From Ulvibacterium sp. (GTDB lineage: Bacteria > Bacteroidota > Bacteroidia > Flavobacteriales > Flavobacteriaceae): a DNA stretch of 64,000 bases. Location: the NCBI RefSeq assembly GCF_028285715.1, contig NZ_JANQOO010000017.1:124001-188000 (forward strand). Direction: 5' to 3'. The notes beneath the pieces were generated by a model. It did not search any database, was not told where the DNA came from, and worked only from the letters and a program-made list of their open reading frames with translations. Positions 1-64,000 of this stretch are shown here, piece after piece (within the stretch, counting starts at the first letter, position 1; every line of letters begins with the position of its first letter). The position numbers and the translations under genes are program-made.

Positions 1-805
1 TGTAGGACATCTCCCCCAGGACAGCTTTCATAACAAATTTTGGGATATTTGGTAGGAGTAAGGGACGATTCAAAACTTTGGCAATTTCCTTTATAAGCTT
101 GTTATTCGTTACCGGATTGGGTCCCACACCATTGTATATGCCCTGTAGTTTATTTTCCACCGCGAACAGGAAAATCCGTGCCAAATCGCGTATGTGTATC
201 CATGATTGCCATTGCTCTCCAGAACCAAATCCAGTTCCGACGTAATTCTTAATGGGCCTGGCCATCTCGGGCAAGGCTCCCCCTTCCTGGGCCATTACCA
301 AACCGATTCGAATTTTGGCCACAGGAAAGTCAAACGAGGTTAATACATCTATTTCTTTTTCCCAAGAGGCAACAACTTCGCCTAAAAAGCTTGGGTCTAC
401 TTCTTTTTCATGCTCAGAATAATAACCGGTCAAGGAAGTGGGATAAATACCGATGGCGGATGCCGAGACGAAGGAAGTGATATGATCCGTATTGATTTTC
501 CGCAAAGCATCGCTCAAGGTCCTTACCGTATTTATTCTACTGGTAAGAATTTCCTTTTTGTAACTAGATGTCCATCTTTTGGAAATACTAGATCCGGCCA
601 AATTTATAATGGCATCCACCTCATGAAGGCTTTCCATATCGATTTCCCCCAAGTTTGGGTTCCAGTAAAACCCCTTGTAATTATCCTTGGTGATAATTTT
701 GTCCTTACTTGTGGTCAAGTAGTTTACTGAAATATTTTGGGAGTGGCAGAGGTCCACAATTTCGCGACCAATCAATCCAGTAGCTCCTGATATCAATACT
801 CTCAT
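1..805 (-). CDS. TIGR01777-family NAD-dependent epimerase (SDR), 3' end outside window
   Basis: Minus-strand reading from ATG at 805 gives MRVLISGATGLIGREIVDLCHSQNISVNYL..., a Rossmann GxxGxxG start; frame open to the window edge, so absent from the ORF track. Confidence 0.8.
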   Translation of the reverse strand, partial: MRVLISGATGLIGREIVDLCHSQNISVNYLTTSKDKIITKDNYKGFYWNPNLGEIDMESLHEVDAIINLAGSSISKRWTSSYKKEILTSRINTVRTLSDALRKINTDHITSFVSASAIGIYPTSLTGYYSEHEKEVDPSFLGEVVASWEKEIDVLTSFDFPVAKIRIGLVMAQEGGALPEMARPIKNYVGTGFGSGEQWQSWIHIRDLARIFLFAVENKLQGIYNGVGPNPVTNNKLIKEIAKVLNRPLLLPNIPKFVMKAVLGEMSY

Positions 806-932
806 GGTACAAAATTAATTGATTTATTAGGTTATTTGCGCAGATTTAATTAAGGTTTAACAGTGTTGTTTAACGCTATATCACTAATTGGCAGGCTATG
901 GCAAACCGGCACTTCCCTTTGAACAAGGCACC

Positions 933-1607
933 TCAAGGTTTTCTGGCCCTGAGCATTTCACGTTTTCCAGGAGGACCCGGCAGGCGTTCCACAAGAAACC
1001 CAACCGACTGCATGGCCCTACGCACACTGCCTTTGGCTGCGTAAGTGACCAATATACCATCTTTTTTCAGAGACCTGAACATTTTTTTAAACATGGCCTC
1101 GGTCCAAAGCTCGGGTTGCACCCTTGCACCAAAAGCATCAAAATACACTAGATCGAACAAAGCCTGGCTATCTATGTCCAAAAAGTGAATCTGTTTCTTA
1201 TGTAATACAAAGTTGTTTGAAATCCCGTAATCCCTTTCCCATGGGCATTTGTGCATTTTTTCAAAAACGCTTAGCAATTTCTCTGCCTTCAATTCCGTAA
1301 TATAGTTTAACTGCTCCAGTTCCTCAGGCAAAATCGGATGGGCCTCCACCCCTGTATAGTGAACGTTTACACCAGCTTTTTCCGCTTCCATAAAAGTAAT
1401 CAAGGCGTTGAGGGCAGTACCATAACCCATTTCCAAAATGGAGATTGGCCCTCTATTAAAAAGTGAAAGTCCGTTTTTTATGAATACATGGTAAGCCTCT
1501 TGGATGGCACCATGCTTGGAATGGTAGTGCTCATCCCAGCCCTCAAGGTAAATGGTAGTCGAACCATCCGCTGTGGTAACAATCTTTCTTTTCATTCTGT
1601 TGGCCAC
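933..1607 (-). CDS. mnmD: tRNA (5-methylaminomethyl-2-thiouridine)(34)-methyltransferase MnmD-like
   Basis: 224 aa; ILEMGYGTALNAL SAM-binding motif, LVYFDAFGARVQPELWTEAMFKKMFRSLKKDGILVTYAAKGSVRRAMQSVGF typical of the MnmC N-terminal domain. Confidence 0.85.
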   Translation of the reverse strand: MANRMKRKIVTTADGSTTIYLEGWDEHYHSKHGAIQEAYHVFIKNGLSLFNRGPISILEMGYGTALNALITFMEAEKAGVNVHYTGVEAHPILPEELEQLNYITELKAEKLLSVFEKMHKCPWERDYGISNNFVLHKKQIHFLDIDSQALFDLVYFDAFGARVQPELWTEAMFKKMFRSLKKDGILVTYAAKGSVRRAMQSVGFLVERLPGPPGKREMLRARKP

Positions 1608-1689
1608 AATACTAAAGTACCGACATTATGAAGATGAGAGGAATAGCCCTCTTTGAAATAAGAAATTCCATAGTAGGGTTTCCTTTAAA

Positions 1690-2193
1690 TCAATCTTTTA
1701 ACAAAACCCCGACAGCCTCAAAACCATAAGCTTTTAGAGGTTCCGATATGCTTTCGATTTGCTTTTCCGATTTCCCGCCATCCCTTGCAAAATGTTTTTG
1801 ATCGGCCACACTTATTTCCTCAACAAATGCAGTTCCACTCACCACAACTTCCTTTCCGATAATATCTTTTGGGACAAAAAAACCGTAATCCTTAAAACGA
1901 ACCATAGTTTCGCTATTTTCCCTAAGTCGAAGCTTCATCCAACATCCTTTTACCTTACAAACATCTGTGACCGTTGCCCTAAATTTGGTCTCCAAGGAAT
2001 CCGTGTGCGACAAAGTCTGGTATCTGATATCCATTTCTTTATCGGAAATTGCTCCATTCGCTACTATTTCACTTCCAAATACAAGTTGCTTTTGATCCTC
2101 TCCGTTGCTCTTTTCCATAACTTCTTGGGCATTTTGCGAATAACCTACCCCATATAGCATCAAAAAAGCGACTAAAATGTTAAATCCTTTCAT
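1690..2193 (-). CDS. DUF4920 domain-containing protein
   Basis: Likely start MKGFNILVAFLMLYGVGYSQ (signal peptide); VTDVCKVKGCWMKL...VRFKDYGFFVPKDIIGKEVVVSGTA pattern of DUF4920. Confidence 0.75.
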   Translation of the reverse strand: MKGFNILVAFLMLYGVGYSQNAQEVMEKSNGEDQKQLVFGSEIVANGAISDKEMDIRYQTLSHTDSLETKFRATVTDVCKVKGCWMKLRLRENSETMVRFKDYGFFVPKDIIGKEVVVSGTAFVEEISVADQKHFARDGGKSEKQIESISEPLKAYGFEAVGVLLKD

Positions 2194-2299
2194 TTCTAAT
2201 AAAAATTGATTTGCTTCTACAAAGAAGATCAATTTTGGACGAAAAAAGAAGACCTGATACAGAGAAATCACTAATTTTATAGTTTAAAGTTTTATCAAA

Positions 2300-3367
2300 A
2301 TGATTGGTACGGCCCAGAAAATTGTGATAGAGAAAACCAAAAACTCTAGAATTACCTCGGTAGATTTTGACAATCTTCCCTTTGGAAGTGTATTCTCCGA
2401 CCATATGCTGGTCTGTGATTATAGAAATGGCGCTTGGGAAGCACCAAAAATTATGCCCTACCAACCCATAAGCCTGGATCCTTCCGCTAAAATCTTTCAT
2501 TACGGACAATCCATTTTTGAGGGAATGAAAGCATACAAGGATAAGGACAACAGTATATGGCTATTTCGGCCTGAGGATAATTACAAACGTCTGAACATTT
2601 CCTCAAAGCGTATGGCAATGCCGGAACTCCCCAAAGAGTACTTCATGGATGGTTTAAAGGCCCTTTTACAGTTGGACAAGGATTGGATCCCACAGTCGGA
2701 AGGTAGTTCCTTATATATCCGTCCGTTCATTTTTGCCTCTGGCCAAGGCTTTCATGCCTCCCCGGCAGATGAATACAAGTTTATCATTGCCACGGCACCT
2801 TCGGGTGCTTACTTCACGTCGGGAAAGGTGAAGGTGCTTATAGAGGAAACCTATTCAAGGGCCGCCAATGGAGGTGTTGGCTTTGCCAAGGCTGGTGGAA
2901 ATTATGCCGGGCAATTTTATCCGACGCAGCTTGCCGTAGAAAAAGGATACCAACAAGTCATCTGGACCGACGACAATACGCATGAATATATCGAAGAGGC
3001 CGGGGCCATGAATATTTTTGTCCGCATTAATGATACCCTGATTACCGGACCGATCAGTGACCGCATATTGGATGGAATTACTCGAAAGAGCATTTTAGAA
3101 ATAGCCCAACGCGAAGGTATTCCTGCGGAGGTTCGAAAACTTGCGGTCAAAGAAGTAGTGGAGGCTGCCAAAAACGGAACCTTAAAAGAGATGTTCGGTG
3201 CCGGCACGGCTGCCGTTGTCTCGCCTATCGCCACCTTTGGTTATCGCGGCGTGGATTACGATCTTCCCGAACTAGAGGAGAGCTATGCTTCAAAATTCAA
3301 AAAACATATTACAAATATTCAATACAATCGTTCCGAGGATTCTTTTGGATGGCGTTTTAAGGTATAG
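2300..3367 (+). CDS. ilvE: branched-chain amino acid aminotransferase
   Basis: 355 aa class IV PLP aminotransferase; FHYGQSIFEGMKAY, GGNYA, EEAGAMNIF motifs. Confidence 0.93.
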   Translation: MIGTAQKIVIEKTKNSRITSVDFDNLPFGSVFSDHMLVCDYRNGAWEAPKIMPYQPISLDPSAKIFHYGQSIFEGMKAYKDKDNSIWLFRPEDNYKRLNISSKRMAMPELPKEYFMDGLKALLQLDKDWIPQSEGSSLYIRPFIFASGQGFHASPADEYKFIIATAPSGAYFTSGKVKVLIEETYSRAANGGVGFAKAGGNYAGQFYPTQLAVEKGYQQVIWTDDNTHEYIEEAGAMNIFVRINDTLITGPISDRILDGITRKSILEIAQREGIPAEVRKLAVKEVVEAAKNGTLKEMFGAGTAAVVSPIATFGYRGVDYDLPELEESYASKFKKHITNIQYNRSEDSFGWRFKV

Positions 3368-3444
3368 GTTACAAAACTTAAGTACACCATAGATTACTTT
3401 AGAAAACCGGAGATAGGTGTTTTTAGAAGTCCTTCAGTTCTAGG

Positions 3445-3831
3445 TTAACTGTCCAAAACCCCTTGAATATCAGGTTTAAAGTAGTTGGGGCCCTTGAGTA
3501 CTTTGCCATCTTCGCGATAAATTGGTTTCCCATCGGCTCCGAGTTTACTCATGTTACTGCGTTGTATTTCCTCAAATACCTCTTCTATTTTGTGCTGCAT
3601 ACCGTGTTCCAAAATGGTGCCGCAAAGAATATAGAGCATATCGCCCAAGGCATCGGCCACCTCGGCTAAATTACCCTCATTGGCAGCTTCCAAATATTCC
3701 CGGTTTTCCTCGTCCATAAGATTAAACCTGAGCAGGTTCTTTTCTACACCCAAATTGGCTTTCATGGTCTGGGAAACTCCCAGACCAAATGACTTATGGA
3801 ATTGTTCTACCGCACCGATTTTGCTTTTCAT
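3445..3831 (-). CDS. MazG/PRA-PH-like nucleoside triphosphate pyrophosphohydrolase family protein
   Basis: 128 aa; EENREYLEA...EVADALGDMLYI (ExxE...ExxD motif). Confidence 0.75.
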   Translation of the reverse strand: MKSKIGAVEQFHKSFGLGVSQTMKANLGVEKNLLRFNLMDEENREYLEAANEGNLAEVADALGDMLYILCGTILEHGMQHKIEEVFEEIQRSNMSKLGADGKPIYREDGKVLKGPNYFKPDIQGVLDS

Positions 3832-3872
3832 TCTTATACTTTTTAGGTTAGATTTGCATAAAAATACGGCAT

Positions 3873-4061
3873 ATGTTCAGCACTGGGCAAGTGATTTTTG
3901 CGTTACTTTTCATCATTTTATTCACCATTCTCATTATTAAATCATACAAAAAGGATAAAAAGTTACATCTCAAGAATTACAAGGGAGTGCAGTGGGTGGC
4001 AATTGGTTTCGCAGTATTCATAATAATTCTTTTTTGTATCAAGTTCTTTCTTAAAAATTAG
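3873..4061 (+). CDS. small membrane protein (62 aa)
   Basis: Two hydrophobic segments, MFSTGQVIFALLFIILFTILIIKSYKKDKKLHLKNYKGVQWVAIGFAVFIIILFCIKFFLKN. Confidence 0.55.
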   Translation: MFSTGQVIFALLFIILFTILIIKSYKKDKKLHLKNYKGVQWVAIGFAVFIIILFCIKFFLKN

Positions 4062-4202
4062 CTCTGAAAATTGGTATAGTTACAAAAAAGGTATCTTCTG
4101 ACAACATTTTGTCCATTTTCTTCGTTTAAAACAACAAATGAAGTAATTTTGCGTTAGCCATAATGTAACTCAATGATAACATTCAAAAGCGGGCAATTTT
4201 AA

Positions 4203-4382
4203 ATGACGACTTTTTTCACCATATTGTTTGTCTTAATCGGAGTAAATGCATTAATGATGATTTTTAGTCTTGGTACTTTTAATAAAGGAATGAAAAAATC
4301 GAAACGTAATGCCAAGACTTCCGCTGCTTCAGAAATTTATCCCATAAATTCGCTCTCCTCCAAGTATAAGAAAGCCGTTTAG
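4203..4382 (+). CDS. small membrane protein (59 aa)
   Basis: Not in the ORF track; ATG at 4203 reads MTTFFTILFVLIGVNALMMIFSLGTFNKGMKKSKRNAKTSAASEIYPINSLSSKYKKAV*; one TM helix and basic tail; 16 bp upstream of crcB. Confidence 0.5.
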   Translation: MTTFFTILFVLIGVNALMMIFSLGTFNKGMKKSKRNAKTSAASEIYPINSLSSKYKKAV

Positions 4383-4398
4383 TTTTTTACCTTTGGGT

Positions 4399-4770
4399 AT
4401 GAAACAACTTCTTCTTGTTTTTCTGGGAGGTGGTATTGGGAGCATGCTCAGATTCGTTATCTCACGAATATTCAACAATTATTTTCAGTACTTTTTTTTA
4501 GGGACTTTCTTGGTCAATATCATAGGTTGTTTACTTATAGGTATTGTTTTAGGCCTATCTTTTAAAGGCAATTATCTTACACAAAATCAAATATTGGTGT
4601 TGGCCACAGGTTTCTGCGGTGGTTTCACCACATTCTCCGCTTTCGCCTTTGAAAAACACTCTCTTCTCAGTTCAGGAGAACTCCTATACTTCCTGTTATA
4701 CACCTTATCCAGCATCGTTTTCGGTATCGTTGCCATCGCTTTGGGATTGTGGTCGGTCAAATTGTTATAA
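4399..4770 (+). CDS. crcB: fluoride efflux channel CrcB/FluC
   Basis: GGGIGSMLRFVISR...GTFLVNIIGC...GFCGGFTTFSAFAFE family signature. Confidence 0.93.
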   Translation: MKQLLLVFLGGGIGSMLRFVISRIFNNYFQYFFLGTFLVNIIGCLLIGIVLGLSFKGNYLTQNQILVLATGFCGGFTTFSAFAFEKHSLLSSGELLYFLLYTLSSIVFGIVAIALGLWSVKLL

Positions 4771-4943
4771 ATATAACAAAACATCAATTCCATTATCGTT
4801 ATTCAACATTTTACTTGATTTTAAGCTATTCTTTGAGGATTTATTAAAAATATCTCACTTTTTTAAAATTTATTTCAAAAAACCTCAGACCACCTAGGGT
4901 TTACCAATTCAAATTTTCATTTTTAAGCTATTATTTAGAACAT

Positions 4944-4963
4944 ACCCATAAAATATATGGGGT
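4944..4963. promoter_or_regulatory. dyad ACCC-N12-GGGT, distal copy upstream of glnK
   Basis: ACCCATAAAATATATGGGGT; see findings. Confidence 0.55.
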
Positions 4964-4995
4964 TAAATTAATATACTCATAAAAATTAGCAGTAT

Positions 4996-5015
4996 ACCCC
5001 CTCTTTTTTTGGGGT
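4996..5015. promoter_or_regulatory. dyad ACCC-N12-GGGT, proximal copy upstream of glnK
   Basis: ACCCCCTCTTTTTTTGGGGT; 52 bp from the distal copy. Confidence 0.55.
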
Positions 5016-5032
5016 TATGATTTTTTTAACAA

Positions 5033-5040
5033 TATATTTG
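5033..5040 (+). promoter_or_regulatory. Bacteroidetes -7 element of the glnK promoter
   Basis: TATATTTG matches TAnnTTTG, 24 bp before the glnK ATG. Confidence 0.5.
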
Positions 5041-5064
5041 GCAGTATAAATAATTAAATCAACA

Positions 5065-5403
5065 ATGAAACAAGTCGAAGCAATTATCAGAAAATCCAAA
5101 TTTGATGATGTCAAGGATGCATTACATCAAATAGAGGTCAACTTCTTTAGTTACTGGGACGTAACTGGGGTTGGAAATGAAAAACAAGGACATGTATATC
5201 GAGGTATTTCCTATAGTACCACTGATATACAGAGAAGGTACCTATCTATAGTGGTATCGGATGAGTTTTTGGAACGAACGGTGAACGCCATCTTGGAATC
5301 GGCCTATACAGGTAATGTAGGGGACGGTAAAATATTTGTCTCCGAGGTCATAGAGGCCTACAGGATACGCACCAAGGAAAATGGACAGGCGGGAATAAAC
5401 TAA
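5065..5403 (+). CDS. glnK: P-II family nitrogen regulator
   Basis: 112 aa; MKQVEAIIRKSKFDDVKDAL...GNVGDGKIFVSEVIEAYRIRTKE. Confidence 0.93.
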   Translation: MKQVEAIIRKSKFDDVKDALHQIEVNFFSYWDVTGVGNEKQGHVYRGISYSTTDIQRRYLSIVVSDEFLERTVNAILESAYTGNVGDGKIFVSEVIEAYRIRTKENGQAGIN

Positions 5404-5431
5404 ACTAAAAACTAACTAAACGAATTATAAA

Positions 5432-6664
5432 ATGGACGCAGGATTATTTACAGCAAATAATGTATGGATGATGTTGGCTACGGCCTTGGTATTTTTCATG
5501 CATACGGGTTTTGCCTTTCTGGAGATTGGCTTGACCCGACAAAAGAATACGATTAATATTCTTTTCAAGAATATTTTCATTATTACAGTGGGCCTTTTGC
5601 TTTACTACGCATGGGGTTTCAATTTAATGTATCCCGGTTTTGAGGATGGGGATTCAGGTTTTCTAAAATTCGCAGGTTTTGGAATAGGGGCTCCTGAAGG
5701 TGGCATGACTCCGGACTATGCGGATGGAGGATATACTTGGTGGACTGATTTCCTCTTCCAGGGGATGTTCGCGGCCACAGCGGCTACAATAGTATCAGGA
5801 GCCGTTGCCGAACGTATCAAAATCGGTTCTTTTATGATTTTTACCGTAATCTATGTCGGATTGGTTTATCCAATAGTTGGAGCATGGAAATGGGGTGGTG
5901 GTTTCTTGGATTCCTGGGGTTTCTATGACTTTGCAGGGTCTACATTGGTACATTCTGTTGGAGGATGGGCCGCATTAGTAGCTATAGCCCTATTAGGTGC
6001 TAGAATAGGTAAATTTGGGGATGACGGAAAACCCAAGGCCATTCCTGGCCATAGTATACCTATGGCTACTGCCGGTGTTCTTATTCTGTGGTTAGGTTGG
6101 TTCGGATTTAATGGAGGGTCCGTGCTTTCAGCAGACCCGGAATTAACTTCCTTGGTCTTAGTTACCACATGTTTGGCCGCAGCGGCCGGTGGAGTGGGTG
6201 CATTTTTCCTTTCTACGGTTCTCTATAAAAATTTGGACTTGACTATGTTCCTTAATGGAATACTTGGCGGATTGGTAGGTATAACCGCAGGAGCAGACCT
6301 TATGTCCCCCAACGAAGCGGTGGTTATCGGTTTTATCGCCGGCCTTATCATCGTGGGCGGTGTAGCCCTCATCGATAAACTAAAGTTGGACGACCCTGTA
6401 GGTGCAGTTACCGTTCACTTAATCTGCGGTATCTGGGGAACATTGGCCGTAGGTATCTTTGGGTCTATGGCCGGGGGTGGTCAATTTATGACCCAATTGT
6501 ACGGTGTACTTATCATTGGAGCATTCTGTGTGGTGACTTCCCTAATTATTCTGGGTGCACTAAAAGCCATTATGGGTCTGAGGGTATCCAAAGAAGAAGA
6601 AGTAGAGGGCTTGGATATTCACGAACATGGAATGGACGCTTATCCCGATTTTACAAATGACTAA
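5432..6664 (+). CDS. amtB: ammonium transporter
   Basis: 410 aa Amt family; FMHTGFAFLEIGLTRQKN, DFAGSTLVHSVGGWAAL, HLICGIWGTLAVG. Confidence 0.95.
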   Translation: MDAGLFTANNVWMMLATALVFFMHTGFAFLEIGLTRQKNTINILFKNIFIITVGLLLYYAWGFNLMYPGFEDGDSGFLKFAGFGIGAPEGGMTPDYADGGYTWWTDFLFQGMFAATAATIVSGAVAERIKIGSFMIFTVIYVGLVYPIVGAWKWGGGFLDSWGFYDFAGSTLVHSVGGWAALVAIALLGARIGKFGDDGKPKAIPGHSIPMATAGVLILWLGWFGFNGGSVLSADPELTSLVLVTTCLAAAAGGVGAFFLSTVLYKNLDLTMFLNGILGGLVGITAGADLMSPNEAVVIGFIAGLIIVGGVALIDKLKLDDPVGAVTVHLICGIWGTLAVGIFGSMAGGGQFMTQLYGVLIIGAFCVVTSLIILGALKAIMGLRVSKEEEVEGLDIHEHGMDAYPDFTND

Positions 6665-6679
6665 TTAAAATGAGAAGGA

Positions 6680-6707
6680 AACGGAGCGTTTGGCAGAACG
6701 CTCCGTT
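6680..6707. terminator. strong hairpin between amtB and porin gene (no U tract)
   Basis: AACGGAGCGTT-TGGCAG-AACGCTCCGTT perfect 11-bp stem; not followed by T-run, so it may be a processing/stability stem rather than a terminator. Confidence 0.55.
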
Positions 6708-6781
6708 ACTAAAACCTTCTTCAAAAAGTTTAAATCATCATCAAATATAAAATCCCTATGGGATGTTTAAAATCTAAACTT

Positions 6782-7846
6782 ATGAAAACGATTACAAATA
6801 CAAATTTCGTAAAAAATATAGTTCTTTTGGCCATTATGCTTGTTGGAGTAGTATCTTTTGCCCAGGAGGATGACGAAGAAGAAAAGAAATTCTCCTTTAG
6901 TGGAACGGTGGATGCCTATTACAGAGCCAATCTCAACTCTGCAAACTCAGGGGAAAATTACTCGGCCCCAGGTAGTTCATTTGCAAATTTACCCGGTTTT
7001 GCCTTAGGTATGGCCAACGTAATTGCCTCTTATGAAGGAGAAAAAGTAGGTTTTGTGGCTGATTTGGTCTTTGGACCACGGGGTACGGATGCCGTTTTTG
7101 CCTCTCCAATGTATTCAGCTACGGGAGATATCGTCAACCAATTATATGCTTACTGGAACGTTAGTGAATCAGTGACATTGACCTTTGGTAACTTCAACAC
7201 CTTTTTAGGCTATGAAGTAATTTCGCCTTCAGCAAACTTTAATTACAGCACCTCTTATTTATTCTCTTACGGGCCTTTTAGCCATACGGGGTTAAAAGCC
7301 GATTTTGCATTGTCCGATGATTTTAGTTTAATGTTGGCCATAATGAACCCGACCGACTTGACGGAATTTAATCCGGTGGGTCAGTATGCTTATGGTGTGC
7401 AATTGGGCTATAGCGACCAATATCTCAACTTACTTATAGACAATGGTTCTTTTGAGGTAGATTACACAGGAGGGTTTAATCTTTCCGACGACTTCTTCTT
7501 GGGTATAAACGCCGCCTATTTTAGTGGTGATGAGGATGACGGAATCGGAGATTTTGCCGGTGTAGCTCTTTATCCTCAATTGGCAACTTCCGAAAACTTT
7601 ACTATTGGGCTAAGAGGGGAGTATTTTATGGAGACCGACTTCTTTGGTGCGATCGGTGCAAATGATGCCGATGGGGATGCTAGTGTTTTTGCAGTCACAT
7701 TAACAGGTAGTGCCACCATAGGCGACTTAATCCTTAAGCCAGAACTACGTTTGGACAGCGCATCCGAAGAGCCATTTTTGGACTCGGACGGAGAACCTAT
7801 AAGCAGCCTGTCTTCTTTTGTACTAGCAGCTATCTATCAATTTTAA
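6782..7846 (+). CDS. outer membrane beta-barrel (porin-like) protein in the glnK-amtB locus
   Basis: Signal peptide MKTITNTNFVKNIVLLAIMLVGVVSFAQ; alternating beta strands, aromatic C-terminus ...AAIYQF. Confidence 0.75.
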   Translation: MKTITNTNFVKNIVLLAIMLVGVVSFAQEDDEEEKKFSFSGTVDAYYRANLNSANSGENYSAPGSSFANLPGFALGMANVIASYEGEKVGFVADLVFGPRGTDAVFASPMYSATGDIVNQLYAYWNVSESVTLTFGNFNTFLGYEVISPSANFNYSTSYLFSYGPFSHTGLKADFALSDDFSLMLAIMNPTDLTEFNPVGQYAYGVQLGYSDQYLNLLIDNGSFEVDYTGGFNLSDDFFLGINAAYFSGDEDDGIGDFAGVALYPQLATSENFTIGLRGEYFMETDFFGAIGANDADGDASVFAVTLTGSATIGDLILKPELRLDSASEEPFLDSDGEPISSLSSFVLAAIYQF

Positions 7847-7891
7847 TCACTTAATTGGTTGATTTATTTATATATTTCGAGCAATCGAAGG

Positions 7892-7916
7892 CCCCGGCAG
7901 CAATGTCGGGGTTCTT
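7892..7916. terminator. terminator-like hairpin between convergent genes
   Basis: CCCCGGCA-GCAA-TGTCGGGG followed by TTCTTTT. Confidence 0.6.
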
Positions 7917-8567
7917 TTATTTGGGATTTGGTTCAAATGCCCTAACCCCTGCCAAAATCTTAGCATCCAAGGAATTGATACTTGGCACGATCGGACATGA
8001 ATACTTTTTGTTATATGCGCAATAGGGATTGTAGGCCCTATTGAAGTCAATGACTATAGTATCCCCTTTGGGAATACGCAAATCGATATAACGTCCACCT
8101 GTATACGTCTCTTCCCCGTTGGTATTATCGGTAAAAGGTAAAAAGAGATAATCTTCATAACCTTCCTGAAGCATCAATTCCGGATTTTGATAGACCTCCA
8201 ACCGATGCTTTTTTCCTTTCAATGTAAAATGGGCAATGCCGTAAACTACCTCCTTTGATTTCCTATCCGTGGTGGTAGGCATCATGAAAGGGACGGCATC
8301 CGGGGTACGAATCAATTGGGCATATGCAATGAAGTTGGTATCCGGCGCAAAAAAATCCAAACTCTCAAAATTCTTGCGATACCTATCCGGTAAAGGAGAC
8401 ACTTCCGGGTCCTTAAACTCTTCATTCAGTTCACTTTGAAAATTTAAAATACCCTGCATTGCATTAACTGGAACCTCTTTTAGGTCCTTTTGGGATAGAT
8501 CATGGTATCTTTTTCCTTGTTTGCAACCAAGAAAAAAACAAATCAGAATAAGGACATGGAATCGCAT
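7917..8567 (-). CDS. DUF1684 domain-containing lipoprotein
   Basis: Likely start MRFHVLILICFFLGCKQG (lipobox); FLPFTDNTNGEETYTGGRYIDLRIP...DFNRAYNPYCAYNKKYSCPIVP typical of DUF1684. Confidence 0.85.
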   Translation of the reverse strand: MRFHVLILICFFLGCKQGKRYHDLSQKDLKEVPVNAMQGILNFQSELNEEFKDPEVSPLPDRYRKNFESLDFFAPDTNFIAYAQLIRTPDAVPFMMPTTTDRKSKEVVYGIAHFTLKGKKHRLEVYQNPELMLQEGYEDYLFLPFTDNTNGEETYTGGRYIDLRIPKGDTIVIDFNRAYNPYCAYNKKYSCPIVPSINSLDAKILAGVRAFEPNPK

Positions 8568-8650
8568 TTCGGATGAAAGTTTGCCCAAAAATACAATTTT
8601 AAGAATTCGTTCTTTAAGCCAACCGTTGTACATTGCCATAAATTAAGTTC

Positions 8651-9388
8651 ATGATAAAAATATATGGCCTATTGGTTTTGACATTGATACTTGGTTCATG
8701 CAATGAGGCCCAAACTTCAAAAACGCAGCGAATCGAACCCGGACGGAAGGTATTAAGGTTTGATGCGGACAGATATAATGTCGCTTTTTTGATTATGGAG
8801 GGTACCTACAACACCGAATTTACCGCACCCTTTGATATTTTTCAGCATACCCAATATCGGAAAGGCATAAAGGCAATGAATACCTTTACCGTTGCAAATA
8901 CCTTAGAACCCATAACCACTTTTGAAGGGGTACGGATTTTACCAGACATGGATTACACCAGGGATTCAATTCCCAAAATTGACATTTTGGTGGTACCCAG
9001 CGCTGAACACCATCTGGACAGTGATTTGAGGGATACAATTATGTTGAATTTCGTAAAACGCGTAGATCGGAATGCCCTATTTATGACCTCTCATTGCGAT
9101 GGTGCCTTTGTGTTGGCCAAGGCCGGACTTCTGAACCGTGTGTCCTCTACCACTTTCCCAAGCGATATTGGTCTTTATAGGGAAATGTTTCCAAATCTTA
9201 AGGTGGAGGAAGAAGTTTTATTTGTTCATGACGGCAAGTATATAACGTCCGCCGGAGGTGCCAAAAGCTTTGAGGCTGCGTTATATCTATGTGAGTTGTT
9301 GTATGGTAAGGAAATAGCAAAGTCCATCGCCAAGGGTTTGGTGATAGATTGGGATTTAGAGAAAGTTCCAAGTTTTATTCGTCAATAA
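8651..9388 (+). CDS. DJ-1/PfpI (GlxA-like) family protein, predicted lipoprotein
   Basis: Lipobox LILGSC; FDIFQH..., ILVVPSAEHHL, MTSHCDGAFVLAKAGLLN nucleophile elbow, TSAGGAKSFEAALYL. Confidence 0.8.
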   Translation: MIKIYGLLVLTLILGSCNEAQTSKTQRIEPGRKVLRFDADRYNVAFLIMEGTYNTEFTAPFDIFQHTQYRKGIKAMNTFTVANTLEPITTFEGVRILPDMDYTRDSIPKIDILVVPSAEHHLDSDLRDTIMLNFVKRVDRNALFMTSHCDGAFVLAKAGLLNRVSSTTFPSDIGLYREMFPNLKVEEEVLFVHDGKYITSAGGAKSFEAALYLCELLYGKEIAKSIAKGLVIDWDLEKVPSFIRQ

Positions 9389-10787
9389 TATCATATCTCG
9401 CCTCCTTTAAATATTTCTCTACAATATCATTAAACTGTGGTGTTATTCGCAACAAGGCCGTATTTTGCAAATTATAAAGTTCTTTTTTGTTTTGATAACC
9501 TTTCTTCAAGAGTTCCTCCAAATAAAATAATGCCGTTCCATAATCTTCCATTTTTGAGCTTTCCGAAATTATTTTCAGATAGTAGGAAAAGTCATAAGGG
9601 TCTGTAATGGTCTTTAACATCCATAAAAAAATCAGGGCTTCCTGGTCTACATTGCTCTCCGCCCTAATAATATCGATATTATCTTCTATGAGTGCATTGA
9701 CATAACCTCTTAAACGTTTCCCCATTTGACGCTCAAATACTTTTGCACTCTTATCTAACTTTTTCAGTTCATCCATTTGATAATTCCACCACCCGAGGTT
9801 GTTGTAATTGTAGGTAAGGACATCTTCTTCCAAATAATAAGTATAGTCTTCCTTAATAAGTATCTCCTTAAAAAAAATAGCGTTTTGATCTCTATTCTGG
9901 ACTTTGAAAAGTTTACTCCTTTTCAATATCTTTTTGTTATTGATTAAAGAATCTATATTTAAATGGGGTCTGAACACATCAATAATTTCATCCAAAAGCC
10001 CATTGGCAATCAACGGTTTCTGAGAAGTAACCCAGTTATTGACCGCTACTAGACCCTTTTCATAAACCTCCTTAATAAAGGCGCTGTTGTTTGGAATATC
10101 CCCTTTTGCCATTGAGGCCAACGTAAGAAACTCCATCGCCATGGACAGATATTCATGGTTTGGCCACTGGTGTTCTCCTTCAAAAACTAAAAGTTGATTA
10201 GGGAATCTCAATTTATTCAAGGTTTTCTCCAAGGCCAGCATCTCCGGATAATTAAAATCTGAATTTCCAACGATACCAATAAACTGAAAGGGTCTTTTAC
10301 TGCTCAAAACCTCGGTATTGGCAACAGTGGCTCCACAAGAAATAACACCTTGAACGTTCTTTACAAAAGTAGGCACCAAGCTGGCAAAACGTGCACCATT
10401 GGAAAACCCAGCTGTATAGACGCGTTTTTTGTGTAAAGGAAACATGGAGGAAACCTTTTTGAACATTCGTGTGGAAATCATAATGTTCTGTGCAATGGAT
10501 AGGCTATCCCTGATGTTATTGGAAGCTGCCAAGATATAATCTTCTTCCTCCGCTGCACTTGCGAACATACTTAAGGCTTGTTTTCCCCGACCTTCCATGT
10601 CGTAAACAAAAATAACGGGCCATTTCTTGGAAGCATCAAAATTGGCGGGAAGGTATAGGGCAAAAGTATCAGCTATGGTGTCATGGACCTTAATGCCATC
10701 GGTAATGGCCCCTTTTTTTAGCGCCAATTGCTGTGCATGTGAACCAAAAGCCATAACAAGAGACAGGAACAGTAAAAATCGCTTCAT
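9375..10787 (-). CDS. alpha/beta hydrolase (PHB depolymerase/esterase-like) with C-terminal helical region
   Basis: Start probably MKRFLLFLSLVMAFGSHAQ; VIFVYDMEGRGKQ..., TAGFSNGARFASLVP serine nucleophile; 14 bp convergent overlap with the previous gene. Confidence 0.7.
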   Translation of the reverse strand: MKRFLLFLSLVMAFGSHAQQLALKKGAITDGIKVHDTIADTFALYLPANFDASKKWPVIFVYDMEGRGKQALSMFASAAEEEDYILAASNNIRDSLSIAQNIMISTRMFKKVSSMFPLHKKRVYTAGFSNGARFASLVPTFVKNVQGVISCGATVANTEVLSSKRPFQFIGIVGNSDFNYPEMLALEKTLNKLRFPNQLLVFEGEHQWPNHEYLSMAMEFLTLASMAKGDIPNNSAFIKEVYEKGLVAVNNWVTSQKPLIANGLLDEIIDVFRPHLNIDSLINNKKILKRSKLFKVQNRDQNAIFFKEILIKEDYTYYLEEDVLTYNYNNLGWWNYQMDELKKLDKSAKVFERQMGKRLRGYVNALIEDNIDIIRAESNVDQEALIFLWMLKTITDPYDFSYYLKIISESSKMEDYGTALFYLEELLKKGYQNKKELYNLQNTALLRITPQFNDIVEKYLKEARYDIIDE

Positions 10788-10879
10788 ACCATTTACATTA
10801 TCAAAAATCCGGCCAAAACCAATACTGATTGTTGTAGAAATTCGTTTCAAGGAAAATACACATCAATACCAACTACAAA

Positions 10880-11704
10880 TCATTCCCCAATACGGCCTAT
10901 TTCTATACCCTCAGAATACGCCACGGCTATGTTGCTTTTATTAAACGCCGTTTTTATAGCTTTATTGGCGGCGAAAGTCACTTCCCAAAAGTCATCTGGA
11001 AGCACATAGGGTCGTACAATTAGCTGAATATTATGCGAATCAAAATTGAGAATTCCTATTTCCGGTCTTGGGGTTTCCAATATCCTGGGGACCTCCTTTA
11101 ATGCCACAGCGATTATTTCCTTCACTTTGGGAAAACTTTCCTCGTAGGGCATGGTCACCTCCAATTCCAAACGGATCATTCCCTTCTCGGAATAATTGGT
11201 AACCACTGAATCGGTTATCTTGGAATTTGGGATTATTAAAATCTTGTTTCCCGGTGTTAAAACATCAGTACTAAAAATACCTATTTCCTTAACACGCCCA
11301 AATTTATCCTCCACTTGTATCCAATCTCCTATCTTATAGGGTTTCAAGGTCAGAATTAAAATACCAGAGGCAAAATTCCCTAAACTGCCTTGCAAGGCCA
11401 TACCCACAGCAAATCCCGCTGCCGCCAAAATAGCGACCAATCCCGTAAGATCTGCCCCTAATATAGAAGCAATAATGAACAACACGGCACCCTTTAGAAT
11501 AATACTGGCGGTAGAGGAGAGAAAGGGCCTTAACGTCTCCGAAAAGCCTGTCCTTTGTAAAGCGGTGGAAATCAACTGCACCAGCTTCCTAGCCACTTTG
11601 AATCCTATCCAAAGAATGAAACCTGCCGCTATAATTCGAGGAAGATAAAAAACCGCCTGATCAACGGCCATTTGGAAATACTCGTTTAATTTATCCAATT
11701 CCAT
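10880..11704 (-). CDS. MscS-family mechanosensitive ion channel
   Basis: AILAAAGFAVGMALQGSLGNFASGILILTLKPYKIGDWI signature. Confidence 0.93.
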   Translation of the reverse strand: MELDKLNEYFQMAVDQAVFYLPRIIAAGFILWIGFKVARKLVQLISTALQRTGFSETLRPFLSSTASIILKGAVLFIIASILGADLTGLVAILAAAGFAVGMALQGSLGNFASGILILTLKPYKIGDWIQVEDKFGRVKEIGIFSTDVLTPGNKILIIPNSKITDSVVTNYSEKGMIRLELEVTMPYEESFPKVKEIIAVALKEVPRILETPRPEIGILNFDSHNIQLIVRPYVLPDDFWEVTFAANKAIKTAFNKSNIAVAYSEGIEIGRIGE

Positions 11705-11786
11705 TAAAATAAATTACGTGAATATACACGTAAGTGACAAATATCTAAAATTGTTTTTCAAATGAAGTATTTCCTGAAATTGCAGT

Positions 11787-12242
11787 TTAAAAGGAAATCT
11801 TTTCCAGTGGAGCATAGGAAACTACTTGGGAAAGGACAATATGGGTACGGGTTTCCCCATATTGAATCAATTTATCGATAAATTTTTCCAAGTGGAATTG
11901 GTCTTTTAAAACGACTTCCATTACAATGTTTTCGTTCCCGGTAATCCGGTAACAGTTGACCACTTCATTGAGCGAGCCCACCATGGCCAGGAACGGCTTC
12001 AGTTTTCCCATAAATGCGCGCAATGTTATGATGGCCTTAAGCTGGTAACCCGATCGGGAATGGGATACCACTGCTTTATAACCTTCTAGGATTCCTGCAT
12101 CCTCCATCTTTTTGACACGCTCGGCAACAGCAGGTGGGGAAAGACCTACTTTTCTACCAATGTCGGCAAAGGATTCACGGGCATTTTTCTGAAGGCGCTC
12201 CAGTATCTTCCAATTCAAATCGTCTATCTTAATATTCAAGGT
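11787..12242 (-). CDS. Lrp/AsnC family transcriptional regulator
   Basis: KIDDLNWKILERLQKNARESFADIGRKVGLSPPAVAERVKKMEDAGILEGYKA; exact start uncertain (ORF extends to 12305). Confidence 0.92.
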   Translation of the reverse strand, partial: TLNIKIDDLNWKILERLQKNARESFADIGRKVGLSPPAVAERVKKMEDAGILEGYKAVVSHSRSGYQLKAIITLRAFMGKLKPFLAMVGSLNEVVNCYRITGNENIVMEVVLKDQFHLEKFIDKLIQYGETRTHIVLSQVVSYAPLEKISF

Positions 12243-12360
12243 TTCTTGGTAAAAAAAATTAGTAATAAAAGCAAAATTAAATAATTGCCTTAAATTCCAA
12301 AGCAAACTTATACTTTACGTTTGTAACTTTAGGGTAACGAATTGCTGGTATAAGAAGTAA

Positions 12361-12774
12361 ATGTCCTATCAGAACCTTGGAAGCTTACCTGTTTACAGAA
12401 AGGCCTTGGAACTTTGCCTTATGAGTAGAGAAATTGCTTCCTATGTATCCTTTAACAAGGATTTGTTGAAGCTGTATAAGTCCAACAGCCTTAGGGACAT
12501 TATTGCCGATTCCCTCTTGACCGATACCATTCTTATTCCACAAAAAATTGCCCAAGCCGAATCCTCAAGCTCACTTTCCGAGAGGTTGAAAAGTGCCACA
12601 TACATCAACATCATGATACGAAACATCAATTCGTATTGTACCGGACTTGAAAAGGACGGGGTAAGGGAAAAGGAATACCTAAATCTTCTGCGAGAGGAAA
12701 TACGCAGTTTTCGCCGGTCTTTCAAGGAGTGGAGAAAATCCCTTTCCAATGATGAAGGAAGCGACTGGCACTAA
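12361..12774 (+). CDS. uncharacterised helical protein, possibly four-helix-bundle (S23/avd-like)
   Basis: 137 aa, LPVYRKALELC start and all-helical composition; family assignment by pattern only. Confidence 0.5.
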   Translation: MSYQNLGSLPVYRKALELCLMSREIASYVSFNKDLLKLYKSNSLRDIIADSLLTDTILIPQKIAQAESSSSLSERLKSATYINIMIRNINSYCTGLEKDGVREKEYLNLLREEIRSFRRSFKEWRKSLSNDEGSDWH

Positions 12775-12870
12775 AACCTCGGTCAGCACAACACTTCTTC
12801 CGAAAAACTCTCCCTTTTATTTGGTAGCACACTTTTTATTGTTCTAATTTTAGACAATAAAACACCAAGC

Positions 12871-13722
12871 ATGAAAACGACCATTCTTATCCATTGTCCA
12901 GATCAATCCGGAATTATAAGTGCCGTTACCGCTTTTATCCATCACAAAGGTGGAAATATAATATACTTAGATCAGCATGTGGATAAGGAAGCTGATGTAT
13001 TCTTTATGCGATTGGAAAGTGACTTTGAACAGGACCTATCAGATATCGACAGTTTTAATAAAGAGTTTGAGGCTAAATTGGCATCGTCTTTTCAAATGCA
13101 ATGGTCCCATCACCTGGACGATGTAAAGCCAAAAATGGCCTTGTTTGTATCCAAATACAATCATTGCCTTTATGACCTCTTGAGTAGATATAAATCCGGC
13201 GAACTTCTTGTTGAAATTCCTTTCATCATAAGTAATCATAATGACCTTACCTACATAGCGGAACAGTTTGAAATTCCATTTTATCATATTCCGGTTACCA
13301 AGGATACCAAAGATAAAGCGGAAACCAAACAATTGGAACATTTAAAACAACACAAGGTTGATTTCATCGTACTGGCCAGGTATATGCAAATAGTAAGCAG
13401 TAAAATCATCAATGAATATCCCAATGGTATTATTAACATACACCATTCTTTCCTCCCCGCATTTGCAGGTGCCAAACCGTATCACGCGGCTTTTGGAAGA
13501 GGGGTGAAAATTATTGGTGCCACAAGCCACTACGTTACTGAGGAATTGGATGCCGGACCTATCATAGAGCAGGATGTTACGGCGGTTTCCCATTCACATA
13601 CTATAAAGGATTTTATTGCCAAAGGACGGGATTTGGAAAAAATTGTACTATCACGTGCAGTACAGCTCCATATAAAGAGAAAGACTATGGTCTACAATAA
13701 CAAAACCGTGATTTTTTCATAA
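12871..13722 (+). CDS. purU: formyltetrahydrofolate deformylase
   Basis: N-terminal ACT domain; IINIHHSFLPAFAGAKPYHAAFGRGVKIIGATSHYVTEELDAGPIIEQD formyltransferase motif. Confidence 0.94.
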   Translation: MKTTILIHCPDQSGIISAVTAFIHHKGGNIIYLDQHVDKEADVFFMRLESDFEQDLSDIDSFNKEFEAKLASSFQMQWSHHLDDVKPKMALFVSKYNHCLYDLLSRYKSGELLVEIPFIISNHNDLTYIAEQFEIPFYHIPVTKDTKDKAETKQLEHLKQHKVDFIVLARYMQIVSSKIINEYPNGIINIHHSFLPAFAGAKPYHAAFGRGVKIIGATSHYVTEELDAGPIIEQDVTAVSHSHTIKDFIAKGRDLEKIVLSRAVQLHIKRKTMVYNNKTVIFS

Positions 13723-13774
13723 ACATCGGTACATAATTGAACAAAGGTGTTTCTGCACCCAAAAATCAAAGCTT

Positions 13775-14482
13775 ATGTCCAAGAAAATTATTTCTTTTTT
13801 TATTTTTTTTCAGTTATTGTCCTGCGCCGAACTGCAGCAGGTCGTAGATCAACTTCCACAGGGGGAGACCGGTATAGGAACTGCCCAGATTGCGGAAGGG
13901 CTTAGACAAGCCTTGAATGAGGGAGTGGACAAACAAGTATCTAAACTTACCCTTGAAAATGGTTTTTTTAAAAATGCACTGGTTAAAATACTGCTGCCCA
14001 GCGAGTTGCAAAAGGTAGACAAAACCTTACGGGACATAGGCCTTGGCAATTTGGCGGATGAGGGACTGAAAATATTGAACAGGGCAGCAGAAGATGCCGT
14101 TGGCGAAGCTAACCCTATTTTTGTAGATGCCATTAAAGGTATTTCATTTTCAGATGCCAGAAACATATTAATGGGCGATGAGGATGCAGCGACCCAGTAT
14201 CTTAAAAATGGAACGCAAACGTCGCTCTATGCCAAATTCAACCCGGTTATCCAACGTTCTTTTGAAAAGGTTGGGGCGGATAAAATATGGAGCAATCTAA
14301 TCAATAGGTACAACAACCTGCCTTTCACCAACGCTGTAAATCCAGATTTGACGGACTACGTTACCACCGAGGCATTGAACGGCGTCTATGCCATGATCGC
14401 CATTGAGGAAAAAGAGATTCGAAACAAGGTATCCGCCAGAACCACCGATATCTTAAGGAGAGTGTTCGCCTTGCAAGACTAA
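13775..14482 (+). CDS. DUF4197 domain-containing lipoprotein
   Basis: LLSCAELQQ lipobox; GTAQIAEGLRQALNEGVDKQVSKL...INRYNNLPF...TTEALNGVYAMIAIEEKEIR. Confidence 0.85.
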   Translation: MSKKIISFFIFFQLLSCAELQQVVDQLPQGETGIGTAQIAEGLRQALNEGVDKQVSKLTLENGFFKNALVKILLPSELQKVDKTLRDIGLGNLADEGLKILNRAAEDAVGEANPIFVDAIKGISFSDARNILMGDEDAATQYLKNGTQTSLYAKFNPVIQRSFEKVGADKIWSNLINRYNNLPFTNAVNPDLTDYVTTEALNGVYAMIAIEEKEIRNKVSARTTDILRRVFALQD

Positions 14483-14662
14483 CAAAAATTTATTCGTTTT
14501 GCCGGCAATATATTTTAGGGTAAACCGTTGTAAAAGAGTAAGGGCTTTACTATACTTGTTAATATCGCAAAAAAGCCCGTAAAGACTTCGTACTGAATTG
14601 TTTGAGTTAGTAATTTTTTGAGTTAGTTAGTTTTAAAACCGGTGGGAGCACCGGTTTTTTTT
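14483..14662 (+). ncRNA. candidate small RNA or structured 3' UTR ending in intrinsic terminator
   Basis: Repeated GAGTTAGT(T)... stretches, GGGCTT/AAGCCC pairing, strong terminal hairpin; no convincing promoter. Confidence 0.25.
14638..14662 (+). terminator. intrinsic terminator
   Basis: ACCGGTG-GGAG-CACCGGT followed by T8. Confidence 0.85.
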
Positions 14663-14842
14663 GTGATTTTCTCAATTAAAGCCCCTATTATATTTCATTC
14701 TCGCAAATTCTTTTTTGATAGTCCCGTACTCTAATTCATTTGGAGTAAACTATTATCGGGGCTTACTTCTTTTAAGAAAATTTTAAGGCCTTATGGAGCT
14801 TTATTTTTCTAATTTAAACTGAGCTAATTCACCAATTTATAA

Positions 14843-16357
14843 ATGAGGCCTATAGGAATAATCTTTACATTCTTACTATTGTTAGGCAATTCTACCAAAG
14901 CTTCAGTGCCCCATAAAATTGACATCACGTATGGGCAGGACGGAGAGGACATAGTTACCTTACTAAATAGAAAGGCGGATAGTCTGTTTTTGGAACGCAA
15001 CTATGTCAAAGCGGTCAAGGAGTTTAACATACTACTGGCCTATCCAGAAGTTGAGCAAGCGCCTGTTTTCAAGAAACTCGCGGTAAGCCAGGCGGCCCTG
15101 GGCAATAATGTTGAGGCAGCTAAATACGTTGAAAAATATCTATTACAGGATTTCAAGCCTGGAATCCTTTCGGATTCCAGTTTTGACAACGTCAGGGAAA
15201 CAGAAGCATTCAGGGCGGTAGTAAAAAAGTACCTCCCAAAATTTAATTTTTGGTCGTTTCTTTATCTTTATGTAGCACTTATTGGCTTTTATATAGCGGC
15301 TATCATACATTTCAATAAAAAAATTGAAATCGCCGCCAAAATACTTATTAGCAGCTTTATTTTTATCCACTCATTTTTCATCTTACACATCTTTGTGAAC
15401 CTCACCAATAATCACTATAAATACCCCCATACATATGCGATGTCCACCTGTTTTTCCTTTTTGTATGGGCCCCTACTCTATTTTTATTTCAAAAGAATTG
15501 CCCAAGAATATAAGTTCAAAGTTAGAGATCTACTGCATTTAACACCTACACTTTTATTTTTGGTCTATGTGCTCCCTATTTATGTATTATCCGGCGAGGA
15601 AAAACTAGGACTTTTGCTGGATAGGATTGCCAGCGGACGTAGCGTACAGGACATAACCATAATTGTTTTGAAATTGTCCTCACTTGCCATCTATGGCTTT
15701 TTTATACGGAAAATTTATTTGCGTACCAGACAGAACCGGAACTTAACAAAGGAAAATAAGATATGGCAAAAAAATATATTCAGAATTCACATCATGTATG
15801 TTTTTTGCTATGCCGCCTATGGGATTTTGCTCGGTAATAATATAACATCCGGATTTCTCTATCATATGCAGGTCATCAGTATGGCGTCCATGGTGATGTA
15901 TGTAGGTTATTCAGCCAATGTACAACCCAACGTTTTTAGTGGTTTGTATCAATTCAATGATTCCTTGTTCTTCAAATATGAAAAATCCGGTTTAACGGAC
16001 AGTTTATCCAAAGAACTCAGGGAAAAACTAATTCGTTTGTTCGACATTGAAAAAATATACAAGGAGAGTGATATTAGCCTGGAAATGATAGCAAAACGAT
16101 TGGACACTACGCGTCATAACGCCTCACAGGTAATCAATGAACACTTTAATATGAATTTTCATGAACTTGTAAACAAGTATCGGATTCGGGAAGCGAAGGA
16201 TATATTGAACAGTGATCAGAAAAAAAACCTGAATATTATCGATATTGCCTATGAGGTAGGTTATAACAACAAAGTCACATTTAACAAGGCCTTTAAAAAA
16301 GACACCAGTCTTACGCCCAGTGAATATCAAAAAACTTCCGTCGATACCCCGGCGTAA
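14843..16357 (+). CDS. membrane-anchored AraC-family transcriptional regulator
   Basis: Signal/TPR-like N-term, multiple TM helices, C-terminal HTH (SLEMIAKRLDTTRHNASQVINEHFNMNFHELVNKYRIREAK...IIDIAYEVGYNNKVTFNKAFKKDTSLTPSEYQK). Confidence 0.9.
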   Translation: MRPIGIIFTFLLLLGNSTKASVPHKIDITYGQDGEDIVTLLNRKADSLFLERNYVKAVKEFNILLAYPEVEQAPVFKKLAVSQAALGNNVEAAKYVEKYLLQDFKPGILSDSSFDNVRETEAFRAVVKKYLPKFNFWSFLYLYVALIGFYIAAIIHFNKKIEIAAKILISSFIFIHSFFILHIFVNLTNNHYKYPHTYAMSTCFSFLYGPLLYFYFKRIAQEYKFKVRDLLHLTPTLLFLVYVLPIYVLSGEEKLGLLLDRIASGRSVQDITIIVLKLSSLAIYGFFIRKIYLRTRQNRNLTKENKIWQKNIFRIHIMYVFCYAAYGILLGNNITSGFLYHMQVISMASMVMYVGYSANVQPNVFSGLYQFNDSLFFKYEKSGLTDSLSKELREKLIRLFDIEKIYKESDISLEMIAKRLDTTRHNASQVINEHFNMNFHELVNKYRIREAKDILNSDQKKNLNIIDIAYEVGYNNKVTFNKAFKKDTSLTPSEYQKTSVDTPA

Positions 16358-16363
16358 AAAATT

Positions 16364-16398
16364 CGTAAACTTTTATCGGAAACGTAAACGTTTATAAG
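16364..16398 (+). repeat. 35-bp tandem operator-like module, copy 1
   Basis: CGTAAACTTTTATCGGAAACGTAAACGTTTATAAG. Confidence 0.7.
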
Positions 16399-16517
16399 AC
16401 TTTCCTCGATTACCGGTTGGGCGTCATATTTTGGATGTTCATGAATTCAAGATTTTGTAAAAGCAGCTCTGCAGGTCATATTCTTAAAATTTTACTTTTT
16501 TCTCATTTTTAGAGTAA

Positions 16518-16525
16518 TATATTTG
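16518..16525 (+). promoter_or_regulatory. -7 element downstream of module copy 1
   Basis: TATATTTG matches TAnnTTTG; TTTG ends 127 bp after copy 1. Confidence 0.45.
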
Positions 16526-16754
16526 AATTAGTCATCAAAACCAGTAGGGCTGCATTTTATTCTCCCCTCCTATTACTCTTTCCGGCCGGGGAGACGATTC
16601 CAAAAAAATCGATCAGGTATATATGGACACCTATCTACCAAAATAATGATTGCTACAATGGCATAAAAAACCATTGAACACTACCGCCCAAATTGTCCAT
16701 TTTAAGATAGAATATAACATATGTCCCTAAAATTGTTACGAAAGGTAAATTAGG

Positions 16755-16789
16755 CGTAAACATTTATCGGAAAAGTAAACGTTTATAAG
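16755..16789 (+). repeat. 35-bp tandem operator-like module, copy 2 (upstream of susC)
   Basis: CGTAAACATTTATCGGAAAAGTAAACGTTTATAAG. Confidence 0.7.
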
Positions 16790-17010
16790 AATTTCCTTAT
16801 AACAGCATAAGAGCATGTTACTTTGAGGGCGAATGACTAATAAAATGTTAAAGTAGCTCTAAATTCACTATTACTTATTCGCAACTATACTTTCAAAATC
16901 TTCATCTCATCATTTGAGCAAAGGTTTACATCGAATTCCTGGGCAATTTAGGTCTCTACTTTTCATATTTCTTAGTCTGTTCATGACTAACCCGAATAAA
17001 ACTATTACGT

Positions 17011-20010
17011 ATGAAAAAACAGTTGAAGCCGGTGCTTATGCTATTCCTGATAGGAATCTCGTACACATACGCACAAGAAAGAACAGTGACCGGTAATGTA
17101 ACCGATCAGAATGCCATACCGCTGCCTGGCGTTAATATTTTGGTAAAGGGCACCACCTCTGGGACCCAATCCGATTTTGATGGGAATTACACCATCCAGG
17201 CCGAAGAAGGACAGATTTTAATATTCTCCTATTTAGGGCAAAAAACCGTTGAATTCACCGTTGGAACTTCAGATACCATAGATGTTCAGATGGAAGAAGA
17301 TGCTTCTCAATTGGAAGAAGTAATCGTGGTAGGCTATGGTTCGCAATCCAAAAGAAAAATAACGGATAATATTGCTACGATATCCTCAGATCAAATAAAC
17401 GAAATACCCACCCCCAGTCTACAAAGTGCCCTTACGGGAAAAGCCGCCGGTGTTCGTATTACCCAACTAAACGGCAAAGTAGAAGGAGGAATTAAAGTAA
17501 GGGTAAGAGGTGTAGCTACGATATCTTCTTCCCAGGAGCCCCTTTACGTAATTGATGGCGTACCGCTAACCAATCAAGACGAGTCCATAAACGATTCCCC
17601 CATAAACCCATTGGTATCGTTAAACCCGAATGACATTGAGTCCATTCAAATTCTAAAGGATGCCTCATCAGCTGCCATTTACGGTGCTCGAGGCACCAAT
17701 GGTGTCGTTCTGATAACCACGAAACAGGGTAAGGAAGGTAAGACCAAGGTATCTATCAACTCATCCTATGGTTGGAGCACCGCCACCAATAAACTCGATT
17801 TTCTGAATGCGGCCCAATATAGGGAACTCTTTTTGGAAGCTGGACTCAATAACGGTTTTACGGAACAAGAAATACAGGACCAATTTGATTTTTACTCCAA
17901 CGGACAGACCAATGTGGACACGGATTGGCAAGATCTTGCCTTAATTGACGGGTCCGTAGAGGATTTTGGGGTATCCATTTCAGGTGGTGGTACCAAAACC
18001 CGTTTTTTTCTTTCGTCAGGATATAACAAGACCCATGGTATTGTACGAGGCAATATTCTAGAACGCTATTCCTTGAGGGGAAATTTTGATCATGACATAT
18101 CCGATAAGTTCAAAACAGGTCTCAATATGACCATTTCAAAAACCAAGATCAATAGAATATCCAACGATAACGCTTTTGCCACTCCCTTACAGGCCGTTGC
18201 CCAGGTACCCGTTTCCCCGGCTTTTTTGGAAGATGGTGTTACACCTAACAACGAAACCACGGAATACTTTAACTTCTTAATGGAACAGTTCAATGGCAGT
18301 TTTGAGACCAATATGTGGAGGGTCATTGCAAATACATATCTGCAATACCAAATACTACCAGAGCTCAACTTTAGGTCGGAAGTAGGTTACGACCTAAGTG
18401 TACAACTTGCGGAACGCTTCTCGGGCAGTTTAACCGAATCTGCTTCGGTTGGTGGGTTTGGAACCGCGAATACCGTGGAAACTGAAAGGTATGTATTGAC
18501 CAATTACTTCTCCTACAATAAGGTCTTTGGGGAGCGATTTGATGTCGAGGCTACTGCCGGTATGAGTTTTGAGGAGAGCAGAAGAAGGCTGCAATTTATC
18601 CAGGCACAAGGTTTTCCTTCGGATGACCTTGAAACCCTTAATAGTGCCTCGGAAATTGTAGCGGGAGGATCTAGTAGAACAGCTTTCAATTTCTTATCCT
18701 ATTTCGGTAGGGCAAGTCTGGCCATTGACAATAAATACCTGTTTAAGGGTAGCTTACGATACGATGGTTCCTCTCGTTTCGGTGCTGACAACCGATTTGG
18801 TATCTTCCCAGCCGCCTCGGTTGGTTGGATTGTTTCCGAAGAGAATTTTTTAGTTGATTCGGAAACGCTTTCCCTTCTAAAACTTAGGGGTAGTTGGGGC
18901 GTAACGGGTAACGCTGGAATCGGTGATTTTGCAAGTCTAAGTCTTTTCCAAGGCTCTCCTTACAACCAAAGAGCGGCATTGGCACCTACCCAGTTGGGCA
19001 ATCCTGATGTAAAATGGGAAAGGACCACACAGGTTGATGTAGGATTGGATTTTGGCTTTTTTAGCAATAGGATATCCGGGGAAATCGACTATTACGTAAA
19101 GAACACCAACGATCTTTTGCTTAATGAGCCAATTCCTGGGACCACAGGTTTTGTGAACATTACGAGAAACGTAGGGGAGCTGAGGAATAGAGGTCTTGAA
19201 TTTGTCCTGAACACCAGGAACATTCAGACCGAAAATTTACGATGGAGCACCTCTTTCAATATCTCGACTTTGGATAATGAGGTGACAAGCTTGCCTGGTG
19301 GGGATATTATCGAAGGTAGAAACATTGTAAGGGAAGGAGAGGTCTTATCTTCCTTTTACATGGTGGAATATGCGGGGGTAAATTCAGAAAACGGGGATGC
19401 CCTTTTTGTACTGAACACCCCAAATGCCGATGGCACCCTAAATAAAAACACGACAAGTAACTTTAATGAGGCGCAGCGTGTCATAGCAGGTAGTCCTTAC
19501 CCAGATTTGATAGCCGGTCTATCCAGTAACCTCAATTATAAAAATTTGGACTTTTCCTTTACCTTCCAAGGAGAATGGGGTGCAAGCATCTATAATGACG
19601 GTGGAAGATTTCAATCTGGTAATGCCCGTTTTTTTGATAATCAAACAGCGGACCAATTGAACCGATGGCAACAGCCCGGAGACATTACCAATGTTCCCCA
19701 GGCAAGACTATTCTCTACCAACGGACAACAACCTTCTACCCGTTATTTAGACGAGACCGATTTTATCCGTTTACGTAATCTCACCTTGGGTTATACCATT
19801 CCAAGAGACGTTACCCAAAAATTCCATATCGATAGATTACGCGTCTATTTTTCAGGATTCAATTTGTTGACATTTACCGATTACATAGGATATGATCCTG
19901 AATCTACGGCAGATTTCAATGACGCCTTGAGCGATATTCAAGTTGGTGAGGATTTTTATTCCGCCCCACCTGCCAAAACTTATACCATTGGATTAAACAT
20001 CGACTTTTAA
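17011..20010 (+). CDS. SusC/RagA family TonB-linked outer membrane protein
   Basis: 999 aa; VTGNVTDQNAIPLPGVNILVKGTTSGTQSDFDGNYTI CarboxypepD_reg domain, plug, barrel ending ...YTIGLNIDF. Confidence 0.95.
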   Translation: MKKQLKPVLMLFLIGISYTYAQERTVTGNVTDQNAIPLPGVNILVKGTTSGTQSDFDGNYTIQAEEGQILIFSYLGQKTVEFTVGTSDTIDVQMEEDASQLEEVIVVGYGSQSKRKITDNIATISSDQINEIPTPSLQSALTGKAAGVRITQLNGKVEGGIKVRVRGVATISSSQEPLYVIDGVPLTNQDESINDSPINPLVSLNPNDIESIQILKDASSAAIYGARGTNGVVLITTKQGKEGKTKVSINSSYGWSTATNKLDFLNAAQYRELFLEAGLNNGFTEQEIQDQFDFYSNGQTNVDTDWQDLALIDGSVEDFGVSISGGGTKTRFFLSSGYNKTHGIVRGNILERYSLRGNFDHDISDKFKTGLNMTISKTKINRISNDNAFATPLQAVAQVPVSPAFLEDGVTPNNETTEYFNFLMEQFNGSFETNMWRVIANTYLQYQILPELNFRSEVGYDLSVQLAERFSGSLTESASVGGFGTANTVETERYVLTNYFSYNKVFGERFDVEATAGMSFEESRRRLQFIQAQGFPSDDLETLNSASEIVAGGSSRTAFNFLSYFGRASLAIDNKYLFKGSLRYDGSSRFGADNRFGIFPAASVGWIVSEENFLVDSETLSLLKLRGSWGVTGNAGIGDFASLSLFQGSPYNQRAALAPTQLGNPDVKWERTTQVDVGLDFGFFSNRISGEIDYYVKNTNDLLLNEPIPGTTGFVNITRNVGELRNRGLEFVLNTRNIQTENLRWSTSFNISTLDNEVTSLPGGDIIEGRNIVREGEVLSSFYMVEYAGVNSENGDALFVLNTPNADGTLNKNTTSNFNEAQRVIAGSPYPDLIAGLSSNLNYKNLDFSFTFQGEWGASIYNDGGRFQSGNARFFDNQTADQLNRWQQPGDITNVPQARLFSTNGQQPSTRYLDETDFIRLRNLTLGYTIPRDVTQKFHIDRLRVYFSGFNLLTFTDYIGYDPESTADFNDALSDIQVGEDFYSAPPAKTYTIGLNIDF

Positions 20011-20020
20011 ATCAATACAC

Positions 20021-21394
20021 ATGAAAAAGATTCTATATATAATACTTGTCGTTTTTGTAATATCAAGTTGCGAGGATAACTTAGACCTACTACCTGAACA
20101 AAGTTTATCCCCCGAAGCAGTAGTCTCCAACGCCGCCAATCTTGAAAATCTCTTGGTAGGTCTTTATGATGAGGCGGCCCATGGTAGTGCAGAAACCCCC
20201 TCCTTTGAAGAAAACATCTACGGAGGAATCCTAACATTGTCCGTTGAACTTTGGGCCAATTCTGGTGAATTGGCGTTTAATGGAACTTTTGAGGAACCGG
20301 CAGAGTTTAATGAAAAAGCCATTTTGACGGATAATGTAAATGCCAGGGATATATGGTTGAACGCCTATGAGGTAAACAACCAAGCCAATATCATCTTGGA
20401 AAATCTGGATGTTGTTGAAGATGCCGTCACCAAAAACCGAATCGAAGGCGAGGCCAAGTTCTTAAGAGGTTTGATGTATTTTGACCTAGCGAGAATATAT
20501 GGCCTTCCCTATGAGGCGGGGCAGTCAAACACACAACCTGCCGTTCCCATAGTTTTAAGTGCCATTACAGATGCTTCGGAGGTTGAATTTCCAACCCGAA
20601 ATTCGGTAGAAGAGGTTTATAATCAGGCTATTTCAGATTTGACCGAGGCTTACGCCCTATTACCTGAAAGTAACGATGTTTTCGCGGACAAGTACGCTGC
20701 CCAAGCCCTCCTGGCCCGACTATATCTTCAACAAGAGAATTACGCGGCCGCCAGGGATGCGGCAGATGATGTACTCCAGAACAGTGGCCATACCCTTACC
20801 TCAGATTTTGCATCGGCCTTTAATAACGATGGGGATTCCAGTGAGGACATCTTTGCATGGCAAATCACCCCACAAGATGGGGAGAACGATATGAATACTT
20901 TTTGGGCAGGAAATGATTTTGGAGGCAGGCCAGGAAATCCCGATGTAGGTATCAATCCCGAACATTTCAATATTTATGATGACGCCAACGATCAACGAAG
21001 TATGTTTTTTTATGAGACCACGGGCGGGACGGCCACAACAAAATGGCAGGGGGAGTTTTCGAATATTCCGTTTTTAAGATTAGCCGAAATGCATTTGATT
21101 CGAGCCGAGGGTAACTTCCGGGAAGGCACATCGGTGGGATTGTCCCCAGAAGAAGAAATAAACGCCCTTAGGGCTCGATCTGGAGCCGGGGCCATTGTTG
21201 ATCCATCATTACAGGACATTCTCGATGAACGCAGACGTGAATTATCATTTGAGGGTTTTTCCCTTCACGACATAAAACGATTAAAGGGTACCGTTGGAAG
21301 CCTAAACTATGATGATAACTCCTTGGTTGCACCTGTTCCCCAAAGGGAAACCGATTCCAACCCTAATCTTGATCAAAATCCAGGATATAACTAA
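20021..21394 (+). CDS. RagB/SusD family nutrient uptake outer membrane protein
   Basis: Lipobox VISSCEDN; RIEGEAKFLRGLMYFDLARIYG, FLRLAEMHLIRAEG, ILDERRRELSFEG. Confidence 0.95.
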   Translation: MKKILYIILVVFVISSCEDNLDLLPEQSLSPEAVVSNAANLENLLVGLYDEAAHGSAETPSFEENIYGGILTLSVELWANSGELAFNGTFEEPAEFNEKAILTDNVNARDIWLNAYEVNNQANIILENLDVVEDAVTKNRIEGEAKFLRGLMYFDLARIYGLPYEAGQSNTQPAVPIVLSAITDASEVEFPTRNSVEEVYNQAISDLTEAYALLPESNDVFADKYAAQALLARLYLQQENYAAARDAADDVLQNSGHTLTSDFASAFNNDGDSSEDIFAWQITPQDGENDMNTFWAGNDFGGRPGNPDVGINPEHFNIYDDANDQRSMFFYETTGGTATTKWQGEFSNIPFLRLAEMHLIRAEGNFREGTSVGLSPEEEINALRARSGAGAIVDPSLQDILDERRRELSFEGFSLHDIKRLKGTVGSLNYDDNSLVAPVPQRETDSNPNLDQNPGYN

Positions 21395-21556
21395 CATCTC
21401 CATATTCCGACTAACTCTGACTAAAAGGCGGCCAAAAGATGAACTTGGCCGTCTTTTAACTTGTTTTCAACTATAAAAAGTGCACATTAACGTAATTATC
21501 CGTTTTTTATAAGATGGAAAAGTGAAATCACAAACATCCTTTTGATGTAAAAAACA

Positions 21557-21591
21557 CGTAAACATTTATCGGAATCGTAAACGTTTATAAG
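21557..21591 (+). repeat. 35-bp tandem operator-like module, copy 3 (downstream of susD)
   Basis: CGTAAACATTTATCGGAATCGTAAACGTTTATAAG. Confidence 0.7.
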
Positions 21592-21809
21592 CCTTTCCCC
21601 AAATTAACCAAAGAAGATGTTATTTTGACGAAACAACCAGTTAAATGTAAAGCGGCCCTGAAGCACTTACTCTTAAAAAAACTCTCTGTCTCATTTTTTA
21701 GGGTAATTATTTGAATTAGCTATCAAAACATTCAGGGTCGCAATTTACATATCTTACAGAGTCAATACCGCCAAAGAAGATTCCGGTAAACTAGGTAAAA
21801 CAACATTTG

Positions 21810-22328
21810 TTACTCATTCCTAGTGTAGAGTCCGTCAAAAACCACATTGGATACCTTGCCGTCATGCAAAACTTCCCAAAGTTGGCGAACGGTACCGTTT
21901 TCATTCAATGTCCAGGTAAGTCTGTTTTTATAAGTGTTTCCATCGGCATGCACAAAATCATCGGAGGTAAGAATCATTTGATTTTCCAGTTTATTACCCT
22001 TCAGTTTTAAGTGGTTTCCTAGGTTATCTACCCAAAGCTGTTCCCATTGCTGGATCTTTGTATTATAGAAATTGAGACTTGTACCTGAAAAATTTCCTTT
22101 AGAACTGGTCCAATGCTCCCTAAGGACACAGCCGTTTTCAACTTTCTCAATCCTGTTTCTACCTACAATAGATCCTTCGGTATCGGTTACCTTCCAAGTA
22201 CCTACCCAAAAATCAAAGGCCTTATGGCTGTCCGAACAACAGGAGCATGCATCTTCCTGTGCCGATACCGCGGCGCAACTTCCCCATAAAACAAAGGCAA
22301 TTAAAAAAAATATCTTATATCCGGACAA
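21810..22328 (-). CDS. DUF1579-like secreted protein
   Basis: Signal peptide; FDFWVGTWKVTD...NRIEKVENGCVLREHW...WEQLWVDNLGNHL pattern. Confidence 0.65.
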   Translation of the reverse strand: MSGYKIFFLIAFVLWGSCAAVSAQEDACSCCSDSHKAFDFWVGTWKVTDTEGSIVGRNRIEKVENGCVLREHWTSSKGNFSGTSLNFYNTKIQQWEQLWVDNLGNHLKLKGNKLENQMILTSDDFVHADGNTYKNRLTWTLNENGTVRQLWEVLHDGKVSNVVFDGLYTRNE

Positions 22329-22348
22329 GGGAAGAGGAATAAGGATTC

Positions 22349-23134
22349 TTAGGAACTCATGTCAGCTACATACTGGATGACTACATCATTGAAAAGCTTG
22401 GGTTGCTCCACATTTACCACATGACCACAGTGCTCTATCAATAAAAGACTGGATGTACTGTGTCTTTGAACAACTTTCTTTATTGAAGGCAAAAAAAGAT
22501 AATCTTCTCCTCCCATGACGTACAATGTGGGTATTTTTAAATCTACGGTTCTAAAAAAGCGTAGGAGGGGATTTATCTGGGAGGATAGTCTAAGCCATTT
22601 AACAAATTCCCTATGATATAGCTTTCGAGCTTCACGTACCAACACAGAACGGGATTCCTTGTGATTACCATCCGGCATTATTATAAAAGTGAAGAATCTA
22701 TATAGCCATAAATACGGTACTACATTCTTGAAAACCCTTCCAAAGCCCATTAAAAACTTGAACCTAATATCAAGTTTCATTATTGCACCGCCCATGACCA
22801 TACTCTCCACCCTATCAGGATGTTTCTCCGCTAAATTTCTAATCAAAACAGTTCCTAGGGAAATTCCCACGAAATGGGATTTTTTAATTTTTAAATAATC
22901 AACTACCTCAACGATATCGTCGGTAATAGAGTCAAAATCATATTTTTCACTGAACACTGTTTTGAGAGTGGGTTTTGAGCTACCATGCCCCCTAAGATCC
23001 AAAAGCAGCACATTAAAGTGCTTTCTAAAATCCCTCACCTGTTTAAACCATATGGAAGAGCTACCACCCGCCCCGTGCACAAAAGTGACCCAGGTAGTGG
23101 AATCCTTATGAAGATGTGTGGTATAACTTAACAA
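22349..23134 (-). CDS. alpha/beta hydrolase
   Basis: HGAGGSSSIW oxyanion, DLRGHGSS, FVGISLGTVLIR nucleophile, EHCGHVVNVEQP. Confidence 0.9.
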   Translation of the reverse strand: MLSYTTHLHKDSTTWVTFVHGAGGSSSIWFKQVRDFRKHFNVLLLDLRGHGSSKPTLKTVFSEKYDFDSITDDIVEVVDYLKIKKSHFVGISLGTVLIRNLAEKHPDRVESMVMGGAIMKLDIRFKFLMGFGRVFKNVVPYLWLYRFFTFIIMPDGNHKESRSVLVREARKLYHREFVKWLRLSSQINPLLRFFRTVDLKIPTLYVMGGEDYLFLPSIKKVVQRHSTSSLLLIEHCGHVVNVEQPKLFNDVVIQYVADMSS

Positions 23135-23362
23135 AGTGTTCTCTAAAGCCCCTATTTTAGAGCGAAATGCAATGTATTAAATCTTTTTATTGTATTCGCA
23201 TCTTAACCCTATTTTTTACAAACAAAACTGTAGTTATTTAGGGATTCCCTGAAGAAATAGTTAAAACTTAGCCAAATTACTTAGATTTTAGTTGTATGAA
23301 GCAATACGTGAACATCCAAAACCTATATATGGCCGTATATTTGTAAGAACAAAAAATTGATT

Positions 23363-23557
23363 ATGGAAAAGCAGTATTGTAGAGTAGGAACCGTTACACC
23401 TTTGACACCGGGAAGAAAAGCCATAACCCTTTTGGAATACCAGTATCAAAATTTCATGAATAAGGCATCCATGGAATATGCGGATAGTAGGTTGAGTGAA
23501 TTTTTTGAACAAAAAGCTTTAAAAATTAAAAAGACTTTGGAAAGCTTGATGCAATAA
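23363..23557 (+). CDS. small hypothetical protein (64 aa)
   Basis: MEKQYCRVGTVTPLTPGRKAITLLEYQYQNFMNKASMEYADSRLSEFFEQKALKIKKTLESLMQ; intergenic, no competing ORF. Confidence 0.5.
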   Translation: MEKQYCRVGTVTPLTPGRKAITLLEYQYQNFMNKASMEYADSRLSEFFEQKALKIKKTLESLMQ

Positions 23558-23559
23558 TC

Positions 23560-24381
23560 TCATTTCAACCTTTCCAGTTCTTTTGCCATTTGATTTTGCA
23601 GGTCTTGGGCTTTTTCGGCTGCCGCCTGGGCATAGTCTTCCTTTTTAGATGCATAAATAATACCACGGGAAGAATTTATCAGAAGCCCTACGTTTTTATT
23701 CATACCGTATTTACAGACTTCACTTAAGTTTCCGCCTTGCGCCCCCACTCCAGGAACCAGAAGAAAGCTATCGGGAACTATCCTGCGAACATCTAGTAAG
23801 TAGGAAGCCTTTGTGGCCCCTACTACATACATCAAATTATTTGAATTTAGGTAGTTCTTTGAAGTCTCCAAGACAATTTTGTACAGCGCTTTATCGTCTA
23901 CTAATTTGGTTTGAAAATCATAGGCACCTTCATTGGAAGTCAAAGCCAATAATATGGTGTGCCTATCCTTAAATGCCAAAAACGGTTCAACGGAATCCTT
24001 TCCCATATACGGGGCAACCGTTATGGAGTCAAAATCCAAACCTTCAAAAAAGGCCTTTGCATAACGGGTTGAAGTATTTCCAATATCTCCTCGTTTGGCA
24101 TCAGCTATAGTAAAAATATCTGGATAATTTTTATTCAGATAGGTCATGGTCTTCTCCAGTGCCTGCCAACCTAATAGACCATAGGCTTCGTAGAACGCTA
24201 TATTCGGCTTGTAGGCCACACATAAATGATGGGTAGCGTCTATGATGGCCTTGTTAAATCTGAAAATCGGATTTTCATCTTCCAAAAGGTGTTGTGGAAT
24301 CTTATCCAAATCCGTATCCAGACCAATGCAGAGAAAGGATTTCTTTAGGTGTATTTGTTCAATGAGCCGCTGGGTGGTCAT
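23560..24381 (-). CDS. pyrF: orotidine-5'-phosphate decarboxylase
   Basis: [38 protein letters not shown]. Confidence 0.95.
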
Positions 24382-24392
24382 AATTTGGGCAT

Positions 24393-24456
24393 CCTCGAGC
24401 GCAATCGAGAGGTTTTTTGAAACTTATGCAAATGCTTGCCCGGCTGCGCCCGAGCA
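24393..24456. repeat. two REP-like palindromes in the prfA-pyrF spacer
   Basis: CCTCGAGCGCAATCGAGAGG (24393-24412) and TTGCCCGGCTGCGCCCGAGCA (24436-24456). Confidence 0.5.
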
Positions 24457-24468
24457 GATAAAATCTAT

Positions 24469-25545
24469 TTAAAAAATCTCCGAAGCTTCCCTCAACTTTT
24501 CCGTATTTTCAACCAAGCTCAATTCGTCGATAATTTTTTGGATATCTCCATCAATGATATTCTGTAGGTCATATAGGGTTAGTCCAATACGGTGATCGGT
24601 TACCCGCCCTTGGGGATAGTTATATGTTCTAATCTTGGCGGATCGATCTCCGCTGCTCACCTGAGAATTTCGTTTAGCCGCATCTTCTTCCTGTTTTTTC
24701 GCCAGCTCCAAATCATAGAGGCGAGAACGCAAAACCTTAAACGCCTTTTCCTTGTTCTTATGCTGTGATTTTTGGTCTTGACATTGCGCCACCAATCCGG
24801 TAGGAATATGCGTTAAGCGAACGGCCGAATAGGTTGTGTTCACAGATTGTCCGCCAGGCCCAGAGGAACAGAAAAAATCTATCCGTACATCCTTAGGGTC
24901 TATTTGTACATCAAAGTCCTCCGCTTCAGGAAGCACCATTACCGTTGCCGCACTGGTATGGACTCTCCCCTGCGTTTCGGTCTGGGGTACTCTCTGAACA
25001 CGATGCACCCCTGCCTCGAACTTCAGGGTACCATAAACATCCTCTCCGTTCACTTCAAACTGGATTTCTTTATAACCGCCACTAGTTCCCTCGCTTAAAT
25101 CGATGACGTTGGTCTTCCAGCCTTTGGATTCACAATACTTGATATACATCCGGAAAAGATCTCCGGCAAAAATACTCGCCTCGTCCCCGCCGGTTCCAGC
25201 ACGGATTTCCACGACTACATCCTTGGCATCTTCCGGATCTTTGGGTATAAGCATTAATTTAATTTCCTCTTCCAGCTGAGGCAAAGCTTCTTTCGCCTCT
25301 TCCAGTTGCATTTTGGCCATTTCCAACATCTCTGCATCACTCCCATCCGAAATAATCTCCTCTGCCTCCTTAATATTGTCCGTAAGTTCCAGATACTGAT
25401 CTCGTTTCGCCATAAGATCTTTGAGATCGCTGTACTCCTTGGTCAATTGTACATAGCGCTTTTGATCCGCAATGACATCAGGTTGGATGATAAGGTCCGA
25501 AACTTCATCAAATCGCTGTTTTACAATGTTTAGCTTTTCTATCAT
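24469..25545 (-). CDS. prfA: peptide chain release factor 1
   Basis: [46 protein letters not shown]. Confidence 0.96.
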
Positions 25546-25697
25546 AACCCATTCGACTAAGATTGCGAATTTACGATAAAAAGAGACAAGAACATAGACA
25601 GTTTCATTGTGGTGAAATAGAGGTACTTGGTGTACTAAATCGCATGGGCAGCAAAATTCCTTAAGGATGAAAACTCAGGGGGCCTAGACTGAAAACA

Positions 25698-27023
25698 TCA
25701 ATCCCCAACAAAAGTCGTTCCCAATGTCATTATAAAGGCGTTAAGTCCATCACTTCTATCATAGGTATTAAATCGAAAGTCGACTGACTTTAAACCAAAA
25801 GTGAATAGTTTGGCCTTTGCAAAAATATCCTTATAGCGAACACCTAAACCATACTGGTGGGCGTTGTATTCGGATAAGTCATAATCCGAAGTATAAAAAT
25901 CCAAGGTAGAAAGTGCGGTTTCCTTGGCATAAAAATAATCAGCTTCGGTTTGGGTATAATATCTGTAGGCCGGATATAAAGTAAAGCTATCATTGAGTTT
26001 TATGGGTACTTCCAAACTTGCCGTATGAGCCGTGATTCCCCAATCATCTGTATAAAATCGGTAATAACCCCGCAACACAAAAACGTCGTTCAAAAAATAG
26101 TTTAAACGGGCACCTAAGGGTAGTTTAAATCTACTTTCCGGCAAACGTTCCACGTCATCGGCCAATTGGAAATCATCAATAAAAAAATCATTGACATCCC
26201 CAAAATAGACCCTTTGAAAAGGCGTACTTAACAATCCCCTTTGTAACACCAGATCAGCAAACAGGGAAGCCTGCACCCTTTTTCCCAAAATCTGGGACAA
26301 ACCTAGGGATAGGGCGTAAGAATTTCGATTTTCCTGTTCAAAAGCAACAAAAGCGGGCATATACGTTCCAGTCCCCGAAATACGACTATCAAAAAACCCA
26401 TCCCTAAGTTCAACGGGATACTGTGGGTTCCAGCTATCAAAATACAGTTGTGCGTTAATGGAGACTTCCGTATTTTTTTGATTGAACAAACGGGTATATC
26501 CACCTCCAAGGCCGATAGAAAAATAATCATACTCGGAGGATATGTAGGCATTTCCTGTCCAAATAGAGTTTCTATTATCGGAACTGTGCCTATACGAGGG
26601 ATTAAAATGTACCAATTGATCCTTGCGTGAAGCTCCGGAAGACGCACTAAACGGGCTTACTTGTCTGTTGGGATTTCCGTCCAATGGATTTACATTACTG
26701 GATGATGCCGAGGTATACGCTGAAATTCCTACATCAACGGTAAGTACATCGTCTTCGTTCATAGGAATCTGGACCACGATACTAGATGTGGCATCGGTGA
26801 GCTCTTCTGTACCCTCTCCACCCGTAACCGCCGCATTGTTGCCATCCTGTCCATAATAGCTAAACAATAAGTCGATTTCTGTGGTTTCCAAAACCCTTTT
26901 TTTATAGGTAGAGGACTCATCTTGCGAGAAACCTATTGAGGTGAATATTGCGAAAACGAAAAATAAAGTTTCTTTCAATGAAAAAAGTTGTGAGGTTGTT
27001 CCCAGTGACTTTTGCCACCACAC
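25698..27023 (-). CDS. DUF3570 domain-containing beta-barrel protein
   Basis: KRVLETTEIDLLFSYYGQDGNNAAVTGG...; YFSIGLGGGYTRLFNQKNTEVSI...DLSEYNAHQYGLGVRY. Confidence 0.85.
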   Translation of the reverse strand: MWWQKSLGTTSQLFSLKETLFFVFAIFTSIGFSQDESSTYKKRVLETTEIDLLFSYYGQDGNNAAVTGGEGTEELTDATSSIVVQIPMNEDDVLTVDVGISAYTSASSSNVNPLDGNPNRQVSPFSASSGASRKDQLVHFNPSYRHSSDNRNSIWTGNAYISSEYDYFSIGLGGGYTRLFNQKNTEVSINAQLYFDSWNPQYPVELRDGFFDSRISGTGTYMPAFVAFEQENRNSYALSLGLSQILGKRVQASLFADLVLQRGLLSTPFQRVYFGDVNDFFIDDFQLADDVERLPESRFKLPLGARLNYFLNDVFVLRGYYRFYTDDWGITAHTASLEVPIKLNDSFTLYPAYRYYTQTEADYFYAKETALSTLDFYTSDYDLSEYNAHQYGLGVRYKDIFAKAKLFTFGLKSVDFRFNTYDRSDGLNAFIMTLGTTFVGD

Positions 27024-27097
27024 ATTTTTGAATTTGAATGTTTCAAGTTTAATCGCACCAGTTACTTCACATGGTAATCACGTCCCCAATATCAGAA

Positions 27098-27307
27098 TCA
27101 GTTACATCCACAGCCCCCTCCAGTCTTTCCACCATTAGCGCCCGAAGCACCTTCGCGATAAATTTGAAAGTTAGTCTCAAAACGCTCGCTTCCCTTGGCA
27201 GACAACAACATTTCCTCATCGTTAATATAAACCTTGTCATATTCCCTTACGACCACACAGGATGTCAAAAGGAGCATAGATACAAGGAAGAGCAATACTT
27301 TCTTCAT
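27098..27307 (-). CDS. DUF4266 domain-containing small lipoprotein
   Basis: MKKVLLFLVSMLLLTSCVVVREYDKVYINDEEMLLSAKGSERFETNFQIYREGASGANGGKTGGGCGCN; C-terminal GGGCGCN. Confidence 0.85.
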   Translation of the reverse strand: MKKVLLFLVSMLLLTSCVVVREYDKVYINDEEMLLSAKGSERFETNFQIYREGASGANGGKTGGGCGCN

Positions 27308-27316
27308 GATTTAAAG

Positions 27317-28312
27317 TTAGGGATTATTCTCAAACATGATTCCGTTGCTTTTATGTATCTTGTTGTTGGCATCCACGAGAATTACCTCAGTGCCTCCCAA
27401 CTGATTTATCAGCGCAAGTCCGGCATCCTTTCCCATGATGAAAACAGCCGTTGCCAAGGCATCACAAAGCTCCGCACTTTTGGAAAAAATGGAAACGCTA
27501 TTAATTCCGGAAGAGGGCCATCCGGTTCTTGGATCTATGATATGTGTGTATTTCTTGCCTTTAATCATCACATACTTTTCATAATTACCAGAGGTTGCCA
27601 CGGAAGACTCTACAATAGGCAACCATGAAAAAATCTTATCCTTGCTCAAGGGGTTGGCAATACCGATCAACCATTTTTCGCCGCTTGCCTTGGTACCCCA
27701 TGTGGTAAGATCTCCGGCAGCATTTATTATACCAGCTACCACCTGCTTGGAAACCAACAATTCCTTGGCCTTGTCGGCGGCGTAGCCCTTTCCTATTGCC
27801 CCAAAGGAAATTTTCATTCCCTTTTGCCGTAAAAATACCGTCTGTTCATTGGGATCCAAAATAATCTTTTTGTATCCGACTTTGGCAACAGAGTTTCTAA
27901 TTTCGGCTTCGGTCGGAATATATTTCATACTGCCATCAAATTTCCAAATCATATCCATGGAGGCATATGAGATATCAAAAGCTCCATCAGTAATCTCAGA
28001 GATTTGTTTGGCCCTTTCAATTAGTTTAAAAAGTTCAAAACTTACCTTTACCGGTCTTATCCCGGCATTTTTATTGATCAATGAAGTTTCAGATTCCGAA
28101 TCCCAGGAAGAAATCATTCTTTCAATCCGAGTAATTTCCGCAGCAGCTTCTTCGATATTGATATATCCCAATTCCTCAGTTGCGGCGACTACCGTGATAT
28201 CAAAACGACTGCCCATTAGGCCCATGGTCTTTTTAACCGTAACGTACTTGCGCTCTTGTCCCTGGCCCGTTATGGCCATCAGTCCTAAGAATAGGGTTAG
28301 TAACAGCCTCAC
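27317..28312 (-). CDS. apbE: FAD:protein FMN transferase (ApbE)
   Basis: MGSRFDITVVA, SWDSESETSLIN, KISFGAIGKGYAADKAKELL, YTHIIDPRTGWPSSGI. Confidence 0.95.
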   Translation of the reverse strand: MRLLLTLFLGLMAITGQGQERKYVTVKKTMGLMGSRFDITVVAATEELGYINIEEAAAEITRIERMISSWDSESETSLINKNAGIRPVKVSFELFKLIERAKQISEITDGAFDISYASMDMIWKFDGSMKYIPTEAEIRNSVAKVGYKKIILDPNEQTVFLRQKGMKISFGAIGKGYAADKAKELLVSKQVVAGIINAAGDLTTWGTKASGEKWLIGIANPLSKDKIFSWLPIVESSVATSGNYEKYVMIKGKKYTHIIDPRTGWPSSGINSVSIFSKSAELCDALATAVFIMGKDAGLALINQLGGTEVILVDANNKIHKSNGIMFENNP

Positions 28313-28743
28313 TTTAAAAACGAGTTTAAAAGTGAAACATACTCGCCCGGGGGTATTTTTCGGTAACCAATTCTCCCTAAGACCTTTTGTTGCTTATCAA
28401 GAACCAGAACCAATGGAAAATGTCCCTCGGGATTAAATGTATCCGCCAACCCTTGGTTTTTAAGCTTTGTTTTTTCTGGCAATTGATTTTCCCTTTTTCT
28501 TGGAAAATCGGCCTTATAGAGCACATAGTTATCCTGAGCATGAATCCTAAAATCCTGGGACTGCCAAACGTTTCTGTCCAACTTAATACATGGTGCGCAC
28601 CAGTCAGATCCGGAAAACACCAAAATAATGGGCTTATCCTCATTTTGGGCACGGGCCAAGGCATCCGAATAACTAGAGTGCCAGTTTTGGGCATGGGCCA
28701 TAACGGAAAAAAGAAATACCACTATGTAGGTCAGTTTTTTCAA
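28309..28743 (-). CDS. thioredoxin family protein
   Basis: Signal peptide; ALARAQNEDKPIILVFSGSDWCAPCIKLDRNVW (CxxC). Confidence 0.9.
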   Translation of the reverse strand: MKKLTYIVVFLFSVMAHAQNWHSSYSDALARAQNEDKPIILVFSGSDWCAPCIKLDRNVWQSQDFRIHAQDNYVLYKADFPRKRENQLPEKTKLKNQGLADTFNPEGHFPLVLVLDKQQKVLGRIGYRKIPPGEYVSLLNSFLK

Positions 28744-28775
28744 GATATTCCTTTAGGGCAAAGTAGCGATTCAAA

Positions 28776-29219
28776 TCATTCAAAAACACGAAGTGTGTTG
28801 CCGTCGAGTTCGGTATTAAATATTTTTAGGGGTCTGGCCGGGTTACTGTCAACCTGATTTAGAGGAGTACCATCCTGATCAAAGCGTGAACCGTGAACAT
28901 CGCAAAAAAAGATACCTCCATCAACACTGGCAAAACGCACCTGATCATAGGCTTCATGGCTACACACCTGACTTGCCGCCACGAATTCCCCTTCCAGGTT
29001 CTTAACGACAACGACCAAATTCTTAAGGATAAAATCCCCGTTGTTCATTAATTTGCTCCCCTCTTCGGAGGTCAGGTCAATTGTAAAATCCACCCCAGAA
29101 GGCACTTCGGATATATTACCAGGTGTATCGTCACCGTTAGAGCACCCGTGCAAACAGGGAAAAGCAATGGCAAACGCCGCTCCGGCACCTATACTTCTTA
29201 GAAATTCCTTTCGTTCCAT
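28776..29219 (-). CDS. Rieske (2Fe-2S) protein
   Basis: MERKEFLRSIGAG start, lipobox-like LHGCSNG; CSHEAYD...FFCDVHGSRFDQDGTPLNQ (CxH...CxxH). Confidence 0.88.
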   Translation of the reverse strand: MERKEFLRSIGAGAAFAIAFPCLHGCSNGDDTPGNISEVPSGVDFTIDLTSEEGSKLMNNGDFILKNLVVVVKNLEGEFVAASQVCSHEAYDQVRFASVDGGIFFCDVHGSRFDQDGTPLNQVDSNPARPLKIFNTELDGNTLRVFE

Positions 29220-29268
29220 AGCATTACATTTACTATAAACAACGTAGCATTTGGGGTAATCGTATGCC

Positions 29269-30447
29269 TTAATATACGAAGGTGCCAAACTCGCTTACAA
29301 TAGTAAGTTTTTTGGCCATATGCTCTTCCACCCTACCCACGATTTGGGCTTGGACCCCAAAACCTTCGGAAATGCTTATCAAATCCTGTGCCACGACTTC
29401 ATTGACATAGAGCTCCAGTCTATGGCCACAATTAAAAACTTGATACATTTCCCTCCAATCAGTCCGGGATTGTTCCTGTATTAATTTGAACAATGGTGGA
29501 AGCGGGAAAAGATTATCCTTAATAACGTGAAGGTCTTCCATAAAGTGAAGAATCTTGGTTTGGGCACCTCCACTACAATGTACCATTCCATGGATATCCT
29601 GAGCAGAATATTTTTCCAAAATGCTTTTGACAATGGGGGCATAGGTTCGGGTTGGTGAGAGGACCAATTTCCCGGCGTCCAAGGGTGAACCGTCAATAGC
29701 ATCCGTTAGTTTGATGTTTCCGGAATATATTAATTCCTCAGGGACAGCTGCGTCATAGCTCTCCGGATATTTCTCGGCTAAGTATTTGGCAAAAACATCA
29801 TGCCTGGCCGACGTTAATCCATTGCTACCCATTCCCCCGTTGTATTCCTTTTCATAAGTGGCCTGTCCAAAGGATGCCAAACCAACAATAACGTCACCGG
29901 GTTGGATATTGGCATTATCGATAACGGCACTCCGTTTCATTCTTGCAGTCACTGTGGAATCAACGATTATGGTACGTACCAAATCCCCAACATCGGCAGT
30001 TTCACCCCCTGTGGAATGAATGGTAATGCCATATTTCCCTAAATCCGAAATCAATTCTTCGGTGCCCTTGATGATTGCCGAGATTATCTCGCCCGGAATC
30101 AAATTTTTGTTCCTTCCGATTGTGGATGAGAGCATTATATCGTCTACGGCACCAACGCATACCAGGTCATCTATGTTCATTATCAACGCATCCTGCGCTA
30201 TGCCCTTCCAGACTGAAATATCCCCGGTTTCCTTCCAATACATGTAGGCCAAGGAAGATTTGGTTCCGGCACCATCCGCATGCATCACCAAACAGTAGTC
30301 CTTATCATTTGTAAGGTAGTCGGGAACAATTTTGCAGAAGGCCTTTGGAAACAGGCCTTTATCCAAGTCTTTTATAGCATTATGTACATCCTCCTTGGAG
30401 GCGGAAACACCGCGTAGGTCATATCTTTTTTTGTGGGTAGAGCTCAT
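29269..30447 (-). CDS. purM: phosphoribosylformylglycinamidine cyclo-ligase / AIR synthase
   Basis: 392 aa; HADGAGTKSSLAYMYWKETGD, STGGETADVGDLVRT, GLASFGQATYEKEYNGGMGSNGLTSARHDVF. Confidence 0.9.
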   Translation of the reverse strand: MSSTHKKRYDLRGVSASKEDVHNAIKDLDKGLFPKAFCKIVPDYLTNDKDYCLVMHADGAGTKSSLAYMYWKETGDISVWKGIAQDALIMNIDDLVCVGAVDDIMLSSTIGRNKNLIPGEIISAIIKGTEELISDLGKYGITIHSTGGETADVGDLVRTIIVDSTVTARMKRSAVIDNANIQPGDVIVGLASFGQATYEKEYNGGMGSNGLTSARHDVFAKYLAEKYPESYDAAVPEELIYSGNIKLTDAIDGSPLDAGKLVLSPTRTYAPIVKSILEKYSAQDIHGMVHCSGGAQTKILHFMEDLHVIKDNLFPLPPLFKLIQEQSRTDWREMYQVFNCGHRLELYVNEVVAQDLISISEGFGVQAQIVGRVEEHMAKKLTIVSEFGTFVY

Positions 30448-30632
30448 GGTCTTTATTTGGTCAAAAATAGTTGAATTGGGAGAATACGCCTAGTTCAATA
30501 TCTAAAAGATCTGGCTTTCCAGAAGTTTAAAAATCGGTATCATGGAATTCAAACATTTTAGAGATGAAATGGTTTTTATCCTCGGTTCGGGAATCCAGTA
30601 TTCTTAAGGCGCACAGAAATTATCAGATAAAA

Positions 30633-32819
30633 CTATTTGGTAAATAAAAGTTCCCTGTATTTGGCCAGCGGCCACTCGGCATCATCCACCAAACGTTCCA
30701 ATTTATCGGAGTGGTAGCGAATCTTATCAAAATAAGGACGCACGTTATCACAATAGGCTATAGCTTTCTTGGTCAGATCGATAAGGGTATTGGCTTTTTT
30801 CCTTGCCTCTAGCATGCGGTCCGTGCTTTTTTTGATTTCCGAGATATGCTCGGCAATGTTTTCGATAATGTTAAGTTGTCCTTCCGATAAATTTTGATGT
30901 ACGGCCCCATAAATTTCCTTCAAGCCGTTGACATTGGCTATGAGTTTGTTCTGGTATCGGACGGATGATGGTATCACATGATTATAAATCAATTCATTGA
31001 TTACCCTGCCCTCTATTTGAATATGCAGGATATAGGCTTCCAGTTCTACCTCCTGGCGGGCCCTCACCTCTATTTCGCTCATTACCTTCATCTCCTTAAA
31101 AAGAGCAAGACTATCCTTGGCGGTCATTATTTGCAAGGCTTCGGGAGTAGTTTTGTTATTGCTCAATTTTCTTCGCTTGGCCTCCTTTTCCCAATCCTCG
31201 CTATACCCGTCACCGTCAAAACGTATCCTTTTGGAGGTTTTTATATATTCCCTAAGCACGTTAAAAATGGCTTCGTCCTTTTTAAGGTTCTTCTTGTCAA
31301 TAAGTACATCCACTTCCTTCTTGAACATTCGCAATTGTTTGGCAACAATGGTATTCAAAATTGTCATGGGTTTAGCACAGTTGGTTTTTGAGCCTACTCC
31401 CCTCATTTCAAACTTGTTACCCGTAAAGGCAAAGGGTGAAGTACGATTTCTATCCGTATTGTCCAATAGAATTTCCGGAATCTTTCCAACAACGTTTAAT
31501 TTAAGCTCCGTCTTTTCTTCCGGGGATAATTTTCCCTGGGAAACCCCTTCCAATTCGTCCAATACCTCCCCAAGTTGTTTTCCTATGAATATGGAAAGAA
31601 TAGCCGGAGGTGCTTCATTGGCACCTAGCCTATGGTCATTACTTGCGGATGCGATAGAAGATCGCAACAATTCCTCATAATTGTCCACGGCCTTTATCGT
31701 GTTTACGAAAAAAGTCAAAAACTGCAGGTTTTTCATTGGTGTAGAACCCGGACTCAATAAATTGACCCCGGTATCCGTGGCCAGGGACCAATTGTTATGC
31801 TTTCCGGAACCATTGATGCCGGCAAATGGTTTTTCATGGAACAAAACCTTAAAGTTATGTGTGTCGGCTATTTTTTCCATTACGTCCATAAGCAAAAGGT
31901 TATGGTCCACGGCCAAATTGGCTTCCTCAAATACGGGGGCCAGTTCAAATTGGTTGGGGGCTACCTCATTATGTCTCGTTTTGACCGGAATACCCAATTT
32001 GGTACATTCTTTTTCCAAATCGCTCATGAAGCTCAATACCCTATTTGGGATTACTCCAAAATAGTGATCGTCCAGTTGTTGTCCCTTGGCCGCCAAATGC
32101 CCCAACAGTGTGCGACCCGTTAGGACAATGTCGGGACGGGAGTAGGCCAAGGCCTTATCGATCAAAAAGTATTCCTGCTCCCAACCCAAGGTTGCATTGA
32201 CTTTTGAGACATTCTTATCAAAATATCTTGCAACAGCTGTGGCCGCTTCATCCACAGCATGTAATGCCCTTAGCAAAGGAGCCTTGTTGTCCAGGGCCTC
32301 ACCGGTATAGGAGACGAATATGGTGGGGATACAGAGTGTTGTGCCATAAATAAATGCCGGCGACGTTGGGTCCCAGGCCGTATACCCCCTGGCCTCAAAG
32401 GTGTTTCGTATTCCACCGCTAGGAAAACTGGACGCGTCCGGCTCCTGTTGCACCAATTGGCCACCTCCAAATTTCTCCAATGCCTTGCCATTGGGTAAAA
32501 GATCAAAAAAAGCATCATGTTTCTCGGCAGTTGAGCCGGTCAAAGGTTGAAACCAGTGTGTATAATGCGTAGCGCCGTTGGCGATGGCCCAACCCTTTAT
32601 GGCCTCAGCTACCTGGTCGGCAATTTTTCTTTCAATTTTGGAACCTGAAAAAATGGCCCCCCGAACACTTTCCAAAGCATCTTTGGTAAGGTGTTGTACC
32701 ATTTTTTCGTCATTAAAGACCTGAACGCCGAACAACTCGGAGCGACGACCTTTCTCCTCAATAATTATTCTATTCCTATTTAGACTTTCAGCTAGGGCGT
32801 TAAAACGTGTTTGGGCCAT
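30633..32819 (-). CDS. glnN: glutamine synthetase type III
   Basis: 728 aa; THYTHWFQPLTGSTAEKHDAFF, EKPFAGINGSGKHNNWSLAT, RTSPFAFTGNKFEMRGVGS. Confidence 0.95.
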   Translation of the reverse strand: MAQTRFNALAESLNRNRIIIEEKGRRSELFGVQVFNDEKMVQHLTKDALESVRGAIFSGSKIERKIADQVAEAIKGWAIANGATHYTHWFQPLTGSTAEKHDAFFDLLPNGKALEKFGGGQLVQQEPDASSFPSGGIRNTFEARGYTAWDPTSPAFIYGTTLCIPTIFVSYTGEALDNKAPLLRALHAVDEAATAVARYFDKNVSKVNATLGWEQEYFLIDKALAYSRPDIVLTGRTLLGHLAAKGQQLDDHYFGVIPNRVLSFMSDLEKECTKLGIPVKTRHNEVAPNQFELAPVFEEANLAVDHNLLLMDVMEKIADTHNFKVLFHEKPFAGINGSGKHNNWSLATDTGVNLLSPGSTPMKNLQFLTFFVNTIKAVDNYEELLRSSIASASNDHRLGANEAPPAILSIFIGKQLGEVLDELEGVSQGKLSPEEKTELKLNVVGKIPEILLDNTDRNRTSPFAFTGNKFEMRGVGSKTNCAKPMTILNTIVAKQLRMFKKEVDVLIDKKNLKKDEAIFNVLREYIKTSKRIRFDGDGYSEDWEKEAKRRKLSNNKTTPEALQIMTAKDSLALFKEMKVMSEIEVRARQEVELEAYILHIQIEGRVINELIYNHVIPSSVRYQNKLIANVNGLKEIYGAVHQNLSEGQLNIIENIAEHISEIKKSTDRMLEARKKANTLIDLTKKAIAYCDNVRPYFDKIRYHSDKLERLVDDAEWPLAKYRELLFTK

Positions 32820-32901
32820 AATTTTAACTTAAATTTTCGGCTAAAATAATCATTTAAGGATTTAATAATATATCTGGAAAAAAATAAACTTTTTCCAAAA
32901 T

Positions 32902-32921
32902 ACCCTAACCAAAATAGGGGT
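32902..32921. promoter_or_regulatory. dyad ACCC-N12-GGGT, distal copy between glnN and glnA
   Basis: ACCCTAACCAAAATAGGGGT. Confidence 0.5.
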
Positions 32922-32952
32922 ATCTTAAATTATGTCCATCAATTTGAATTTT

Positions 32953-32972
32953 ACCCCCTAAAAAATTAGATT
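32953..32972. promoter_or_regulatory. degenerate proximal dyad upstream of glnA
   Basis: ACCCCCTAAAAAATTAGATT: intact ACCC half, degraded right half; 51 bp from the distal copy. Confidence 0.35.
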
Positions 32973-32988
32973 AATTCATCAAAAAATA

Positions 32989-32996
32989 TATTTTTG
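32989..32996 (+). promoter_or_regulatory. Bacteroidetes -7 element of glnA promoter
   Basis: TATTTTTG matches TAnnTTTG. Confidence 0.45.
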
Positions 32997-33032
32997 TTGG
33001 TCTTTAAAATGTAAATATTAACAACCAAGATT

Positions 33033-34055
33033 ATGAGCAAAGCAAAATTAGAGTATATCTGGCTTGATGGTTATAAACCAACCCAGAACATGCGGAGTAA
33101 AACAAAAATCGAGGATGATTTTAGTGGAAAATTGGAGGACTGCCCTATCTGGTCTTTCGATGGAAGTTCTACGCTACAAGCCGAGGGAGGTTCTTCCGAT
33201 TGTTTGTTGAAACCTGTTGCCATATTTCCGGATCCTGCCCGAAAAAATGGTTACTTGGTAATGAGTGAGGTTCTGAATGCCGATGGTACACCCCACGAAA
33301 GTAACCACAGGGCACAAATAGATGATGAGGATAATGATTTTTGGTTCGGATTTGAGCAAGAATACTTTATAATGGATAAGGATACGCAATTGCCCCTAGG
33401 TTTCCCCGTAGGTGGTTATCCAGGACCCCAAGGCATGTATTATTGTTCGGTTGGTGGCAAGAATACCCATGGAAGGGATTTTGTTGAGGAGCATGCTGAT
33501 CTATGTATCGAGGCCGGAATAAACTTTGAAGGTATTAATCAAGAAGTGGCCAGTGGACAATGGGAATTCCAAATTTTTGCTAAAGGGGCAAAAAGTGCGG
33601 GAGACCAAATTTGGGTAGCTCGTTACCTATTGGATCGACTAACGGAACAATATGGCTATTACATAGAATATCATCCAAAACCGATAAAGGGAGATTGGAA
33701 CGGGTCTGGAATGCATGCCAACTTTTCCAATACCACTTTACGTACTGCAGGTTCCAAAGAGGTATATGAACAAATATGTGAAGCTTTCCGCCCTGTTGCC
33801 AAAGAGCACATTGCGGTTTATGGTGAATTCAATGACCAGCGCTTGACCGGTCTTCATGAAACAGCTTCCATAAACGATTTTAGCTATGGCGTTTCAGATA
33901 GAGGTGCTTCTATCCGTATCCCCATTGCTACGGTAGAAAAGGGATGGAAAGGCTGGCTTGAGGATAGAAGACCAGCTTCCAATGGAGATCCTTACAAGAT
34001 TGCGGGTAGAATAGTAAAAACCGTTAAATCGGCAGACATAAAAGCCACCGCCTAA
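33033..34055 (+). CDS. glnA: glutamine synthetase, type II (eukaryote-like, beta-grasp domain)
   Basis: 340 aa; KLEYIWLDGYKPTQNMRSKTK, IWSFDGSSTLQAEGGSSDCLLKP, FGFEQEYFIMD, GINFEGINQEVASGQWEFQ, KPIKGDWNGSGMHANFS. Confidence 0.93.
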   Translation: MSKAKLEYIWLDGYKPTQNMRSKTKIEDDFSGKLEDCPIWSFDGSSTLQAEGGSSDCLLKPVAIFPDPARKNGYLVMSEVLNADGTPHESNHRAQIDDEDNDFWFGFEQEYFIMDKDTQLPLGFPVGGYPGPQGMYYCSVGGKNTHGRDFVEEHADLCIEAGINFEGINQEVASGQWEFQIFAKGAKSAGDQIWVARYLLDRLTEQYGYYIEYHPKPIKGDWNGSGMHANFSNTTLRTAGSKEVYEQICEAFRPVAKEHIAVYGEFNDQRLTGLHETASINDFSYGVSDRGASIRIPIATVEKGWKGWLEDRRPASNGDPYKIAGRIVKTVKSADIKATA

Positions 34056-34119
34056 AATCTACTGTATTAATTATAGTACTATTTTGAATTAATTGTTGAA
34101 GTGTTTTGTATTTAACCGC

Positions 34120-34149
34120 CCCCCTCGAAATTATCGAGGGGGTTTTTTT
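34120..34149 (+). terminator. intrinsic terminator after glnA
   Basis: CCCCCTCGA-AATTA-TCGAGGGGG followed by T7. Confidence 0.85.
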
Positions 34150-34150
34150 A

Positions 34151-35749
34151 TCAGTCAATTTTGCCAAGTGGCGTGTTCATCCAGTAGTCCTCAACGTTAT
34201 CCGGTCTTGCTATGGGCTGGTTTTCAAAGATAGGTTTGCACTTGTTCATAAAAAGACTATCCTTTGGTGCAGTTTGGCCCAGCCTTACCCGCTGTACAAA
34301 AAACTCCCTGAATTGTTTGTAATCCCGTTGGGTCCATTTATTGACCAGATTGCCTAGGGTGTCCCTTACATTGGCGACCTTTATTGAAAATAAATCATTT
34401 AAATCTGTACCCATTTTTTCAGCCTTCATAATTTCACCTGTCATTGCCATAATTTTTTCCTTTTCCATTTTTGGAAATAAAAAAATCAAGTTTTCCGACC
34501 TTCCGGCACTTTTCAATTTCACGCGCTTCTTTTTAAACTCCACTTTGTAATTGGGAAGATGCACGGACTGTTCTGCATTGGGAATTGTGTTGTATTCCAC
34601 CATAAAACAATTTCTAGCTATATTGTAGGTGATATACTCCACCTTAAAAACCGGAGGAATATTCAATGTAAAACTGTTGTAAAATGAAATGTAGTTCAGG
34701 TACATTTTGTTATGTATTCTTCGATAATCCGTGGTAATATCAAAAATTACTTTTTGATTGTTCCCATGTTTATTCATTTTGCCCGTTTTGTTTCGCTTTT
34801 TTTCATCGTACATGGTATATTCCAATTTATGTATGGCGAAATCCAATTTGGATATATAAATGGTGCCATTAGCTCGATAGTTTGGATAGAATACCCAAAA
34901 CTTAATGGTGTATATTTCTTCTGTATCAATGCTGGTGTCGCTACCTCGTAAGAAATAATGATTTTCAATCAAGTCGGTTTTAAGAGTGCCGATGAAATCG
35001 TAGGAACCCACATTATAGTTTCTTATGGCGTCATGAATTCTTAAAATTCGAAATTCATTACCCCCATAGGCATCCAAATGCGCCTTCTTAATTATTTTAC
35101 GTAATGATCCATAATCATAGGAAGCCCGCGCCAAGGAATCCTGTTCAAAATTATCGTTCAAACCAAAATGGAATAAGCTCGTCTCGGAAGTAGCATCGTC
35201 CAATTGATTAAAGCCTTGATCAAAGACTTCAAGAATGGCTTCATTTAGATTAACGTATTGTTGATCATCGTTTAACTGATAATCCCGGTAATAACCGATG
35301 CTGGAAAAGTAATTTGAGGGAAAATTCCTGGGTATGGCATCAATAGCCCTCTGAACGATTTGCTTGGCATTCAGGTTCCGTTTTCGTCTGCCTTTGGCTT
35401 TGACCACAGCCTCATCCAAACCAAAAACCGCAGGAATTAAGCTCACCACATTCAGCTCGCTTTGACTGAAATCCGTTATGGGTATCTCCTTTGTTTTATA
35501 GCCCATAGATGATATTTCAATGATATTGCCGTACTCCCTGTATTTTAGGGGAATTCTAAAACTACCATCAACATTGGTAATCACACCGAGAGCTCTATCC
35601 TTAATTCGAATGTTGGCAAAAACCACAGGTTCATTTGATTGGGAATCAAGCAATCGGCCTATAATATAATCTTGCCTTTGTGCAAAAGTTTCAAAAGACA
35701 CAAAGAACAACAGGATAAAAACAATGTGATTAAGGTTTAGGCTATTCAT
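34151..35749 (-). CDS. CarboxypepD_reg-like domain protein, paralog 1 of 4
   Basis: IIGRLLDSQSNEPVVFANIRIKDRALGVITNVDGSFRIP; shared C-terminal PIFENQPIARPDNVEDYWMNTPL. Confidence 0.8.
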   Translation of the reverse strand: MNSLNLNHIVFILLFFVSFETFAQRQDYIIGRLLDSQSNEPVVFANIRIKDRALGVITNVDGSFRIPLKYREYGNIIEISSMGYKTKEIPITDFSQSELNVVSLIPAVFGLDEAVVKAKGRRKRNLNAKQIVQRAIDAIPRNFPSNYFSSIGYYRDYQLNDDQQYVNLNEAILEVFDQGFNQLDDATSETSLFHFGLNDNFEQDSLARASYDYGSLRKIIKKAHLDAYGGNEFRILRIHDAIRNYNVGSYDFIGTLKTDLIENHYFLRGSDTSIDTEEIYTIKFWVFYPNYRANGTIYISKLDFAIHKLEYTMYDEKKRNKTGKMNKHGNNQKVIFDITTDYRRIHNKMYLNYISFYNSFTLNIPPVFKVEYITYNIARNCFMVEYNTIPNAEQSVHLPNYKVEFKKKRVKLKSAGRSENLIFLFPKMEKEKIMAMTGEIMKAEKMGTDLNDLFSIKVANVRDTLGNLVNKWTQRDYKQFREFFVQRVRLGQTAPKDSLFMNKCKPIFENQPIARPDNVEDYWMNTPLGKID

Positions 35750-37512
35750 AATGTATCGGTTTTCTTAAGTGGCGTGTTCATCCAGTAGTTCCCAACGTTA
35801 TCCGGTGTTGCTATGGGCTGGTTTTCAAAAATTGGCCTGCGATTGTTCATAAAGAGACTATTGTCCGAGACAGTTTTGCCCGGTCTTACTTGCTGCACAA
35901 AAAACTCCCTAAATTGTTTATATTCCTTATAAACCCGTTTATTAAGATAATTGCCATTGACATCCTTGAGTCTTTCGATAGCTACGCTAAATGCCTTTGG
36001 CATGTTCAATTCAAAACTTCCTTCCTTCAATTCTACCTGAAACATATTCCCAAATCCTTCCTCTATTAAATCGGGGTCAAGTCGTGCTCTGTATATATGG
36101 AGGTCTCCGGTGGTGTACTTGAATTCTTGGGACATCTCCCTGGGGGTATTCTTGGGATCTAACTTAATACTTCGCACTATTTCATCTATTTCGGCCCGGA
36201 TATCCGTAAACTTCCTTTTGGTCCAATCAGGATAGAGGTCAACGGTGTATAGGTAAGGTAGTATTTTTGAAAAGGAAGTTTTCCTATTATGGAAACTGAA
36301 GGTATAGTGCTTTTTGTTTTTAGCAGAGAAAAAATCTACCGCTTCACTGAACCTGACCGTAAAACATTTGCGTGAGTCATCCAAGTAGATTTTACTTACT
36401 ACAAATTTGGGTGGCATTCCCAACTTAAAACTATTGTGGAATGAAATATAATTCAAATACATTTTACCGTACTTTGGTTTGTACTCGGATACTACCTTGA
36501 AAATAAGTTGGTCCTTATCTTTCCTTTTTCGTTTCCGTTTTTCATTACCGGTGTCATAAATGGCATATTCCATCTTATGGATGGCATAGTTCTCTTTGGA
36601 TATTGCAAATTTTCCGGATATTCTTAATCCCGGTTTGGAATTTCTAAACCCTATGCCGTACAAGGCCTGGTCATCCGAATACACATCGTCTTCCCGATCG
36701 AAAAAATGATTGTTCAAAAAATCCTTTTCCAATTGATTTACAAAATCGTAGGAATTGATTTTAAAGTTCCGCACGGCGTCATGAATCCTAAGAATTGTAA
36801 ATTCATTCCCACCATAATTGAACAAATAGGCCCTGTCGATTACCTTTTTCCAAGTCCTATAGTTATAGGGATCATCTGCCAACGTATCCCTTTCGAAATC
36901 CGTGTTCTTTTTGTATTCATAGATTTTAACCTTGGTCGTAGTGCTATCGATTTCGTCAAAACCCAAGTCAAAGGCTTCAAGAATAGCCTCGTTAAGGTTT
37001 ATGTAGTCATTGTTTTGGTCAAGTTGGTAATCCCTGTAATATCCGGTTAAGGAGAACGAATTTTGGGGATAGTTTGTGGGTATAGCCTCTATTGCTTTCT
37101 TTACAATTCTTCTCGCTGACAACCTCCTCTTTTTTCGCGCGATAACCACGGCCTCGGACAGTTCCATGACTCCTTGGGAAAGTTGAATAACATTTATGGC
37201 ATCAGGGGATAGACCGGCCATGGGAATTTCTTTTTTTTGATAGCCCATACTGGAAATGACAAGTATATCCCCAAATTCCTTGAACTTTTTGGGAATGCGA
37301 AATCCCCCACCCTGATTGGAAATGACTCCAATGGCTTTATTTTTTATCCTAATTGTGGCAAAGACCACGGGCTCCCCGGTCTGAACATCCAGTAATTTGC
37401 CCCGAACAAAGTCATTTTGGGAAAAGACCAGAGTACTATAGAAGAACATCAAAAGGTAGTGCATGCATTTCATACGCATAGAAATTGCCTTACCATCAAC
37501 ATCGCGATACAT
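35746..37512 (-). CDS. CarboxypepD_reg-like domain protein, paralog 2 of 4
   Basis: Same architecture; overlaps paralog 1 by 4 bp (start/stop). Confidence 0.8.
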   Translation of the reverse strand: MYRDVDGKAISMRMKCMHYLLMFFYSTLVFSQNDFVRGKLLDVQTGEPVVFATIRIKNKAIGVISNQGGGFRIPKKFKEFGDILVISSMGYQKKEIPMAGLSPDAINVIQLSQGVMELSEAVVIARKKRRLSARRIVKKAIEAIPTNYPQNSFSLTGYYRDYQLDQNNDYINLNEAILEAFDLGFDEIDSTTTKVKIYEYKKNTDFERDTLADDPYNYRTWKKVIDRAYLFNYGGNEFTILRIHDAVRNFKINSYDFVNQLEKDFLNNHFFDREDDVYSDDQALYGIGFRNSKPGLRISGKFAISKENYAIHKMEYAIYDTGNEKRKRKRKDKDQLIFKVVSEYKPKYGKMYLNYISFHNSFKLGMPPKFVVSKIYLDDSRKCFTVRFSEAVDFFSAKNKKHYTFSFHNRKTSFSKILPYLYTVDLYPDWTKRKFTDIRAEIDEIVRSIKLDPKNTPREMSQEFKYTTGDLHIYRARLDPDLIEEGFGNMFQVELKEGSFELNMPKAFSVAIERLKDVNGNYLNKRVYKEYKQFREFFVQQVRPGKTVSDNSLFMNNRRPIFENQPIATPDNVGNYWMNTPLKKTDTL

Positions 37513-37529
37513 ACCCTACTGCCTAGAAG

Positions 37530-39143
37530 TTATTTTAAAGGAGTGTTCATCCAATACTCCTCGAAATCTTCGGGACGAACCATAGCCTGGCCCTCAAAGA
37601 TGGGTTTGTTTTTGTCCATGAATTTACCGTCGTTAGGCAATTTGGTGGAAGGTTTTACCTGCTGTACAAAATATTCCCTAAATTGGTCATAGTCCCTTTT
37701 TTTCCATTCGTGAAGTCTATTCTTGCCCTCCAGATCAAAAATCGGTTCTATTTCAATGGAAAATAAATTATTTAGGTTGATTTTTTTCTTCATAGCCTCA
37801 AAAATTCCCTCAAGAATCTCCTTTCTTTCTTTCTGGGTCATGTCAGGTAGTAAAAACACTTTTTTTTCATTCTTGACCAGGCCGGCCGTCTTAATTTTCA
37901 AACGCTTGCCTTTATACCTTACCAAATAGTTGCCTACATCCCTGGCCTCGTCAGTATTGGGATGACGATTGAATGTTAATTCAAGTCTGAAACCGCCGAT
38001 TCCGCCAGAGGGACTTTTCATCAATCCAATGGTACTGTTCTCTACCTTGAATTTTGGTGGCTCCCATAAAATAAAGCTGTTTTCAAACGAAATATAATTG
38101 AGGAACATCTTTCCGTAGTCGTGCCGCTGATATTCGGTGGTAATTTCAAAAATCAATTGCCCACGGCCTTGGTGCTTGTTCAATTTTCGGTCGGGCAACC
38201 GTTTTCGGTCATCGTACAGGGTGTATTCCATTTTATGTACGGCAAAATCGCCGTAGGAAATGTACAGAATACCGAAGGCACTGTAATGCGGATGTCGCTT
38301 CCTGAATTTTATGGTGTATAGCGCTTCCCCATTGAGATAGGTGTCATTGTCCCTTGAGAAGCTATGATTTTTCAGCAGATCGGTATCCAACTGGTCCACA
38401 AATGAATACGAACCTACCTTATAATTCCGTACGGCATCATGAACCCTTAATATCGAAAATTCATTTCCTCCATAACTATCGAGATAGGCGTTATCCACTA
38501 TTTTCAGCAAGCGCTTGTAATCATAGGGGTCGTCGGCCAGGGTATCCTGTTCAAAATCGGTATTCCTTTTATAATCATAGATGCGCACCTTAGTGGTCGC
38601 TGAATCGATCCGGGAAAAACCTTGGTCGAATACCTCCAAGACGGCCTCGTTCAAATTCACATAATTCCCTTGCTTCAATTGATAATCCCTATAATAACCG
38701 ATTGTCGAAAAGGTATTTAGCGGATAGTTCCTTTTTATATTCGCTATGGCCTTCCGAACAATCCTCCTAGCGGAAAGTTTCCTCTTTTTTTGGGCAGTAA
38801 CCACTGCCTCGGACAAATCTAGGATACCCGGGGCAAGCCTTATGATATTGATATACTCCGGTGATAGACCAGTGATGGGGATTTCCTTTTTTTGGTATCC
38901 CATACTCGAGATGACAAGCATGTCCCCAAGTTCCTTGAACCTGGTAGGAATACGGAAACTGCCATCTTGGTTGGAGATTACCCCCTTGGCCCGGTCCTTT
39001 ACCCGTATCGTGGCAAAAACAATGGGTTCTCCGGTTTGTACATCGAGGAGTTTGCCCCGTATGAAGCTGTCTTGGGAAAAGACTATGGAGCTACAACAAA
39101 AAATCAATAAAGTGCAAATGTATCTAGCGTATTGAAATATCAT
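37530..39143 (-). CDS. CarboxypepD_reg-like domain protein, paralog 3 of 4
   Basis: FIRGKLLDVQTGEPIVFATIRVKDRAKGVISNQDGSFRIP...RPEDFEEYWMNTPLK. Confidence 0.8.
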   Translation of the reverse strand: MIFQYARYICTLLIFCCSSIVFSQDSFIRGKLLDVQTGEPIVFATIRVKDRAKGVISNQDGSFRIPTRFKELGDMLVISSMGYQKKEIPITGLSPEYINIIRLAPGILDLSEAVVTAQKKRKLSARRIVRKAIANIKRNYPLNTFSTIGYYRDYQLKQGNYVNLNEAVLEVFDQGFSRIDSATTKVRIYDYKRNTDFEQDTLADDPYDYKRLLKIVDNAYLDSYGGNEFSILRVHDAVRNYKVGSYSFVDQLDTDLLKNHSFSRDNDTYLNGEALYTIKFRKRHPHYSAFGILYISYGDFAVHKMEYTLYDDRKRLPDRKLNKHQGRGQLIFEITTEYQRHDYGKMFLNYISFENSFILWEPPKFKVENSTIGLMKSPSGGIGGFRLELTFNRHPNTDEARDVGNYLVRYKGKRLKIKTAGLVKNEKKVFLLPDMTQKERKEILEGIFEAMKKKINLNNLFSIEIEPIFDLEGKNRLHEWKKRDYDQFREYFVQQVKPSTKLPNDGKFMDKNKPIFEGQAMVRPEDFEEYWMNTPLK

Positions 39144-39175
39144 GGTGGTAATTTATAAAGTTATCTTTTTTGAAT

Positions 39176-40759
39176 CTATTGTTTTAAAGGGGTGTTCATC
39201 CAATACTCATCGAAATTATCGGGCCTTACAATGGGTTGATCCTTAAATATGGGCCGGTTCTTTTTCATGAGTAGGCTGTCCGGAACCTGTTCGGTATTTT
39301 GTCTTATTTGCTGCACGAAATACTCTCGAAATTGTTGGTAATCCCGGGAAATCCATTTATTCAGCAGATTACCTTTCAAATCCTTAATATCAGATATTTT
39401 AACATCTAGAAACTCCTTTTCGAGTTGACCTCGTTTCCCATGATTTTCAATCTCGTTGAACATAAGTTGTAATTCGGCCTTCTCCATATCGGGGTACAAC
39501 TCCATTACATTTCTCCGAAGATAGCCTCTCACAAACTTTAACTTCCGACCTTGGAACCAAAATTTATAATTTCTCAGGTTTGTGGCTGATTTTCGTACGG
39601 GTAGGTCACTAAAAGTAACGATAAAACATTTTTTGGAAAGGTCAACAGTAATGCCTCGCAGCATAAATATAGGAGCATCCCAGAGCTGAAAGGAGTTATG
39701 AAAGGAGATGTAATTAAGAAACATTTTCCCTTCTACTGGCTTATACTCCATAATTACCTCAAAAACAAGTTGCTTATTGGTATTGTGTCTATTGTTTTTT
39801 TTGACGGCATTCACCTTTAAACGGTCATATAGGGCATACTCTATTCTATGAATTGAAAAATCATGTTTTGAAATATGGAGAATTCCATGAACCCTATGGA
39901 CCGGTAGTGTTAGCCGAAAACCTATGGTATACAAAATGTTATTATCCATATAGGTATCTTCTTCCCAAAAAAAATGGTGGTTTCGCAATAAATCCTGTTC
40001 CAAAACATTTATAAAGTCAAATGAATTGACCTTATAGTTTCTAAGAGCATCATGGATTCTCAGAATAACAAATTCATTACCTCCATAATCCGGAAGGAAT
40101 GCATTATTAATTACCTTTTGTTGGGTATGGTAATTGTACCGTTGCTCGGCCAATGAGTACCTCTTAAAATCCTCATTCCTTTTGTAATCATATATTCTAA
40201 CTTGAGAGGTTTTATGATCCAATTCATCAAACCCCTTATCAAATACTTCAATTATGGCCTCATTAAGGTTTATATAATCGTTTTCCTGGTTTAGTTGATA
40301 GTCCCTGTAATACCCAATGGTGGAAAAAGTGGATTGGGGAAAGTTCTCCGGTATGGCTTCTATGGCCCTTTTAACAATTCTTCTAGGGGACTGCCTTCTT
40401 CTTCTTTTTTTCTTGGCGGTCACTATCGCCTCGGACAATTCCAAAACACCATGGTAAAGACGGACGATGTTAATGTCTTCTGGTGATAGATCGGCTATTG
40501 GGATTTCTTTTTTTTGATACCCCATACTAGAAATAATAAGTACATCCCCTAAAGCCTTGAATCTTTTAGGAATACGAAAACCTCCATCTTGATTGGATAT
40601 GACGCCCATCGCCTTTCCTTTAATCCTAATGGTGGCAAATACCACAGGCTCACCGGTTTGGACATCCAAAAGTTTACCTTTAATAAATTCTTGTTGCCCC
40701 CACATTGGTGGAAGAAATAGGAAAAAGCAAATAATGACAAAGTAATTTAACTTCATCAA
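39176..40759 (-). CDS. CarboxypepD_reg-like domain protein, paralog 4 of 4
   Basis: FIKGKLLDVQTGEPVVFATIRIKGKAMGVISNQDGGFRIP...RPDNFDEYWMNTPLKQ. Confidence 0.8.
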   Translation of the reverse strand: MMKLNYFVIICFFLFLPPMWGQQEFIKGKLLDVQTGEPVVFATIRIKGKAMGVISNQDGGFRIPKRFKALGDVLIISSMGYQKKEIPIADLSPEDINIVRLYHGVLELSEAIVTAKKKRRRRQSPRRIVKRAIEAIPENFPQSTFSTIGYYRDYQLNQENDYINLNEAIIEVFDKGFDELDHKTSQVRIYDYKRNEDFKRYSLAEQRYNYHTQQKVINNAFLPDYGGNEFVILRIHDALRNYKVNSFDFINVLEQDLLRNHHFFWEEDTYMDNNILYTIGFRLTLPVHRVHGILHISKHDFSIHRIEYALYDRLKVNAVKKNNRHNTNKQLVFEVIMEYKPVEGKMFLNYISFHNSFQLWDAPIFMLRGITVDLSKKCFIVTFSDLPVRKSATNLRNYKFWFQGRKLKFVRGYLRRNVMELYPDMEKAELQLMFNEIENHGKRGQLEKEFLDVKISDIKDLKGNLLNKWISRDYQQFREYFVQQIRQNTEQVPDSLLMKKNRPIFKDQPIVRPDNFDEYWMNTPLKQ

Positions 40760-40771
40760 AAATGGAGGTCT

Positions 40772-41710
40772 TTAGGTTACCGTAAAATAGATGAATACGG
40801 TATAAATTCCTACAAGAATTGTGCCATCCCGCCAACCAAGACGCAGTCCTTTGGGCAAGAAAACCAGGGGTAATATCAAAAAGGAAATTCCCAACATCCA
40901 AAAGATATCGTTTTCCAATAATCTCGGGTCTACTACCTGAATCGGCTTAATCATGGCAGTAATTCCGAGAACCGCCAAAAGGTTAAAAATGTTGGATCCA
41001 ATAAGATTGCCAACGGAAATGGCCTTTTCTTTTTGGATAATGGCAATTATGGATGCAGCCAATTCCGGGATACTGGTTCCGACGGACACCACGGTAATTC
41101 CAATGATACGATCACTTACTCCGTAAAAAGTAGCCAAGCCGACAGCTCCCTTTACCAATATTTCCGAGCCTCCCCAAAGCGCTCCTCCCCCTATTCCCAA
41201 CAATAACACGGCTTTATATAGAGGTAAAGGCAGCACGTTTGTGGGGACTCCCTCTACCACAGCAGGCTTTTGATAACGCAACAGATAGACCAAGAATAGA
41301 AACAGGATTAGGAACATGATACCTCCCTCATAACGCTGCAATTCCCCATCAAAATAGATGAATACAAAAAATAAGAGAGAGGATACCATCATCACAGGCC
41401 AATCCGTGACATAAAAGCTCTTTCGAACATCAATACTCCCAATAATAATGATGATGGCAAGGACCAGGCCCAAATTCGCAATATTGGACCCTACGACATT
41501 GCCCAAAGCCAAATCCGGAAATCCGTTTAAAGCAGCATTAACACTGACTATCAGTTCGGGAGCGGAAGTGGCAAAGGAAACCACGGTCATTCCAATTATG
41601 ATTCTGGAAATATGCAAACGAAGGGAAAGTGCCACGGCCGACTTTAGCAACCAATTACCACCGGCGACCAAAAGTATAAGCCCTACTATGATGTAAAATA
41701 CATTCTGCAT
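40772..41710 (-). CDS. calcium/sodium antiporter (CaCA, YrbG-like)
   Basis: Two inverted repeats: GMTVVSFATSAPELIVSVNAAL...GNVVGSNIANLGL and GITVVSVGTSIPELAASIIAI...GNLIGSNIFNLLAVLG. Confidence 0.93.
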   Translation of the reverse strand: MQNVFYIIVGLILLVAGGNWLLKSAVALSLRLHISRIIIGMTVVSFATSAPELIVSVNAALNGFPDLALGNVVGSNIANLGLVLAIIIIIGSIDVRKSFYVTDWPVMMVSSLLFFVFIYFDGELQRYEGGIMFLILFLFLVYLLRYQKPAVVEGVPTNVLPLPLYKAVLLLGIGGGALWGGSEILVKGAVGLATFYGVSDRIIGITVVSVGTSIPELAASIIAIIQKEKAISVGNLIGSNIFNLLAVLGITAMIKPIQVVDPRLLENDIFWMLGISFLILPLVFLPKGLRLGWRDGTILVGIYTVFIYFTVT

Positions 41711-41883
41711 AACCGCCGTTTAGGGCAAATATACCCTTAAGATTTTGATTTATCCAGAGCGTCCAAATCCCTGAATTTGATGATTCCCTAAGGCGAATAA
41801 AAGATCAAAATGCCAAAAAGCCCCCTTTTTTTGGATAAAAGGGCCCTTGGTTTCAAAAAGATTGCCCAAAATGCCCCTTCATT

Positions 41884-41900
41884 TGTTACAAACTGTAACA
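41884..41900. promoter_or_regulatory. perfect inverted repeat TGTTACA-AAC-TGTAACA
   Basis: 7-bp perfect arms, 3-nt spacer, in the antiporter/SPFH divergent intergenic region. Confidence 0.4.
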
Positions 41901-42108
41901 TCCAGGCTTTCTGAAATTTCAATTTAAAACTCTTGACAAGACGTTTTAAAACTAATTGAAATATATCTTATTTTTTTACTTACAATACTATATTCAATTG
42001 CATTATTTTCGATCAAATCGTTAGGATGTATAGATTTTAATTATATATATTAAATGGATAATCGATTATCTGAATACAATTCCTAATCCTTAAAGAAAGT
42101 TTACAACA

Positions 42109-42171
42109 ATGATCACCATCATAAAAATCATCATTTGCCTTTTATTATTATCCTTATTGTCTAACCTCTAA
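42109..42171 (+). CDS. possible 20-aa hydrophobic peptide upstream of the SPFH gene
   Basis: ATG at 42109: MITIIKIIICLLLLSLLSNL*, stop 11 nt before the SPFH ATG. Confidence 0.35.
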   Translation: MITIIKIIICLLLLSLLSNL

Positions 42172-42182
42172 AACGTTATATT

Positions 42183-43517
42183 ATGTTAACCTTATTTGGA
42201 ATACTTATTATTGGTATTGGGATTCTCACTTTGTTGGCGAAACCCATATTTAAAAATCATAGATTGCTCGGGTGGTTTACCCAAAGAAAAAGCCTACAGA
42301 TCGTACTCTTAGGCATTATATTAAGCATTGTTACGGGAACATTGTTTTACGCGGAACCCGGTACCGCGTATGCAGTTCAATACCCATGGGGCGGGCAAAA
42401 GGCCGTTTTCCGCCAGGGTATCCATACCAAGATGTGGGGAAGATTGATACCTATCCAATTTGAACTGCCCATAAAATATGTGATCCCCAATACGAATGGT
42501 GAATTGGGCGAACAAAGCGAATATGCCAATGTGGATGCTGCAAAGTATTGGGCCTTTAGCGATGCGGTAAAGGCAAGAATCGCAACCTCCGTGGTCATCA
42601 GTATCAACACAGAGGATGAAAATCAGTTCCTATCCGTGGCGGACCGTAATAAAACCGAACAAAATTTAATACGGTCCCGGATTATCCCCAATATTGACCA
42701 ATCCATAAAGAATACTTGTAAACTTATGGATGCCCAGGACTATATTTCCGGACAGGCTTCGGATTTTGACCGATACTTCAAAGACCAACTGGAAAACGGT
42801 ATGTATGTCCTAGAAGAGTATGTAGAGAATGAAAGCAGGGAAATCATTGGGGACAGCACAACGGTTCGTAGTGTTGTTAACAAAGAGTCCAAGCAAAAGC
42901 GTTTTCGTATAAAGCGAATAGATGGAGAACCTGTACGCGAACAAGGCAATTCCTTAAAAGCCTATGGTCTTAAAGTGGTTCAGGCGGTTGTAACCGAAAT
43001 TGACTGGGAGGAGACCTTTGACAAGCGACTCCAATTGCAAAAAGAAGAGGTCGCCCAAACCCAGTTGGAAAAGCAGCAAGCAGAGCGTGAGTTCTATCGT
43101 GCCCAAAAGGAAAAAGCTCGGGGTGAGGCCGAAAAGGCGGCAGAACGGGCCCGTTTGGAGAAAGAGCAGATACAAAAGACCATAGCCGCGGAAACCGAGG
43201 CCAAGGTAGCTGAATTTAATCTTGTGAAGGAGAAGAAGCAGTTTGAAGTGGAAAAATTCAAGGCGCAGAGTAAAAAGGTAGCAGCAGATGCGGAGGCCTA
43301 TCAAAATGCCAAACTGGTCAATGCGGGACTTACGCCCCAAGAACGAGCAGAATGGCAATATAAGACCTCTGTAGGGGTTGCAAGGGAACTAAAAGATCTT
43401 AGTCTACCCGAAATCTTCATTGAAGGGGGCGATTCCCAAAATACGGATACCAATTTATTGCAGTCCCTGATAGGGGCCGAACTGGCCAAGAAGATGATAG
43501 AAAGCAATTCAAAGTAG
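42183..43517 (+). CDS. SPFH/Band 7 domain protein
   Basis: N-terminal TM helices, AEPGTAYAVQYPWGGQKAVFRQGIHTKMWGRLIPI, long coiled-coil QLEKQQAEREFYRAQKEKARGEAEKAAERARLEKEQIQK. Confidence 0.85.
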   Translation: MLTLFGILIIGIGILTLLAKPIFKNHRLLGWFTQRKSLQIVLLGIILSIVTGTLFYAEPGTAYAVQYPWGGQKAVFRQGIHTKMWGRLIPIQFELPIKYVIPNTNGELGEQSEYANVDAAKYWAFSDAVKARIATSVVISINTEDENQFLSVADRNKTEQNLIRSRIIPNIDQSIKNTCKLMDAQDYISGQASDFDRYFKDQLENGMYVLEEYVENESREIIGDSTTVRSVVNKESKQKRFRIKRIDGEPVREQGNSLKAYGLKVVQAVVTEIDWEETFDKRLQLQKEEVAQTQLEKQQAEREFYRAQKEKARGEAEKAAERARLEKEQIQKTIAAETEAKVAEFNLVKEKKQFEVEKFKAQSKKVAADAEAYQNAKLVNAGLTPQERAEWQYKTSVGVARELKDLSLPEIFIEGGDSQNTDTNLLQSLIGAELAKKMIESNSK

Positions 43518-43529
43518 TATTTTGTTACA

Positions 43530-43557
43530 AAAGCTCGGTCTAAGACCGGGCTTTTAT
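43530..43557 (+). terminator. intrinsic terminator after SPFH gene
   Basis: AAAGCTCGGTC-TAA-GACCGGGCTTT followed by TATTTT. Confidence 0.75.
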
Positions 43558-43584
43558 TTTGTATTTTTGGTAAAACCGAACATT

Positions 43585-43740
43585 TTGAAGAAGGTATTTT
43601 TCAAGCTCTTGGCCCAACTAAATAAGGTGTTGCTACCAAGTTATACCAAAAGAGGATTAGATCTATCCCGGGCCTCCAAGCTGCAACTGGCCATTATCGG
43701 TTGGCGGTATTATGTTACCATAAATGCACTGGATCAATAG
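43585..43740 (+). CDS. small conserved-looking protein (51 aa)
   Basis: From TTG 43585: (M)KKVFFKLLAQLNKVLLPSYTKRGLDLSRASKLQLAIIGWRYYVTINALDQ. I recall similar small flavobacterial proteins annotated as SsrA-binding protein, but this is unverified. Overlaps apt 3' end by 7 bp. Confidence 0.5.
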   Translation: MKKVFFKLLAQLNKVLLPSYTKRGLDLSRASKLQLAIIGWRYYVTINALDQ

Positions 43741-44255
43741 CGCATTAACGATTTCACGTCAAAACCGTTCAATTGTTCCCTACCTCTTAAAAAATCCAAT
43801 TCAATCAGGAAATTACACTGTACTATCTTTCCGCCCAGACGTTCTACCAGCGCACAGGTGGCCTTGGCGGTACCGCCCGTGGCCAGGACATCATCATGTA
43901 TCAAAACCCTATCTCCTTTGGAAATGCTATCCTCAAGAATTTCCAAGGTGTCCTGCCCATATTCCAGAGCATAGGTTTCCCCAACTACCTTTCCAGGAAG
44001 TTTTCCTGGCTTACGTACAGGAACAAAACCGGCGTTTAAGGACGAAGCCAAGACCGGTGCAAAGAAAAATCCGCGGCTTTCCATTCCTACCACGATATCG
44101 ATTTCATCATGGACCATTTGTACTAATCTTTCCGTTGTTGTCCGCAACGCTTTGGGGTTTTTTAAAAGTGGGGTAATGTCCTTAAAAAGAATCCCTTGAG
44201 AGGGAAAATCGGGTATATCGCGGATAAAGGTTTTTAGGTCCATATTTTTGGTCAA
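43734..44255 (-). CDS. apt: adenine phosphoribosyltransferase
   Basis: IRDIPDFPSQGILFKDITPLL, VVGMESRGFFFAPVLA, RVLIHDDVLATGGTAKATCALVERLGG. Confidence 0.95.
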   Translation of the reverse strand: MTKNMDLKTFIRDIPDFPSQGILFKDITPLLKNPKALRTTTERLVQMVHDEIDIVVGMESRGFFFAPVLASSLNAGFVPVRKPGKLPGKVVGETYALEYGQDTLEILEDSISKGDRVLIHDDVLATGGTAKATCALVERLGGKIVQCNFLIELDFLRGREQLNGFDVKSLMRY

Positions 44256-44308
44256 TGTAATTTTGCCCTAAATTTAAAAAGAAATATATTTGCACCCCTT
44301 GTTGGAGA

Positions 44309-44382
44309 GGCCTCCTAGCTCAACTGAATAGAGCACTTGATTACGGCTCAAGAGGTTACAGGTTTGAATCCTGTGGAGGTCA
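44309..44382 (+). tRNA. tRNA-Arg (anticodon ACG)
   Basis: Acceptor GGCCTCC/GGAGGTC, anticodon arm CTTGA-TTACGGC-TCAAG, T arm ACAGG-TTTGAAT-CCTGT, discriminator A; no encoded CCA. Confidence 0.93.
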
Positions 44383-44402
44383 CGAATAAATAGTTCAATA
44401 AG

Positions 44403-44434
44403 AAAAACGCCAAGTTCACTTGAGCGTTTTTTTG
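44403..44434 (+). terminator. terminator following tRNA-Arg
   Basis: AACGCCAAG-TTCA-CTTGAGCGTT followed by T-run. Confidence 0.75.
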
Positions 44435-44480
44435 TTTGAATTATTTTCAAAGCGGAGCTTTGTCAGGATGTGCGTCAGCA

Positions 44481-44497
44481 AATCCTGTGGAGGTCAC
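44481..44497 (+). repeat. duplicate of tRNA-Arg 3' end
   Basis: AATCCTGTGGAGGTCAC identical to 44367-44383. Confidence 0.85.
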
Positions 44498-44507
44498 TTA
44501 AAGCGTA

Positions 44508-44533
44508 AACCCTATATGAAAATGCAGGGTTTT
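44508..44533 (+). terminator. hairpin with T-run after the duplicated tRNA 3' end
   Basis: AAACCCT-N12-AGGGTTT followed by TT. Confidence 0.5.
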
Positions 44534-44877
44534 TGATTTTATATAACTTTTGATTTTAGTCGAAATTAATAGAAGAAAGGTCTACAATGTTGACCGAATG
44601 AAAACTGCCTGAAAAATTCCCGCAAAAGGCAAATTACCAAAACCATTAAAAAAGACCAGAAAAGAGACTCCTAATTATTAGAAACATTTCGATTATTGAA
44701 TGGTTTCAAAAAACGGCCGTTTCATAAAATATGTTGAGAAATCCAGTAGATTCCGACTAAACTCCGGTCCTTGGAACAAAAAACTTTAATATCGTATATG
44801 GATATCTCAAGTGGATCCTTATAAAGAATGGCTTATCTCGGAGATAACTTGTAAATTACATTTAATGAGCTCCCCAA

Positions 44878-46716
44878 CTATTTTCTATTTATGTACATGT
44901 AGTATGCCCCTAAAATGGGCTCCTCTTTCTGGTCATTAAACCAACTTTGAATTTCAATATTCCCTTTGTCCAGTTCAAAGGTGAAATTTGCAGAAACATC
45001 CGTTTCGGAAATCTTTACCGATTTTTCCCTGCCTCCTATTTTTATCCGTGCCGAATATATCGGAAAACCGACACCTTTAACAAAAGTGCCGTCCGTTACT
45101 TTTTTCTCCGGAATTCCTTGTCTAACGCTAAAGTCGGATTCTTTGGGCCATCGGCGCAGTTCAAACTCATATTCTCCAGCTTCCGCTACGGATAAATGCC
45201 AGATTCCATTTTTTCTTGGCCCATAGCGGGTTTGTATTTGCTGATCGACAAAAACATCCAGCCACTCACACGCGGATACCAACATTGGATTTTCATATTC
45301 ACTTCCGATGATGACGCGTTGTGGTTCACGGACCATATCTTTTACCTCATCCCACCATTCGTCCAGATGGTCCCGCATTTTTGCAACAACCTCTGGATTG
45401 TCTGCGGCTACATCGTTATCCTGATGGGGGTCGGTCGAAATATTATACAGCTCGCGATTCTCAAGTAATCGCCAGTTTTTCCATAAGACTCCGGCACCAT
45501 CTTTCATGGGGATGGCTGGATTTTCGTTTGTATAGTTTACCCGGAACATGGGCATTCGGCTGTAGTTTATGACCAACATTCTATCATCCAGTTTTTCTTT
45601 CTCTCCTCTAAGTAATGGGGAAAGGTCCACACCGTCCAGCTTTTTGGGGATATCTGTGATTCCCGACATGGATGACAGTGTAGGCAATAAATCCTGGACA
45701 TGACATAGCTCTTCTATTTTTGACGGTAGTTTTGACAAATGTTGGGGAGTTTTCATTAAAAGGGGAACGCGATGTCCACCTTCCCAGAGGGTTGTTTTCC
45801 CTCCTTTCATACCTGCATTAAAATAGTCCTTCCCAAATGTGCTTCCGTTGTCCGTGAGAAAAACCACTATGGTGTTTTCATCAAGACCGGATTTATCCAA
45901 AAAGTCCAGAAGCTTGCCCATATTATTATCAATGTTGGCTCCCATAGCCAAAAAACTGACTAATTCTTTTCGTTTTTCATCGTCCAGGTCTTTAAATAGT
46001 TTGGGATTTTTTCCTATTGCCTCTCGGATAGGATCTCGATAACGATCGGGGACAAAATGAGGCCAGTGGGCGGCATTAAGCGCAATATAGGTGAAGAACG
46101 ATTTTTTTGAGTCAGCACTTTTCTCCATCCACTTGATACTTTCATCAAAGAATACATCGGTACAATATCCTTCAAAAGCCTCCCTTTCTCCGTTATGAAT
46201 GTAGGTGTCGTCAAAATAGTCATTGTCCCAATAATCTGGTAAACTGTTAATATGTGAAGATGGGAACCATATGGCTTCTTCAAAACCACGGTCTTCTGGT
46301 CGGAAAGGATAATTATCGCCCAAATGCCATTTCCCAAAAAGGCCGGTAGCGTAACCATTTTCCTTAAATACATCGGCCATGGTCTTTAGTTCAGGACGTA
46401 GCAAGGTTCTTCCACTGCTGACATTAATGGCCCCATTTCTAAAGGCATCCATTCCGGTTAATAGTTGCCCTCTTGTAGGTGTACACATTGGGGCCACATG
46501 GAAATCCGTAAATCGGGTTCCTTCCTTGGCCAACCTATCTATGTGAGGTGTATGTGTTACTGGGTTTCCATTGAAAGAGAACTCACCATAACCCTGATCA
46601 TCGGTCATTACAATAATAACATTGGGCGGTGCGCTTTCTTCAGGAGGATTCGAAGTACATGACGTAAATACAATGGCAACACTACAAATAAGGAACTTGA
46701 ATGTTTTCATTTTCAT
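44878..46716 (-). CDS. arylsulfatase (type I, formylglycine-dependent)
   Basis: PNVIIVMTDDQGYGEFSFNGN; CTPTRGQLLTG sulfatase C-x-P-x-R motif; GKWHLGDNYPFRPEDRGF. Confidence 0.95.
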   Translation of the reverse strand: MKMKTFKFLICSVAIVFTSCTSNPPEESAPPNVIIVMTDDQGYGEFSFNGNPVTHTPHIDRLAKEGTRFTDFHVAPMCTPTRGQLLTGMDAFRNGAINVSSGRTLLRPELKTMADVFKENGYATGLFGKWHLGDNYPFRPEDRGFEEAIWFPSSHINSLPDYWDNDYFDDTYIHNGEREAFEGYCTDVFFDESIKWMEKSADSKKSFFTYIALNAAHWPHFVPDRYRDPIREAIGKNPKLFKDLDDEKRKELVSFLAMGANIDNNMGKLLDFLDKSGLDENTIVVFLTDNGSTFGKDYFNAGMKGGKTTLWEGGHRVPLLMKTPQHLSKLPSKIEELCHVQDLLPTLSSMSGITDIPKKLDGVDLSPLLRGEKEKLDDRMLVINYSRMPMFRVNYTNENPAIPMKDGAGVLWKNWRLLENRELYNISTDPHQDNDVAADNPEVVAKMRDHLDEWWDEVKDMVREPQRVIIGSEYENPMLVSACEWLDVFVDQQIQTRYGPRKNGIWHLSVAEAGEYEFELRRWPKESDFSVRQGIPEKKVTDGTFVKGVGFPIYSARIKIGGREKSVKISETDVSANFTFELDKGNIEIQSWFNDQKEEPILGAYYMYINRK

Positions 46717-46789
46717 TTAATTGACCTGTTCATACTAATTTCTGTTCTCTTGAGAGGTATTCAAATGACCTATTTCCGATTTGATCCAA

Positions 46790-47806
46790 TCATTTCCGTG
46801 ATGCCCAAAATTCTTCCAACTTTCTATATAACATTTTGAAAGTGCCATTGCGATCCACTTTTTTGCACCGCAAAAATTTACCGTTCGTTTTATAAAAATT
46901 ATAGTCCATATAGGTAGTTATAGTGGGACAAACCGTTTCTTCCCATTGGCCCAATTCAGGATCGATCAAAACAGCGATGTCCCCAAGGTCAAAAAAACCC
47001 TTTTTTGTACCTTGCCAATAGTCACTTTTAAAACGGTAATTGTAGAGGTACTTACCAAGTTCCCCAAAGGGCTCTACCTTCTCTTTGGATTCCTCCATAG
47101 TACCTGCCGATAAATTCGTCCCCGTATCAAAAAGCACCAATGGAACCGGCGAATGAAACAACATACGGGCCGCGTGCATGTCTCCCTTCACATTGTAGTT
47201 ATGTGCACGATAGGGCCACGTATTCTCCGTACGGCCATGCCAAAAAAAGATAATCCTATCGGCAATTTTGGGTTCTTTGAGATAGGCGGATGCCAAATCA
47301 GTGGCGGAACCCAGGCCTATGACCCATAAGGGATTTTCCTTTGACCCTTCCATAGCCTTTTCTATAATAAAATCGACTCCTTCAGAGTGGCTTGGCTCAA
47401 ACTGATATTGCATGGGATGTGAACCTGCGTATACCGGATATTTTCCCTTTAGACCAGCTTTGTCCAAGATGGTCTTGATAACACTGACCGATTCGCTGAT
47501 GCTCTTTTTCCCAACTCCAAAAACGTGATCAAAATTGCTTCCTACAAAACCTTCAATTTGCAACCTTTCTGGAGAGAGAATAGCTAGTGCAATGGCCCAA
47601 ACGTCATCAATCTCATTTTTGGCATCGGTTACTATGATTGTTCGAATCTTTTCATCGTTAGGTGGAATTATTGGGACGGTTTCCTTTATACCATGATACA
47701 CATCCTCTTGTCCGAAAACTGCAATTGAAAAGAAAATAAATATGAGGATTTTTAAGTTACTTATTGTTTTGAATACTCTGTTTTGATTTATGGTTTCGCT
47801 TCTCAT
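46790..47806 (-). CDS. nucleoside hydrolase-like (IU_nuc_hydro) secreted protein
   Basis: IIVTDAKNEIDDVWAIALAIL (modified DTD-DD motif), WVIGLGSATDLASA. Confidence 0.75.
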   Translation of the reverse strand: MRSETINQNRVFKTISNLKILIFIFFSIAVFGQEDVYHGIKETVPIIPPNDEKIRTIIVTDAKNEIDDVWAIALAILSPERLQIEGFVGSNFDHVFGVGKKSISESVSVIKTILDKAGLKGKYPVYAGSHPMQYQFEPSHSEGVDFIIEKAMEGSKENPLWVIGLGSATDLASAYLKEPKIADRIIFFWHGRTENTWPYRAHNYNVKGDMHAARMLFHSPVPLVLFDTGTNLSAGTMEESKEKVEPFGELGKYLYNYRFKSDYWQGTKKGFFDLGDIAVLIDPELGQWEETVCPTITTYMDYNFYKTNGKFLRCKKVDRNGTFKMLYRKLEEFWASRK

Positions 47807-47887
47807 TATATGTTTTTGTTAATTGTATAATCTTAGTTTCTGGTGCCATCAGATAGCTATCTGATCAGTGGCAAATGGTTGCCCGTT

Positions 47888-49003
47888 TTATTTAGAAATG
47901 GCCACTCCTATATATGAATCGGCGGTTCCATAATATAAAAACCATTTCGATCGGAAATGCACAAGCCCTTCGCCAAATACGGTTCCGGACTTATATTGAC
48001 CCGTCATCTCGTGCGGCAATGTAGGTTTGAGCAGACAAGTATCGGAACGAAAAATGACTTTTTCAGGATTATTAATATCAAAAACCGCTTTTCCTACCGA
48101 ATACGTGCCCTTTGGTAAATTGTTATCGCGTGTGGCATCATCGGAGTTTTTACCATTATAGAATAGCACAATACCTTCATCATTAATCAATGCCGGTGGC
48201 CCGCATTCCGCTAATGCGCTGTCAAATTTATTCTTCCTTGCCCCCAGAATTACCTTGAGTTCATTATCTTCATTCAACAGAGGAATCCAGTCTATCAAAT
48301 TATCGGACCAGGCAAGATTGACAAAATGCTCCCCCCAATACATCCAATATTTTCCATTTATTTTTGCCACAATCTGTTTGCCTCCTTCCATTTTTGTAAC
48401 AATGGAGCCTGACTTTGACCAATGATCCAAAAATTTTCCTTTGTGAGCTTTGGCAAATGCAAGTCCCTTTTTTTTCCACGTCATTAGGTCCTTTGAAACT
48501 GCAATACTTAATCTAGCAATTTTATGATTCCATGAAGTATAGGTCATCACATATAAACCATCTTCCGTTTCCACAATTCTTGGGTCCTCACAACCACCTG
48601 GATAATCATATTGCATAAATTGACCATTATCGGGATACAAGACTGGAGTTGGATGTTTTGTGAAATGAATTCCATCATCACTATAGGCCAAACCAATCCT
48701 CGAAGTTCGCCCTCCAAGAGTGGCTTTAGGATTATCTTCACAGCGCATAAACAAGTAAACCTTATTGTCTTTAACTAGGGCAGCAGGATTAAAAACATCT
48801 GCTTTTTGCCACTGTACAACTTCTTTTTTTATGGGACAAGTAAAAGTAAAAGACGAATCTGCCTGAACAATAGGATTCTCTTTTGGTTTATAAAACGATT
48901 GAAAATCCCATTCTGAAGAGGGAGGGGTATTACATCCAAAGGCTAATGAAAAAATTGCCAATGCGAAAAACTTATTATAACTCTTATTCATTATGTGCTT
49001 CAT
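47888..49003 (-). CDS. glycoside hydrolase, GH130-like five-bladed beta-propeller, lipoprotein
   Basis: Lipobox FGCNT; VFNPAALVKDNKVYLFMRCED..., SRIGLAYSDDGIHF, GGCEDPRIVETEDGLYVMTYTSW. Confidence 0.75.
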   Translation of the reverse strand: MKHIMNKSYNKFFALAIFSLAFGCNTPPSSEWDFQSFYKPKENPIVQADSSFTFTCPIKKEVVQWQKADVFNPAALVKDNKVYLFMRCEDNPKATLGGRTSRIGLAYSDDGIHFTKHPTPVLYPDNGQFMQYDYPGGCEDPRIVETEDGLYVMTYTSWNHKIARLSIAVSKDLMTWKKKGLAFAKAHKGKFLDHWSKSGSIVTKMEGGKQIVAKINGKYWMYWGEHFVNLAWSDNLIDWIPLLNEDNELKVILGARKNKFDSALAECGPPALINDEGIVLFYNGKNSDDATRDNNLPKGTYSVGKAVFDINNPEKVIFRSDTCLLKPTLPHEMTGQYKSGTVFGEGLVHFRSKWFLYYGTADSYIGVAISK

Positions 49004-49180
49004 GTAGATGTTTTGAATCGTTCCTATTTTATTTGCTTGTAATTGATCTTTGCTACTCTGAGACCGAGGCCCCTAATAAAGAGATTTTCGTTTCCATTTC
49101 TGTTGAGCTTGTGCTCGGAATGGATTTGAAAATAGTGTCCCAGGGGCAAGGAACTATTTCTCATTCTTATACAACTTTTT

Positions 49181-50179
49181 CTAATCAAAATTGTTCAAAA
49201 CCTTATAAAAATCCGCGATGATGCCTTCTTTATTGAAATGCTCCCAGATAAGGATTTTTCTAGGATTTTTGGGCTGTTCCATCCATACTTTATCAACCAT
49301 GGTCGGGCATGGAATTTCAGTAGCTTTGGCCCATTTGGGATTTTTGACGATAGCAACGGCGGCCATATCAAAAAGAGATCTGGATGGTGGGTCACCGTGG
49401 TAATCGATATGGGTAAAAAGATTTATGGAATAATCCCCAAAATTGTTGAATTCACCGCCATGTCGTCCTACAATATATGTCCTTATTCTTGGCCCAACTC
49501 CCGGCATTTTCGAGTTTATTTCGGTTTGGGTAACACGAACGGCATCCGTGCCAGAAGGTTTTCCGTATCTAACGGTGACCATTTCGAATGGTATGTTGGT
49601 CTTTAGAATATAGTTCATAGACTCAATGTCGTTGTCCAGATTGTATTCTCCGGGATCTGGATAATTGGCACCAAGCCAAACCAAGCGGATATTGTTCACA
49701 ATGGTAGGGTCTTTTTTTAAGGCTAATGCCATGTTAGTAAGCTTGCCAACGGCTATGACCACTAATTTTTCATCGGTATGTCTTTTTGCTTCGGAAATAA
49801 TAAAATCAACAGCTTTGAATCCATCAAAAGTTGCATTTTTTAAATCGCCCTTTATCTCGGAAAAGGAGCCATTGGCTCCCTCTATCAAAGGTATTTTTTC
49901 CCTTACATTGAAAAGCTTCATGATACGTTCGGCTTCCTTGTAATGACTATCAACAGCTCCCCCATTCCGCGTGGCATTGACCGTAACAGCCTTAATATCA
50001 AAATAATCCTGATTGGAAAATAGATAGGCCAGTGCATGTTGGTCATCCAGTTCATTGTTGGCATCGGTATCAAAAATGACAGCTAACTTTTTGGACGAAG
50101 AATCAGCTTTTTTGGGCTTGAAAGAACCAAACAAGATTAAAAAAGATGAAATAAATAAAAAAGTGATTAATGTTCTCAT
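49181..50179 (-). CDS. nucleoside hydrolase (inosine/uridine-preferring family)
   Basis: LAVIFDTDANNELDDQHALAYLF, KLVVIAVGKLTNMALALKKDP. Confidence 0.88.
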   Translation of the reverse strand: MRTLITFLFISSFLILFGSFKPKKADSSSKKLAVIFDTDANNELDDQHALAYLFSNQDYFDIKAVTVNATRNGGAVDSHYKEAERIMKLFNVREKIPLIEGANGSFSEIKGDLKNATFDGFKAVDFIISEAKRHTDEKLVVIAVGKLTNMALALKKDPTIVNNIRLVWLGANYPDPGEYNLDNDIESMNYILKTNIPFEMVTVRYGKPSGTDAVRVTQTEINSKMPGVGPRIRTYIVGRHGGEFNNFGDYSINLFTHIDYHGDPPSRSLFDMAAVAIVKNPKWAKATEIPCPTMVDKVWMEQPKNPRKILIWEHFNKEGIIADFYKVLNNFD

Positions 50180-50534
50180 ATTGTGCAGGTTAATACTTTT
50201 TGTTTCTAGCTTAGATGCTCAGATCGATTTCAAGAACGTAACATGCCTTTTGTATTCTTTAAGACCAAAGTCCATTTTTCCCTACTTACTGGGCAAGTTG
50301 GAGCCTTAAAGATTCATTGAAGAAAATAGGAACGAAGGTTTCCCGACGTTCCCATTTTCAAAAAAAACTAACTCAAACTAACAAAGGTTTTATATTCTTT
50401 TATTGAATAGGTTCATTTGCACTATGCGGAAACCTACCTTCTACGAATGGCAAATATTTTCAACAAAATGATAACTGCAAGGAGTTGTCAATACTCCTCC
50501 TAAAGTGCAGGAAACATCATTGAAAGTGTATTCT

Positions 50535-52223
50535 TTATTCGTTATCATAGTCATCATATTCTCCCAACTCTTCAATTTTATAGATTACCCCTTCCTTGGC
50601 TAATTGTTCTCTCAAGGCACTAAGTTTCAATTCAGCAGGAGTTGTCTTGTTCTTCACTGTTAAAGCCCCAGCCGTTCCAGCAACATGGCCCATCTGCATC
50701 CATGTAGATTCTAGCCGATATGAGCAGAATGCTACATGGGACAATGAACTGCACACGGGAACCAATAGGTTGGAGACTTCATCAGTTTTGGGAAGTAGAA
50801 TCCTGTAGGGAATCTCGTAAGGTTCGGTCACCTTATGCCAAATTCTTCCCTCGTTGGTAAAGGTTGAATCGGAGACCTGAACCCTTTGCACATGGTGCGA
50901 ATCGATCCAATGGGAACCCAACATGACCGCATCTTCTTTGCTCCTCTCATCCAAGATATCTTTTTGGGTGAAAACAAAATCTCCAACCATCCGCCGTGCT
51001 TCCCTTATGTATAGGTAATAAGGAAAGTGATCATTGTCTATAAATTCATCTTTGCAAAAGCCATAGGAACGCATCTCCTGTTGTAGCTTTTCAGGAACCG
51101 ACTCGTCATGGCCAAGAAAATATAGAAATCCAAGGGTATAGGATTTGTGGTCATCAAATATTTTCTTACGTGTTGCATAGTCGGCATCTGGATATTCCCT
51201 ATTGCCTCCAAAAAGCCCCAAGGAGATTAGGGCGTCCTGCTTATTGTTGAACTCAAACTTTCCGCTGCCTCTTTCATAGATTCCCATCAACCTATTTAGC
51301 TTAGTCTCCGGGTAATTTTTCAAATAATCCCGCAATAGGTCGAACTGAGAAGGTTCGTAGTCGTCAGGTTTTGGAATCTCCACCTTGTTACTATCAATCT
51401 TGGTAGCTGACAGGCGAAAATTATAATTCATTACCCTGTCATCCCCAGTACCCGGTTTTAGTCCGGAATCCTTTGAAAAATAGGGTAGTATTTTACCATG
51501 GCGATCTATTGTCCGTGCACTAAGGGTGTCATCCATGAAACGTATGCCCGCATAAGACTCGTTATAGGTGCTTTTATCCTCGCGCCCATAAGTATAGGAG
51601 ACATCGGATCGCGCCATTAAATCACCTTCATAAGATGCATCTATGAACATTTTCCCATTTACTGTGGTACCGTCAGTAAGAACAATTTGATCAATCGTTT
51701 TGTTCTTTTTACTAACAGAGTCCACATATTTACCATAGAGCACAGTGACCTCCGCTTCCTTAAGCATCTCAACGTACAGTTCTTCTGCGATATGGGATTC
51801 AAAAAAGAACGCAGGGTCACCCTTTTCAAAATTCAACATTCTTCCATCATGAAATGTCTCAAAATATCCATCAGGGAATTGCTCTCCCATGCGGACATAA
51901 AACTCCAATGCAATCCCGGTAATCGCCTTATTGATCATATGTTCCGATTCTGCTGTGTTTATGCCGCTTGTACTGAGTCCGCCCACATGATTGGTCTGTT
52001 CTATAAGCAGTACCTTGGCACCGTTCCTCGATGCCGCTACAGCTGAGATGACTCCTCCAGGGGTTCCTCCATATACTACCACATCAAAGAATTCTCCTTC
52101 TTGACATGAACATGGGCAAATGATGAGTAATACGAGCGAATAAAAGAATATCCATTTTTTCATATGATGAAAAGTTTTAGCTAACAAATATTTATAATAA
52201 AAAGATGTCATCAATTCGCACAA
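50535..52223 (-). CDS. FAD-dependent oxidoreductase
   Basis: FDVVVYGGTPGGVISAVAASRNGAKVLLIEQTNHVGGLSTSGINTAE. Confidence 0.92.
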   Translation of the reverse strand: MCELMTSFYYKYLLAKTFHHMKKWIFFYSLVLLIICPCSCQEGEFFDVVVYGGTPGGVISAVAASRNGAKVLLIEQTNHVGGLSTSGINTAESEHMINKAITGIALEFYVRMGEQFPDGYFETFHDGRMLNFEKGDPAFFFESHIAEELYVEMLKEAEVTVLYGKYVDSVSKKNKTIDQIVLTDGTTVNGKMFIDASYEGDLMARSDVSYTYGREDKSTYNESYAGIRFMDDTLSARTIDRHGKILPYFSKDSGLKPGTGDDRVMNYNFRLSATKIDSNKVEIPKPDDYEPSQFDLLRDYLKNYPETKLNRLMGIYERGSGKFEFNNKQDALISLGLFGGNREYPDADYATRKKIFDDHKSYTLGFLYFLGHDESVPEKLQQEMRSYGFCKDEFIDNDHFPYYLYIREARRMVGDFVFTQKDILDERSKEDAVMLGSHWIDSHHVQRVQVSDSTFTNEGRIWHKVTEPYEIPYRILLPKTDEVSNLLVPVCSSLSHVAFCSYRLESTWMQMGHVAGTAGALTVKNKTTPAELKLSALREQLAKEGVIYKIEELGEYDDYDNE

Positions 52224-52268
52224 AAATTTAAAATAGGCGGGGTTTCAAACCATGCCTTCTTTCTTGGA

Positions 52269-53699
52269 CTAATATCCATCGTTTTGTGTCAATTCCTTAT
52301 TGGCGTCCAGCTCAGGCAGAGGAATTGGAAACAGTACATATTTACTCTCGGTCGGGATACCTGTACTTTCCATTTGTTGAATGTAGCGGCCGGTCCTCAG
52401 CAAATCCCACCTTCTGTGGCCCTCTGAATAGAGTTCCCAAGCCCGTTCTTGAAGAACGGCTTCCTTAAAGGCCTCCGTGGACAACCCTGCAGCTAAGGGG
52501 TCTATTCCGGCTCTTTCCCTAATTTGGTTCACAGCGTTGTATGCCCCACTAGTAGGGCCTGATAGTTCATTTTCCGCTTCCGCAAAAATCAATAAAATAT
52601 CAGCTAATCTATAAACGATCCAATTGTTTTGTGCAGCATTATTCCCGCATGGTGAAGGGTCAAAAAACTTGTCGTGCCTTGGCTTTTGTTTCACCTGTAA
52701 GGTGTCTCCCGATGCCGTTATTTTTTCGGTATAAATAAGATCTGATCGGACATCGTTATCGTCAAAGGATGCTACAAAATCCTCGTTCACCATTAATCCT
52801 CCGAACCCGGGATACAAGAAATCCACGGCAAATGATTGTGCATATCCACTTGCAAACTGAGGCTCTACGCAACTGTATTGAATTGAAAAAATATGCTCTA
52901 TTCCATTTTCATTGGCAAGATCAAATATATCATTATAGGTTTCAAAGAGCTGATAATTACCGGAGGATATAATTTGCTGGGCAAGGTCTCTTGCTTCTTG
53001 ATAATTGCCCAACGTAAGCTGTATTTCGGCCAATAGCGCTTGGGCCGCCCCATTTGTAGCTCGACCGATATCGGATGAGTTGTCATAGGTTTCCGGAAGA
53101 TCTCCATTATCGATTATTTGATTCAAATCACCAACTATTTGATCGTAGACCTGCGAGGATTCGACTCTCGGAATGGCTAGATTGTCTATCCCTTCCGGAG
53201 GTGTCAGAACGAGAGGTACATCGCCAAAAGCCCGAACCAAATTGAAATAAGTAAGTGCTCTCAGGAATTTTGCCTCAGCTATTACCCTGTCCCCTATTTC
53301 ACTATCCAAGGTGGTATTCACAATTACCGTATTTGCACGGTTGATCGTACTGTATGCCTGGGTCCAAAAACTATTCAGCGGAGAGAATGCCGAACCAAAT
53401 TGATTTTTGTCAAATCCTATGAATTCAGCATCACCGTCATTTCGATATTCTATAATATCCGCACCAAGTTCTGACAGCGTAACGTAAGTACTCCCGTAAA
53501 AGCCATTTTCCCTTAAGTTATCATACACGGCATTAATCCCTGAAATGGCATCTTCTTCCGTATTAAAAAAATTCTCATTGGTTATGAATGAAAACGGCTC
53601 CTCCTCCAAATTGCTTTCGCATGAAGCCAAAAGCGCAACCATAAATATTGGTATAAATATATATTTCATCATTTTATTTTTTAAATTAAAAACTAACAT
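52269..53699 (-). CDS. RagB/SusD family protein
   Basis: LLASCESN lipobox; RVIAEAKFLRALTYFNLVRAFGDVPLV; WELYSEGHRRWDLLRTGRY. Confidence 0.95.
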   Translation of the reverse strand: MLVFNLKNKMMKYIFIPIFMVALLASCESNLEEEPFSFITNENFFNTEEDAISGINAVYDNLRENGFYGSTYVTLSELGADIIEYRNDGDAEFIGFDKNQFGSAFSPLNSFWTQAYSTINRANTVIVNTTLDSEIGDRVIAEAKFLRALTYFNLVRAFGDVPLVLTPPEGIDNLAIPRVESSQVYDQIVGDLNQIIDNGDLPETYDNSSDIGRATNGAAQALLAEIQLTLGNYQEARDLAQQIISSGNYQLFETYNDIFDLANENGIEHIFSIQYSCVEPQFASGYAQSFAVDFLYPGFGGLMVNEDFVASFDDNDVRSDLIYTEKITASGDTLQVKQKPRHDKFFDPSPCGNNAAQNNWIVYRLADILLIFAEAENELSGPTSGAYNAVNQIRERAGIDPLAAGLSTEAFKEAVLQERAWELYSEGHRRWDLLRTGRYIQQMESTGIPTESKYVLFPIPLPELDANKELTQNDGY

Positions 53700-56600
53700 C
53701 GATCCCTAGAATATATGATACGGCTTTAGGATATGTTCCGTAGTCGATACCGGATATTACATTGTCCTGCCCCTCCGAATTGACCTCCGGATCAAAACCC
53801 CTGTAATCCGTAATCGTCCATAAGTTCTGACCGGTAAGATAGATTCTTGCATTGCTTAGAATAGAACCTAATTTTGATGATGACTTTATTGGAATATTGT
53901 ATCCTAAGGTGACATTTCTCAATCTTAGAAAAGAACCATCTTCAACCAAGAAAGTACTAGCCGTGTTGGGATGCCTTGCGGCCATTCTTACATTCGTATT
54001 ACTGGGGTTTTCAGTAGTCCATCGATTACGGACCGTGGTTAACATGTTAAAGTTGGGCTGTCCATCCTCCAAGCTTCTTCGATTCAAATTGAGAATTTCG
54101 TTTCCGGAAACACCTTGGAAAAAAATGGATAGATCAAACCCTTTCCACTCAAAGTTATTGGTGAATCCATATACTATGTCAGGCAAACCATCACCTATAA
54201 TGGTACGGTCATCGGCCTCGTTGAAGACTCCATCTCCATTTACATCCTTAAATTTCCAATCACCTGGGTTTGCGTTTGGAGCGATGCCTGATGCATCGAT
54301 TTCTGCCTGGTCTTGCCAAACACCGTCCCAAACCAATCCATAAAAAGAAGCCACGGATTCACCTTTAGTAATGATGTTACTGCTGCCTATTCCGTCAGCA
54401 CTCAAAATTATATTATCGTTAATTCCAATATCCAAAACTTCATTGCGATTCCAAGCAAGATTGGCGTTCGCCTGCCAGCTAAATTCACCTTCCGTTATCC
54501 TCGCATTTAAGCTAAACTCCAAGCCTTCATTCCTTAGGCTTCCAATATTGCTCAAGGCACTGCTTGCCCCGGAAGTGGCCGGAAGTTCAATCGCTACTAA
54601 TAAATCTTCGGTCTTTTTGTTATAGTAATCGGTAGAAAACTGAACCCTACTGTTAAATAGACCTATGTCCATACCCACATTAAATTGTCCCGTTTTTTCC
54701 CACCTCAAATCTGGATTTGCAACGTTTTGAGGAAAAACTCCGATAGGCGTATTTGCCCCATTATCAAATACCGTACGTAGTGTCCCTAGGCGCGCCAACG
54801 ATTGATAAAGCCCAATTTCCTGGTTACCGGTAATACCATAGCTCGCCCTGAACTTTAAACTATTAATGGTTTCGCTTTCTCCGAAGAAACTTTCTTCCGA
54901 AACCCTCCAAGCAAAAGCAGCGGATGGAAAGAAACCATATTTATTGTTTTCGCCGAAGCGGGAGGAGCCGTCCAGCCTTCCGCTCAATGTGAGCAAATAT
55001 CTGTTTTTATGGTTGTAGTTTACGCGTGCCAGGTATGAATTTAAACCCCATTTTTCCCTTTGGGTAATTGTAGGCTGGGGTGAGGCCCCAACTGAAAGAT
55101 TGTCCGGTCCATTCACATTGGTGACAAAATCATTGGTCTGTGCCGTTGAAGTCTCTATTTCCTGTGACTGGAACGTTATACCAGCAAGAAAATCAAATAC
55201 GTTGTCCGGGTTTATCTCATATTTGTAATTAAGGGTATTTTCGTTCAACAGGTTGGTGGAACGTGTAAAGGCTGAGACGGCAGACCCATTTTCATTGACG
55301 GCCAGAGTTGCATATTCAAAATTGTTCGGAAAAAAAAGTCGACGCTGGCTGCTTACAATATCACCTCCAACACTTACTCTTAGGTTTAGATTATTGGCCA
55401 ATTCGTAATCCAATGCAAAATTGGCCAAAACTCGGTCAGTTTCAATTTCATTGATGGTTTCCCTGGCCAGTTGGACCGGATTGACCATTTGAGAAAGTCC
55501 CGATCCCGGACCAACATTGATTGAATAGTTGCCGTCTTCGTCAAAAACGGGTAAGGCAGGGGTAAACCGTAAGGCGTTGGTGAGCACTCCTTCCCCCCCT
55601 GCATCTACCGTTGGGTTATTTTGGCTTCTACTTAAGGAAAGGCTGTTGGTCAAGGTAATCCTATCCGAAAGTTTATTATCCATATTGATTCGAAGACTGT
55701 ATCTTTCGAACCCCGAATTGATTATTGTCCCTTCTTGATTGAAATAACTTCCGCTGATAAAATACCTAGTGTTTTCACTTCCTCCGGAAACAGAGAGTTG
55801 ATGGTTGGTTATCAGTGCCGTTCTAAAAATTTCGTCCTGCCAATCAGTTGCGCCATATTCGTCTAGCGGCTGCGGAAATCTTCCATCAGGTACGCCATAG
55901 CGAACCGGTATTCCAAGATTTACCAGCTGCTCATTTTTAAATGCCAGATGTTCCGAACCCACCAATAAATCAAGTGTTCTGGACACTTCTTGCAAACCGG
56001 TATAGGTGTTATAACTGAATTTGGGCTTTCCTGCTTCTCCCTTTTTTGTAGTGATGATTACTACACCATTTGAACCCCTGGACCCATAAATTGCGGTGGC
56101 AGAAGCATCTTTTAGAACTTCAATGGATTCGATATCACCCGGATTGAGGGTGGCCAAAGCGTTTTGTCCTTCACCAATATTAAGTGTTCCATCATCAGGT
56201 TGAAATAGATTGTTGTTGCTATAAACCGGAATTCCGTCTATTACGTACAAAGGTTCGTTTCCCCCACTAATAGAGTTTCCACCCCTTACACGAATACTTA
56301 TTCCCGCTCCGGGAGCACCAGAGGTCTGGGTAACGGTTACCCCGGCGGCCCTTCCTTGTATGGATTGATCAATAGATGCCACAGGGACATCGGCAATATC
56401 TTTTTGAGAAACAGAAGAAACGGCTCCCGTTAGGTCGCTTTTTTTGACAGTACCATAACCTACAACTACCACTTCGTCCAAGCTAGATGTGTCTGCAAGC
56501 AAAGCAATGTTAATGGTACTCTGTCCATTTACTTGGACTTCCTGGGTGGCAAAGCCTATATATGAAAAGACCAAAATGGGATTTTCACCACGGAGTTCCA

Positions 56601-57132
56601 AGGAAAAGTTCCCATCAAAATCTGTTTGCGTACCATTTGTGGTACCTTTTTCAACAATACTAGCTCCTGGTAGCGGGTTCCCTTCACCGTCCGTAACATT
56701 TCCCGAAATTTCGGTTTGTATATCAAAAATGGTCGCTTCCTCTTTTTCTTCGGGCGTTTCTTTACCCGTATCCCTGAAAGTAAGAAGGATTTGCTTGCCT
56801 TCTAAGGTATAATCTGTATCGGTGCGGTCAAATAAAATGGCCAATACCTTATGGATACGCTGGCGCTTTACTTTTAAGGATACTTTGCGGTCTATATCAA
56901 CAAACTTGGTAATATACACAAATCGAAAATCCGTAGTGCTTTCAATCTCGTCTATGACCGAGGCAACAGACATATTTTCAACATCTAACGAGATTTTGGT
57001 TTTCTGGGAATAGCTGTCATTAGCCTGCAATCCAAATAGAGCAGTGAACAATAACAGGGCGGTCAATTTCATTTTCAGGTCAAATTTCGGCAGTGGAATC
57101 AACCACGACCTCGTGTTCCATTGTTTTTTCAT
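53686..57132 (-). CDS. SusC/RagA family TonB-linked outer membrane protein with STN domain
   Basis: 1148 aa; secretin/TonB N-terminal STN (ISLDVENMSVASVIDEIESTTDFRFVY), GNVTDGEGNPLPGASIVEKGTTNGTQTDFDGNFSL, plug and barrel. Confidence 0.95.
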   Translation of the reverse strand: MKKQWNTRSWLIPLPKFDLKMKLTALLLFTALFGLQANDSYSQKTKISLDVENMSVASVIDEIESTTDFRFVYITKFVDIDRKVSLKVKRQRIHKVLAILFDRTDTDYTLEGKQILLTFRDTGKETPEEKEEATIFDIQTEISGNVTDGEGNPLPGASIVEKGTTNGTQTDFDGNFSLELRGENPILVFSYIGFATQEVQVNGQSTINIALLADTSSLDEVVVVGYGTVKKSDLTGAVSSVSQKDIADVPVASIDQSIQGRAAGVTVTQTSGAPGAGISIRVRGGNSISGGNEPLYVIDGIPVYSNNNLFQPDDGTLNIGEGQNALATLNPGDIESIEVLKDASATAIYGSRGSNGVVIITTKKGEAGKPKFSYNTYTGLQEVSRTLDLLVGSEHLAFKNEQLVNLGIPVRYGVPDGRFPQPLDEYGATDWQDEIFRTALITNHQLSVSGGSENTRYFISGSYFNQEGTIINSGFERYSLRINMDNKLSDRITLTNSLSLSRSQNNPTVDAGGEGVLTNALRFTPALPVFDEDGNYSINVGPGSGLSQMVNPVQLARETINEIETDRVLANFALDYELANNLNLRVSVGGDIVSSQRRLFFPNNFEYATLAVNENGSAVSAFTRSTNLLNENTLNYKYEINPDNVFDFLAGITFQSQEIETSTAQTNDFVTNVNGPDNLSVGASPQPTITQREKWGLNSYLARVNYNHKNRYLLTLSGRLDGSSRFGENNKYGFFPSAAFAWRVSEESFFGESETINSLKFRASYGITGNQEIGLYQSLARLGTLRTVFDNGANTPIGVFPQNVANPDLRWEKTGQFNVGMDIGLFNSRVQFSTDYYNKKTEDLLVAIELPATSGASSALSNIGSLRNEGLEFSLNARITEGEFSWQANANLAWNRNEVLDIGINDNIILSADGIGSSNIITKGESVASFYGLVWDGVWQDQAEIDASGIAPNANPGDWKFKDVNGDGVFNEADDRTIIGDGLPDIVYGFTNNFEWKGFDLSIFFQGVSGNEILNLNRRSLEDGQPNFNMLTTVRNRWTTENPSNTNVRMAARHPNTASTFLVEDGSFLRLRNVTLGYNIPIKSSSKLGSILSNARIYLTGQNLWTITDYRGFDPEVNSEGQDNVISGIDYGTYPKAVSYILGIDVSF

Positions 57133-57248
57133 ATTTTTAAGTGCTTAAAAGTGGTTTCTTTCGTTTAATTAATCGCTTTCTACACCGGGAGGTGTTGGCG
57201 CACTTCCCGGTTTTGCTCAAGATTTCATTTTGGCCATAGGCGAATCGT

Positions 57249-58400
57249 TTAGTTAATAATGATTATGTTATCCTTTATCTGATATTCTATTCCGTAAAGG
57301 GTATTGAGATAACCCAGAACTTTTTCTATAGGTTGATCCTTAAAACTCGCGTTGAACACTTCTTTCCCTAGTGCCGCGTTTTGGTTAACTATTGTTAAGT
57401 TGTAATGCCGCTCGAGCTTTTTCAGAATATTGTCCAAAGGCATCTTTCTAAATACCAATTCCCCATCCCTCCAGGCGGTGTACACATTGGTATTTACTCT
57501 TTCCACCGTAATACCTGCCGATATTTTATCCATAGAACCTTTATCTCCAGGAATTAATTTGGTAGGTGTATCGGAATTCATCATGCCGGAGTACATAGCG
57601 ACCGATCCTTGCACAAGTATTACATCCGAAGCATTATCTTCAGGATATGCCGCGATAGCAAATTCTGTACCCAAGACCTCAACGTTAAGGGTCGAGGCAT
57701 TTACTATAAAGGGACGTGCTATATCCTCGGTTACATCAAAATAGGCTTCACCGGTTAAAAACACTTGCCTACTGCCTTTTTCTAAAAACTTTACAGGATA
57801 TCTTAATGACGACCCTGCATTGAGACTTATCAAGGTACCGTCCGATAGCTGCAGATCAAATCTTTTACCATAAGGAACTTTCAATGTGTTGTACACCAAA
57901 TCTGTAATTTCTGTATTCTCGGTATACACAATTGTACTACCGTTCTGTTTCCCTACCAGGTTTCCTTTGGGATCACGGACTTCCTTTGCGTCTGTTGGAT
58001 CCAGGATTTCAATAGAACCATTTTCAAGTTCCAGGGTAATAGATTGTTCTTCTGGAACAAGAAGTCCATTTTCTTTTCCTTGGAACATATCCATTTTATA
58101 GAAGTATCCCAATCCAAGAAATAAAATGGCAATGGCGGCATATTTTAAGAATAATCTTGTAGGACGCCGATGAAAGATATTTTTATCCCTTCGGATTTCC
58201 TTCAGAAGTTCCTTTTTGGTCTTCTCTATGTTGTATTTTTTCATAGCATAGTCAATAAAAAAATGAACTTTCACAAATTCATTGAACAATAAATGATTTT
58301 GGGGATTCTCCAACCATTCCAGTAAAAGAGTCATCTCCTTTGGATTGGCTTGCCTAGTGATATATTTTATAATGAGCTCTTGAAATTCCTTCTTAGGCAT
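57249..58400 (-). CDS. FecR family anti-sigma factor
   Basis: TLKVPYGKRFDLQLSDGTLISLNAGSSLRYPVKF...RQVFLTGEAYFDV. Confidence 0.94.
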   Translation of the reverse strand: MPKKEFQELIIKYITRQANPKEMTLLLEWLENPQNHLLFNEFVKVHFFIDYAMKKYNIEKTKKELLKEIRRDKNIFHRRPTRLFLKYAAIAILFLGLGYFYKMDMFQGKENGLLVPEEQSITLELENGSIEILDPTDAKEVRDPKGNLVGKQNGSTIVYTENTEITDLVYNTLKVPYGKRFDLQLSDGTLISLNAGSSLRYPVKFLEKGSRQVFLTGEAYFDVTEDIARPFIVNASTLNVEVLGTEFAIAAYPEDNASDVILVQGSVAMYSGMMNSDTPTKLIPGDKGSMDKISAGITVERVNTNVYTAWRDGELVFRKMPLDNILKKLERHYNLTIVNQNAALGKEVFNASFKDQPIEKVLGYLNTLYGIEYQIKDNIIIIN

Positions 58401-58515
58401 TTTAGTGACGATTTCTATTAAAAAGACGAGGCCAATTTATGATTCCCTCTATTTTTGATAATATTTTTTTAATATTGACATAATATCGTGTTCATTTTTC
58501 ATTATTTAGCAAAGA

Positions 58516-59109
58516 ATGAAGGAAGCATTCTCAAATACTATTTTCCTAATCAAGCGCCTTAGAAATGGCGATGAGGCTGCCTATACCTACTTAGTGGATA
58601 CCCACCATCATAGGCTTTGTACCTTCGCCAACAGTTTGGTCAATGACAGTTATCAAGCACAGGATATCGTACAGAATGTATTTATGGCACTATGGAAGAA
58701 GCGAAAAAGTCTTCCGGAGGATTTCAATATCAGTAGTTTTCTTTCCCGTTCCGTGTACAACGAATTCATTGACCAATACAGAAAGAATCAATCTCTTTTG
58801 GCTTTGGAAAAAAGGTATATAGAGGCTTTAAATTTAGTAATCGAGGATAAGGACACAGAGAGCATTGAGCAATTAGTGGACATCGTGAAAGAAGAAATTG
58901 TAACCTTACCGCCCAAATGCAAGGAAGTGTTTGTTTTGAGTAGGCAAGAAGGCCTTACCAATATTGAAATTTCCGAATACCTGAAAATTTCCATAAAAAC
59001 AGTTGAAGGCCACATAACCAGGGCTTTTTCAATCTTGCGCAAAAAACTTGGCGATAAAACCGATATGCTTTTGTTTCTTCTCTTTGGGCCAAATAGAAAA
59101 CTGACTTGA
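58516..59109 (+). CDS. RNA polymerase sigma-70 (ECF) factor
   Basis: LRNGDEAAYTYLVDTHHHRLCTFA...AQDIVQNVFMALWKKRKSL...LSRQEGLTNIEISEYLKISIKTVEGHITRAFSILRKKL. Confidence 0.94.
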   Translation: MKEAFSNTIFLIKRLRNGDEAAYTYLVDTHHHRLCTFANSLVNDSYQAQDIVQNVFMALWKKRKSLPEDFNISSFLSRSVYNEFIDQYRKNQSLLALEKRYIEALNLVIEDKDTESIEQLVDIVKEEIVTLPPKCKEVFVLSRQEGLTNIEISEYLKISIKTVEGHITRAFSILRKKLGDKTDMLLFLLFGPNRKLT

Positions 59110-59840
59110 TTCGGCCACTATTTGGAATAAATGCATAGGTTATTATAACACCTGAAAGGCACCATTCACTTCCTGCTAGCAATCTCAATACTTGGTTCCA
59201 TAGAAAAACGTTTATTGAAACTATTAGAACAGTTCATTAAGCTCTTGCTTTGGAGTTTTTAGTTTTTAATTTTGGGATGAAAGCCAAATGACACCATCGG
59301 CTATCAAATTGACCGTCAAACATTCGGTCAACACATTTTGTAAGGTATTTATAAACCTCTTAGAACCTTCTTATTATCTGAAACCTGAGAATACTGTGTA
59401 CGTCACTAACGCCAAGGTCTGAATCCCATCGTGGTAGTGAACCAGTCAGCAAAAAATTAAAGACGAAGTGAGCTAGAAATATGGTTCGCCTTTGTTTGAA
59501 GTCCTCGCTATGCTAATGTGCCACACCTTTTCAATTGCATGTACGAACCAAGGATCGGGTTTGTATCGTAGAAAACCAAATAGATGGGTAAACGGCAAGG
59601 CAGTTGACCGTTCATTCCACAACCTACTGATATTCAGATTTTTTCCAATCCTCGATTCGACATTTTGCAAAAAAAACAGGTAATTCAGCTTTATCAACAT
59701 AGTAAATTTAATACGTATATTACTACTTTTATAATAAGATTTAACATAATATAGTACATTTAACAGTTGGCGAACGGTGTTTTCATCGAAAAATTTAAGA
59801 ATTCACTGTCACGATACTCGTTTTTTCGTACATTTCGATC

Positions 59841-60026
59841 ATGGAACATTTTAAGGAAGCAAAAAAGACGTTGGATGAATCATGGGCCGAACTTCACGAG
59901 GCCAATATTAATCTGCAGATTTCCATCCAACAGATGCAATGGGCAAGACAAGATTTGCGTGAGGCTCTGCAAAACAGTAGTATTAAGGTCAAGGATAAAA
60001 AATTCAAGGATTTTCTAGAGCTTTAA
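59841..60026 (+). CDS. small helical protein (61 aa)
   Basis: MEHFKEAKKTLDESWAELHEANINLQISIQQMQWARQDLREALQNSSIKVKDKKFKDFLEL. Confidence 0.5.
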   Translation: MEHFKEAKKTLDESWAELHEANINLQISIQQMQWARQDLREALQNSSIKVKDKKFKDFLEL

Positions 60027-60117
60027 GACAAACCAATCCATCGATTTTGGTCATTGGCAAAGTTACATAGCCCAGTATGCGGTTATTCGTACTATTCCAC
60101 ACTACATTCCCAAAAGG

Positions 60118-60648
60118 CTAGACCACTACTCTATTGCGGGAACGTTCTTCTATTTTGAAGAAAACCATGGGCTTCCTGTTTTCAATTCTCTTTTCCAAGA
60201 ATGACATGCCCAATCTTTTCGCCACTCTCTGTGAGGCCTTATGTGGTTCGTCCGTAGCAGCAATAAGATACTTAAAACCCAGCCTTTTAAACGCGTAATC
60301 TATTATAGCGGATCCGGCTTCCGTAGCATATCCTTGTTCGGTATAGGGTTTCAATAAGGCGTATAGCAATTGGGGCTGTGGTTCGTCCAAAAAGTACCAT
60401 AAACCTACGTATCCCATCAAGGTATCCTGGTCTTTTAAATGAATTTTCCAGAGGCCAAATTGGTCGTCTTCAAAATGCCTTATATTCTGTTCCATAATCT
60501 CATCAGCTGTCATGGCATCGATTATCCTATCATCCCAAAGGTATTTTCTTACAAAGGCATCACTGTTCAAAAGTTGAAATTCCTCGGAGTCCTCCGGAAT
60601 AAAAGGTGAAAGTTGAAGCCGTTTTGTTTCAAAATTTAGATTTTCCAT
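60118..60648 (-). CDS. GNAT family N-acetyltransferase
   Basis: FETKRLQLSPF, LMGYVGLWYF, EQGYATEAGSAIIDYAFKRLGFKYLIAATDEPHKASQRVAKRLGM. Confidence 0.93.
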   Translation of the reverse strand: MENLNFETKRLQLSPFIPEDSEEFQLLNSDAFVRKYLWDDRIIDAMTADEIMEQNIRHFEDDQFGLWKIHLKDQDTLMGYVGLWYFLDEPQPQLLYALLKPYTEQGYATEAGSAIIDYAFKRLGFKYLIAATDEPHKASQRVAKRLGMSFLEKRIENRKPMVFFKIEERSRNRVVV

Positions 60649-61235
60649 TTTGCGTCTATATAACCGCTTATGATGTTTTCCTTGATTTTATCCAAAGGGT
60701 AACTTTTACCAAAAATCAAATATTGAATACCGATGCCATCCATCAAAGCCGCAAGCTTAAAGGCTTCGTTTTCCGGGTCGTGATGACCAATTCCTACGAA
60801 GAGTTCCTGCAATTGTGAGATCAACCCCTTATAAACGTTTGAAATTGTTTTTTGTATCGAGGGTATGGACCCTACATGCAGGGCCAACGAGACGATAAGG
60901 CTCCATAACGTCTTTTTTTCCTCAAGCACGCTGAAAAATCTTTCAATAAATTTCCTGACAGTCTCCTTTGGATCAAGACCCTTTATATCTTCTTCGGACA
61001 AATTAAGTTCCGTAGCCTCTTTTAGGGCAAAATCAATGACCGCATTCAGCAGTTGTTCCTTGTTTTCAAAATAGCTATAAAGAAGCCCCTTAGACATCTT
61101 CATCTCTTTTGCAATATCACGTATTGAGGTATTGAAATAGCCTCTTGTCGCAAACAGTTGCAGAGCGCCCATTATGATTTGTTCCTTTTTTGCCTTTTTG
61201 TGTTCATTTAGTTGCTTCTCTGTTCTCGGGCTCAT
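60636..61235 (-). CDS. TetR/AcrR family transcriptional regulator
   Basis: KEQIIMGALQLFATRGYFNTSIRDIAKEMKMSKGLLYSYFENKEQLL. Confidence 0.94.
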   Translation of the reverse strand: MSPRTEKQLNEHKKAKKEQIIMGALQLFATRGYFNTSIRDIAKEMKMSKGLLYSYFENKEQLLNAVIDFALKEATELNLSEEDIKGLDPKETVRKFIERFFSVLEEKKTLWSLIVSLALHVGSIPSIQKTISNVYKGLISQLQELFVGIGHHDPENEAFKLAALMDGIGIQYLIFGKSYPLDKIKENIISGYIDAKWKI

Positions 61236-61710
61236 TTTTTAAATTGAACGATTGGTCAAAATTAAAAAATATTTTTATACACAACCTATTTTGTGAAATC
61301 TTTAACTGAAAAAAGAAATGTCGTTTGTTTCTTTTTTTCCACAGTTTGGACTATCATAGGAAGGTAGGTTAATTGTATAAACCCAGTTTTTACAATACGC
61401 CCGAAAAGTATCTTTGAAGCGCAATGCATTGTAAATCGTATCCAATAAAATCGAAAGAAGAAAAGGTTGAAATGATCTTCCCAGGTCGCCATCAGCAAAA
61501 AAGCCTTCAAATTTGAACACTTTTTCCTATGCCAAAATTTCATGGCTCATTTTATGGGGCGCTGCCCGTATTTGGAATTATAGAAAGTCCTTTCAAAAGA
61601 AAATATCCAATCCTTTGAATAGGTTTTTGAATCAACCCTATTCTTCCATAAATGGAAACGCAAAAAAACAATTTGAAAAGAAGACGAAAGGATGTACTTT
61701 CTAAAACCCG

Positions 61711-62028
61711 TTATAGACCATCATCTTTTTGATAAGTAAAAGTACTACGGCCACGAACAGGCAACACGTAAAGGTAAACACCTTCTGTAAATTGATACGT
61801 TCTTTCATAATCAATACGATTTGGAATACCCCAAATTTGGGATGGCCCAGAATCATTTTCGGAATTTATCGATGTACGAAGGGATTTTTGGTATGAAATA
61901 AGGCCGTACTTCCACTCGTCGGTATCAATGGGTAAATGGTCCGGAATCGAAAAACTCCCGAAATTCGGATTAAATGGTCTTTTTTGCGGACTATCGGAAA
62001 GAGAAATCGTGAGGTCCTTTAAAAATAA
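61711..62028 (-). pseudogene. decayed gene fragment (no start; apparent frameshift near 61985)
   Basis: Minus-strand frame reads ...LKDLTISLSDSPQK / RPFNPNFGSFSIPDHLPIDTDEWKYGLISYQKSLRTSINSENDSGPSQIWGIPNRIDYERTYQFTEGVYLYVLPVRGRSTFTYQKDDGL*, with a frame change at an AAAAA run and no ATG. Confidence 0.5.
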
Positions 62029-62031
62029 TGT

Positions 62032-62739
62032 TTATAAGGTCTTTGCTTTCAAATAATTCCATAATATCGTTTTGTACGTCCTTCCTATTGGAACTATTTC
62101 CCCATGTATCCATAACGAGTCGGAATCGTACTTTTCTATCTTGGCAAGGGCGACCAAATACGATTTATGTACCCTTACAAAACTATCTTCGGAAAAAATT
62201 GAACTATAATAGCCCAAATTACCCTTTACCCTTATTTTTCGATCGCATAGATGAATCACACAATAGTTTCGATTCCCATGCACATAACCGATTTCCTGTT
62301 CACGAATTTTCACATAAACCGATCCTTCCCTACAAAAATAGTCCCTGTCCTTACTTGACTCATGTGCCATTAAAGCAGCTTTTGGTCCGGATGGCATCTC
62401 CATGGCCTTGCTCACTGCGGATAGAAATCTATGGTAGGGTATAGGTTTAAGCAGATAATCCACTATTCCAAGTTCAAGTGCCTCCAAAGCATACTCCTTA
62501 TACGCGGTCGTAATAATAATTTTAGGTGGATATTTTAAAATGCGGATAAACTGTAATCCCTTGATTCCTGGCATTTGAATGTCCAAAAAAACCAAGTCCA
62601 CCCTTTGGGTCTGTACATAGTACAGGGCTTCGAACGCATTTTGAAAAGACCTTAGCAAGGTAAGCCCTTGCGTTTTTGTCAAATGCTTTGTCAAAACTTC
62701 TATGGCCAAAGGCTCATCATCAATAATTACACATTTCAT
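62032..62739 (-). CDS. LytTR-family response regulator
   Basis: CVIIDDEPLAIEVL...DLVFLDIQMPG...IITTAYKEYALEALELGIVDYLLKPI; C-terminal LytTR domain. Confidence 0.95.
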   Translation of the reverse strand: MKCVIIDDEPLAIEVLTKHLTKTQGLTLLRSFQNAFEALYYVQTQRVDLVFLDIQMPGIKGLQFIRILKYPPKIIITTAYKEYALEALELGIVDYLLKPIPYHRFLSAVSKAMEMPSGPKAALMAHESSKDRDYFCREGSVYVKIREQEIGYVHGNRNYCVIHLCDRKIRVKGNLGYYSSIFSEDSFVRVHKSYLVALAKIEKYDSDSLWIHGEIVPIGRTYKTILWNYLKAKTL

Positions 62740-63758
62740 TGGTCTACCATGGGAATTTGTAAGTGAACTAAAAATCTATCTGCTTTATTTGTTATGGTGA
62801 GATTATACTTTCCTGAATAAAGATGTGCCAATCGCTGTTTTACATTTTTAAGTCCAATACCATTTTCAGTTTCGTCTTCTTCAGGAAACGATGGTTTTGA
62901 ATTTCTCAGATCCAATACGAGAACATCCTCCAATAACTCAATTTTACATTCTATCCAGCACTTTTCATAATCCTTGGATGTACCATGCTTAAATGAATTT
63001 TCAACAAAAGGAAGGAGCAATAAGGGCGGAATCATTTTGTTAGCGGATACTCCTAAAATGGTGTAGCTTAAATCCAGTTTATCGCCATATCGCATTTGCT
63101 CCAGCGCTATATAGTTCCCCAAACATTCCAAATCCTCCTCAACCTCTACCATGGCCTCCTGTGCCTCATACAGTATAAAACGTAAAAGATCAGAAAGTTG
63201 AACGACCATATTTGCCGCCGTTTCCGGTTTCTCCAATATCTGGGCATATAATCCATTTAAGGTGTTAAACAGGAAATGGGGGTGTAATTGTGATTTTAAA
63301 AGCTGTAGCTCATTTTGAATATTGGATTTTGTGCGGCTCAGATGATCCAGTTCCTGTTTTTCGCGATCCCGTACCAACTTGATAACTACTACCATTGAAG
63401 ATACAATGATAAGATCTAACAAAGGGGAGATGAGTTTCGCCGGGTTGTCCGGAATTAGCTCAGTATCAACTTCTGGAAAATAAGTCGGATAAACCGTGGC
63501 CCATACCAATAATCGTAAAAAAAACACTCCAATAATCAATAATAGTCCAAATTGCACGAAAGCCAGTCCATATTTTTTCTTCAACACAAATTGAGGCAGA
63601 ATAAAATAAAGCGTAGCGTATACCGCAAAAAATTTTGCAGGTAAGGAGGCCAATTCATAGGTGATATGTAATCCTAAGTTGGGTTCTTGTACATAATAGA
63701 TTCCTACGGTAAAGAGGATATATAGACCCCAGAAAATAGCATGCCTAATTATTCTTTT
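62736..63758 (-). CDS. LytS-like sensor histidine kinase
   Basis: LKSQLHPHFLFNTLNGLYAQI (His_kinase domain), PPLLLLPFVENSFKHG; 4-bp overlap with the regulator; start may be 63758 or 63806. Confidence 0.93.
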   Translation of the reverse strand, partial: KRIIRHAIFWGLYILFTVGIYYVQEPNLGLHITYELASLPAKFFAVYATLYFILPQFVLKKKYGLAFVQFGLLLIIGVFFLRLLVWATVYPTYFPEVDTELIPDNPAKLISPLLDLIIVSSMVVVIKLVRDREKQELDHLSRTKSNIQNELQLLKSQLHPHFLFNTLNGLYAQILEKPETAANMVVQLSDLLRFILYEAQEAMVEVEEDLECLGNYIALEQMRYGDKLDLSYTILGVSANKMIPPLLLLPFVENSFKHGTSKDYEKCWIECKIELLEDVLVLDLRNSKPSFPEEDETENGIGLKNVKQRLAHLYSGKYNLTITNKADRFLVHLQIPMVDQ

Positions 63759-64000
63759 CATAGGTGAGGAAATTCTGAACAATTTATGCGCTAAATAGCT
63801 GAACAATCCAAATCCAAGTATAAAATAACAAAAAAAGAGTATTAACTACATCATATAGGAAACTAATAACAAATAGGTGTTTTTTTCATGCATTGATAAG
63901 GAATAGCAGCCATTTGGTACTGTTCCGTACAAGGACCAACTGTTGAAATGCTACTTTTAAATCCATCAATAGAACTAAAACTTTACACCTATGCATATTA

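Follow-up and report, generated by a model that had tools for sequence, protein, structure and literature searches.

Paired ACCCC-N10-GGGGT dyads upstream of nitrogen-assimilation genes in flavobacteria and other Bacteroidia: candidate operators of a shared regulator

The glnN-glnA intergenic region and the glnK promoter

In this work we have analysed a stretch of 64,000 nucleotides from Ulvibacterium sp. (the window), in which the genes of a type III and a type II glutamine synthetase, glnN (GSIII) and glnA (GSII), are divergently arranged and in which glnK, for a PII signalling protein, is followed by the ammonium transporter gene amt (Table 1). The original prediction had named the two synthetases, and both identities were borne out by Pfam and NCBIfam matches. 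It had also placed a perfect dyad, a degenerate second site 51 bp further on and a -7 element in the spacer between the two genes, with 87 and 36 bp from the starts of the distal and the proximal dyad to the -7, and we found each of these elements where it had been located. The same agreement was seen for the two-site geometry of the glnK promoter, with corresponding distances of 89 and 37 bp. A perfect dyad arose in 8 of 5000 shuffles of the 213-bp glnN-glnA spacer, and a dyad together with a phased ACCCY in none of 5000; likewise, two dyads were obtained in 0 of 5000 shuffles of the glnK intergenic region.

Table 1. Location of the genes and predicted promoter elements in the window
Feature	Position	Strand	Remarks
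Distal dyad of the glnK promoter, ACCCATAAAATATATGGGGT	4944..4963	+
Proximal dyad of the glnK promoter, ACCCCCTCTTTTTTTGGGGT	4996..5015	+	spacing to the distal dyad, 52 bp
Predicted -7 of the glnK promoter, TATATTTG	5033..5040	+
glnK, PII signalling protein	5065..5403	+	PF00543
amt, ammonium transporter	5432..6664	+	TIGR00836, E=4e-120
BBP2 porin, probable third operon gene	6758..7846	+	PF07642
glnN, type III glutamine synthetase (GSIII)	30633..32819	-	divergent; PF12437, E=2.8e-74; PF18318
Possible weak -7 of glnN, TATTTTTT	32879..32886	-	near-match, 35 bp from the distal dyad
Distal dyad, ACCCTAACCAAAATAGGGGT	32902..32921	+	predicted operator, common to glnA and possibly glnN
Proximal site, ACCCCCTAAAAAATTAGATT	32953..32972	+	51 bp downstream of the distal dyad; degenerate in its right half only
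Predicted -7 (TAnnTTTG) of the glnA promoter, TATTTTTG	32989..32996	+
glnA, type II glutamine synthetase (GSII)	33033..34055	+	NF041605, E=2.4e-117; PF00120/PF03951

In relatives, porin homologues accompany glnK/amt downstream of the same paired sites. The fluoride exporter gene crcB lies directly 5' of glnK in many flavobacteria; in the window it occupies positions 4393-4770, and we saw this neighbourhood in relatives L139, L144, L146, L148, L194, L196, L199, L203 and L360. Downstream of GSII, four tandem minus-strand genes (34151-40759), whose products are 527-588 aa long and all carry an N-terminal CarboxypepD_reg-like domain, stand between GSII and a Na/Ca exchanger gene (40772-41710). An exchanger-like protein is encoded no more than 4 kb from GSII in most relatives, so this gene block looks like a lineage-specific insertion.

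Conservation of the paired sites and their target genes

For the comparison with relatives we used 80 GSII loci obtained from one scan of genome contigs; since the relatives are non-independent samples, the counts given here overstate the number of evolutionary events. ACCC-N11/12-GGGT occurs within 300 bp upstream in 39 of the 80 GSII loci compared to 0.12 in dinucleotide shuffles, and the two-site arrangement was present in 57 of the 80 upstream regions against 0.16 in shuffles. Reading promoter by promoter, we recognised a shared anatomy in 62 of the loci and in the window (n=63), while the sites were absent from the other 18. This anatomy comprises a distal ACCCC-TAAAAAAATA-GGGGT, situated at about -120 to -143 from the ATG, a distance of mostly 51-54 bp, or five helical turns, to a proximal ACCCC, and then TAnnTTTG. 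The right half of the proximal site is often degenerate in GSII promoters. In 57/62 promoters the distance from the distal dyad to the -7 is 87-88 bp, and.AnnTTTG is found 86-91 bp from this dyad in 62 of the 63, as in sigma-A promoters of Bacteroidota. When the 63 promoters were aligned, the invariant or nearly invariant columns were the C/G half-sites and the -7, including an invariant CC in the proximal left half and the A and TTT positions of the -7, and the spacer varied. We also observed that in some lineages (e.g. L049, L067, L092 and L095) the distal dyad has a decayed outer half-site (AAACCT) and the inner halves of the two sites are kept, which suggests that the inner GGGGT and ACCCC are the most important halves.

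The dyads are inverted repeats, and might accordingly be read as RNA structures, a riboswitch or an attenuator, in a longer transcript. We find this reading scarcely credible, however, because the dyads precede the conserved -7, to which they keep a fixed helical phase, and cmscan returned no Rfam family at the site up to E=1.

The paired sites are found beyond GSII as well. A sequence-only model trained solely on GSII promoters (R1) was run on 30 genomes and recovered sites outside its training set, namely at glnK-amt-porin operons, in the glnK/gltB intergenic region and at ald, the alanine dehydrogenase gene. The glnK-amt-porin operons are divergent from gltB in several genomes; in Winogradskyella and relatives (L195, L205, L207, L204), glnK-amt or porin-glnK-amt faces away from gltB across paired sites. 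Possibly gltB is also a target, although a weaker one than the others, because the intergenic regions are shared with glnK and its own promoter is without a good pair. When 40 relatives were searched for the single-dyad pattern, non-coding matches were obtained at GSIII/GSII, glnK-amt, porin-amt and ald; we read the other matches as terminators, coding or unexplained. Taking the best second dyad anywhere 22-130 bp from the best dyad, we found it at 51-54 bp in 27 of 28 nitrogen promoters outside the training set, where 4% would be expected. Some of these validation loci had come from R1 or from two-site patterns, so that the 13 promoters found by the single-dyad pattern alone provide a cleaner test of the spacing; the partner was at 51-54 bp in 12 of them. 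The exact two-site pattern matched 14 times in 395 Bacteroidia genomes, compared to five times for a reversed control, and 11 of the 14 matches adjoin GSIII/GSII, glnK, amt or ald. Among them are matches at GSIII in three families that do not belong to the order. The suggestion in the original prediction that the two-site geometry reflects a shared regulator thus gains support, and it reaches further nitrogen genes and other families. Recurring across many marine flavobacteria and some distant Bacteroidia, the paired sites point to shared nitrogen control.

Could the dyads nevertheless have arisen by chance in AT-rich intergenic DNA, or be functionless passengers of the glnN-glnA pair? The bare pattern taken by itself would allow it. 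The window alone holds four exact dyad matches against 0.54 expected, only a modest excess, as 2 of 100 shuffles also reach four, and the whole 5.0-Mb genome shows no enrichment, with 25 matches compared to 44 for the reversed control. Outside the three nitrogen sites, all matching places but two fall in open reading frames of at least 90 codons; the two exceptions (L001 and L019) have GC-richer cores, whereas the three nitrogen sites are intergenic with AT-rich cores. Against chance stands the repetition of spacing and phasing at the unlinked glnK, ald and porin-amt promoters and in other families, together with half-sites that are conserved amid variable flanking spacer DNA. We give this explanation virtually no probability and, as far as sequence allows, regard it as already refuted, conservation across species being the decisive evidence that the dyads are real.

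Association with GSIII and a proposed mode of action

The presence of the sites follows the position of GSIII. Each of the 63 site-bearing loci has a divergent GSIII gene no more than 4 kb upstream of GSII, and none of the 18 site-free loci does. Comparison with other flavobacterial glnN/glnA intergenic regions had been proposed as a check of the original prediction, and it turned out in its favour, as the sites are kept in 63 of 63 loci with the same arrangement. In Winogradskyella, five species have both the sites and the adjacent GSIII, and W. wandonensis (L041) has neither at its GSII locus. R1 gave no convincing nitrogen match elsewhere in the genomes with a site-free GSII; its sole match below E=1e-3 in these genomes was in G057, away from nitrogen genes. 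The sites are therefore best seen as part of a GSIII-centred regulon, which GSII would join by its divergent placement. Might the distal dyad then also serve glnN, as had been suggested? GSIII-only promoters in other genomes do bear sites, which face GSIII. On the other hand, TAnnTTTG occurs on the glnN strand 33-40 bp from the distal dyad in just 9/63 loci, so that the geometry is rigid towards glnA and not towards glnN. A function of the distal dyad for glnN is plausible.

From the sites, their spacing and phasing to the -7, their target genes, their conservation and their joint occurrence with GSIII, all of which can be seen directly in the genomes, we infer that one protein binds, that it activates rather than represses and that nitrogen is the signal. 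It is probable, in our view, that a dimeric regulator of a Bacteroidia nitrogen-assimilation regulon binds both dyads, most likely activating sigma-A promoters. According to the model we propose, a regulator dimer would recognise a 20-bp dyad, ACCCC-(AT-rich N10)-GGGGT, and bind it twice on the same face of the DNA, 51-54 bp or five helical turns apart. Provided that TAnnTTTG is located near -7, the centres of the dyads would fall at about -40 and -90 from the transcription start, and the proximal site would overlap the -33 region. One dimer would contact RNA polymerase beside sigma and the second would act from upstream; centres near -40 and -90 are typical of promoters with a sigma-adjacent activator dimer plus an upstream dimer. 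The bound regulator would most likely activate sigma-A promoters with a good TAnnTTTG as their -7 and usually no TTTG at -33, and under nitrogen shortage glnA, glnN, glnK-amt-porin and ald, possibly gltB too, would be switched on. TTTG was found at the -33 position in just 18/62 promoters, and its scarcity agrees with what would be expected of activator-dependent promoters. A weak -33 is not specific to these promoters, since no genome-wide -33 motif was found in Flavobacterium johnsoniae, a result cited in PMC7366714.

Activation is argued here from geometry, and a proximal site over -33 would suit a repressor equally well. Is it possible that a repressor bridges or co-operatively fills the same paired operators and blocks -33 when nitrogen is plentiful? 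The five-turn spacing would suit co-operative binding or a small loop, and GlnR and AmtR repress nitrogen genes in other phyla. However, contact-dependent activation better accounts for the fixed distance of each site from the -7 and for the usual absence of TTTG at -33, and in GSII promoters the proximal dyad is often the weaker one, which would be odd for a blocking site. We therefore judge repression unlikely and prefer activation by the dimeric regulator.

Candidate regulators and known systems of nitrogen control

Which protein could bind these sites? In the genomic contexts that we read, we saw no recognisable regulator gene following the paired sites, and our search for the regulator compared the presence and absence of protein families across genomes with and without sites. 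Genome G033 (1.6 Mb, 92% complete) carries two dyads at its GSIII and has no detectable GerE, cNMP/Crp (0 matches to PF00027 and PF13545), Lrp/AsnC or Rrf2 protein; because this site-bearing genome is without them, all four families are disfavoured as the general regulator. In addition, G046 has only weak matches to GerE (LuxR/NarL) in long proteins, Rrf2 is likewise absent from G041, G042, G045 and G143, and an Lrp gene near glnK is kept in the site-less G040. An Lrp/AsnC regulator is encoded in the window at 11787-12305, 6-7 kb from glnK, and related genes lie 5-21 kb from glnK or GSII in several genomes, some of them near motif-bearing loci. In about 30 of the 80 relatives (L024-L103), GSII is followed at a distance of 1-3 kb by a gene pair that encodes a BlaI/MecI-like repressor together with an M56 (BlaR1-like) peptidase. 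This pair is an unlikely regulator, as it is present at 89% identity in the motif-less W. wandonensis.

It may be that the regulator is a small MerR-type protein of about 110-150 aa which occurs throughout the order and works in a TnrA/GlnR-like manner, perhaps through GSIII. Such a protein is present in every motif-bearing genome tested, G033 included, operators of the MerR family are dyads of 18-21 bp, and the strict tracking of GSIII by the sites would fit. But it is equally present in most site-less genomes, so that its presence does not track the sites, it is kept with a near-identical helix-turn-helix where no site is detectable, and it sits in a conserved peptidase-MerR-LemA cluster unrelated to nitrogen; we hold this identification to be quite improbable. 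Every motif-bearing genome tested has TetR proteins, as has nearly every other genome, in a count that does not distinguish orthologues. The small MerR protein, TetR and further families such as XRE, MarR, GntR, AraC, LysR and uncharacterised ones remain candidates for the regulator of the dimer-and-paired-site model.

In the open-licence literature that we searched, nothing relevant was found on a nitrogen regulator or operator of Bacteroidota, which is no proof of absence, and we did not find the paired ACCCC-N10-GGGGT operators described there. In Prevotella ruminicola, the transcripts of amtB, glnK, glnN-2 and gltBD shift together with ammonium (PMC5552732); that paper is inconsistent on the direction of the response, and its available part names no transcription factor or promoter motif for it. 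The available part of a study of mapped starts in F. psychrophilum (PMC9723704) reports no nitrogen regulon and assigns sigma-54 promoters to other functions. Transcriptional control of nitrogen assimilation in Bacteroidota thus appears undescribed in the literature searched. Members of this phylum play a major part in the breakdown of algal and dietary polymers, a carbon-rich diet on which nitrogen becomes limiting, and the operator pair, the target list and the rigid geometry make the regulator directly searchable.

We tentatively raise the possibility, to which we give somewhat less than even weight, that Bacteroidia own a master nitrogen regulator non-orthologous to NtrC, NtcA, GlnR/TnrA and AmtR, which would act mainly through five-turn dyad pairs on a GSIII-tied regulon, with GSIII perhaps reporting the nitrogen status. 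In the NtrC/sigma-54 system of proteobacteria, glnA and glnK-amtB are likewise preceded by paired dyads, but the promoters have -24/-12 elements, whereas here the sites precede, at a fixed distance, a TAnnTTTG of the sigma-A type. AmtR, a TetR family repressor in Corynebacterium, controls amt, glnK, glnA and gltBD, an overlapping set of genes, from an operator different from ACCCC-N10-GGGGT. Among the operators of GerE-type proteins, the lux box likewise has 20 bp (ACCTGT...ACAGGT) and is centred near -42, and the NarL heptamer TACYYMT resembles TACCCCT; yet the motif-bearing G033 is without a GerE protein. TnrA and GlnR, the MerR family regulators of Bacillus, bind an AT-core dyad upstream of glnRA and nrgAB (amt-glnK) under glutamine synthetase-linked control, but their operator, TGTNA-N7-TNACA, has another spacing than the two ACCCC-N10-GGGGT sites 52 bp apart seen here. 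NtcA, a member of the Crp family, is the global nitrogen activator of cyanobacteria and acts on glnA, glnN and amt from a dyad that is located near -41 and covers the -35 region. The predicted placement of a dyad near -40 over the -33 at glnA, glnN and amt promoters is much like this arrangement, although the NtcA site is GTA-N8-TAC and the sites described here, usually paired, have the form ACCCC-N10-GGGGT, with half-sites unlike those of the Crp type.
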